A stretch of DNA of 35,006 nt from an uncultured Gammaproteobacteria bacterium (GTDB lineage Bacteria; Pseudomonadota; Gammaproteobacteria; Poriferisulfidales; GCA-002705445), in the NCBI GenBank assembly GCA_913065025.1, contig CAJYAP010000011.1, positions 1-35,006 on the forward strand, given 5' to 3'. This document shows, piece by piece, positions 1 to 35,006 of the stretch (position 1 is its first letter; each line of letters begins with the position of its first letter). A program made the position numbers and the translations under genes. Below the pieces are notes generated by a model. The model had not been told where the DNA came from, did no database searches, and worked only from the letters and a program-made list of their open reading frames with translations.

Positions 1-129
1 ATTATGTCTATCTAATAACCAGTGAATCTCACTTTGGTTTATTTTTTCTTTATTAATGGGGCTGTAGCTTTTTTTATCAGCAACTGCGCTAATAGAAAGC
101 ATAAATGGTATTAACAAAATTAGTCTCAT
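1..129 (-). CDS. N-terminus of an unknown secreted protein (cut by window edge)
   Basis: Reading leftward from an ATG at 129-127, the frame stays open for 43 codons to the window edge. The first 17 residues (MRLILLIPFMLSISAVA) look like a signal peptide with an A-x-A type cleavage site before DKKS. The rest is polar and ends in HWLLDRHN. The visible part is too short to assign a family. It lies downstream of znuA on the same strand after a 68-bp AT-rich gap with no clear terminator, so read-through from znuA is possible. The start is preferred because the signal peptide begins there. Confidence 0.55.
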   Translation of the reverse strand, partial: MRLILLIPFMLSISAVADKKSYSPINKEKINQSEIHWLLDRHN

Positions 130-197
130 CCGTATACTTTAATACATTTTCTTTATCATATACATTTACACAAAATATTAAAATATATTAAAGATAT

Positions 198-1100
198 TTA
201 CATAAGACATGCTTTTAAATTATTTGCGATATTTCTCAAAAGGTTTGTATACATCTCTTTTCCAGGTTTAATGTCTGCTCCTAGGGGGTCAAGCACACCA
301 ACTTTTGTGTTTGTATCTTCTATTACTGTATCAACAATTTTTGCTCTAAACTGCGGTTCTTTAAATACACAAGTTGCATTTAAGTTCTTAATTTTTGTCT
401 TAATTTTAATAATTCTTTTTACTGATGGTGATATCTCTGGATCAAGCAATATAGAGCCTGCAGGTTTTAAATTATATGTTTTTTCAAAATATTGATAAGC
501 GTCATGAAATACAATATAAGGTTTATTCTGAATTGGTGCTAACATTGATTTAATTGATAAGTCAGTTTTTTTGATCTCCTTTATAATGTTTTTTGCATTT
601 AATTTGTAAGTATTAATATTTTCTGGATAAACCTTGCTTAATTCTCTAGTAATTCCTTTGACAATTTGAATTGCATTATTAGGGTCTAACCAAAAATGAA
701 CATCATAGGAACCATGTCCATGATCATGATGATCATGCCCATCTTCTTCCCAGTTATCATCTTCTCTTACCGAAAGAAGTTTTAATTGCTTCATTTTTGA
801 AACTTGAACAACACTAATGTTTTTTGGTAAACCTCTAACAGTTTTTTTCAACGCTGACTCCAGCTGATTATCTATATAAAAAACAATTTTTGCGTTATTA
901 AGAAGTTTTGCGTGTGACGGCTTAAGAGCAAAATTGTGCGGTGACATGCTTCCATCTATCAAAAGTGAAACTGAGTTACTTCCTTCTGATATTGCACTTA
1001 CTAAAGAATGGAGTGGTTTAACGCTTACAACAATTTCACTTGAAAAAGCATTGTTACTAAGAATAATACTAAATATGATTATTAATGTTTTTTTTGTCAT
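198..1100 (-). CDS. znuA: Zinc ABC transporter periplasmic binding protein ZnuA
   Basis: Captures Zn2+ in the periplasm and delivers it to ZnuB/ZnuC. The protein is 300 residues from the ATG at 1100, which starts a clean signal peptide (about residues 1-20, ending AFSS). An upstream in-frame ATG at 1160 would put a charged extension before the signal peptide and run through the operator, so it is rejected. Likely zinc ligands are H55 (SPHNF), H135 (VHFWLDP), H199 (FHDAY) and D271 (LDPLG). A His/Asp-rich loop spans about 113-131, as in proteobacterial ZnuA. C244 and C298 could form the C-terminal disulfide known in the E. coli protein. It is divergent from zur-znuC-znuB across a Zur-type palindrome, which fixes it as zinc rather than manganese uptake. 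Confidence 0.95.
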   Translation of the reverse strand: MTKKTLIIIFSIILSNNAFSSEIVVSVKPLHSLVSAISEGSNSVSLLIDGSMSPHNFALKPSHAKLLNNAKIVFYIDNQLESALKKTVRGLPKNISVVQVSKMKQLKLLSVREDDNWEEDGHDHHDHGHGSYDVHFWLDPNNAIQIVKGITRELSKVYPENINTYKLNAKNIIKEIKKTDLSIKSMLAPIQNKPYIVFHDAYQYFEKTYNLKPAGSILLDPEISPSVKRIIKIKTKIKNLNATCVFKEPQFRAKIVDTVIEDTNTKVGVLDPLGADIKPGKEMYTNLLRNIANNLKACLM

Positions 1101-1131
1101 AATTGTTATCCTAAGGTTAAAGTTGAAATGA

Positions 1132-1148
1132 ATGTTATAATATAACAT
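1132..1148. promoter_or_regulatory. Zur box between znuA and zur
   Basis: ATGTTATAATATAACAT is a perfect 17-bp palindrome around a central A. It matches the core of the known gammaproteobacterial Zur operator (ATGTTATA-N-TATAACAT). It covers the predicted -10 of znuA on the minus strand and a TATAAT (1136-1141) facing zur on the plus strand, so bound Zn-Zur would block both directions, including its own gene. A looser TTGAAAT / ATTTCAA pair (1123-1129 and 1154-1160) flanks it. Confidence 0.9.
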
Positions 1149-1164
1149 AATTAATTTCAATCAA
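1137..1164 (-). promoter_or_regulatory. znuA promoter overlapping the Zur box
   Basis: On the minus strand a -35 TTGATT (1164-1159) and a -10 TATTAT (1142-1137) are separated by 16 bp. The start site would fall near 1130, giving a leader of about 30 nt with an AGGA upstream of the ATG. The -10 lies inside the Zur palindrome, consistent with repression when zinc is plentiful. Confidence 0.6.
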
Positions 1165-1179
1165 ATAAATTAAAACAAT

Positions 1180-1638
1180 ATGCGCAATTGTAAAGATCAC
1201 AAAACTTGTATCAATGAAGCTTTAATAAAAGCTGAAACAATATGTAAACAAAAAGGTGTTAAGTTTACTAAACTTAGAAAACAGGTTTTAAAGCTAATAT
1301 GGAAGAGTCATTCTTACGTAAAAGCATATGATCTTTTAGAAGAACTAAAAAAAATTGATAGCTCCGCAAAACCACCAACGGTTTATAGATCTTTAGACTT
1401 TTTAATAGATAATGGATTTATTCACAAAGTTCAAAGTCTAAATGCTTTTGTAGCATGCACTCACCCGCAAGAACACAAAGAATGCTATTTTCTGATCTGC
1501 AAAAATTGCAAAAGTATTGAAGAGTGCTGTTCTGAAAAGATAAGTAAAGTTATGAATTCTGAAGCAACGAGAAATAATTTTAATACAAATCAGGTGACAT
1601 TAGAAATATCAGGGATTTGCCAGGAATGTATAAATTAA
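1180..1638 (+). CDS. zur: Zinc uptake regulator Zur (Fur family)
   Basis: Fur-family repressor that binds DNA with Zn2+ as corepressor. It has 152 residues, usual for the family. The N-terminal winged helix carries PPTVYRSLDFLIDNGFIHKV (about 65-84), the family's recognition-helix region. The dimerisation half has the structural-zinc pairs C107-x2-C110 and C147-x2-C150. H82, C93, H99 and a nearby acidic residue are plausible regulatory-site ligands. Zur rather than Fur is called because it heads znuCB and because a Zur-type operator lies 32 bp before its ATG. The short leader has no clear Shine-Dalgarno. Its TAA is followed at once by the znuC ATG. Confidence 0.92.
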   Translation: MRNCKDHKTCINEALIKAETICKQKGVKFTKLRKQVLKLIWKSHSYVKAYDLLEELKKIDSSAKPPTVYRSLDFLIDNGFIHKVQSLNAFVACTHPQEHKECYFLICKNCKSIEECCSEKISKVMNSEATRNNFNTNQVTLEISGICQECIN

Positions 1639-2364
1639 ATGTCTTATTTAATTCAGGCAAAAGACCTTTGTGTCAACCGACATAAAAAAAATATTCTTGA
1701 AAATGTATTTGTTGAAGTAAAGAAAAAAGATTTTATAACTATTATTGGTCCAAATGGAGCAGGCAAATCTGTTTTACTTGAATGTCTTATGGGATCTTTT
1801 CAACCTGATAGTGGTGAGATTAAAAAAAGAGAGAATTTGTCTGTAGGTTATATACCACAAAATTTTAATCCAGAAAGTTCTATGCCAATTAGTGTAAAAA
1901 GGTTTCTAACACTCAAAAGAAAATCTACTCCAAAAGAATTAATTGATATTTCAAAAGAAACCAATATTTCTGAAATTCTAGAGAAAAACTTATCAAATCT
2001 TTCTGGTGGCGAGCTGCAAAAAGTACTCTTGGCAAGGAGTTTATTGAATGAACCCGAGTTACTCATCTTGGACGAGCCTGCTCAAAATCTTGATATTAAA
2101 AATCAATTAAATTTTTATAACTTATTAACTCGAATTTACCAAAAAAGAGAATTAAGTATTTTAATGGTTTCACATGATTTACACATGGTCATGTCTTCTA
2201 CTAGACAAGTTATATGTTTATATCATCATGTTTGCTGCTCAGGCGAACCGCAAACTGTTGCTAAAGATCCCGAGTTTATTTCTTTGTTTGGAAATGATAT
2301 GGCTAAAATGATGTCGGTGTATCAACACACTCATAATCACTCGCATCAAGAGGACTCTCAATGA
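1639..2364 (+). CDS. znuC: Zinc ABC transporter ATPase ZnuC
   Basis: Cytoplasmic ATPase that powers zinc import through ZnuB. It has 241 residues. Walker A is GPNGAGKS at 37-44, the Q-loop PQ is at 73-74, the signature LSGGE is at 121-125, Walker B LLILDEP is at 141-147 and the switch histidine is H179. The C-terminus is His-rich (HTHNHSH, about 230-236), as often seen in ZnuC. The start abuts the zur stop with no spacer and the end overlaps znuB by an ATGA, so zur-znuC-znuB should be one translationally coupled operon. Confidence 0.95.
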   Translation: MSYLIQAKDLCVNRHKKNILENVFVEVKKKDFITIIGPNGAGKSVLLECLMGSFQPDSGEIKKRENLSVGYIPQNFNPESSMPISVKRFLTLKRKSTPKELIDISKETNISEILEKNLSNLSGGELQKVLLARSLLNEPELLILDEPAQNLDIKNQLNFYNLLTRIYQKRELSILMVSHDLHMVMSSTRQVICLYHHVCCSGEPQTVAKDPEFISLFGNDMAKMMSVYQHTHNHSHQEDSQ

Positions 2365-3155
2365 CTGAAGCATTTATGATAAGGGCAATAATTGCTGGGG
2401 TAGGTGTTGCTATTATAGCTGGTGCTATTGGATGCTTTGTTGTTTGGAGAAAAATGGCATATTTTGGCGACTCACTTGCACATAGCGCTTTGCTTGGCGT
2501 TGCTCTTGGGCTGGTAATGGGTATTAGTACTAACTTGGGTACTATAATTATATGTTCTATTTTTGCAGTTACATTAATTTGGCTACAACAAAAAAAAATA
2601 TTAGCTACTGACACACTTCTTGGCATTCTTGCGCACTCTGCTCTTTCTGTCGGAATGGTAACCTTAAGCTTGCTTGAAAGAAGCGTTGATCTTCACTCAT
2701 ATTTGTTTGGAGATATCCTAGCTGTAACTCCAACAGAAATATATTACATCTTATTTGGCGGTTTGATTGTATTAATTTTTTTGTATTTTAATTGGTCTTC
2801 TTTTGTTTTAATGACTATAGATGAAAAGTTGGCAAAAGCTGAAGGAATTAACATTGTACTTAATCAACTACAAATAATGTTATTAATGACTATTGTGGTT
2901 GCCGTCTCATTTAAAATCGTAGGCCTTTTACTAATAACATCCTTATTAATTATTCCTGCTGCAACTGCTAGGCAGCTTGCTCACTCACCAGAAATAATGG
3001 CCGTTGTTTCTTCGTTACTTGCAGTTTTCTCAGTTATCATTGGTATCTACAGTTCTCTGCATTTAGATACGCCTTCAGGGCCTTCAATTGTTGTGGCTTC
3101 AACATTAATATTTATTATGATGTCTATTTTTTCTTTGTTAATTAAAAGACATTAA
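2361..3155 (+). CDS. znuB: Zinc ABC transporter permease ZnuB
   Basis: Inner-membrane permease of the ABC-3 family, a dimer forming the zinc channel of ZnuABC. It has 264 residues, almost entirely hydrophobic segments with short polar loops (about eight membrane spans by eye). Family-typical stretches include the N-terminal GAIGCFVVWRKMAYFGDSLAHSALLG (partly quoted, about 22-47) and the KIVGLLLITSLLIIPAATAR region near 188-207. The ATG overlaps the znuC stop as ATGA. No clear terminator follows. The downstream barrel gene has its own Zur-box promoter. Confidence 0.94.
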   Translation: MTEAFMIRAIIAGVGVAIIAGAIGCFVVWRKMAYFGDSLAHSALLGVALGLVMGISTNLGTIIICSIFAVTLIWLQQKKILATDTLLGILAHSALSVGMVTLSLLERSVDLHSYLFGDILAVTPTEIYYILFGGLIVLIFLYFNWSSFVLMTIDEKLAKAEGINIVLNQLQIMLLMTIVVAVSFKIVGLLLITSLLIIPAATARQLAHSPEIMAVVSSLLAVFSVIIGIYSSLHLDTPSGPSIVVASTLIFIMMSIFSLLIKRH

Positions 3156-3189
3156 CAATTAAATACCAAAATAATATTAGACATTACTA

Positions 3190-3206
3190 ATGTTATATTA
3201 TAACAT
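3190..3206. promoter_or_regulatory. Second Zur box, before the His-rich barrel gene
   Basis: ATGTTATATTATAACAT is a perfect 17-bp palindrome around a central T. It is identical to the znuA/zur operator except for that central base. It overlaps a TATTAT (3196-3201) that could serve as a -10, putting a start site near 3208, about 28 nt before the preferred ATG at 3236. No good -35 is visible. No other copy was noticed in the window. Confidence 0.88.
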
Positions 3207-3235
3207 TCTCTCTTTAAAAATTACTGGTGGAATAT

Positions 3236-4384
3236 ATGAAAATAAAAACTTTTATTAAACTTTTTGCGCTAATTGCCTTATTACAAGGAGTTAGTCACGC
3301 TGCAGATGACGATCATGACCACGATCATTCAGCGCATGCAGATGAGCCCTTTTACGGGCATGTAGGAATTAGACTTCACGCCGATCATGTCAATGATGCA
3401 GGAGAAGGAGAAGAAGAAGTTAACGAATTATATACACACTCACATATAGAGCTTGGATCGAGAATTGCAGAGGGCCTCAATATCGATACTAACTTAAAAA
3501 TTGAAGGTGAAGCAGGCGGTCACAGCCATGGTGGAGTAAGTAGAACACATGATGGTGAAAGTAGAATTTTTGAAGATCACCCATTAATAGTTGAATCTTT
3601 AACACTTACATATAGTCATGAAGATTTTTCAGCTTATCTTGGAAAATTTAATCCAAAAGTAGGCCTTGATTATCATAGCTTTCCTGGACTTTGGTCATAT
3701 TCAATGATTGAAGAATATAAAATTGCTGAACGAATTGGTGCAGGCTTCAAGTATGGAGCGAACTTAGATGATTTTGGTACACATCAATTGAATATTAGTG
3801 CTTTTCATGTCGATACAACATTCTTAAGCGATTCGTTGTTAGATCAAAGAGGGCATACAAGTAAGGAAGATGGTGGTTTAGGAAATACAGAAGATTTTGA
3901 TTCATACTCAATCTCTCTAGGAGGAAAAGATTTTTATTCATTAGACAATAATATTGCTGAAAGACTTAGCTATAGATTTGGCTATGCACATCAAGAAGCC
4001 GGCACTGCAGAAAGTGATGAGGAAAGGTACTCTGCTTCGATAGTCTATAAAGAAAATTTTTCTGAAGGAATAAGTAAAACTTTTATCATTGAGTATATGA
4101 ATATTGAACATTACAGTGGAGAAGAAGCACATGACAGATCATACTTTACTTCTTCTTTAGGTTTAAAACTTTACCCTTGGAGTTTTGCCACTACATATAC
4201 TTTCGTCGACAATGATGCTCCAGAAGAACCTGATGAAAATCATGATGGAAAAATTCTGCAAATTTCAATTGGCTACAAGGTAGCTTCTGATGTGGAAGTT
4301 AATTTTGGATTTAAAAGAGCAGACGAAGAAAATGAAGTTAATGAAAGATTTGGACTAGGATTGAAATATAGCTTTGAGCTTTAA
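3236..4384 (+). CDS. His-rich outer-membrane beta-barrel protein, probable Zur-regulated zinc porin
   Basis: It has 382 residues with a signal peptide (about 1-22, ending SHA). The mature N-terminus is metal-ligand rich (HDHDHSAH at 27-34), with a second His cluster HSHGG at 96-100. The rest alternates polar and hydrophobic residues in barrel-like strands, many ending in aromatics, and closes with a strand ending YSFEL. There are no cysteines and I see no TonB box or plug domain, so it reads as a porin-like barrel and not a ZnuD-type receptor. The ATG at 3236 is chosen over an in-frame GTG at 3227 because GGTGG (3226-3230) sits 5 nt before it. A Zur box precedes the gene and a terminator follows it. 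Export of zinc or binding without transport are alternatives. The barrel and regulation calls are firm; zinc passage is inference. Confidence 0.8.
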   Translation: MKIKTFIKLFALIALLQGVSHAADDDHDHDHSAHADEPFYGHVGIRLHADHVNDAGEGEEEVNELYTHSHIELGSRIAEGLNIDTNLKIEGEAGGHSHGGVSRTHDGESRIFEDHPLIVESLTLTYSHEDFSAYLGKFNPKVGLDYHSFPGLWSYSMIEEYKIAERIGAGFKYGANLDDFGTHQLNISAFHVDTTFLSDSLLDQRGHTSKEDGGLGNTEDFDSYSISLGGKDFYSLDNNIAERLSYRFGYAHQEAGTAESDEERYSASIVYKENFSEGISKTFIIEYMNIEHYSGEEAHDRSYFTSSLGLKLYPWSFATTYTFVDNDAPEEPDENHDGKILQISIGYKVASDVEVNFGFKRADEENEVNERFGLGLKYSFEL

Positions 4385-4423
4385 AATTATCTTATAAAAT
4401 ATTTATTAGAATCTCCTAATAAG

Positions 4424-4458
4424 AAGCCCATGATTCATTTGAAAAGTGGGCTTTTTTT
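4424..4458 (+). terminator. Rho-independent terminator of the barrel gene
   Basis: AAGCCCA (4424-4430) pairs with TGGGCTT (4447-4453) across a 16-nt loop, followed by a run of T to 4458. It lies about 40 bp after the barrel-gene stop and would separate the zinc locus from the tRNA gene. Confidence 0.75.
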
Positions 4459-4498
4459 ATGCTTTTATATAGTTTCAAATAATCGTTAAAAACAATTG

Positions 4499-4507
4499 TG
4501 ATATAAT
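4499..4507 (+). promoter_or_regulatory. Extended -10 promoter of the tRNA gene
   Basis: TGATATAAT is a perfect extended -10 (TGN plus TATAAT). Transcription would begin near 4514, about 30 nt before the mature tRNA 5' end. No convincing -35 is visible, as expected for extended -10 promoters. Confidence 0.55.
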
Positions 4508-4544
4508 GGTTTTAAATGTATCTTACATTCTATCCTTAAAAAAA

Positions 4545-4621
4545 GGCCCTGTAGCTCAGTTGGTTAGAGCAGTGGACTCATAATCCATTTGTCGTAGGTT
4601 CGAGTCCTACCGGGGCCACCA
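4545..4621 (+). tRNA. tRNA-Ile2 (CAT anticodon, lysidine-modified type)
   Basis: A 77-nt cloverleaf with CCA encoded (4619-4621). The acceptor GGCCCTG pairs with CGGGGCC (4611-4617), the D-arm region is GTAGCTCAGTTGGTTAGAGC, the anticodon CAT is at 4579-4581, and the T-loop is GTTCGAGTC. CAT could mean elongator Met. However, acceptor pairs C4-G69 and C5-G68 are the known TilS recognition pairs of tRNA-Ile2, whereas E. coli elongator tRNA-Met has U-A and A-U there. I therefore call it the AUA-reading isoleucine tRNA. Confidence 0.8.
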
Positions 4622-4625
4622 ATTA

Positions 4626-4634
4626 TGCTATAAT
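4626..4634 (+). promoter_or_regulatory. Extended -10 directly before the glycosyltransferase gene
   Basis: TGCTATAAT is a perfect extended -10. The predicted start site near 4641 is only about 4 nt before the ATG at 4645, implying an almost leaderless mRNA. The gene could also be read through from the tRNA promoter. Confidence 0.5.
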
Positions 4635-4644
4635 TTTTTAATTA

Positions 4645-5397
4645 ATGAAAACTATAAGCATCATAATTATTGTAAAAAACGGCCAAGAGTTTATTGAAAA
4701 AGCTCTCAAAAGTGCAATGTGGGCTGATGAAATAATTATTTTAGATTCTGGAAGTACAGACAAAACTTTAGACATTGCAAACAAGTACACCAAGAATATT
4801 CACACTTCTGAAAAATGGCCTGGATTCGGCAAGCAGCGACAAGATGCTCAAAAGTTATCATCTTCTAACTGGATATTTATGCTTGATGCAGATGAAGAAA
4901 TTAGTAGTTCTTTGCAAAAATCAATCAAAAAAGTAATTAAGGGTGAACCCAAAATCTATCAAGTAAACCGCCTAAGTAGTGCCTTTGGAGCAGAAGTAAA
5001 GCATTCAGGTTGGTACCCTGATTGGATCAATAGACTTTATCCAAATAATTTAACTACTTACAATGATGCGCTGATTCATGAGACGTTAGTTATTCCACAA
5101 AACCACAGACCTGAAAAAATTCATGGTGTACTTCGCCATGAAACATATAAAAATATGAAAGACTATTATCTTAAAATGAGTATGTATATTGACGCATGGA
5201 GTTCACAAAATATTGATAAAAAATCTGGCGGCATGTTTATAGGAGTAATAAGAGGTTTTTGGGCTTTCTTTAAAATGTATATTTTAAAACTAGGTTTTCT
5301 AGATGGCCAGATAGGGTTAACTCTAGCTTTTTTAAGATATGAAACAACGGTCATGAAATATGTTGATTTAAAAATCAAAAAAAAGATTATTCAATAA
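4645..5397 (+). CDS. Family 2 glycosyltransferase, WaaE/KdtX-like
   Basis: It has 250 residues with a GT-A fold start (ISIIIIVKNG at 4-13) and the nucleotide-sugar motifs LDSGSTDKT (33-41) and the DXD-type DADEE (81-85). The segment WADEIIILDSGSTD and the later WYPDWINRLY are typical of the LPS-core glucosyltransferase group (WaaE/KdtX). It probably acts at the inner face of the inner membrane on lipopolysaccharide core. Two hydrophobic stretches near the C-terminus (about 205-230) suggest membrane association. It stands alone 23 bp after the tRNA. The exact sugar and acceptor cannot be told from sequence. Confidence 0.8.
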   Translation: MKTISIIIIVKNGQEFIEKALKSAMWADEIIILDSGSTDKTLDIANKYTKNIHTSEKWPGFGKQRQDAQKLSSSNWIFMLDADEEISSSLQKSIKKVIKGEPKIYQVNRLSSAFGAEVKHSGWYPDWINRLYPNNLTTYNDALIHETLVIPQNHRPEKIHGVLRHETYKNMKDYYLKMSMYIDAWSSQNIDKKSGGMFIGVIRGFWAFFKMYILKLGFLDGQIGLTLAFLRYETTVMKYVDLKIKKKIIQ

Positions 5398-6082
5398 ATT
5401 TATTTGTATAATTTACACCAAGATAAACAAGTGGAGTGTCTATGGCTGCTATTAATATCTTAAAAATATAACTTGCAATTATAACTTGCCATATAATTTC
5501 CCATTCTATGTTTAATCCAAAATGTAAAAATATTGAGTTTACAATTACTGTGTCTACAAGTTGAGAAAACATTGTGGAAACATTGTTTCTTAGCCATAAT
5601 TTCTTTTCACCTGTGAGTTTCTTTAAATAATGAAATATACGAACATCAATAAGCTGCGCAATTAAATAAGCAAGCATAGAAGCAGAAATTAAAAATCCTG
5701 GTAGTGTAAATACAGACTCATAGGCGTTTTGCATACCTTTTACTGAATCATAGCCTAAGGAATTATTTATCCAAACCTCAGAACCTGGCAAAATTACTGC
5801 AAGATTAATAAATAGTAAAGATAGAATGCTTGCTAAAAAACCAAATATAACCATTATGCTTGCTTTCTTTTTCCCAAAAACTTCGCACACAATATCTGTT
5901 ATCAGGAACGTAAGAGGATAAGTTATTATTCCAGTTGTTAACGTAATAGGGTTTTCAAAAAAACTATTGCCAAAATAATTAAAGTCTAATTCAAATAACT
6001 TTACTCCAATAATATTGGTCAAAACTATCATGGTAATAAAGCAAATTAAAAATAGACTATAAATTTTTTCTGAATTACTCAT
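5387..6082 (-). CDS. yhhQ: Queuosine precursor transporter YhhQ (VUT family)
   Basis: Integral membrane importer of queuosine precursors (preQ0/preQ1), feeding tRNA queuosine synthesis. From the ATG at 6082 it has 231 residues with about six membrane spans. The diagnostic family stretch is DVRIFHYLKKLTGEKKLWLR then NNVSTMFSQLVDT in the second half. An earlier in-frame ATG at 6130 would add a polar 16-residue extension and overlap the nuclease gene, so the MSNSEK start is preferred. It lies 7 bp after the nuclease stop on the same strand, and its end overlaps the convergent glycosyltransferase by 11 bp. Confidence 0.85.
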   Translation of the reverse strand: MSNSEKIYSLFLICFITMIVLTNIIGVKLFELDFNYFGNSFFENPITLTTGIITYPLTFLITDIVCEVFGKKKASIMVIFGFLASILSLLFINLAVILPGSEVWINNSLGYDSVKGMQNAYESVFTLPGFLISASMLAYLIAQLIDVRIFHYLKKLTGEKKLWLRNNVSTMFSQLVDTVIVNSIFLHFGLNIEWEIIWQVIIASYIFKILIAAIDTPLVYLGVNYTNKFIE

Positions 6083-6089
6083 TTGTCTT

Positions 6090-6584
6090 TCACATTTTTC
6101 TCCATTCCCAAGGCGGAATTGGTGGGACACCTTGTTTTGACCATAAGCCTATTTTTTCTTTCCTAGCAATATTTTCCGCATCTTTAATTTTTTTACGACG
6201 ATTATATCTATCATAAGACCATGCAAAACCATTTCTTACAAGATAATAGTTAATGTCTGTTTTCTTGTAATAAATTATTCCAACTATTCTATTGTATTTA
6301 TCTACTGTTACTTTATTAAGTTTTACAATTTTACCACTTATCAATTTTGATAATGCTAAAGCCGCTTCTTTTCCATAAGGTTGATCTTTCTCCGGTGTAT
6401 CTATTTCAGCAAGCCTAACCTTTATTTTTCCGTATTCATTGTGCTTTAGATAAACTGTGTCACCATCAACAATTCTTAAAACACTAGCAAAAACAGTGTT
6501 CGGGATTTTGTTTGAAGCCAAAGAGTGTACATTAAATAAACAAAATGAAATAATCAAGATTGTAGTTTTAAATTTTGTTATCAT
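6090..6584 (-). CDS. Secreted thermonuclease-family nuclease (SNase fold)
   Basis: Predicted Ca2+-dependent nuclease of the staphylococcal nuclease family, exported by a signal peptide (about 1-24, ending SLAS). It has 164 residues. Matching the known SNase catalytic set, R57, D62, E65 and R99 occur in VRLAEIDTPE and DKYNRIVG with the expected spacing, and D40/D42 sit in RIVDGDT. A likely role is degrading extracellular or periplasmic nucleic acid. The gene starts only 6 bp from the divergent peroxiredoxin ATG and probably runs on into yhhQ. Confidence 0.88.
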   Translation of the reverse strand: MITKFKTTILIISFCLFNVHSLASNKIPNTVFASVLRIVDGDTVYLKHNEYGKIKVRLAEIDTPEKDQPYGKEAALALSKLISGKIVKLNKVTVDKYNRIVGIIYYKKTDINYYLVRNGFAWSYDRYNRRKKIKDAENIARKEKIGLWSKQGVPPIPPWEWRKM

Positions 6585-6590
6585 AAAGCT

Positions 6591-7118
6591 ATGTTTTTAG
6601 TAAAGAAAATAATTAACTTCACTTTAATATTTTTACTTATGGTTTTCAACATAAATGCCAATGAAGAATTATCTGCAGGAATGAGTGCTCCTGATTTTAC
6701 ACTTTTAGATCAGAATAATGTTAAGAGATCATTGGCTGATTTTAAAGGCGAATGGGTTGTACTTTATTTTTATCCAAAAGATGACACGCCTGGTTGTACT
6801 ACAGAAGCCTGTTCTTTTAGAGACAATATAGAAATAATTAATAAACTTAATACTAATATCTTAGGGGTAAGTGTTGATTCTCAAGAAAGCCACAAAGAAT
6901 TCTCAGAAAAATACTCATTACCATTTCCTATTTTAGCTGATGTTAATGGAGAAGTGGCCAAAAAATATGATAGTTATGGTTCATTTGTTGGGTTCAAATA
7001 TGCAAGCAGACATACATTTATCATAAATCCATCTGGAATGATTCACAAGGTATACAAGAAAGTAAACCCCAGTAAACATGCATCTGAAATAATCGAAGAA
7101 CTTAAAGATAATATATAA
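6591..7118 (+). CDS. Exported BCP/PrxQ-type peroxiredoxin
   Basis: Thiol peroxidase of the AhpC-TSA superfamily. It has 175 residues, of which about 150 match BCP, plus an N-terminal signal peptide (about 1-23, MFLVKKIINF to INA). The peroxidatic C69 lies in DTPGCT, and C74 in TEAC is the usual BCP resolving cysteine position. FYPKDDTPGCT and the HTFIINPSG strand are family hallmarks. Export is unusual, since classical E. coli BCP is cytoplasmic. Here it would scavenge peroxides in the periplasm and need a periplasmic thiol donor. Its TAA overlaps the next ATG by one base (TAATG), so the M23 peptidase is coupled to it. Confidence 0.85.
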   Translation: MFLVKKIINFTLIFLLMVFNINANEELSAGMSAPDFTLLDQNNVKRSLADFKGEWVVLYFYPKDDTPGCTTEACSFRDNIEIINKLNTNILGVSVDSQESHKEFSEKYSLPFPILADVNGEVAKKYDSYGSFVGFKYASRHTFIINPSGMIHKVYKKVNPSKHASEIIEELKDNI

Positions 7119-7936
7119 TGTTTTATAAAAAATTTATTTTTTTTGTAATAATTTTATTTTCAGCATCAACTACATTTTCTAATGAAACTATATTCAATGG
7201 AAAGTTTGTCCAAGGGGGTATAGTGATAGGACAAAATAAATTGGCTAAGAAAGTTTTCTTTAATAAAAAGATCATACAAATTAGTAAAGATGGGTACTTC
7301 ATGTTTGGTTTTGGAAGAGATTATAAGTCATCATCGACTTTAAAAATCATTAAAGACAGTAAAGATGATATTTTAAAGTATAATTTTAATATAGAAAAAA
7401 GTATTTATAAAATTGAAAAAATTAGTGGCCTGCCTAATAAAATGGTTACTCCAGGGCCTGAGTTTTATAAAAAGATCAATGAAGACAGAACTCTAATAAA
7501 AAATAGTATGAACGAAAAATATGTTGTCGATAAATTTCCTTTAACTTTTATTAAACCTACTGAAGGAAGAATATCTGGCATCTATGGAAGTCAAAGAATT
7601 CTCAATGGTGTAAAGAAAAATCCACATGGAGGGCTAGATATTGCCGCCCCAGAAGGAACCCCAATAAAGACAATGTCAGATGGTAAAGTTTTATTGGCAG
7701 CAAAGGGTTTATACTACACTGGGAATATTGTTATTATTGATCATGGTTATGACCTTCAATCTATGTATATACATATGAAAGACATAAATATAAAGAAAGG
7801 TGATCTAGTAAAGCAGGGTCAAATTATTGGTACTGTAGGATCAACTGGAAGATCAACTGGACCTCACCTTCATTGGAACGTTTATTGGAATAAAGTAAGA
7901 GTTAATCCAGAGATTCTGCTTGCAATATCAAAATGA
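7118..7936 (+). CDS. M23-family (LytM domain) peptidase, exported
   Basis: A 272-residue protein with a signal peptide (about 1-21) and a beta-rich N-terminal part. The C-terminal LytM domain (about 140-268) keeps all key residues: H170 and D174 (HGGLDIAAP), H219 and the H250-x-H252 pair (PHLHWNVYW). An intact site argues for an active Zn-dependent peptidoglycan endopeptidase and not an EnvC-like activator. It lies between the peroxiredoxin and the YkuD gene, overlapping each by a start/stop pair, in what looks like a three-gene envelope operon. Confidence 0.87.
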   Translation: MFYKKFIFFVIILFSASTTFSNETIFNGKFVQGGIVIGQNKLAKKVFFNKKIIQISKDGYFMFGFGRDYKSSSTLKIIKDSKDDILKYNFNIEKSIYKIEKISGLPNKMVTPGPEFYKKINEDRTLIKNSMNEKYVVDKFPLTFIKPTEGRISGIYGSQRILNGVKKNPHGGLDIAAPEGTPIKTMSDGKVLLAAKGLYYTGNIVIIDHGYDLQSMYIHMKDINIKKGDLVKQGQIIGTVGSTGRSTGPHLHWNVYWNKVRVNPEILLAISK

Positions 7937-8415
7937 AAATTTTTTTCCTAATATTTTTATTTATTATTTCATTTGCATCTTATTCAAAAGATAAAATAGA
8001 TATAATTATTGTTAAAAAGTCTGAAAGAATCCTTTATGCTATTAAAGACGATAAAGTTATAAAAAAATTTGATATTGCTTTAGGAAGAAATCCTAAAGGC
8101 CATAAAAAATTTGAAGGAGATAAAAAAACACCTGAAGGTTATTATTTTATAGATGGAAAAAATTCTAAAAGTAAATTTTTTTTATCACTTCACACTTCAT
8201 ACCCAAATTTCCATGATAAACAAGTTGCTTTAAAAAATAATTTAAATCCAGGTGAGCATATTGCAATTCATGGATTGCCGCCAATAACTTTATTAGCGCA
8301 GTATTTGTATAGTGGTAAAGACTGGACTGATGGTTGCATTGCTTTGAATAATTCTGATATGAAAGAGCTTTGGGACCTTACAGAAGAGGGCACACAAATT
8401 CTTATCCGCCCTTAG
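7933..8415 (+). CDS. YkuD-domain protein (L,D-transpeptidase or DpaA-like amidase)
   Basis: It has 160 residues: a signal peptide (about 1-18) then a single YkuD catalytic domain. H113 in IAIHG and C135 in DWTDGCIAL are the catalytic His and Cys. The usual Arg two residues after GC-I/V is replaced by Ala (GCIAL), a form shared with YafK/DpaA-type members, so it could cross-link peptidoglycan or cleave protein-peptidoglycan bonds. There is no LysM or other binding domain. It is coupled to the M23 gene by an ATGA overlap, and its end overlaps the convergent ampG by 14 bp. Confidence 0.82.
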   Translation: MKIFFLIFLFIISFASYSKDKIDIIIVKKSERILYAIKDDKVIKKFDIALGRNPKGHKKFEGDKKTPEGYYFIDGKNSKSKFFLSLHTSYPNFHDKQVALKNNLNPGEHIAIHGLPPITLLAQYLYSGKDWTDGCIALNNSDMKELWDLTEEGTQILIRP

Positions 8416-9682
8416 AATCTTTATTAGTTAAGTAATAAGAAATTATAATTGCCGGTAATCCTAAAGTTGCAGAAATAAAAAATAATTCTGAATACCCAAA
8501 GTTGTCTACAACTAGTCCTGAAAATCCTGACAAAAATTTTCCTGGAACTAACATTAGTGAACTAAAAAGTGCATACTGAGTTGCAGTATATTTTGGGTCA
8601 GTCAGACTTGAAAGATAAGCTATAAAAACTGTACCAGCAAAGCCACCTGTAAAATTATCTAAGGCTATTGTTAATATAAACAGATTCATCTCGTTACCAA
8701 AAATTGATTGAACTACAAACATTAAAGTCGTAGAAGCTATCATTATAGAACCATAAAACAGAGGTTTTTTAACGCCATATCTTAATACAATAATTCCTCC
8801 AAAAAATGCACCAATTAGTGTCATGGCTATTCCAAAAACTTTAGTAACTGTTGCAATCTGGCTTAAGGTAAAACCAATATCTAAATAAAATGGATTTGCC
8901 ATCACAGCCATAGATAGGTCACTCAATCTATAAACACCAATAAAAATCAATATTAAAATTGCATCTTTGTATCTTGAAAAAAAATCTCGTATTGGCGCCC
9001 AAAACACTGCAGATATAAGATTATCTGTGTCTTCAATTTTGAATTTATGCTCATCAGGTTCTGACGACATTAATGTAGTTATTATTCCTATTAGCATCAA
9101 TGAAGACATAATCTTGTAAGATATTTCCCACGAATAACTATCAGCTATATATAATGCGCCAGCTCCTGAAACTAATATCGCTACTCTGTAACCAAACTGG
9201 TAGCCGGCAGTTAGAATTCCTTGTGATTCTATAGGAGCGATTTCTATTCTATAAGCATCAACAACAATATCCTGCGATGCTGAAAAAAAGGATACAAATA
9301 ATGCGCATATAGCAAAGGCAAATAAACTATCACCATTTGGAGAAATTGTTGCTAACAAGTAAAGAAAAATCCCAATAGAAATTTGTGTTATAAGAAGCCA
9401 GCTTCTTCTTTTACCTAAAGCTTTATGAATCAATGGTAATTTAATGCTATCTATTAAAGGCGCCCATAGAAATTTTAAACCATAGAAAATTGTAACCCAT
9501 CCAAAAAACCCTATTGTTGATCTAACTATTTCTTCATCTCTTAACCATGCTGACAATGTTGTGAATACCAATAATAAAGGTAGCCCAGCTGAAAAACCCA
9601 ACAGAAACATTGTCAATAGTTTCTTGTTTTTTAAGTGTGAAAAAATGTTGCCCCAAGCTTCTTTATTGAAAAAATCAGTCAT
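8402..9682 (-). CDS. ampG: AmpG-type muropeptide permease (MFS)
   Basis: Inner-membrane major facilitator importing anhydro-muropeptides for cell-wall recycling. It has 426 residues and about 12 membrane spans. AmpG-group features include LLGFSAGLPLLLVFTTLSAWL (partly quoted) near 27, GLKFLWAPLIDS near 68 and the SASQDIVVDAYRIE motif near 134. It lacks the extra spans of the longer E. coli protein. The start codon overlaps the xthA stop by one base. Facing the M23 and YkuD genes, it fits a local peptidoglycan-turnover group. Confidence 0.85.
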   Translation of the reverse strand: MTDFFNKEAWGNIFSHLKNKKLLTMFLLGFSAGLPLLLVFTTLSAWLRDEEIVRSTIGFFGWVTIFYGLKFLWAPLIDSIKLPLIHKALGKRRSWLLITQISIGIFLYLLATISPNGDSLFAFAICALFVSFFSASQDIVVDAYRIEIAPIESQGILTAGYQFGYRVAILVSGAGALYIADSYSWEISYKIMSSLMLIGIITTLMSSEPDEHKFKIEDTDNLISAVFWAPIRDFFSRYKDAILILIFIGVYRLSDLSMAVMANPFYLDIGFTLSQIATVTKVFGIAMTLIGAFFGGIIVLRYGVKKPLFYGSIMIASTTLMFVVQSIFGNEMNLFILTIALDNFTGGFAGTVFIAYLSSLTDPKYTATQYALFSSLMLVPGKFLSGFSGLVVDNFGYSELFFISATLGLPAIIISYYLTNKDSKGG

Positions 9683-10449
9683 TATATTTTATAAGTAAAA
9701 ATTAGAGGGGCATGGTCTGAAAAGAAGGTATCTCTATATATTTTTTGTTTTTTAATATTTTTTATAAGATTTCCAGATACTATTTGATAATCTATTCTCC
9801 ACCCCACATTATTTTCTCTAGCATTTCCTCTATTTGACCACCAAGTATACTCATCACTTTTTTGACTAAGCTCTCTAAAAGCGTCTACATATTGATTATT
9901 TTTAAATAATTCGTCTAGCCATGCTCTTTCTTCTGGAAGAAAACCAGAATTCTTTTTATTTCCTTTCCAATTTTTTAAATCAATTTCTTTATGGGCTATG
10001 TTCCAATCACCACATATAATGTATTTTCTTTTTGATTTTAAAATTTTTAACAAATGTTTTTTGAAAGACTTTAGAAATCTAAACTTTGCTTCTTGTCTAG
10101 CTTCTCCTGAAGAACCTGAAGGAGCATATAATGATATTATTGATAGATCCCCAAATTGAGCTTCAATGTACCTTCCTTCATTATCGAACTCTTCATCACC
10201 ATATTCATAAATTATTTTATCAGGCTTTATTTTTGAATGAATTGATACGCCACTATATCCTTTTTTTTCAGCACATTTAAAATACGAATATGTATTTCTT
10301 GCAAACATGGACTTAATGTCTATTTGGTCTTCTTGAGCTTTTAACTCTTGAATACATAGTACGTCACACTTTTGCTTCTTGTACCAATCAAAGAAGCCTT
10401 TTCTATGTGCGCTTCGAATACCGTTAAGATTGCATGATACAATTTTCAT
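9682..10449 (-). CDS. xthA: Exodeoxyribonuclease III / AP endonuclease
   Basis: Base-excision repair enzyme that cuts at abasic sites and trims 3' ends. It has 255 residues in a single endonuclease-exonuclease-phosphatase domain. Expected residues are present: N8, E35 (CIQELKA), Y108 (LYAPSG), D148 and N150 (GDWNIAH), D220 (WRIDYQ), and D245/H246 (SDHAPL). The tract WWSNRGNARENNVGWRIDY is typical of XthA. It is divergent from pyrE across 58 bp, where facing TATAAT boxes lie (10469-10474 plus; 10486-10491 minus). Confidence 0.93.
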   Translation of the reverse strand: MKIVSCNLNGIRSAHRKGFFDWYKKQKCDVLCIQELKAQEDQIDIKSMFARNTYSYFKCAEKKGYSGVSIHSKIKPDKIIYEYGDEEFDNEGRYIEAQFGDLSIISLYAPSGSSGEARQEAKFRFLKSFKKHLLKILKSKRKYIICGDWNIAHKEIDLKNWKGNKKNSGFLPEERAWLDELFKNNQYVDAFRELSQKSDEYTWWSNRGNARENNVGWRIDYQIVSGNLIKNIKKQKIYRDTFFSDHAPLIFTYKI

Positions 10450-10507
10450 ATAATAGGTCTTTTTAATATATAATATAGTCAGTCTATTATAACTTAGATA
10501 AAAAACA

Positions 10508-11146
10508 ATGAATTATAAAAAAACATTTATAGAATTAGCTATAAGGAAAAATGCTCTTAAATTTGGAAGCTTTAAGTTAAAATCTGAACGTATAAGTCCT
10601 TACTTTTTCAACAGTGGAGTGTTTTCTGACGGAAGATCATTATCTATTATAAGTAATTTATTCCTAGAGTTAATAAAAGAAAAAAACTTAAAATTTGTAA
10701 ACATCTTTGGCCCAGCTTACAAAGGTATACCTTTAGCATCAGCTTTATCAGCGTTCATAGCTACAAATAATGATTTAGACAGTAATTTTATATATGACAG
10801 AAAAGATCAAAAATTGCATGGTGAAAAAGGTGATATCGTTGGAAATTTTAAGAATGGAAATACTTTAATTGTCGATGACGTCATAACGGCTGGTACAGCT
10901 ATAAAAAATACTTTAAGAAAATTAGAAAAGTATAATGTGGAAACAAATATGCTTTTAGTTTTACTTGATAGACAAGAGAAAGGTAGTGAAGATATTTCTG
11001 CATCAGATGAAATCAAAAAAAAATTTAATATTCAAGTTTATAGCTTAATAAGTATTTCTGATATTATAGAATATGTTTCTAAGACTAAGGAATTTGAAAA
11101 ATTCAAAGATAGTATAATTGATTATAAAGATAAGTACGGCTCATAA
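10508..11146 (+). CDS. pyrE: Orotate phosphoribosyltransferase
   Basis: Makes orotidine monophosphate from orotate and PRPP in de novo pyrimidine synthesis. It has 212 residues. The PRPP-binding motif is IVDDVITAGTA (121-131). The orotate-side NSGVFSDG (35-42), AYKGIPLA (70-77) and the flexible catalytic loop DRKDQKLHGEKG (97-108) are intact. The gene is divergent from xthA, as pyrE and DNA-repair genes often are, and its end overlaps the convergent aroE by 6 bp. Confidence 0.94.
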   Translation: MNYKKTFIELAIRKNALKFGSFKLKSERISPYFFNSGVFSDGRSLSIISNLFLELIKEKNLKFVNIFGPAYKGIPLASALSAFIATNNDLDSNFIYDRKDQKLHGEKGDIVGNFKNGNTLIVDDVITAGTAIKNTLRKLEKYNVETNMLLVLLDRQEKGSEDISASDEIKKKFNIQVYSLISISDIIEYVSKTKEFEKFKDSIIDYKDKYGS

Positions 11147-11956
11147 TCTTTGTTTTAAAATACTTCTTAACTCATTCGTAATTAACGGTCTTTTTGATTC
11201 CCAAATATAAAATGAATCAGCTGCTTGCTCTAGTAGCATTCCTAAACCGTTATAAAATTTTAAATTATTTTTATTTGCCCAACTCATAAAACTGTTAGAC
11301 GCTTCCCCATAAGACATATCATAGCAAATGGTATCTTCTTTAAAAAAACTGTTAGGTAATACAAAATCCACATTATCTATACCTAAAGAAGTCGCATTTA
11401 TTATTAGATCAAATTCTAGCTTATTTTCATTTTCTATATTGATAGCTTGAATTTCACCAATATCTGAAAACTTTTTACTGAGGTCTTTTGCTTTTTTAAA
11501 AGTCCTATTAAAAATTTTTAATTCAGCTGGATTTTCATATAGAATATTTGGGATAACTCCCATAGCAGCTCCACCCGCTCCCATTAATAGAATTTTTTTA
11601 TTTTCAACTATGTAGCCAATATTTTTTGTAAGATCTTCTATGAATCCAGATCCGTCAGTATTATCTCCATGAATTTCACCGTCTTTTAGTGAAATAGTGT
11701 TAACTGAGCCAGTGATTAAAGCAATATTAGATTTAGTAGTCGCTAAATTATAAGCATCTTGCTTAAATGGAAGTGTAATATTAAATCCAGAGCCACCATC
11801 TTTTAGAAAATTTCTAGCTTCAATATTAAATTTTCCTATGGTCCCTAAAATTGGCTCATAACTTATTTCTATATTTAAACTTTTGGCAAAATAAGAATGG
11901 ATCAGAGGCGACATACTATGTTTGATTGGATTTCCAAAAACAGCGTATCTTTTCAT
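11141..11956 (-). CDS. aroE: Shikimate dehydrogenase
   Basis: NADPH-dependent reduction of 3-dehydroshikimate to shikimate in aromatic amino-acid synthesis. It has 271 residues. The substrate-site SMSPLIHS (14-21) and the catalytic pair K65 (TLPFK) and D101 (NTDG) are present, as is the nucleotide-binding GAGGAAMG (126-133). It follows hemB with a one-base TAATG overlap. In E. coli aroE sits beside tsaC; here it has moved next to hemB about 4 kb away. Confidence 0.94.
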   Translation of the reverse strand: MKRYAVFGNPIKHSMSPLIHSYFAKSLNIEISYEPILGTIGKFNIEARNFLKDGGSGFNITLPFKQDAYNLATTKSNIALITGSVNTISLKDGEIHGDNTDGSGFIEDLTKNIGYIVENKKILLMGAGGAAMGVIPNILYENPAELKIFNRTFKKAKDLSKKFSDIGEIQAINIENENKLEFDLIINATSLGIDNVDFVLPNSFFKEDTICYDMSYGEASNSFMSWANKNNLKFYNGLGMLLEQAADSFYIWESKRPLITNELRSILKQRL

Positions 11957-12954
11957 TATTTCTTATCCAACCACTCTAGAATCTCTGGCGTATAATATGT
12001 TAAAACACCGTTACAACCAGCTCTCTTAAAACAGTACATTGCTTCCAAAACAGATGATTTTTCATCAATATAGTTTTTCAGCGCCGCACTTTTTATCATA
12101 GAGTACTCACCACTCACATGATAAGAGAATATTGGTATAGAAAATTTATTTTTTATTTTCGAAACAATATCTAAATACGGTAAACCTGGTTTTATTATTA
12201 TCATATCTGCGCCTTCATTAATATCTAAACTAATCTCTAAAGAAGCTTCTGAAATATTAGCAAAATCCATTTGATATGTTTCTTTTGAAGAATCTTTCAA
12301 ATTAGTTGAAGAATCTACAGCGTTTCTAAATGGCCCATATAAGTTTGAGGCATATTTTGCAGCATAAGATAGTATTTTTGTATTATGAAATTTATTTTTT
12401 TCTAACGTATTTCTAATAGCTAGTATTCGACCGTCCATCATATCTGATGGCGCGACTATATCAGCACCTGCTTCAGCATGTGACAACGCTTGCTTAGTTA
12501 AAACTTTTACAGTTTGATCGTTTAATACATAGCCATTCTTATCTACCAAACCATCATGCCCACTTAAAGTATAAGGGTCTAAAGCTACATCAGTAATTAT
12601 TCCTAAATCCGGGTATTCTTTCTTAATTATTTTTACTGCAGTTTGGACTAATCCTTTAGGGTTAAATGCTTCTTCAGCATCTTGAGATTTTTTAGTTTCA
12701 CCGACAACTGGAAAAAGTGCAATTGCATTCAAGCCCTTCTTATGAAGTTTTCCTAATATCGGAACGAGCTTGTCAACAGAATATCTTTTCTTACCTGGCA
12801 TTGAATCAATAGGTTCTTCTTTATTTTTCCCTGGCAAAATAAATATTGGATATATTAAATCATCAGCAGAGAATGAAGTTTCACGTATTAAATTTCTAAT
12901 AAATTTAGAAGACCTATTCCTTCTCATTCTTGTATTAGGATAACTTTTACACAT
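11956..12954 (-). CDS. hemB: Delta-aminolevulinic acid dehydratase (porphobilinogen synthase)
   Basis: Condenses two 5-aminolevulinate molecules to porphobilinogen in heme synthesis. It has 332 residues. The Schiff-base lysines are K200 (SYAAKYAS) and K255 (IIIKPGLPY). The active-site metal loop reads DVALDPYTLSGHDG (122-135): A124, D126 and D134 replace the three cysteines of zinc enzymes, marking the zinc-independent, Mg-stimulated type known from Pseudomonas. The start may instead be M10 (MRRNRSSKF). It is the first gene of a hemB-aroE pair, divergent from dsbB across 44 bp. Confidence 0.94.
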   Translation of the reverse strand: MCKSYPNTRMRRNRSSKFIRNLIRETSFSADDLIYPIFILPGKNKEEPIDSMPGKKRYSVDKLVPILGKLHKKGLNAIALFPVVGETKKSQDAEEAFNPKGLVQTAVKIIKKEYPDLGIITDVALDPYTLSGHDGLVDKNGYVLNDQTVKVLTKQALSHAEAGADIVAPSDMMDGRILAIRNTLEKNKFHNTKILSYAAKYASNLYGPFRNAVDSSTNLKDSSKETYQMDFANISEASLEISLDINEGADMIIIKPGLPYLDIVSKIKNKFSIPIFSYHVSGEYSMIKSAALKNYIDEKSSVLEAMYCFKRAGCNGVLTYYTPEILEWLDKK

Positions 12955-12963
12955 AGCTTTAAG

Positions 12964-12992
12964 CTGAAATTATTAATTAATAAGCCTATAAT
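12964..12992 (+). promoter_or_regulatory. dsbB promoter, leaderless arrangement
   Basis: A -35-like CTGAAA (12964-12969), a 17-bp spacer and a perfect -10 TATAAT (12987-12992). Only 6 bp separate the -10 from the ATG at 12999, so transcription would start at or next to the start codon. Confidence 0.5.
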
Positions 12993-12998
12993 ATAGAT

Positions 12999-13499
12999 AT
13001 GTTCAAACTAATCAAATTAGAAGCTATTGGTTTAATTATATGTATATTATCTCTGCTAATTGCATATATATACTTTGATTTAGTTAAGCAACTTGCAGCT
13101 TGCACTCTTTGTGTTTTGGATAGATTTTTACTATTTGGTACGGCGATAATATTTGCCGTTATTTTAACCACAAGAAGAAAATATTTTTTTAAAACACTGC
13201 TTTCTTTTAATCTAGTTTTATGTGTAATTGGCATCATAAGCACAATAAGACATATATGGTTACAAAAATTTTATGACGAATCTTCTATGGATGGATTTGG
13301 TTGTGGTGGAGATTTCTTTTATTATATTTCTACATTGCCGATTTTAGATGCAATTATAAATATTTTTGATAATCCAACTCCATGTAACGATATCAAATGG
13401 GAGCTTTTTGGACTTTCAATTCCAATGTATACATTTATTTTATTCGTTATATTATTTATAATCTCAATTAAATTATTATTTAAAGGAAAACATGATTAG
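12999..13499 (+). CDS. dsbB: Disulfide bond formation protein DsbB
   Basis: Inner-membrane quinone reductase that re-oxidises periplasmic DsbA. It has 166 residues and four membrane spans. The first periplasmic cysteine pair is C35/C38 (CTLC) with R42 after it. The second pair is C102 and C129, the latter in TPCNDIKWELFGLSIP, the family's C-x-W-x-LFGLS hallmark. Positions agree closely with E. coli DsbB. The next gene overlaps it by 8 bp, so the two are co-translated. Confidence 0.93.
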   Translation: MFKLIKLEAIGLIICILSLLIAYIYFDLVKQLAACTLCVLDRFLLFGTAIIFAVILTTRRKYFFKTLLSFNLVLCVIGIISTIRHIWLQKFYDESSMDGFGCGGDFFYYISTLPILDAIINIFDNPTPCNDIKWELFGLSIPMYTFILFVILFIISIKLLFKGKHD

Positions 13500-13908
13500 T
13501 ACAAAAAGAATTGCTCTTTTCATTATTTTATTATCTATATTTAGCTTATCTCATAGTGAAAATCATAATAAACCCTCAATTGAACTTGAAGGAGTCGTTG
13601 ATGGAGGCACATACAAATCTCCCATACAATTAAATTTTATTGTAAAAAATATGAAAGTTCTTAAAGCAGGTATAAAAGAAAAAAATAGCGGTCATCACCA
13701 TTTATTAATAAATTTAGATGCACTACCAGATTTAAAAATGCCGCTTCCTATGACAGAGAATATTATACATTTTGGAAAAGCTCAAACATCTACATCGCTT
13801 GACTTAGAATCTGGCAAATATACTATTCAACTTTTATTTGCAGATTACAGTCACACGCCACATGAAGTTCCTCTGATAACGGATAAAGTAACTTTTTTTA
13901 TTAAGTAG
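13492..13908 (+). CDS. Exported DUF4399-family protein
   Basis: It has 138 residues: a signal peptide (about 1-22) then one small beta-rich domain matching the DUF4399 pattern. Recognisable pieces are NSGHHHLLINL (66-75), IIHFGKAQTSTSLDLESGKY (91-110) and a closing FADYSHTPHEVPL. The conserved histidines H68-H70, H93, H121 and H124 could form a metal site, but that is inference. The family's function is unknown to me. It overlaps dsbB and precedes the TupA-like gene by 26 bp, so the three probably form one operon. Confidence 0.75.
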   Translation: MISTKRIALFIILLSIFSLSHSENHNKPSIELEGVVDGGTYKSPIQLNFIVKNMKVLKAGIKEKNSGHHHLLINLDALPDLKMPLPMTENIIHFGKAQTSTSLDLESGKYTIQLLFADYSHTPHEVPLITDKVTFFIK

Positions 13909-13934
13909 ATTAAATTTTTAAAAGAGCTAATAGT

Positions 13935-14738
13935 ATGTTTAAAAAGATTGTTTTTGTATTTTTAGTTTCAAGCTTTTCTCATTCATCTGAATTTTTAGTC
14001 GTGCAATCAACTACATCAACTTCCGACTCAGGATTCTACGACTTTTTACTTCCAATTTATGAAAAGAAAACTGGTATTGATATAAGAGTTGTAGCTGTAG
14101 GTACCGGTCAAGCTATTAAGAATGCTGAAAATGGTGATGGTGATTTACTTATAGTTCATTCAGAAGATGATGAAAGGGACTTTGTATTGAAAGGTTTTGG
14201 CATAGAAAGAAAAGAGTTAATGTATAATGATTTTATAATAATTGGCCCTAAAAATGACCCAGAAAATTTGAAAAATAAAAAAAGTGTTAAGGATGTTTTT
14301 AACGCTATAAAAAATAAAAAGCTTCCTTTTTTAACAAGAGGCGATAACAGTGGTACTCATAAAAAAGAAGTCTCATTGTGGGAAAGTGCCGAGATAACGC
14401 CAGGTTTGCTTGATCCAAAGCATTATATTGATGCTGGAAGGGGTATGGGAGCTACATTAAACATGGCTGCTAGTATGGATGCATATACAATAACGGATCG
14501 AGGTACATGGCTAAGTTTTAATAATAAACAAGATTTGGGAATCTTATTTTCTGGGGTCCCCCCGTTGCATAATCAATACAGTGTAATTGTTATTAATCCT
14601 GAAAAGCACCCACATGTAAAATATAAATTAGCAAAAGATTTATCAAATTGGCTTATTAGTAATGAAGGGCAGGAATTAATTTCTAAATATAAAATTTTAG
14701 GACAACAATTATTTTTTCCAAATGCAAAAAATAACTAA
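13935..14738 (+). CDS. TupA-like tungstate-binding periplasmic protein
   Basis: Solute-binding protein of the tungstate ABC importer type. It has 267 residues and a signal peptide (about 1-18). The oxyanion-binding start VVQSTTSTSDSGFYDFLLP (22-40) and VGTGQAIKNAENGDGDLLIVHS (partly quoted, about 55-76) are characteristic, followed by YNDFIIIGP and TRGDNSGTHKKE. Tungstate is the family norm; molybdate is possible. No TupB permease or TupC ATPase is adjacent, as convergent hemF follows with a 4-bp overlap. An AGAG lies before the ATG. Confidence 0.85.
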   Translation: MFKKIVFVFLVSSFSHSSEFLVVQSTTSTSDSGFYDFLLPIYEKKTGIDIRVVAVGTGQAIKNAENGDGDLLIVHSEDDERDFVLKGFGIERKELMYNDFIIIGPKNDPENLKNKKSVKDVFNAIKNKKLPFLTRGDNSGTHKKEVSLWESAEITPGLLDPKHYIDAGRGMGATLNMAASMDAYTITDRGTWLSFNNKQDLGILFSGVPPLHNQYSVIVINPEKHPHVKYKLAKDLSNWLISNEGQELISKYKILGQQLFFPNAKNN

Positions 14739-15649
14739 ATCCATTTTTTAGGAACTAGAAAACTGTTATACAATTCTTCTTCTTTACTGTTTTTTTTAAT
14801 ATTGTATTTATAATCCCACTTCACTAAAGGCGGCATTGACATTAATATCGATTCAGTCCTACCATTAGATTGTAAACCAAATAATGTTCCTCTGTCATAA
14901 ACAAGATTAAACTCGACATACCTACCCCTTCGAAATAATTGAAAGTCTTTCTGTTGTTCATTATAAGACTCATGAAGACGTTTTTCCACAATGGGGCTAT
15001 ATGCGTCCATAAATCCATTTCCTACAGACTTAATAAAATTAAAGCAATCTTGGAATTTCCATATATTTAAGTCATCAAAAAAAATTCCACCAATACCTCT
15101 GGGTTCACTTCTATGTTTTATATAAAAATAATCGTCGCAATTTTTCTTATATTGATCATATATTTCCTCGCCATAAGGCGAACATAAATCCCTAGCTGTT
15201 TTGTGCCAATGCACTGCATCTTCCTCGTAACCATAATAAGGAGTCATATCAAACCCACCACCAAACCACCATATTGGTGGAGAATTTTCGCTATATGCTA
15301 TAAATAATCTTACATTCAAATGTACAGTAGGAACATGGGGATTTTTTGGATGACAGACAACAGACACACCCATGGCTTGATAACTTCTACCTTGTAACTC
15401 TGTTCTCAAATTTGTTGCTGCAGCAGGTAAATGTTTGCCTGATATATCAGAAAAGTTAACACCGACCTTATCAAAAATATCTCCACTTTGTAAGATTCCA
15501 GTAACACCGCCTCCTCCCTCATCTCTAACCCACTCATCCTTGATAAATTTGTTGTTATCATATTTGCATACCATTGCAATTATATTATTCTGCAAATCTA
15601 ATAAATAATTTCTTACTTCTAATACATTATCTGCGTTAATTTCCTGCAT
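14735..15649 (-). CDS. hemF: Oxygen-dependent coproporphyrinogen III oxidase
   Basis: Converts coproporphyrinogen III to protoporphyrinogen IX using O2, so the organism is aerobic at least part of the time. It has 304 residues. Family blocks are all present: GGVTGILQSGDIFDKVGVNF (44-64 region), HPKNPHVPTVHLNVR, WWFGGGFDMTPYYGYEEDA, RSEPRGIGGIFFDD and RRGRYVEFNLVYDRGTLFGL. Its ATG directly abuts the tsaC stop, placing it at the end of a smg-topA-tsaC-hemF transcript. Confidence 0.96.
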   Translation of the reverse strand: MQEINADNVLEVRNYLLDLQNNIIAMVCKYDNNKFIKDEWVRDEGGGGVTGILQSGDIFDKVGVNFSDISGKHLPAAATNLRTELQGRSYQAMGVSVVCHPKNPHVPTVHLNVRLFIAYSENSPPIWWFGGGFDMTPYYGYEEDAVHWHKTARDLCSPYGEEIYDQYKKNCDDYFYIKHRSEPRGIGGIFFDDLNIWKFQDCFNFIKSVGNGFMDAYSPIVEKRLHESYNEQQKDFQLFRRGRYVEFNLVYDRGTLFGLQSNGRTESILMSMPPLVKWDYKYNIKKNSKEEELYNSFLVPKKWI

Positions 15650-16228
15650 CTAATCTCCCTCTCGCAAAACTTCATGCGTTAATAAATCCAAGATTCTTGA
15701 AGGTTGCTTATTATTACCAATTTGGCCTTCTACAATATAATCTATTTTATTACCAAAATAATTTTCTAATTGATTCATTTTAATAATAGGTTTTTCACCA
15801 GCTATATTTGCACTTGTAGAAACGATTGGCATATTCAATAGTTTACATATTTCACAAGAAGTTTCATGTCTAGTTATTCTAATAGCAATTTTTTTACTAC
15901 TTCCAGTAATCTCTGGCGATACAATATTGTTTGCGGGGCATAACCATGTAGTAGGTGTGGCATCAGAATTATTATCAGAAAAATTTTTAAAATAATCACC
16001 ATCCATCAAACCTCTAACTTTCTCAAGGTTGTCTGAGATAACTATTAAGCCTTTGGTAACATCTCGTTTTTTTAAATCTAAAATTTTTTGGATTGCATTT
16101 TTATTTGTTATATCACAGCCAAGCCCAAAAACGGCTTCAGTTGGGTATGCGAATACTGCACCATTACTTACAGCTTCAACAAACTCTTTGCAATTTTTTT
16201 TATCATTAAGATCTAAGATGTGTGCCAT
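15650..16228 (-). CDS. tsaC: Threonylcarbamoyl-AMP synthase TsaC (Sua5/YrdC family)
   Basis: Makes threonylcarbamoyl-AMP for t6A37 modification of ANN-decoding tRNAs. It has 192 residues, the short TsaC form without the Sua5 C-terminal domain. Typical motifs are the N-terminal AYPTEAVFGLGCD (27-39), the lysine/arginine substrate motif KKRDVTKGLIVI (53-64) and MPIVSTSANIAGE near 133-145. It lies 4 bp after topA and abuts hemF. The gammaproteobacterial smg-topA-tsaC order supports the call. Confidence 0.92.
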   Translation of the reverse strand: MAHILDLNDKKNCKEFVEAVSNGAVFAYPTEAVFGLGCDITNKNAIQKILDLKKRDVTKGLIVISDNLEKVRGLMDGDYFKNFSDNNSDATPTTWLCPANNIVSPEITGSSKKIAIRITRHETSCEICKLLNMPIVSTSANIAGEKPIIKMNQLENYFGNKIDYIVEGQIGNNKQPSRILDLLTHEVLREGD

Positions 16229-16232
16229 ATAA

Positions 16233-18719
16233 CTATAAGGTATTTTCTATACTGCTTTCGTCGGGATTTTTCTGCGGTGTTTTTGAATTAGATTTAACTA
16301 CTTTTTTCTTTTTGGCTACTTTTTTCTTTTTGGCTACTTTTTTCTTTTTGGCTACTACCTTTTTTTTAACAACAACTTTTTTCTTTGCGCCAAATCTTCC
16401 GCGCTTTACAGGAGCATTTTCTATCATTTCTTCGCATTCAGCTAATGATAGATCTTTAGGATCCTGATCTTTTGGTACTTTAACATTTTTACTACCATCT
16501 GTTACATAAGGGCCCCATCTCCCATTTAAAACCTGAATACCTTTATCTTCAAAATCTTGAATTACTTTATTAGCTTCTATTATTTTTTTTTGTTCTACTA
16601 ATGGCAGCGCTTCTTCAAATGTTATTGTATATGGATCAAAGGGCTCTTGTCCTTTTTCCTCTAAACCCTTTAATGATAGATTTTTCTTTTCACCATAATT
16701 TAAGTATGGCCCAAATCTTCCTAAACAAGCTGTGATATGTTCTCCATCTGGTGTTTCACCCAGTAACCTTGGCAGAACAAATAGATCTAATGCTTCTTCT
16801 AATGTAATAGATAATATATCCTGACCTTTTTTTAAAGATGCAGACTTAGGTTTCCCTGCTTCCTTAGGATCATCCTTAGTACCAATCATAGCATGTGGTC
16901 CAAAAGGACCATGTCTCACACTTACAGTTCTTCCGCTTTTAGGATCCTGTCCTAAAATTCGTTCTTGTTTTCTTTCTTCTGGCGATAATTTTTCTGTTTC
17001 TCCAACCATTTGTGTTAAATATTTGTAAAATAAGTCGGTTGTAGGTACCCATTCGACTTCTCCTCTAGCTATTTTATCTAAAGTTTCTTCTAATTCAGCT
17101 GTATAACTATATTTAATAAAATCATTAAAATTCTTGTCTAAGAAAGCACATGCTGAAGCACCTTTGCCCGTAGGTGTTAGCGTTCTATTTTCAATTTCTA
17201 CATACTCTTTAAACCTTAACGTCTCTATAATTGCAGCATATGTTGACGGTCTCCCAATTCCTTCTTTTTCTAAATTTTTAATTAAACTCGCTTCTGTATA
17301 TCTGCCGGGTGGCTGAGTGAAATGCTGGATTGCTTCTAATTTTTCAAGTTGAACTTTGTCACCTTCCTGCATTACAGGTAATATTTTTGATTCTGCTTCT
17401 ATGTCTTCTTCATCAGTTCCTTCTAGATATACCTGCATGAATCCAGGATACTTTATTGACTGTCCAGTGGACCTAAATATTTTCTCGTTAACTCCTAGAT
17501 CTATTGAAACAGAATCTAGTATTGCATCATTCATTTGTGATGCGATTGTTCTTTTCCATATCAAAGAATAAAGATCAAACTGATCTTTATTTAGATATTT
17601 TTTTACTTCGTCTGGAGTTCTAGCAAATAAAGTTGGCCTTATAGCCTCATGGGCCTCCTGTGCATTCTTTGATGTATTCGCATATTGCCTTACCATTTCA
17701 GGCAAAGAATTGTCACCATATAATTTAGGAATAATTTGCCTTATTTCATCTATTGCTTCTTGTGCTAAATTAATTGAATCTGTTCGCATATAAGTGATTA
17801 ATCCAACTGGCCCTTCTCCTAAGTCTATACCTGTATATAATTCCTGAGCTATGCCCATAGTTCGCCTAGCTGCAAATCTGAGCTTTCTTGAAGCTTCCTG
17901 CTGAAGTGTTGATGTAATGAAAGGTTTTGCAGGCTGTCTTTTTCTTTCTTTTTTTATAACTTTTAAAACATTAAAACCATCTATTGATGAGTTTAATATT
18001 TCATCTTTAATTCTAGAAGCATCATTTTCATTATCTATATCAAATTTCGATAATTTTTTATTATCATTACTATGAAGAAATCCATCAAAAGGTTTTGTAT
18101 CTTTTAAAAAATTTGCGTTAAGAGTCCAGTACTCTTGTGGAATAAATTTTCTAATAGCTTCTTCTCTTTCTACAATCATTTTTAATGCAGGGCTCTGCAC
18201 TCTGCCAGCAGAGCCTTTCCTGATGCCAATTCCCCAAAGAAGAGGTGATATTCCCATGCCAAATAAATAATCTATCGACCTTCTAGCAAATTGAGCATTT
18301 ATAAGATCATATGAGAGTTCTCTTGGATTCTCTATAGATTCTAAAATTGCTTTTTTTGTAATCTCATTAAATACTATTCGAACAATTTCTATTCCAGATA
18401 AAGAATTTTCTTTTTCTAAAATATCTATCAGATGCCAAGCTATTACTTCGCCTTCTCTATCTTGGTCAGTTGCCAAGTAAAGTTTTTTTGCTGTTTTTAA
18501 AGCGTTTTTTATATCACGAATAATTTGCTGCGGCTTGTTATGATCTCTATCAATAAGCTCATAGTTCATCTGGTAGTTGTTATCTACATCAATACCTTTT
18601 TTTGATGGTAAATTTCGCAAATGACCGACTGTCGAAATTACACGATAATTTTGCCCTAAATATTTTTCAATTGTTTTTGATTTTGCTGGAGACTCAACAA
18701 TTACTAAATTCTCACTCAT
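16233..18719 (-). CDS. topA: DNA topoisomerase I with Lys-rich tail and no zinc fingers
   Basis: Type IA topoisomerase relaxing negative supercoils. It has 828 residues. The toprim domain has E9 (VESPAKS) and the acidic triad D85, D87, E89 (ATDQDREGE). The catalytic tyrosine is Y310 in GLITYMRTDS. After the core, from about residue 590, come basic TopA C-terminal repeats with RHGPFGPH, CLGRFGPYL and NGRWGPYV. None of the Cys4 zinc ribbons of E. coli TopA is present: the few cysteines are single, with no CxxC. The last ~50 residues are a Lys-rich tail with three perfect VAKKKK repeats. This resembles the zinc-less, Lys-tailed enzymes of some other phyla more than E. coli's. Confidence 0.95.
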   Translation of the reverse strand: MSENLVIVESPAKSKTIEKYLGQNYRVISTVGHLRNLPSKKGIDVDNNYQMNYELIDRDHNKPQQIIRDIKNALKTAKKLYLATDQDREGEVIAWHLIDILEKENSLSGIEIVRIVFNEITKKAILESIENPRELSYDLINAQFARRSIDYLFGMGISPLLWGIGIRKGSAGRVQSPALKMIVEREEAIRKFIPQEYWTLNANFLKDTKPFDGFLHSNDNKKLSKFDIDNENDASRIKDEILNSSIDGFNVLKVIKKERKRQPAKPFITSTLQQEASRKLRFAARRTMGIAQELYTGIDLGEGPVGLITYMRTDSINLAQEAIDEIRQIIPKLYGDNSLPEMVRQYANTSKNAQEAHEAIRPTLFARTPDEVKKYLNKDQFDLYSLIWKRTIASQMNDAILDSVSIDLGVNEKIFRSTGQSIKYPGFMQVYLEGTDEEDIEAESKILPVMQEGDKVQLEKLEAIQHFTQPPGRYTEASLIKNLEKEGIGRPSTYAAIIETLRFKEYVEIENRTLTPTGKGASACAFLDKNFNDFIKYSYTAELEETLDKIARGEVEWVPTTDLFYKYLTQMVGETEKLSPEERKQERILGQDPKSGRTVSVRHGPFGPHAMIGTKDDPKEAGKPKSASLKKGQDILSITLEEALDLFVLPRLLGETPDGEHITACLGRFGPYLNYGEKKNLSLKGLEEKGQEPFDPYTITFEEALPLVEQKKIIEANKVIQDFEDKGIQVLNGRWGPYVTDGSKNVKVPKDQDPKDLSLAECEEMIENAPVKRGRFGAKKKVVVKKKVVAKKKKVAKKKKVAKKKKVVKSNSKTPQKNPDESSIENTL
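16301..16354. repeat. Three perfect 18-bp tandem repeats in the topA tail
   Basis: The unit CTTTTTTCTTTTTGGCTA (plus strand) occurs at 16301-16318, 16319-16336 and 16337-16354 without a mismatch, with degenerate copies beyond. On the coding strand each unit gives V-A-K-K-K-K. Being a multiple of three, gain or loss of units would change tail length without frameshift. Confidence 0.95.
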
Positions 18720-18755
18720 AATTTAAATCAACTCTCATAAATTATTTGTCGCTAA

Positions 18756-19232
18756 CTAGTGGACGTAGGGTAATGTTTTGTCTGAATTCAGGTTCTGCAG
18801 CCAGGTATAATTACTTTCGTTACCGGGCGTATTGAATAATATCATTAATACAACCCATCTGATTTGACTTAAATCAACAGTTTGGGTATCTAACGCCATT
18901 ATTCTATCGATAACATGCTCTCTAATTTCACCATGAAAAATACCAAGCCTTTCTAAAAACATTAGAAAACTTAAGCCCTCTTCTCCAATTTTTCTATGCT
19001 CAACATCACTAAATAACCTAAAACTATTTTTTGTTGGTTTGTTTAACAAAGCGCTGTCATCAACGCCCGGGAGACCTTCTAACCATTCAAAAGCTTTTTC
19101 AATATTTTGATCTGCAAAACCTGCTTCAGCGAGATTTTTATGTAAAGATTCTTTATCAAGCTCTACTTCTTCATTGTCCTCTACATAGCTTTGAAACATG
19201 TACATTAATACATCTAAAATGGTTTCTTTCAT
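18756..19232 (-). CDS. smg: Smg protein (DUF494)
   Basis: Small acidic cytoplasmic protein of the Smg/DUF494 family. It has 158 residues. MKETILDVLMYMF at the start, the ADQNIEKAFEWLEGL helix and the late DLSQIRWVVLMILF are family features. Its biochemical role is not established. The neighbour topA follows by 36 bp, as in other gammaproteobacteria; dprA, usually upstream, is absent. An AGGA sits 9 nt before the ATG. Confidence 0.9.
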   Translation of the reverse strand: MKETILDVLMYMFQSYVEDNEEVELDKESLHKNLAEAGFADQNIEKAFEWLEGLPGVDDSALLNKPTKNSFRLFSDVEHRKIGEEGLSFLMFLERLGIFHGEIREHVIDRIMALDTQTVDLSQIRWVVLMILFNTPGNESNYTWLQNLNSDKTLPYVH

Positions 19233-19436
19233 AGGGCTTATCCTTAAGTATTTGATTTATATTAAAAAAATATATTTTATCTAATTAAAATAATGTCATA
19301 TTTTTAACATTAATACATTGTTTAAGTTTAGTCAAAAGTAGTTATGATTCAAGATTCGTTGCATCTCTAAAATATTACATAATTATATTGAGAATAGTAT
19401 AATTGTATTAATTAATGAACTATAAAAACTTAAAAG

Positions 19437-19985
19437 ATGAATAAATTAGAAGTTTTACATTTCCCAGACAAAAGACTCAGGAAAGTGGCTGAGCCAGTTA
19501 AAAATGTTGACCAAGAAATCAAGAATATTATTGATGATATGTTTTTTACTATGTATGAAGAAAAAGGTATTGGTTTAGCTGCAACTCAAGTAAATATTCA
19601 TAAAAGAATTATCGTGATTGATATTTCTGAGAACAAAAACGAAAAAATATTTCTCATAAACCCGGAAATACTGCTTTTATCTGATGAGACTGACGATATG
19701 GAAGAAGGCTGTTTATCAGTTCCAGGATTTTATGAAACTGTTTCAAGACCTAAAACAATAAAAGTTTCATCATTAGATTACGAAGGTAATTTAAAAGAAT
19801 TTCATGCAGATGGGCTTTTGGCAACATGTATTCAACATGAAATAGATCATCTTAATGGTAAACTATTTGTTGATCATATATCAACATTGAAAAGAAACAG
19901 GATTGAAAAAAAGATTGTCAAATTAAAAAAAGATGGTGCTCTAGCTTCAAGAAAAAGCATGCCTAATTACAAATCTGCAACTTAA
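19437..19985 (+). CDS. def: Peptide deformylase
   Basis: Removes the formyl group from new N-terminal methionines. It has 182 residues. Three motifs are intact: [10 protein letters not shown] (44-53), EEGCLSVP with metal ligand C92, and QHEIDHLNG with H134, E135 and H138. A TATAAT at 19398-19403 could be its -10, giving a leader of roughly 27 nt. The 204-bp spacer to divergent smg holds both promoters and nothing else I can name. fmt follows after 10 bp. Confidence 0.95.
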
Positions 19986-19995
19986 TAGTAAAAAA

Positions 19996-20928
19996 ATGAA
20001 TAAATTAAAAATTGTGTTCGCTGGAACACCGCGATTTGCAGAGAGCTATTTAACATCTTTAATTGAATCAAAACATGACGTTGTTTGTGTTTTCACTCAA
20101 CCCAGTAAAAGATCAGGAAGGGGATTAAAATTTAAACATAGTCCTGTTCGAAATACTGCTGAGAAAAATAGTATAGACATTAGGCAGCCAGAAAAAATTA
20201 CAATCAAAGAAACTGATGCTTTAACTGAAATTAATCCTGATATTGTTATTGTTGTAGCTTATGGATTAATGCTTACAAATGAGTTTATGTCTGTTCCGCG
20301 ATTTGGATGTATTAATGTTCATCCGTCGCTACTTCCTAGATGGAGAGGCGCAGCACCTATACAAAGAGCTATAGAAGCTGGCGATAAACTTTCCGGAATT
20401 ACTATAATGAAAATGATAGAAAAACTTGATGCTGGTGACATAATTTACCAAGAGCCAGTAAAAATTGATGATTGTGATTCATCTTCAAGTTTACATAATA
20501 AATTTATAGATATAGGAACGGATACCCTACTATTAACTCTTGATTCAATTCTAGAAAATAATTTTATGCTACATCCGCAAGATAATAGTCTAGCAACTTA
20601 TGCAAAAAAAATTAAAAAAGAAGAAGCTGTTATAAATTGGGAAAATAATGCAGAAATGATCCATAAAAAAATAATGGCTTTTAATTCTTGGCCAATAGCA
20701 GAAACTACATTATCTGGGGAAAGAGTGAGAATCCACGATAGTGAATTTGAGAAATTAAATATCAATGGTATTCCAGGAAGTATAAAATCACTAAAAAACA
20801 ACTTAATTGAAGTTTTTACAAAGGATGGTCTTCTAATTATTAAAAAATTGCAAAAAAATAATTCAAAGATTATAAGTTCCGAAGACTTTATAAACTCAAC
20901 TGATTTAAAGGGCAAGAAGTTTGAATAA
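19996..20928 (+). CDS. fmt: Methionyl-tRNA formyltransferase
   Basis: Formylates initiator Met-tRNA using 10-formyltetrahydrofolate. It has 310 residues. The catalytic triad is N107, H109 (NVHPSLLPRWRG) and D145 (KLDAGD). The C-terminal tRNA-binding domain is complete. It pairs functionally with def. In most gammaproteobacteria rsmB follows, but here trkA is next after 48 bp. Confidence 0.95.
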   Translation: MNKLKIVFAGTPRFAESYLTSLIESKHDVVCVFTQPSKRSGRGLKFKHSPVRNTAEKNSIDIRQPEKITIKETDALTEINPDIVIVVAYGLMLTNEFMSVPRFGCINVHPSLLPRWRGAAPIQRAIEAGDKLSGITIMKMIEKLDAGDIIYQEPVKIDDCDSSSSLHNKFIDIGTDTLLLTLDSILENNFMLHPQDNSLATYAKKIKKEEAVINWENNAEMIHKKIMAFNSWPIAETTLSGERVRIHDSEFEKLNINGIPGSIKSLKNNLIEVFTKDGLLIIKKLQKNNSKIISSEDFINSTDLKGKKFE

Positions 20929-20976
20929 ACAAATATTTATTAATCTATTAAATTTGATCTATAATACATACATATT

Positions 20977-22320
20977 ATGAAAATTATCATCGTGGGAGCT
21001 GGGCAAGTCGGAAGCTCATTATCAGTTAATCTTGTTAAAGAAGGCAATGATGTAACATTAATTGATAAAAGCCCTGACCTTCTAGAAAATATCGCAGATA
21101 AAATTGATCTCCAGACTATTCATGGAAATGGAGCTCACCCAAGAATTCTCGAGGCAGCAGGCGCACATAAAGCAGATATGATTGTAGCTGTTTCTAAAAG
21201 TGACGAAACAAATATGATTGCTTGCCAAGTCGCCTATACGGTATTTGGTGTAGAGAAAAAAATAGCACGTATTAGAGATTTAGAATATTTAAATTATGAA
21301 AATTTATTTGCAGATGAATCCACTCCCATTGATTATACAATTAGTCCTGATTTAATAGCTTCAAACTATATTAAAAAATTAATATCAAATCAGGGAACTC
21401 ATCAGATATTTAATTTCTCTAATGACGAAGATTCGTTTATAAATATTTTTTATGAAGAAAATAATGACAACGAAAATTCAATAAAACATTATCAAACATC
21501 ATGCGATAAATTTAATTCAAAAATATGTGCCTTTATAAGGAATGATAAGTTATTTTCTATAGAAGACGATGATATTTTACAAGCAGGCGATGAGTTGTTA
21601 ATTATATGTAAAGAAGAAAATATTGTTGATGTAACTAAAATTTTTAAAAGTGTCAAAGATAATAAAAGAATAATGATTACTGGGGGCGGAAATATTGGGA
21701 AGCATCTATCTGATAGTATGAGTGGAAACTTTCAAGTTAAAGTCATTGAAAAAAATGAAGATAGGGCTGAATATTTATCTGAGGTTCTTGATGACGTAAC
21801 TATAATAAATGCTGATTCATCAAATGAAGACATATTGTTAGAAGAAAATATTGAACATATGGATGTATTCTGCGCTTTAACTAATGACGATGAAGCAAAT
21901 ATTCTCTCTGCCATGTTGGCGAAAAAACTAGGGTCTAAAACCGTTATGTCGATTATTAATAAAACAAGTTACTCTGACTTAGTTGAGAAACAAGAAATTG
22001 ATATAATAATATCTCCAGAAGATTTAACGATAGGAGCATTACTAACTCATATAAGAAAAGGAAGTATTTTAAAAGCACATTCTCTAATGCATGGATTTTT
22101 AGAACTTCTTGAGATAGAAGTTAGAGATAATCCAGATACAAAAATCTTAGGCAAAAATATAGGGCAGTTAAATTTATCAGAAAATATAGTTCTATGCTGT
22201 ATTATAAGAAATAATGAATTTATATTTGATTCTTCAAATATACTTTTAGAGCAAAGTGATAGACTAGTATGTCTTGTAAATAAAAAAGATGTAAAACAGA
22301 TAGAAGATCTTTTTGAGTAG
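20977..22320 (+). CDS. trkA: Trk potassium uptake regulator TrkA
   Basis: Peripheral NAD(H)-binding subunit gating the TrkH K+ channel. It has 447 residues with two tandem RCK units. The first Rossmann motif is GAGQVGSSL (7-15), the second GGGNIGKHL near 236-244, each followed by a C-terminal RCK_C domain. A TATAAT (20960-20965) ends 11 bp before the ATG, so transcription from it would leave only about 5 nt of leader. trkH follows after 5 bp. Confidence 0.94.
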   Translation: MKIIIVGAGQVGSSLSVNLVKEGNDVTLIDKSPDLLENIADKIDLQTIHGNGAHPRILEAAGAHKADMIVAVSKSDETNMIACQVAYTVFGVEKKIARIRDLEYLNYENLFADESTPIDYTISPDLIASNYIKKLISNQGTHQIFNFSNDEDSFINIFYEENNDNENSIKHYQTSCDKFNSKICAFIRNDKLFSIEDDDILQAGDELLIICKEENIVDVTKIFKSVKDNKRIMITGGGNIGKHLSDSMSGNFQVKVIEKNEDRAEYLSEVLDDVTIINADSSNEDILLEENIEHMDVFCALTNDDEANILSAMLAKKLGSKTVMSIINKTSYSDLVEKQEIDIIISPEDLTIGALLTHIRKGSILKAHSLMHGFLELLEIEVRDNPDTKILGKNIGQLNLSENIVLCCIIRNNEFIFDSSNILLEQSDRLVCLVNKKDVKQIEDLFE

Positions 22321-22325
22321 AAATA

Positions 22326-23771
22326 ATGCAAATTAAATCTGTAATTAGAATACTCGGCTTACTTTTAATGCTATTTAGTTTAGCAATAATACCTCCAATT
22401 ATTGTAAGCATGATATATCAAGACGGCGAAACGTGGTCTTTCTTTTATGCTTTAATTTTAATCTTTGTCTCTGGACTTTTGCTTTGGCTACCCGCCATGC
22501 AAGCTAAAAGAGATTTAAAATTGAGAGATGGCTTTTTAATTGTAGTTTTATTTTGGTTTGTTTTAAGTACTTTTGCATCTTTGCCAATGATATTAAGCGA
22601 ATCACTAAGCATTTCAATAACAAATGCATTGTTTGAATCTGTTTCTGGCCTTACAACTACTGGTGCTACAATAATAAACGATATTGATAGTCTTCCTGAA
22701 TCTATATTATTTTATAGGCAATATTTACAATGGCTTGGTGGCTTGGGCATTATTGTTTTAGCTGTAGCAGTTTTACCGATGCTAGGTGTTGGTGGAATGC
22801 AGCTTTATAAAGCAGAAGTAGCAGGGCCCATAAAAAATAAAATTACACCAAGAATTACAGAGACTGCTAAATGGCTTTGGGCGGTTTATTTAACAATGAC
22901 CTTCCTTTGCGGGATAAGTTACTATTTTGCTGGCATGAGTGTATTTGATTCTATATGTCATAGTTTTTCTACAATAGCTATTGGGGGGTTTTCTACTCAC
23001 AATGAAAGTTTTGGATTTTATGATAATCAATGGATAGAATTAGTGGCTATATTTTTCATGATCGCCGCGTGCCTTAATTTTAGTTTACACTACCTAGCTT
23101 TCAAAAATAAATCGATATCGCCTTATAAAGAAAATAAAGAAGCTTATTTTTTTATATTTTTAACTCTTCTTATATCCTTATTAACTATTTTTTATATAAA
23201 TAATTATTCTGAGGAAATGAATATCAAAGACATCATAAGAAATATATTCTATGCGGTATCTATTTCAACCACCACAGGATTTACAAATTCTAATTATTAT
23301 AGTTATGTGGGCTTTCTACCCTTGCTATTAATACTTTTTAGTTTTGTTGGTGGATGCGCAGGCTCAACCGCTGGGGGCATGAAGGTTATTAGGGTTATGC
23401 TACTTTTAAAACAGGGCTATAGAGAATTAATAAGATTAGTTCATCCAAATTCTAAAATCAAAGTAAAAGTAGGAAATACGCCTATTAACGAAAGAACTTT
23501 AGAAACTATTTGGGGATTTTTTGCAATTTATGTGTTTGTATTTTTAACTGTTTTACTTTTATTAATGTTGTCTGGCCTAGACTTTCTAACATCATTTTCT
23601 GCAGTCGCCGCAACAATAAATAATCTTGGGCCAGGCCAAGGCGAAGTGCTATATAATTATGCAGATATATCAGATATAAATAAATGGATTTTGTCTTTTA
23701 GCATGATCGTAGGTAGACTTGAAATATTTACTTTATTAGTTATTTTTACACCAGACTTTTGGAAAAAATAG
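22326..23771 (+). CDS. trkH: Trk potassium channel subunit TrkH
   Basis: Inner-membrane K+ transporter of the SKT superfamily, partner of TrkA. It has 481 residues. Four pore loops with their selectivity glycines are visible: SGLTTTGATI, TIAIGGFSTHN, SISTTTGFTNS and ATINNLGPG. The basic segment KVKVGNTPINERTLETIWGFF between repeats is typical. It ends 6 bp from the convergent acyltransferase stop with no terminator between them. Confidence 0.94.
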   Translation: MQIKSVIRILGLLLMLFSLAIIPPIIVSMIYQDGETWSFFYALILIFVSGLLLWLPAMQAKRDLKLRDGFLIVVLFWFVLSTFASLPMILSESLSISITNALFESVSGLTTTGATIINDIDSLPESILFYRQYLQWLGGLGIIVLAVAVLPMLGVGGMQLYKAEVAGPIKNKITPRITETAKWLWAVYLTMTFLCGISYYFAGMSVFDSICHSFSTIAIGGFSTHNESFGFYDNQWIELVAIFFMIAACLNFSLHYLAFKNKSISPYKENKEAYFFIFLTLLISLLTIFYINNYSEEMNIKDIIRNIFYAVSISTTTGFTNSNYYSYVGFLPLLLILFSFVGGCAGSTAGGMKVIRVMLLLKQGYRELIRLVHPNSKIKVKVGNTPINERTLETIWGFFAIYVFVFLTVLLLLMLSGLDFLTSFSAVAATINNLGPGQGEVLYNYADISDINKWILSFSMIVGRLEIFTLLVIFTPDFWKK

Positions 23772-23777
23772 TTAATT

Positions 23778-24662
23778 TTAATTATATATATTCTCTTCAA
23801 CTCCCACTCTATTTCTAAATCTCTCATAAGACCAAAGATATTGAGTAATATTTTTATTGACTAAATATTCAATACTTTTATTTAGGAAATCTGCAGATTC
23901 AATCTCGTTAAGATCGTAAAATTCTTTGTCAATAGCTCCCAGATGTAAATCAAAACCTTTACTTGCTTTAAGACGTTCTGCAAATATATAGATTATTGGA
24001 ACTTTATTTTTTTTCCCCAATTTATGAATTAATGTTGCAGTATTTACAGGTACCCCATAAAAGCTAGACATTACTCCTTGATTAATTTTAGGGGTGTGGT
24101 CAGGCAATATGCCTATACCACAATTGTTTCTTAAAGCCCTTAGTAATTTTTTAACACCACTATTATCTGTTTCAACAAGTGTAGCTCCTTGCACCTCTCT
24201 TCCTTTAAAAACAAAATTATTTAAAATTTTATTTCTTAGTGGCTTGAACATGGTGTAAGTCTTAATTTTACTTGCTACATATAGTCCACTTAATTCCCAT
24301 GATCCATGATGTGGCGTCATAAATATAATTCCTTTATTCTCCTCAGCATATTTCTCAATTACATTCTCATTATGAACTTTATTTATCAGTGTATTTATAT
24401 TTTTTTTAGAGACTCTATATAGATAAGGTGATTCTAGTAAAGATTTTAAATATTCCTTCAAGCTTTTTTTGGCAGTACTCTCTACCCATTCTTTTGATTT
24501 GCCAGGGAAACAAATACTAAGATTTTTTTCAGCAACGAGGTATTTTTTACTTTTTTTTGAGAAAAGCAAAATGGCAAGTATATTAGCTAAATTATGTGTT
24601 ATAGATAATCTGCAGTAGCTCAGCAGAAAAAGACATAATTTTTGTATTGTGCTAATAATCAT
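23778..24662 (-). CDS. LpxL/HtrB-family lipid A acyltransferase
   Basis: Membrane-anchored late acyltransferase adding a secondary acyl chain to Kdo-lipid A. It has 294 residues with an N-terminal hydrophobic anchor. The H-x4-E catalytic motif is HHGSWE in MTPHHGSWELSG, followed by a basic FKGRE segment and GILPDHTP, all family typical. LpxL and LpxM types cannot be separated by eye. It is divergent from hisB across 63 AT-rich bp. Confidence 0.87.
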   Translation of the reverse strand: MIISTIQKLCLFLLSYCRLSITHNLANILAILLFSKKSKKYLVAEKNLSICFPGKSKEWVESTAKKSLKEYLKSLLESPYLYRVSKKNINTLINKVHNENVIEKYAEENKGIIFMTPHHGSWELSGLYVASKIKTYTMFKPLRNKILNNFVFKGREVQGATLVETDNSGVKKLLRALRNNCGIGILPDHTPKINQGVMSSFYGVPVNTATLIHKLGKKNKVPIIYIFAERLKASKGFDLHLGAIDKEFYDLNEIESADFLNKSIEYLVNKNITQYLWSYERFRNRVGVEENIYN

Positions 24663-24725
24663 TATTTTAGTGTATATTGTATAAAATTTTAATTATACTC
24701 ATCTTTTAATAATTTTTTTATAATT

Positions 24726-25322
24726 ATGAGCAAAAGACAAGCATCTATAAAACGTAAAACGAATGAAACTAATATTGAGCTTAGTCTTAATATTGATGGA
24801 AGCGGTATATGCAAAATAGATACTGGAATGCCCTTTTTCGAACATATGCTAGAGCAAGTATGCAGACATGGTCAAATTGATCTTGAGATAAAAGCAAAGG
24901 GTGATTTAGAGGTGGATGCTCATCATACTGTAGAAGATGTGGGAATTTGCTTTGGACAGGCTTTTGCTAAAGCTATTGGTGGCAAAGAAGGAATAAATAG
25001 ATACGGGCATGCTTATGTTCCTCTAGATGAGGCTCTTTCTAGGGTAGTAATAGATTTTTCTGGAAGGCCTGGAGTTGAATACTCAGCATCATATCCAAGA
25101 CAGTACATAAATGATTTTGATGTTGACCTCATTCACGAATTCTTCCAGGGTTTTTGTAACCACGCAATGGTTACTCTTCACATTGATAATCTAAAGGGGG
25201 AGAACGGTCATCATATTGCTGAAACAATATTTAAGGCATTTGGCAGAGCTTTTAGATATGCTAAAGAAGTAGATTTTTTAAATAATGGGAATAAACCGCC
25301 TTCAACAAAAGGCATTCTCTAA
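24726..25322 (+). CDS. hisB: Imidazoleglycerol-phosphate dehydratase
   Basis: Mn-dependent sixth step of histidine synthesis. It has 198 residues and is monofunctional, without the histidinol-phosphatase half fused in enterics. Metal-binding clusters are [32 protein letters not shown] and [17 protein letters not shown]. It begins a hisB-hisH-hisA-hisF-hisE-tat operon, the order known in Pseudomonas-like genomes. Confidence 0.95.
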
Positions 25323-25341
25323 ATATAATAGGCGATTAAAA

Positions 25342-25968
25342 TTGAATACTATTGCTATCATAGACTATGGAATGAGCAATTTAAGTTCTGTTGTAAAAGC
25401 TGTCAAACACGTTGCGCCTAACGATAATGTTATAATTACTTCTAATTCAAATGAAATAAATAATGCAGATAAAATTATTTTTCCAGGGCAAGGTGCGGCT
25501 AAGAAATGCATGGAGTCTATTTATGATAAACGCCTTGATTCTGTTATTAGAAAAAGCTCACAAGAAAAACCTTTTTTAGGAATTTGTATGGGGATGCAAG
25601 TTTTAATGGACTACAGTGATGAAAACCAAGGAACAAATTGTTTAAGCATCATAGAAGGGAAAGTGGAGAAATTTAAAACAAAATCAAATATAAAAATAAA
25701 AATTCCCCATATGGGCTGGAATAAAATAATTAAAAAAAGTGATCACCCTATATGGTATAAAATAGATAGCGAATCATATTTTTACTTTGTGCATAGCTAT
25801 TTTATTAATCCTGCAGATAAATCCAGTGTAATTGGTGAAACAAAATATGGTGATATTTTTTCATCTGTTATAGCAAAAGAAAATATTATAGCAATACAAG
25901 GGCATCCTGAAAAAAGCTCTTATACTGGACTGCAATTTTTAAAAAATTTTATAGAAACGAAATATTAA
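25342..25968 (+). CDS. hisH: Imidazole glycerol phosphate synthase glutaminase subunit HisH
   Basis: Glutamine amidotransferase that feeds ammonia to HisF. The class I triad is seen: Cys in FLGICMGMQVL, and His and Glu in GHPEKS. HMGWNKI and YFVHSY are also conserved. I place the start at TTG 25342, giving 208 residues beginning just before TIAIIDYGMSNL, the usual N-terminal strand, with a GG-containing stretch upstream (25330-25331). An ATG at 25285 would add 19 basic residues and overlap hisB by 38 bp; it cannot be excluded. Confidence 0.92.
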   Translation: MNTIAIIDYGMSNLSSVVKAVKHVAPNDNVIITSNSNEINNADKIIFPGQGAAKKCMESIYDKRLDSVIRKSSQEKPFLGICMGMQVLMDYSDENQGTNCLSIIEGKVEKFKTKSNIKIKIPHMGWNKIIKKSDHPIWYKIDSESYFYFVHSYFINPADKSSVIGETKYGDIFSSVIAKENIIAIQGHPEKSSYTGLQFLKNFIETKY

Positions 25969-25972
25969 TATA

Positions 25973-26701
25973 ATGAAAATAATACCAGCAATAGATATAC
26001 AAAACGGAAATTGTGTAAGACTAAAACAAGGTGATTTTGCTAAAGAAACAATCTTTAACAGTAGTCCAATTGATATGGCAGAAAAATGGATAGACGACGG
26101 GGCAGAAAGGTTGCATCTTGTCGATCTGGATGGAGCAAGACTTGGGAGCCCCATAAATATTGAAATAGTTTCTAGTATATGTGAAAAATTTCCAAGTATG
26201 ACTTTTCAAATTGGCGGCGGTATTAGAAATTTAGAAACTGCTGAAAAATATTTAAGAGCTGGAGCAAAATATATAATAATTGGAACAAAAGCTGTCGAAG
26301 ACCCAAATTTTATTAAAATACTTTGTGAAAAATTTCCAGGAAAAATTATTGTAGGTATAGACGCTAAGAATGGTGAAGTAGCAACCGAAGGGTGGAAATC
26401 TATTTCAAACAAAAATGCTATTGAGCTTGCAAAAGAATTTGAAAATTACGGGGTGGTAGAAATTATATACACAGATATTGAAAAAGATGGAATGATGAAA
26501 GGCCTTAATGTTGAGGCAACGTTAAACTTAGCTGAGAATATTAATATTCCTGTAATTGCTTCTGGCGGTGTAAGTTGTATTGATGATATACAGAAAATGA
26601 AGTCTTATTCTGAATCAGGAGTCTCAGGAATTATTGTTGGAAGAGCTTTATATGAGAGAAAATTTAGTATTAAGGAAGCAAATGAAATTTTTACGAAATA
26701 A
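25973..26701 (+). CDS. hisA: ProFAR isomerase HisA
   Basis: (Beta-alpha)8 barrel isomerising ProFAR to PRFAR. It has 242 residues. The catalytic aspartates sit in IPAIDIQNG (near residue 8) and IVGIDAKNG (near 127), with phosphate-binding glycines in GGGIRN and ASGGVS. It starts 4 bp after hisH and ends 3 bp before hisF. Confidence 0.95.
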
Positions 26702-26704
26702 ATA

Positions 26705-27487
26705 ATGAGTGTAACTAAAAGAATTATACCGTGTCTTGATGTTGACAATGGAAGAGTTGTCAAAGGAGTTAAATTTGTTGATATAAAGGATGCTGGAAAC
26801 CCAGTTGAAGTTGCTAAAAGATATAATGATCAAGGAGCAGACGAAATAACGTTCTTAGATATTACAGCGAGTTCAAACAATAGAAAAACTATTCTTAATG
26901 TTGTAGAAGATGTCGCATCACAAGTGTTTATTCCTTTAACAGTTGGTGGAGGAATAAGTTCTGTTAGAGATATTAGAGCTTTATTAAACTCTGGCGCCGA
27001 TAAAATAACTATTAATACAGCCGCCATTAAAAATCCTGAACTTATTTTAGAAGCAAGCGATGCAGTTGGAAACCAGTGTATTGTAGTGGCAATTGATGCG
27101 AAAAAAAAAATTAATAGTACAAATCAAATTTCATGGGAAATTTATACCCATGGGGGAAGAAATCCAACAGGCATAAATGCTGTTGAATGGGCTGCAGAAA
27201 TGGAACAAAAAGGTGCTGGCGAGCTATTAGTTACAAGTATGGATAAAGATGGCACGAAACAAGGTTTTGACCTAGAATTGATGAAAGCAATTAATGATAA
27301 AGTAAATATACCAATTATAGCTAGTGGCGGGGTTGGGACGCTTGAAGATCTGTATAATGGCATAAAGATAGGAAAAGCAGATGCCGTTCTAGCTGCAAGT
27401 ATATTTCATTTTGGCACTTATACTGTTAATGAGGTCAAAGAGTACTTAGCAAACAAAGGCATTAATATGAGAATTACACATGAATGA
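26705..27487 (+). CDS. hisF: Imidazole glycerol phosphate synthase cyclase subunit HisF
   Basis: Cyclase barrel that with HisH makes imidazole glycerol phosphate and AICAR. It has 260 residues. Aspartates at the active site are in [14 protein letters not shown] (D11) and [27 protein letters not shown] and ASGGVG are hallmark segments. Its stop overlaps the hisE start by 8 bp. Confidence 0.96.
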
Positions 27488-27797
27488 TATTTTAACAAAA
27501 TTAAATCTTATTTTAGAGGATAGAAAGAGTAAAAGGCCAGAAGAATCTTATGTTTCATCCTTATATGAAATGGGTTTAAGCCACACGTGCGATAAAGTTG
27601 AGGAGGAAGCTAGTGAACTTATCAATGCTCTTAAAAATGAAAGTAAAGAAAGAGTTGTTTCTGAAGCTGCCGATTTATGGTTTCACAGTCTAGTTGCATT
27701 ATCCATGAAAAATCTATCCTCAAATGATATATTAATAGAGCTTGAAAAAAGATTTGGTATATCAGGGCATAAGGAAAAAAATGATAGGAGTACTTGA
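27480..27797 (+). CDS. hisE: Phosphoribosyl-ATP pyrophosphatase HisE
   Basis: Second step of histidine synthesis, hydrolysing PR-ATP to PR-AMP. It has 105 residues of the all-alpha MazG-like fold. [14 protein letters not shown], the acidic metal-binding [13 protein letters not shown] and [15 protein letters not shown] are recognisable. It is the stand-alone form. hisI, which normally precedes or fuses to hisE, is not in this window. tatA follows after 21 bp. Confidence 0.93.
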
Positions 27798-27818
27798 TAA
27801 AAACAATAGGAGTATAAA

Positions 27819-27977
27819 ATGGCTGGAGTAAGTATTTGGTCATTATTGTTGATTTTTGTAATTGTTCTTTTGCTTTTTGGGACAAAGAAACTTAGAAATA
27901 TTGGTGGCGACTTAGGTGAAGCTATCAAAAATTTTAAAAAATCAGTCAATGATGATGATAAGTCGGATAAAAAATAA
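27819..27977 (+). CDS. tatA: Twin-arginine translocase subunit TatA (short form)
   Basis: Pore-forming Tat subunit. It has only 52 residues, so it is easily missed. It has one N-terminal membrane helix (about 5-20), the hinge FGTKKL (20-25), and an amphipathic helix through [15 protein letters not shown], then an acidic/basic tail DDDKSDKK. This is much shorter than E. coli TatA (89 residues) but holds the full functional core. A clean AGGAG (27808-27812) lies 6 nt before the ATG. It sits between hisE and tatB, the expected place. Confidence 0.93.
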
Positions 27978-27991
27978 AAAAGGTGTAAACC

Positions 27992-28240
27992 ATGTTTGAT
28001 TTTGGTTTTTGGGAGCTCGCGCTAGTTTTAATAATAAGTCTAATAGTCTTGGGACCGGAAAGACTGCCTATATTTGCTTCTCAACTTGGATCTCTTTTAA
28101 AAAAAATAAAAGATTTTGCTAATAGTGTTAAAACAAATATTGAAAATGAATCTCGAATGAAAGATTTAAAAAATATAATTGAAAAGCAAAAAAATGAGCT
28201 TTCTGAGTTTGAAAAAAGTATAGATTCTGATGAAAAGTAA
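27992..28240 (+). CDS. tatB: Twin-arginine translocase subunit TatB
   Basis: Substrate-receptor subunit with TatC. It has 82 residues. MFDFGFWELALVLIISLIVL (partly quoted) with the acidic residue in the first helix and the LGPERLP hinge are TatB hallmarks, distinguishing it from TatA's FGxxKLP. An amphipathic helix and coiled-coil-like tail rich in K and E follow. It is short compared with E. coli (171). The end overlaps tatC by 11 bp. Confidence 0.92.
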   Translation: MFDFGFWELALVLIISLIVLGPERLPIFASQLGSLLKKIKDFANSVKTNIENESRMKDLKNIIEKQKNELSEFEKSIDSDEK

Positions 28241-28955
28241 AAACTATTCGTTAACGGATCATTTGCTAGAACTAAGAAACAGACTACTAATCATTATATC
28301 TTCTATTGGAATATGCGCAATCCTGCTATCTCCTTTTGCCAATACCATATATAATTTTTTATCAATTCCTTTGTTAAGCGTTCTTCCTGAAGGGTCAAGC
28401 ATGATTGCTGTTGATGTTGCCTCTCCTTTTCTTGCTCCATTTAAGCTAATTTTACTTCTCGCTGTTGCAATTACATTTCCAGTTTCTATGTACAACTTTT
28501 GGGCATTTATTTCTCCTGGGCTTTATACCAGTGAAAAGAAATTTGTTGCTCCGATACTTATTTCCAGCACACTTCTTTTTTATTTAGGGATTTTATTCGC
28601 TTATTATGCTGTATTCCCTTTAATCTTCAGCTTTTTTACTAGTATTGCTCCCGAAGGAGTTGAAATAGCTACTGATATAAGTAGTTTTCTCAGTTTTGTT
28701 ATAAAAATATTTTTTGCTTTTGGTTTAGCTTTTGAAGTTCCCATTATTACTCTTATGATTGTTTTATTTGAAATTACCACTGTAAAATCTTTATCTCGTA
28801 AAAGACCCTACATTATCGTGATAGCATTTATAATGGGTATGATTTTGACTCCTCCCGACGTGATTTCTCAAATATTATTAGCTATTCCAATATGGCTGCT
28901 TTTTGAGCTTGGCCTGTTTTTAGCTTATATAATCACCAAAAATAAAGGTAAGTAA
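28230..28955 (+). CDS. tatC: Twin-arginine translocase subunit TatC
   Basis: Core membrane receptor for twin-arginine signal peptides. It has 241 residues and six membrane spans. The N-terminal DHLLELRNRLL (10-20) and the conserved periplasmic stretch FWAFISPGLYTSEKKF near 89-104 identify it, along with FAFGLAFEVPI in the middle. It completes a full tatABC set translationally coupled to tatB. Confidence 0.95.
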   Translation: MKSKNYSLTDHLLELRNRLLIIISSIGICAILLSPFANTIYNFLSIPLLSVLPEGSSMIAVDVASPFLAPFKLILLLAVAITFPVSMYNFWAFISPGLYTSEKKFVAPILISSTLLFYLGILFAYYAVFPLIFSFFTSIAPEGVEIATDISSFLSFVIKIFFAFGLAFEVPIITLMIVLFEITTVKSLSRKRPYIIVIAFIMGMILTPPDVISQILLAIPIWLLFELGLFLAYIITKNKGK

Positions 28956-29007
28956 AAAGTTGTCTAATTTGTTAATATCTATGAAATAATTGAAATTGCA
29001 AATATAA

Positions 29008-30543
29008 ATGAATGATAAAGTAACCAACAGAGCTCTTCTAATTGTTCTAGATGGTGTTGGTATTGGCCCAAAAAATGATAATAACGGTTGGGCAATCGCA
29101 GATACACCAAATCTTGATCTTTTCATGAAAGATTACCCCTCTACATCCATAGAGGCTTCAGGACAAAGTGTTGGTCTTCCTGATGGTCAAATGGGTAATT
29201 CTGAAGTAGGCCACATGATTCTTGGGTCTGGCAGTATTTTCAAACAAGATCTAGTGATTATTAATGAAGCCATTTCAAACTTAACTTTTTTTAAAAATGA
29301 ATCAATAATAAATTCTATTCTGTCTGTAAAAGACAGTGAAAATGATCTTCATCTTCTTGGGCTAGTATCGTTTGGAGGCGTACATTCTCATATTGACCAC
29401 TTAATTGCCATTTTAAAATTATGTAAATCATATGGTGTTTCTCCTAAGCTTCACTTATTTACAGATGGTCGTGATGCAGACCCAAAATCAGCAATAGATA
29501 TTCTTAATCATCTTAATAAATTTTTAGAAAAATATGGTGGAGAAATTTATACAATATCAGGTCGTTATTATGCAATGGATAGAGACCAAAGGTGGAATAG
29601 AACAGAATTAGCGTGGGATGCCATAGTAAACAATAATGGCTTAGAGGCAAATAGTTATATAGATGCTATAGAAAATTCTTATAAAAATGGTGTTTCTGAT
29701 GAATTTGTTTTGCCTACAATACTCAAATGTGCAAAACCCTTGAAAAATAAAGATTCGTTACTTTTTTTTAATTTTCGAAATGATAGAACAAGACAAATTG
29801 CTAGAGCTTTAAATGTTGAGAGATTTGATAACTTTAAGAGAACAAATAATAATACAGCTTATTCTATAACCACCATGACAGAGTATGATCCTTATTTATC
29901 TTGCCCTGTTGCATATAGAACTAAGGGCCCATCGGTTACTTTAGGAAGTATCATTAGCAATCTTGGCTTAAAACAATTTCATTGCGCAGAAACAGAAAAA
30001 TACCCGCATGTTACATATTTTATAAACGGAGGTAGAGAAGAGCCATACCCTGGAGAAAAAAGAGTCCTTGTTCCTTCGCCAAATGTAGCAACTTATGATT
30101 TGCAGCCACAAATGAGTTGCCGTGAAGTTGCCCAAGAAGTAATAAGTGCTATCAAGAATATAGAATATAAGCTAATTATTGTTAATTTTGCTAATGGCGA
30201 TATGGTTGGCCATACTGCCGTAAAAGAAGCTATTGTTGAAGCCATGGAAGAACTAGATACTGTATTAGGAGAAGTTGTTTGTGAAGCTATTGGTGCAGGT
30301 GTGTCTACTTTAATTACTGCTGACCACGGAAATGTTGATGAAATCAATAACCCAACAACTGGCCATCCAAATACTCAACATTCACTAAATCAAGTACCGT
30401 GCATAGTAGTAGATAGTAATAGAAAATGGAAAATTACAAACGATAAAGGGGGTCTATCAAACATCTCTCCAACTGTTTTAAAATTGATGGGCATTAATAA
30501 GCCTGAAGAGATGACTAGCAATTCATTAATAGAGGAAGTTTAG
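29008..30543 (+). CDS. gpmI: 2,3-bisphosphoglycerate-independent phosphoglycerate mutase
   Basis: Glycolytic/gluconeogenic interconversion of 3- and 2-phosphoglycerate, Mn-dependent. It has 511 residues. The phosphoserine nucleophile is S65 in QMGNSEVGH, with D15 in LIVLDGVG. Later metal ligands lie in NGDMVGHTA and TADHGNVDE. It follows tatC by 52 bp and may share its transcript. The stop overlaps the convergent gene by 4 bp. Confidence 0.96.
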   Translation: MNDKVTNRALLIVLDGVGIGPKNDNNGWAIADTPNLDLFMKDYPSTSIEASGQSVGLPDGQMGNSEVGHMILGSGSIFKQDLVIINEAISNLTFFKNESIINSILSVKDSENDLHLLGLVSFGGVHSHIDHLIAILKLCKSYGVSPKLHLFTDGRDADPKSAIDILNHLNKFLEKYGGEIYTISGRYYAMDRDQRWNRTELAWDAIVNNNGLEANSYIDAIENSYKNGVSDEFVLPTILKCAKPLKNKDSLLFFNFRNDRTRQIARALNVERFDNFKRTNNNTAYSITTMTEYDPYLSCPVAYRTKGPSVTLGSIISNLGLKQFHCAETEKYPHVTYFINGGREEPYPGEKRVLVPSPNVATYDLQPQMSCREVAQEVISAIKNIEYKLIIVNFANGDMVGHTAVKEAIVEAMEELDTVLGEVVCEAIGAGVSTLITADHGNVDEINNPTTGHPNTQHSLNQVPCIVVDSNRKWKITNDKGGLSNISPTVLKLMGINKPEEMTSNSLIEEV

Positions 30544-31448
30544 TCGAGTAGATTTTCAGGTATTTCACCATTACTTTTAGAATTAACTTCAGCTGACGGT
30601 AGATCATCAAAAACTAAAGTTCCGTCGATAGTTTCATCTTCTTCATTTGTAAATTTAAATTTAGCTTTATCCTTCTCGATTATATAATCGCTATCAAGTT
30701 CTAAATTGAGATCATCAACATTTAATTTGCCGCCCAAATCATTACCTATATTTCTTTTATTAACTAAATCTTTGTGAAATGCAACAATTTCTTTGAAAGT
30801 ATCTAAAGCATAACTAAAGTTTAGTCCCTGCTTTATTGGTATCATTGTTTCACCTTTATTTTTTGCCAGCCTTGCCATAACTTTACTATTTAAAAGGTTT
30901 GCATCGTATTCACTCAAACCTTCCATTCCTCCAATTATTTTTGTTGTAACATTTCCTTTCACCCTTATAAGTCTAGTTCCAAAAAATACTTTTTCCTTAA
31001 ATTCTTTTTCTTCCACCTCAACTTCTGATAGTTTAATTTTTGTTAAAACTACAGCACAACCTTTAAAGTTTCTATCGGACCCTGGCTTTGCAAAACCATC
31101 TTTTGCGCATTCGTACTGATCAAATATTAAATAGTCACGTCTTAATTTTATATTTTGAGCGCCCAATGAAGACTTAAAAAACACTTGTCTTTCAATACGC
31201 ATTCTTCTTATATACTCTTCATCTTGCTCATCTGCATACTCATCACTAAATGATTTATATGCTTCTTGCTTTTTATTGCTTAATGTAACTTCGTCGCTAC
31301 ATAATGATGTAATTTGATCAGGAGAAAATCCTTTCTCAAGATAATAATTTATATCTTCTTTGCTGCATTTTGCGCTGACGTTGTTTGTTAGCAATAATGA
31401 GGTTGCTAAACATAACATTACATTAATTATATTTTTTCTTGCTTTCAA
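30540..31448 (-). CDS. Unrecognised exported protein with paired cysteines
   Basis: It has 302 residues with a signal peptide (about 1-26, ending VSA). The N-terminal mature part reads KCSKEDINYYLEKGFSPDQI to LC, with C28 and C50 bracketing a short helical motif (YLEKGFSPDQI) that I have seen as a small repeat-like module in other proteobacterial exported proteins. A second pair is C114 and C131. The middle (about 55-95) is charged and probably helical, and the C-terminal third is acidic. No enzyme motif is visible. With two cysteine pairs it may be a Dsb substrate in the periplasm. It is convergent with gpmI and downstream of the porin terminator. Confidence 0.7.
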   Translation of the reverse strand: MKARKNIINVMLCLATSLLLTNNVSAKCSKEDINYYLEKGFSPDQITSLCSDEVTLSNKKQEAYKSFSDEYADEQDEEYIRRMRIERQVFFKSSLGAQNIKLRRDYLIFDQYECAKDGFAKPGSDRNFKGCAVVLTKIKLSEVEVEEKEFKEKVFFGTRLIRVKGNVTTKIIGGMEGLSEYDANLLNSKVMARLAKNKGETMIPIKQGLNFSYALDTFKEIVAFHKDLVNKRNIGNDLGGKLNVDDLNLELDSDYIIEKDKAKFKFTNEEDETIDGTLVFDDLPSAEVNSKSNGEIPENLLD

Positions 31449-31511
31449 TTTTTTAAGTTCTCTAATAGTTTTGAGTAATCAATCTTAACATTTTATTATT
31501 TCTTTAGTCAC

Positions 31512-31542
31512 AAAAAAAACAGGCGCATATAAAATGCGCCTG
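31512..31542 (-). terminator. Strong Rho-independent terminator of the porin gene
   Basis: CAGGCGCAT (31520-31528) and ATGCGCCTG (31534-31542) form a 9-bp GC-rich stem with a 5-nt loop. On the minus strand the stem is followed by eight T (A run 31512-31519). It lies about 25 bp after the porin stop. Confidence 0.92.
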
Positions 31543-31566
31543 CCTTAATTCGAACATATTGTTTCT

Positions 31567-32889
31567 TTAGAACATTGTTAAGAAACCTAAAGCGATGATT
31601 TCAACTTCACCGTTTACTGTTCCTAAACCACGTCCACCGATACCTGTACCGTATGTACCGTATGTATCGTTACTTACTTCAATGTAAGATAGTGATAATT
31701 CTGTTGAATCACCTAATGCATAGAACACACCAAGCATTGTAGAATCAGCACCAGTTTCAGCTGAGTTGTCAGTAGATAAGCCTGTAGCAGACATGTCTAA
31801 GTCATCAGCTTCTGCATATGAGAATCTGAAGTCAATGTTTCCGCCTGGAGCATATTTACCAGAAACTAACCAAGCGTCTCTGTCAAATTTTACATTGTTA
31901 CCAGCTGTTACTGTTCCGAAAACGTCTGTAGAGTAACCAAAGTCAGCTAATACGTCTGCTGATGTATCTTTAAAGTCATATTCTACATTTTCGAACATAG
32001 CAGAAAGTGTTAATGAAGCGCCGTTACCTAAATCAGCAATATAACGACCAGCGATACGCCAAGACTCAGATTCTGAATCTAACATAGCATCACCAGCTGT
32101 ATCACCTAAAGTACCAGCTGCCCACTCATCATGTTTTTGATAAGTTAAAGCTAACCATAATGGTCCTTCGGAATATGCGATACCTGTTGAGTAAATTACT
32201 GGATCTACTTCACCAGATGCACCTGATCCACCAGTTGTAGCTGTTTCATCTCTATCACCTACTGTATAAGCAAATCTGTATGAAACGTTACCTGTTGAAC
32301 CCATGTACTGAATGATTTCTTCTTGTCTTCTGTTAAAACCTTGATCGTATCCACCTTTAGCAGCTGTTGCGTATGTGAACCCACCAAAATCACCAACGTT
32401 GTAGAAGATTGTTTGCGCACCAACAGAACCCATAATGTTAGTATGAGATGCGTTACCCGCGTCATACCAAGGATCTACCCAACCAGCTACCATTTCGTTG
32501 TATGGTAGTAACCAAGTAGCCATCATTATTTCACCCATTGACCCAGAGATACCTACTTTAGAGTTACGGTTACACCATCCTACACTTCCTCCGTAATCAT
32601 TCATGTAAGTAAACTGCTCACAACGCCAAGTTACTTTTAAGCCTTCAATACCTGTATCTACAAAACCTAAGAAACCGATGTTTCCAGCATTACCTCTAAT
32701 TTCAGATAAATCTGATTGAGATCCTGGTGCACCATGTTCAATAAATTCGTAGGTATGATTTTGCCAGCCGTAGATTGTAATTGGTTCCCCGTAGGCACCA
32801 ACTCCACCACCGCCCCAGCCTGCGTTTGCAGTAACAGGAAGCATGGCCAATGCTCCGGCTAGCATACTTGCTAAGATTTTTATTTTCAT
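31567..32889 (-). CDS. Major outer-membrane porin
   Basis: General Gram-negative porin-type barrel. It has 440 residues with signal peptide 1-23 (ending ANA), a Gly-rich mature start (GWGGGGVGAYGE) and repeated amphipathic strands. It ends in Phe, the BamA recognition residue. C90 and C106 could close a loop by disulfide. Strong expression is suggested by a good AGGAG Shine-Dalgarno 6 nt before the ATG, codon use visibly richer in G+C than neighbours, a strong terminator and a long 5' leader. Substrate cannot be told from sequence. Confidence 0.88.
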   Translation of the reverse strand: MKIKILASMLAGALAMLPVTANAGWGGGGVGAYGEPITIYGWQNHTYEFIEHGAPGSQSDLSEIRGNAGNIGFLGFVDTGIEGLKVTWRCEQFTYMNDYGGSVGWCNRNSKVGISGSMGEIMMATWLLPYNEMVAGWVDPWYDAGNASHTNIMGSVGAQTIFYNVGDFGGFTYATAAKGGYDQGFNRRQEEIIQYMGSTGNVSYRFAYTVGDRDETATTGGSGASGEVDPVIYSTGIAYSEGPLWLALTYQKHDEWAAGTLGDTAGDAMLDSESESWRIAGRYIADLGNGASLTLSAMFENVEYDFKDTSADVLADFGYSTDVFGTVTAGNNVKFDRDAWLVSGKYAPGGNIDFRFSYAEADDLDMSATGLSTDNSAETGADSTMLGVFYALGDSTELSLSYIEVSNDTYGTYGTGIGGRGLGTVNGEVEIIALGFLTMF

Positions 32890-32969
32890 TAGGACTCCTA
32901 ATAATTGTCTTAATTATTTTTAAGAGGGATATAAATTAAATTACTTAAAATTCTCCCTCCGCTTAAATA

Positions 32970-33032
32970 CTACTTATAAATCCTTTTATAATATTTACTA
33001 AATTTCAGTAAAGAGGACCTCCTTATGTCCAT
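32970..33032 (-). CDS. Possible 20-residue leader peptide in the porin 5' leader
   Basis: An ATG at 33032-33030 opens a 20-codon frame ending TAG at 32972-32970, preceded by AGGA 6 nt upstream (33042-33039). The peptide would be very basic (begins MDIRRSS, with AGG-AGG arginine codons, and ends KRIYK). It could be chance in a 168-nt leader. Conservation would decide. Confidence 0.2.
   Translation of the reverse strand: MDIRRSSLLKFSKYYKRIYK
32994..33012. repeat. Imperfect 19-bp palindrome in porin leader
   Basis: TTTACTAAATTTCAGTAAA has 6-bp arms TTTACT/AGTAAA around a near-symmetric AT core. It could fold in the leader RNA or be an operator just downstream of the start site. Confidence 0.45.
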
Positions 33033-33049
33033 AGCATTTCCTACATTAC

Positions 33050-33104
33050 TGCAGGATTCTCTAATTTTACGTAACTTTGCTCTTGAGTCAATAGATATCC
33101 TGCA
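33050..33104. repeat. 8-bp inverted repeat bracketing the porin promoter
   Basis: TGCAGGAT (33050-33057) and ATCCTGCA (33097-33104) are perfect inverted copies 39 bp apart. One lies at the predicted start site and the other just upstream of the -35, so they frame the core promoter. It may be a two-site operator or a chance pair. Confidence 0.6.
33064..33091 (-). promoter_or_regulatory. Sigma70-type porin promoter
   Basis: On the minus strand a -35 TTGACT (33091-33086), a 16-bp spacer and a -10 TAAAAT (33069-33064) make the best sigma70 match in this intergenic region. The start would be near 33057. Confidence 0.6.
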
Positions 33105-33171
33105 TTTTTGAGTGAATAACACCAATAAAATCAATTATATATAAGTATTTACTAATTTAGTTTATTATGTT

Positions 33172-33201
33172 TTGCTAATTTAGAAGCTTTTAATTTAGCA
33201 A
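33172..33201. repeat. 30-bp near-perfect palindrome upstream of the lipoprotein pair
   Basis: TTGCTAATTTAGAAG and CTTTTAATTTAGCAA are inverted copies with 13 of 15 positions paired, centred on AAGCTT (33184-33189). A TATAAT at 33206-33211 lies 5 bp downstream, so the palindrome would cover the -35 region of a plus-strand promoter for the lipoprotein genes. The rest of 33105-33335 is AT-rich, with short direct copies of CTAATTTAG (33152-33160, 33175-33183) and no gene that I can see. Confidence 0.6.
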
Positions 33202-33335
33202 TATATATAATTAAAACAAGGAATTAAAATTTATCAAATATTAATATTATATTATAATTCTAATTACCATCTTTATTTTATCTATCAACCATGTATTATA
33301 ACTTTCTTATATTTTTACTAAAATCTTAATAAATA

Positions 33336-34184
33336 ATGACTATTAATCGCGCAGCTCTTGGGATAACTATTATTTTTTTATTATCAGGCTGCGGCCTGTC
33401 AGTACCTGGCTTTGATAGTTCAGACAATTCTAATTCAAATTCTTCAGAGTATAAAATTGTATTAGACGAAAACTATGATGGTTATGGTGATGATGATGAG
33501 CTTAATAGCTCAGATATTGATAACGGAGCACAAAACTTTGCTCAATGCTCAAATCCAACTGAATGCGGCTTATTATGGGATATAGCAAAAGAATGGGTTA
33601 CAGAAAAGTCATTTTATAAATCCAAATTAAAAACCAATACTAATAATTTATTAGAAACCGAAATTGATCCTAGAAGAAAAAAATCTGACAAAATCACTTT
33701 TAAAGTCACTAGGATTCCAAATGGGAAAACAAATATTATAAAAATTTCAGCAACATGCCCAAAAAATTGTAAAAGTTATATTGATAAGGAGTATTTTGCA
33801 TTTAATAGCTATTTAAAAAATCATCTACTAGCTTACAAGAATGGCATTATTGGCTATGCCAAAGTCGAGGACGAAATACTTCAAAATGTAGATACAACTG
33901 ATACGCTTGATTTAGATATAAGTGACCTTACAGCAAGACCAGAAACATCTATTTTAGATGAAGATGAAATATCAAATAAAATTGAGGTCACGAAAACAAG
34001 AACAAAAAGGTATATTGGGAGAGTAGCTGAAAGTTTAATAGACGACCACTCTTGTAACAAACAAAGCGAAATTAATCTCATTAAAAAAACAAATAAAAGA
34101 GAATTATATGAAGTAAACTGCATAAAAGAAGTTAAACGATTGATTTTTGATTGCAAACCTGATGGTTGTGAGGTTCTACAATGA
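33336..34184 (+). CDS. Lipoprotein with C-terminal four-cysteine module (paralogue 1)
   Basis: It has 282 residues. The lipobox LSGC puts the lipidated cysteine at C19. An acidic Ser/Asn/Asp linker follows (about 25-65). The middle domain has C71-x5-C77, a WDIAKEWV helix and C141-x3-C145, reminiscent of hypothetical periplasmic proteins in other proteobacteria; I cannot name the family. The C-terminal 43 residues hold C240, C262, C273 and C278 with LYEVNC, the same module as in the next gene. It is probably anchored in the outer membrane, since no Asp follows the lipid cysteine. No Shine-Dalgarno is visible. It overlaps the next gene by ATGA. Confidence 0.75.
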   Translation: MTINRAALGITIIFLLSGCGLSVPGFDSSDNSNSNSSEYKIVLDENYDGYGDDDELNSSDIDNGAQNFAQCSNPTECGLLWDIAKEWVTEKSFYKSKLKTNTNNLLETEIDPRRKKSDKITFKVTRIPNGKTNIIKISATCPKNCKSYIDKEYFAFNSYLKNHLLAYKNGIIGYAKVEDEILQNVDTTDTLDLDISDLTARPETSILDEDEISNKIEVTKTRTKRYIGRVAESLIDDHSCNKQSEINLIKKTNKRELYEVNCIKEVKRLIFDCKPDGCEVLQ

Positions 34185-34495
34185 GAATATTTTTAAGAAT
34201 AAACTTAATTCTATCTATACTTGTTATGATGACCGCTTGCTCGACACTAAAGCCTGATAATATAAAAGATTGGTTAAAAGAGGGCACAAAAGATCATCAA
34301 GAAACAGTTAGCAAAACTAATAAAACGGGCAAAACAAACCTCAAAGATTTCTTATCCAAAAATGGCTGTATAAATGGATCAAGCGCCAAAATAATAGAGA
34401 CCAAAGACAAAGAATTTTTGCTGTATGAGGTAACTTGTGTAAAAAACTCAAAAAAATTTGTTGTTAAATGTAATGAGAGCAGCTGCTCGAAATAG
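34181..34495 (+). CDS. Small lipoprotein with the same four-cysteine module (paralogue 2)
   Basis: It has 104 residues. The lipobox MTAC gives lipidated C20. A Lys/Thr-rich linker leads to C63, C86, C97 and C102. The last three have the spacing C-x10-C-x4-C, identical to the C-terminus of the preceding lipoprotein, with shared LYEV-x-C-[IV]-K before it. It is effectively a stand-alone version of that module on a lipid anchor. The start overlaps the previous stop (ATGA), so the two are made together. Function unknown. Confidence 0.75.
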   Translation: MRIFLRINLILSILVMMTACSTLKPDNIKDWLKEGTKDHQETVSKTNKTGKTNLKDFLSKNGCINGSSAKIIETKDKEFLLYEVTCVKNSKKFVVKCNESSCSK

Positions 34496-34498
34496 GTT

Positions 34499-35006
34499 TT
34501 ATCTACTCTTCTTACTATTTAACCAATCTATTATAGGCTCAAAATAAGTTCTATCTACTTCTGTCATAGCAGGCCCCATCTCATATATACCTAAACCCTT
34601 TTCAGCACCCCTAATAAAGTTTTGGCTATCTCTTACCATAGTTAAAAAAGGTATCTTTTGCCCCTCTAAAAATTCATCTAGCTCCCAGTATATATTGGTA
34701 TAGTCTCTTCCTCGATTAGCTACTAAAGCAATTTTTGATTTTTTCTTCACAACCCTAGAGTGTTTTTTTATATTTTTGATAAAATCACCGGCTGCTCTCA
34801 TATCTATTGGTGAAGGCAATATTGGTATTATTACGCTTTCTGCCATATTTAATACTTTTGTTAGAGCTGCCCCTTGAAGTCCTGCGGGGGCGTCAATAAT
34901 TTTGTAATCAACACCTCTTTTTACTTTAACGCCATAACCTTTTATACCTGATATAGGTGGTTTTGCAGATGATCTGGCTTTTAACCAGCTAATTGAACTT
35001 TCTTGG
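34499..35006 (-). CDS. ParA/MinD-type ATPase, C-terminal part (cut by window edge)
   Basis: The frame is open from the right edge to a stop at 34499, giving 169 codons. An internal ATG at 34846 is not the real start because homologous sequence continues upstream. The Walker B-like strand DYKIIDAPAG, then ALTKVLNMAESVIIPILPSP and MRAAGDF, match ParA-family cores (switch II and following helix). The P-loop would lie beyond the edge. DAPAG in place of DTPP points to an orphan ParA, as used for positioning or replicon partition. It ends 3 bp from the convergent lipoprotein gene. Confidence 0.82.
   Translation of the reverse strand, partial: QESSISWLKARSSAKPPISGIKGYGVKVKRGVDYKIIDAPAGLQGAALTKVLNMAESVIIPILPSPIDMRAAGDFIKNIKKHSRVVKKKSKIALVANRGRDYTNIYWELDEFLEGQKIPFLTMVRDSQNFIRGAEKGLGIYEMGPAMTEVDRTYFEPIIDWLNSKKSR

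Follow-up and report, generated by a model that had tools for sequence, protein, structure and literature searches.

A predicted histidine-rich, TonB-independent porin linked to the Zur-znu zinc-uptake locus of an uncultured gammaproteobacterial lineage

Introduction

Little is known about how zinc crosses the outer membrane where TonB zinc receptors are not used. One review of Zur regulation tabulates the outer-membrane targets of Gram-negative species, and nearly all of them are TonB receptors (PMC6103462). A 35,006-bp stretch of DNA (hereafter, the window) from an uncultured, probably marine gammaproteobacterium raises the question anew, since a gene for a histidine-rich outer-membrane barrel lies there next to the genes for zinc uptake across the inner membrane. 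A first-pass annotation of the sequence had proposed that this barrel is a passive zinc porin under Zur control. Here, we analyze the locus, its relatives and the predicted structure of the barrel, and consider how far such a role is supported.

Results and Discussion

Gene content of the locus

Pfam and NCBIfam searches identify a complete zinc-uptake locus, in which znuA is divergent from zur-znuC-znuB and the barrel gene directly follows the latter three, as the first-pass annotation had described; znuA, which it did not mention, also belongs to the locus. The features are:

198–1100, minus strand: znuA, periplasmic zinc-binding protein (Pfam ZnuA, E 7e-64; NCBIfam ZnuA, 250 bits, under the cut-off of 268)
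1180–1638, plus strand: zur, Fur-family zinc uptake regulator (Pfam FUR, 58.8 bits; top NCBIfam match Zur, 131 bits, under the cut-off)
1639–2364, plus strand: znuC, ATPase (NCBIfam ZnuC, E 6e-77)
2361–3155, plus strand: znuB, permease (Pfam ABC-3, E 5e-70)
3236–4384, plus strand: barrel gene, predicted zinc-linked His-rich porin of 382 residues (open reading frame; 16 strands in two models; porin fold matches)
4424–4458, plus strand: terminator-like inverted repeat AAGCCCA...TGGGCTT with a T run, 3' of the barrel gene (read from the sequence)
4545–4621: tRNA-Met, downstream of the barrel gene

ZnuA has a His-rich loop, HDHHDHGHG. The barrel reading frame extends from an ATG at 3236, 81 bp past the znuB stop, to a stop at 4384; position 3190, previously given as its beginning, belongs to a Zur box. 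The repeat at 4424–4458 was not detected by a terminator scanner with a loop length limit of 8. Elsewhere in the window, the region 13492–14738 encodes a small exported protein of the DUF4399 family that contains an HHH motif and, after it, a PBP_like_2-type periplasmic binding protein, which perhaps binds tungstate or another oxyanion.

Zur boxes

Two Zur boxes and a promoter-like element are found in the intergenic regions:

1131–1149: Zur box 1, between znuA and zur, AATGTTATAATATAACATA (18 of 19 positions match the consensus; perfect 15-bp core at 1133–1147)
3178–3206, plus strand: promoter-like TAGACA-17-TAACAT (consensus scan, 9 of 12 positions, not above chance alone)
3189–3207: Zur box 2, before the barrel gene, AATGTTATATTATAACATT (exact 19-bp consensus, 28 bp 5' of the ATG)

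The sequence at 3189–3207 is identical to the Zur box of Yersinia (19 bp), and it also forms the core of GAAATGTTATANTATAACATTTC, the gamma-proteobacterial consensus (PMC2706843). By exact matching, the perfect core TGTTATANTATAACA occurs at two sites in the whole 983-kb genome, one at znuA/zur and the other at the barrel gene. Genomes of the genus contain between 0 and 3 perfect cores each, and a reversed control pattern matches once in the window's genome and nowhere in the other ten. Exact whole-genome matching was adopted in place of a search of the window with three mismatches, which was uninformative (six sites found versus 7.1 expected). Sites with two mismatches elsewhere in the genome were fewer than in the reversed control (10 versus 29) and were set aside. 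The −10 hexamer of the promoter-like pair falls within Zur box 2, the arrangement expected for repression, although pairs of this kind often arise by chance.

Perfect boxes outside the znu locus each precede a gene of the CobW family (in genomes G002 and G009, and at both sites in G008). The CobW-family protein of G008 is identified as ZigA (NCBIfam, 692 bits; cut-off 600). In all, three relatives have zigA-like genes that are each preceded by a perfect Zur box (L104:3612–4823, L105:1228–2439, L106:2856–4073 and L107:4209–5420); no further perfect box of the zigA type was found in the window's genome, which is 83% complete. ZigA-type genes are known Zur targets, and the boxes before them therefore support the motif as a real Zur site independently of the znu/barrel locus. 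The palindrome originally noted in front of the barrel gene is thus an exact 19-bp box with an independent check, and its perfect conservation together with the zigA boxes supports, at the level of sequence, the assignment of the barrel gene to the Zur regulon.

Predicted structure of the barrel

The barrel protein begins with a signal peptide, as the first-pass annotation had reported:

3236–3301, plus strand: signal peptide, MKIKTFIKLFALIALLQGVSHA followed by AD, cleavage likely after SHA (residue 22) (read by eye; helix at residues 2–19 in the model)

No Pfam family scores above its cut-off for the barrel, the top match being Porin_4 (19.8 bits versus 27). Weak similarity to Porin_4 is seen in 9 of the 10 barrel members (best E 1.8e-6), and a distant Phaeobacter homologue passes the cut-off with 28.1 bits. 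The barrel is matched by no NCBIfam model and, in a PDB sequence search, by no solved structure. Two AlphaFold2 models, with and without the signal peptide, were built with ten relatives. Both contain 16 strands and are of moderate confidence (mean pLDDT 67–68, pTM 0.66–0.67), with the His tail and loop L2 as their least certain parts. In Foldseek searches with either model, the best matches are PorB, OmpU, OmpT, Omp32 and OmpF, with E-values of 1e-10 to 1e-11 and TM-scores of about 0.5–0.6. The barrel is thus predicted to adopt a 16-strand, TonB-independent porin fold.

The earlier statement that the barrel has no plug holds, in that Pfam reveals no match to PF07715 or to any other TonB-receptor family, while the same plug model does find a BtuB-like receptor in the genome. 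With 382 residues and 16 strands in two models of moderate confidence, the protein does not have the 22-strand barrel of a TonB receptor, and no such receptor is among the best 50 Foldseek matches of either model. Its N-terminus is a His/Asp tail, in which no TonB box (a short and degenerate motif) was spotted by eye. The BtuB-like protein is the one plug-bearing TonB receptor found in the genome and is located away from any Zur box. PF00593 detected no TonB-receptor barrel in the genome; a complete absence of TonB receptors was rejected in view of the PF07715 match. The only ExbB-like protein encoded in the genome is TolQ, and no TonB_C match was obtained in the 11 genomes of the genus, where a divergent TonB could be missed by this search.

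The window encodes a second porin (31567–32889, minus strand), a 440-residue, His-poor (0.9%) Porin_4 protein that is probably the general porin of the host.

Histidine conservation and topology

The mature barrel contains 22 histidines in 360 residues, compared with 1.79% in the other proteins of the window (binomial P about 9e-7) and with roughly six-fold less in the general porin. It is also acidic (70 Asp and Glu versus 26 Lys and Arg). Four histidines within eight residues were reached in 1,857 of 20,000 shuffles, which is not unusual at this His content. Clustering was therefore discarded as evidence, and the case for the histidines rests on their enrichment and conservation. Sixteen of them (27, 29, 31, 34, 42, 48, 51, 68, 70, 96, 98, 105, 115, 147, 292 and 299) are found in nine or ten of the 10 zinc-linked proteins, and the same 16 columns are almost never His in eight distant homologues. 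Judging from these alignments, the zinc link and the histidines travel together, in one order as far as sampled.

The N-terminus of 16-strand porins usually lies in the periplasm, and loops L1–L8 and turns T1–T7 were assigned on this basis. All turns except T4 are short, in support of this orientation, and the alternation of polar and apolar residues is clear in strands 1–3. The regions of interest are as follows:

3314–3337, plus strand: HDHDHSAH tail, residues 27–34, before strand 1 (His 27, 29, 31 and 34 in 10 of 10 zinc-linked sequences; unstructured, pLDDT < 50)
3359–3385, plus strand: strand 1, residues 42–50, with H42, R46, H48 and D50 on the predicted lumen face (conservation and hydrophobicity alternation)
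3437–3451, plus strand: strand 2, residues 68–72, with H68, H70 and E72 on the predicted lumen face (conservation and hydrophobicity alternation)
3509–3583, plus strand: predicted extracellular loop L2, residues 92–116, with H96, H98, H105 and H115 (model, conservation, topology)
3650–3730, plus strand: predicted constriction loop L3, residues 139–165, with H147 (well-conserved stretch of the wider family; model, topology)
4112–4135, plus strand: predicted extracellular loop L6, residues 293–300, with H299; H292 lies just before it (conservation, topology)

The candidate L3 is a well-conserved, 27-residue loop between strands 5 and 6, assigned by its position rather than by folding into the pore. 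Both His clusters recognized at first sight are present, HDHDHSAH near the mature N-terminus and a second at residues 96–115 (HSHGGVSRTH...DH). The first-pass annotation implied that the N-terminal cluster concentrates Zn2+ at the pore from outside. The histidines are indeed specific to the zinc-linked subfamily; however, the HDHDHSAH tail is predicted to be periplasmic, or to reach into the lumen as in OmpU, and it is the second cluster, in L2, that is predicted to face outward. A third set, the lumen-facing H42, H48, H68 and H70, had gone unnoticed.

Linkage to znu in relatives

The barrel protein was sought in 55 genomes and then in 20 genomes of the order. Named relatives come from gammaproteobacterial metagenome-assembled genomes (MAGs) or single-cell genomes. 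Within the family, 10 genomes carry 11 barrel loci (71–100% identity). The order znuB, Zur box, barrel is maintained in all 11, with a perfect box core that is doubled in three genomes. A more distant barrel (48% identity, genome G019) is found in the arrangement zur-znuC-znuB-barrel, 13 bp after znuB, with a one-mismatch box before zur. Every barrel-bearing genome in the order therefore combines the barrel with Zur boxes and znu genes, as expected from the original proposal.

Some of these loci have peculiarities. The barrel of G019 comes from a MAG contig of 4.5 kb, and the zur-znu genes of this genome resemble those of family f1 more closely than those of its congeners (L011, L023), reflecting either horizontal transfer or mis-binning; loop L7 of this barrel bears a long His/Asp/Glu run. 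Two near-identical znuB-box-barrel loci are present in G011 on separate contigs, C9 and C27 (L020, L022); contamination of this MAG is 6%, and the two loci probably represent a mixture of two strains.

No znuB, barrel or perfect box was found in G007, which is 98% complete. At the syntenic site, a zur-like gene persists together with the neighbouring genes for a glycosyltransferase, a YhhQ-type protein and a nuclease, whereas znuA, znuC, znuB, the barrel gene and the box are missing. This is one case of joint loss of znuABC, barrel and box from the same site. The orphan zur-like gene (L111:6344–7725) adjoins genes for a small membrane protein and a 120-residue exported protein. G008 was not counted as a second joint loss, as it is 73% complete and still has two Zur boxes, each of them at a zigA-like gene. 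In family f3, which belongs to the same order, zur-znuCB is found with no barrel, indicating that znu does not require it.

Sampling of 369 genomes at the class level and 398 at the phylum level revealed no further znu-linked, His-rich member, and a scan of viral contigs gave no relatives of the barrel. Homologues away from znu genes, which the first-pass annotation had named as counting against its proposal, were met only at about 25% identity. These lie in unrelated neighbourhoods without zinc genes, beside ABC transport genes of the branched-chain amino-acid type, in a sugar-transport region or in the plasmid cluster described below, and they also lack the histidines. The porin fold by itself thus says nothing about zinc.

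Proposed function

We consider that the barrel is probably a Zur-repressed, TonB-independent porin that eases the entry of Zn2+ towards ZnuA. When zinc is plentiful, Zur would repress the barrel gene. When zinc is scarce, Zur would leave both boxes, and ZnuABC and the porin would be made together. Zn2+ would be drawn to loop L2 and the acidic surface, would pass the lumen histidines along strands 1 and 2 by diffusion, and would reach the N-terminal tail, either periplasmic or inserted in the lumen, after which the His-rich ZnuA would take over. The passive zinc porin originally suggested thus retains the Zur box, the znu linkage, the porin fold and the subfamily-specific histidines in its favour, and has to be revised in the placement of its tail. 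This small-genome lineage seems to use a passive, His-lined porin as the only outer-membrane member seen in its Zur regulon. If so, zinc would enter at low cost, with no energy from TonB, through a general porin fold that has been adapted to a single metal, and the residues named above could be tested directly in a laboratory strain.

A more specific version can be put forward tentatively. The barrel may be a dedicated zinc-selective porin, with a His/acid ladder running from L2 through H48, H68, H70 and H42 to a periplasmic HDHDHSAH and on to ZnuA, that replaces a TonB zinc receptor in this small-genome lineage.

The main rival, which we regard as unlikely, is a general, non-selective porin that is merely present in more copies under Zur in zinc shortage, its histidines adding little selectivity. 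The 16-strand general-porin fold is consistent with it, as are the His-poor members of the wider family in unrelated neighbourhoods and the precedent of MspD (PMC13098993). Against it, 16 histidines persist throughout the zinc-linked subfamily but hardly occur outside it, and a clear general porin is already encoded at 31567–32889.

His-rich tails can also buffer zinc, gate a pore, or bind nickel or copper. It is improbable, in our assessment, that the barrel acts chiefly in feedback rather than entry, its tail binding zinc at the periplasmic mouth and closing or tuning the channel or storing the metal. The predicted periplasmic location of HDHDHSAH would suit such a gate or buffer, and the N-terminal coil of OmpU enters the lumen and forms a second gate there (PMC5786005). 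Yet the histidines in the lumen and outer loops would be left unexplained, and a pore made only in zinc shortage hardly needs to be closed by zinc. It is very improbable that the barrel is a TonB-independent receptor that takes up zinc as a chelate or bound to a carrier protein instead of as free Zn2+: its outer loops are rich in charged and His residues and much zinc in oligotrophic seawater is organically bound, but passive entry through a pore with no plug cannot concentrate a chelate that is scarce, and no metallophore synthesis gene is seen in the window. Least probable of all is a role with nickel, copper or cobalt, or a structural metal site, since, although His/Asp clusters bind several divalent metals, the Zur box, the znuABC linkage and zigA in the same regulon point to zinc, and the conserved histidines are spread over tail, pore and loops instead of forming one site.

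Comparison with known systems

The porin proposed here resembles ZnuD and other Zur-regulated TonB-dependent receptors (of Neisseria, Acinetobacter, Pseudomonas, and ZnuK/L/M of Caulobacter) in pairing Zur-controlled zinc entry at the outer membrane with a ZnuABC-type importer. Those receptors have a plug domain and depend on TonB, whereas the barrel gives no match to a plug and is not long enough to form a receptor of 22 strands. MspD of Mycobacterium smegmatis is described as a Zur-controlled outer-membrane porin, induced by zinc starvation and by zur deletion, that is not energized by TonB and is proposed to feed ZnuABC (PMC13098993). Its architecture, an octamer of the mycobacterial Msp type, is unrelated to that of 16-strand Gram-negative porins, and the 18 residues that distinguish it from MspA make it less polar; the discussion of that report mentions no His-rich tail (PMC13098993). 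Synechococcus, which is cited in the MspD paper, was considered as a further precedent and rejected, as the Zur paper on strain WH8102 mentions no porin.

The predicted strand number, the long loop between strands 5 and 6, the fold matches and the weak Porin_4 similarity are shared with general 16-strand porins (PorB, OmpU, OmpT, Omp32, OmpF; Porin_4), from which the barrel differs by its sub-cut-off Porin_4 score, high His content and Zur control. The phosphate porins OprP and OprO, both among its fold matches, offer a parallel for a ladder of side chains that confers ion preference; theirs is an arginine ladder for phosphate, while the barrel would have a His/acid track for a cation. Zur-controlled zinc entry at the outer membrane, mostly through TonB receptors, and a mycobacterial Zur-controlled porin of unrelated architecture are known. 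Searches of the open-access literature gave no example of a 16-strand porin that is rich in His, linked to znu and controlled by Zur.

Homologues in Sulfitobacter, Phaeobacter and family f113 were examined as possible zinc loci and rejected, as no zinc genes are nearby. The Sulfitobacter and Phaeobacter homologue (about 25% identity, E 1e-11) is located on roseobacter plasmids in the cluster imelysin, porin, di-haem oxidoreductase or c-type cytochrome, imelysin, DUF1513 (L074:5465–11401 in Sulfitobacter; L075:5401–12438 in Phaeobacter). Like the barrel, it lies within an apparent metal-uptake operon; unlike the barrel, it has only one to six histidines. This homologue is probably linked to iron and may do for iron what the barrel is proposed to do for zinc.
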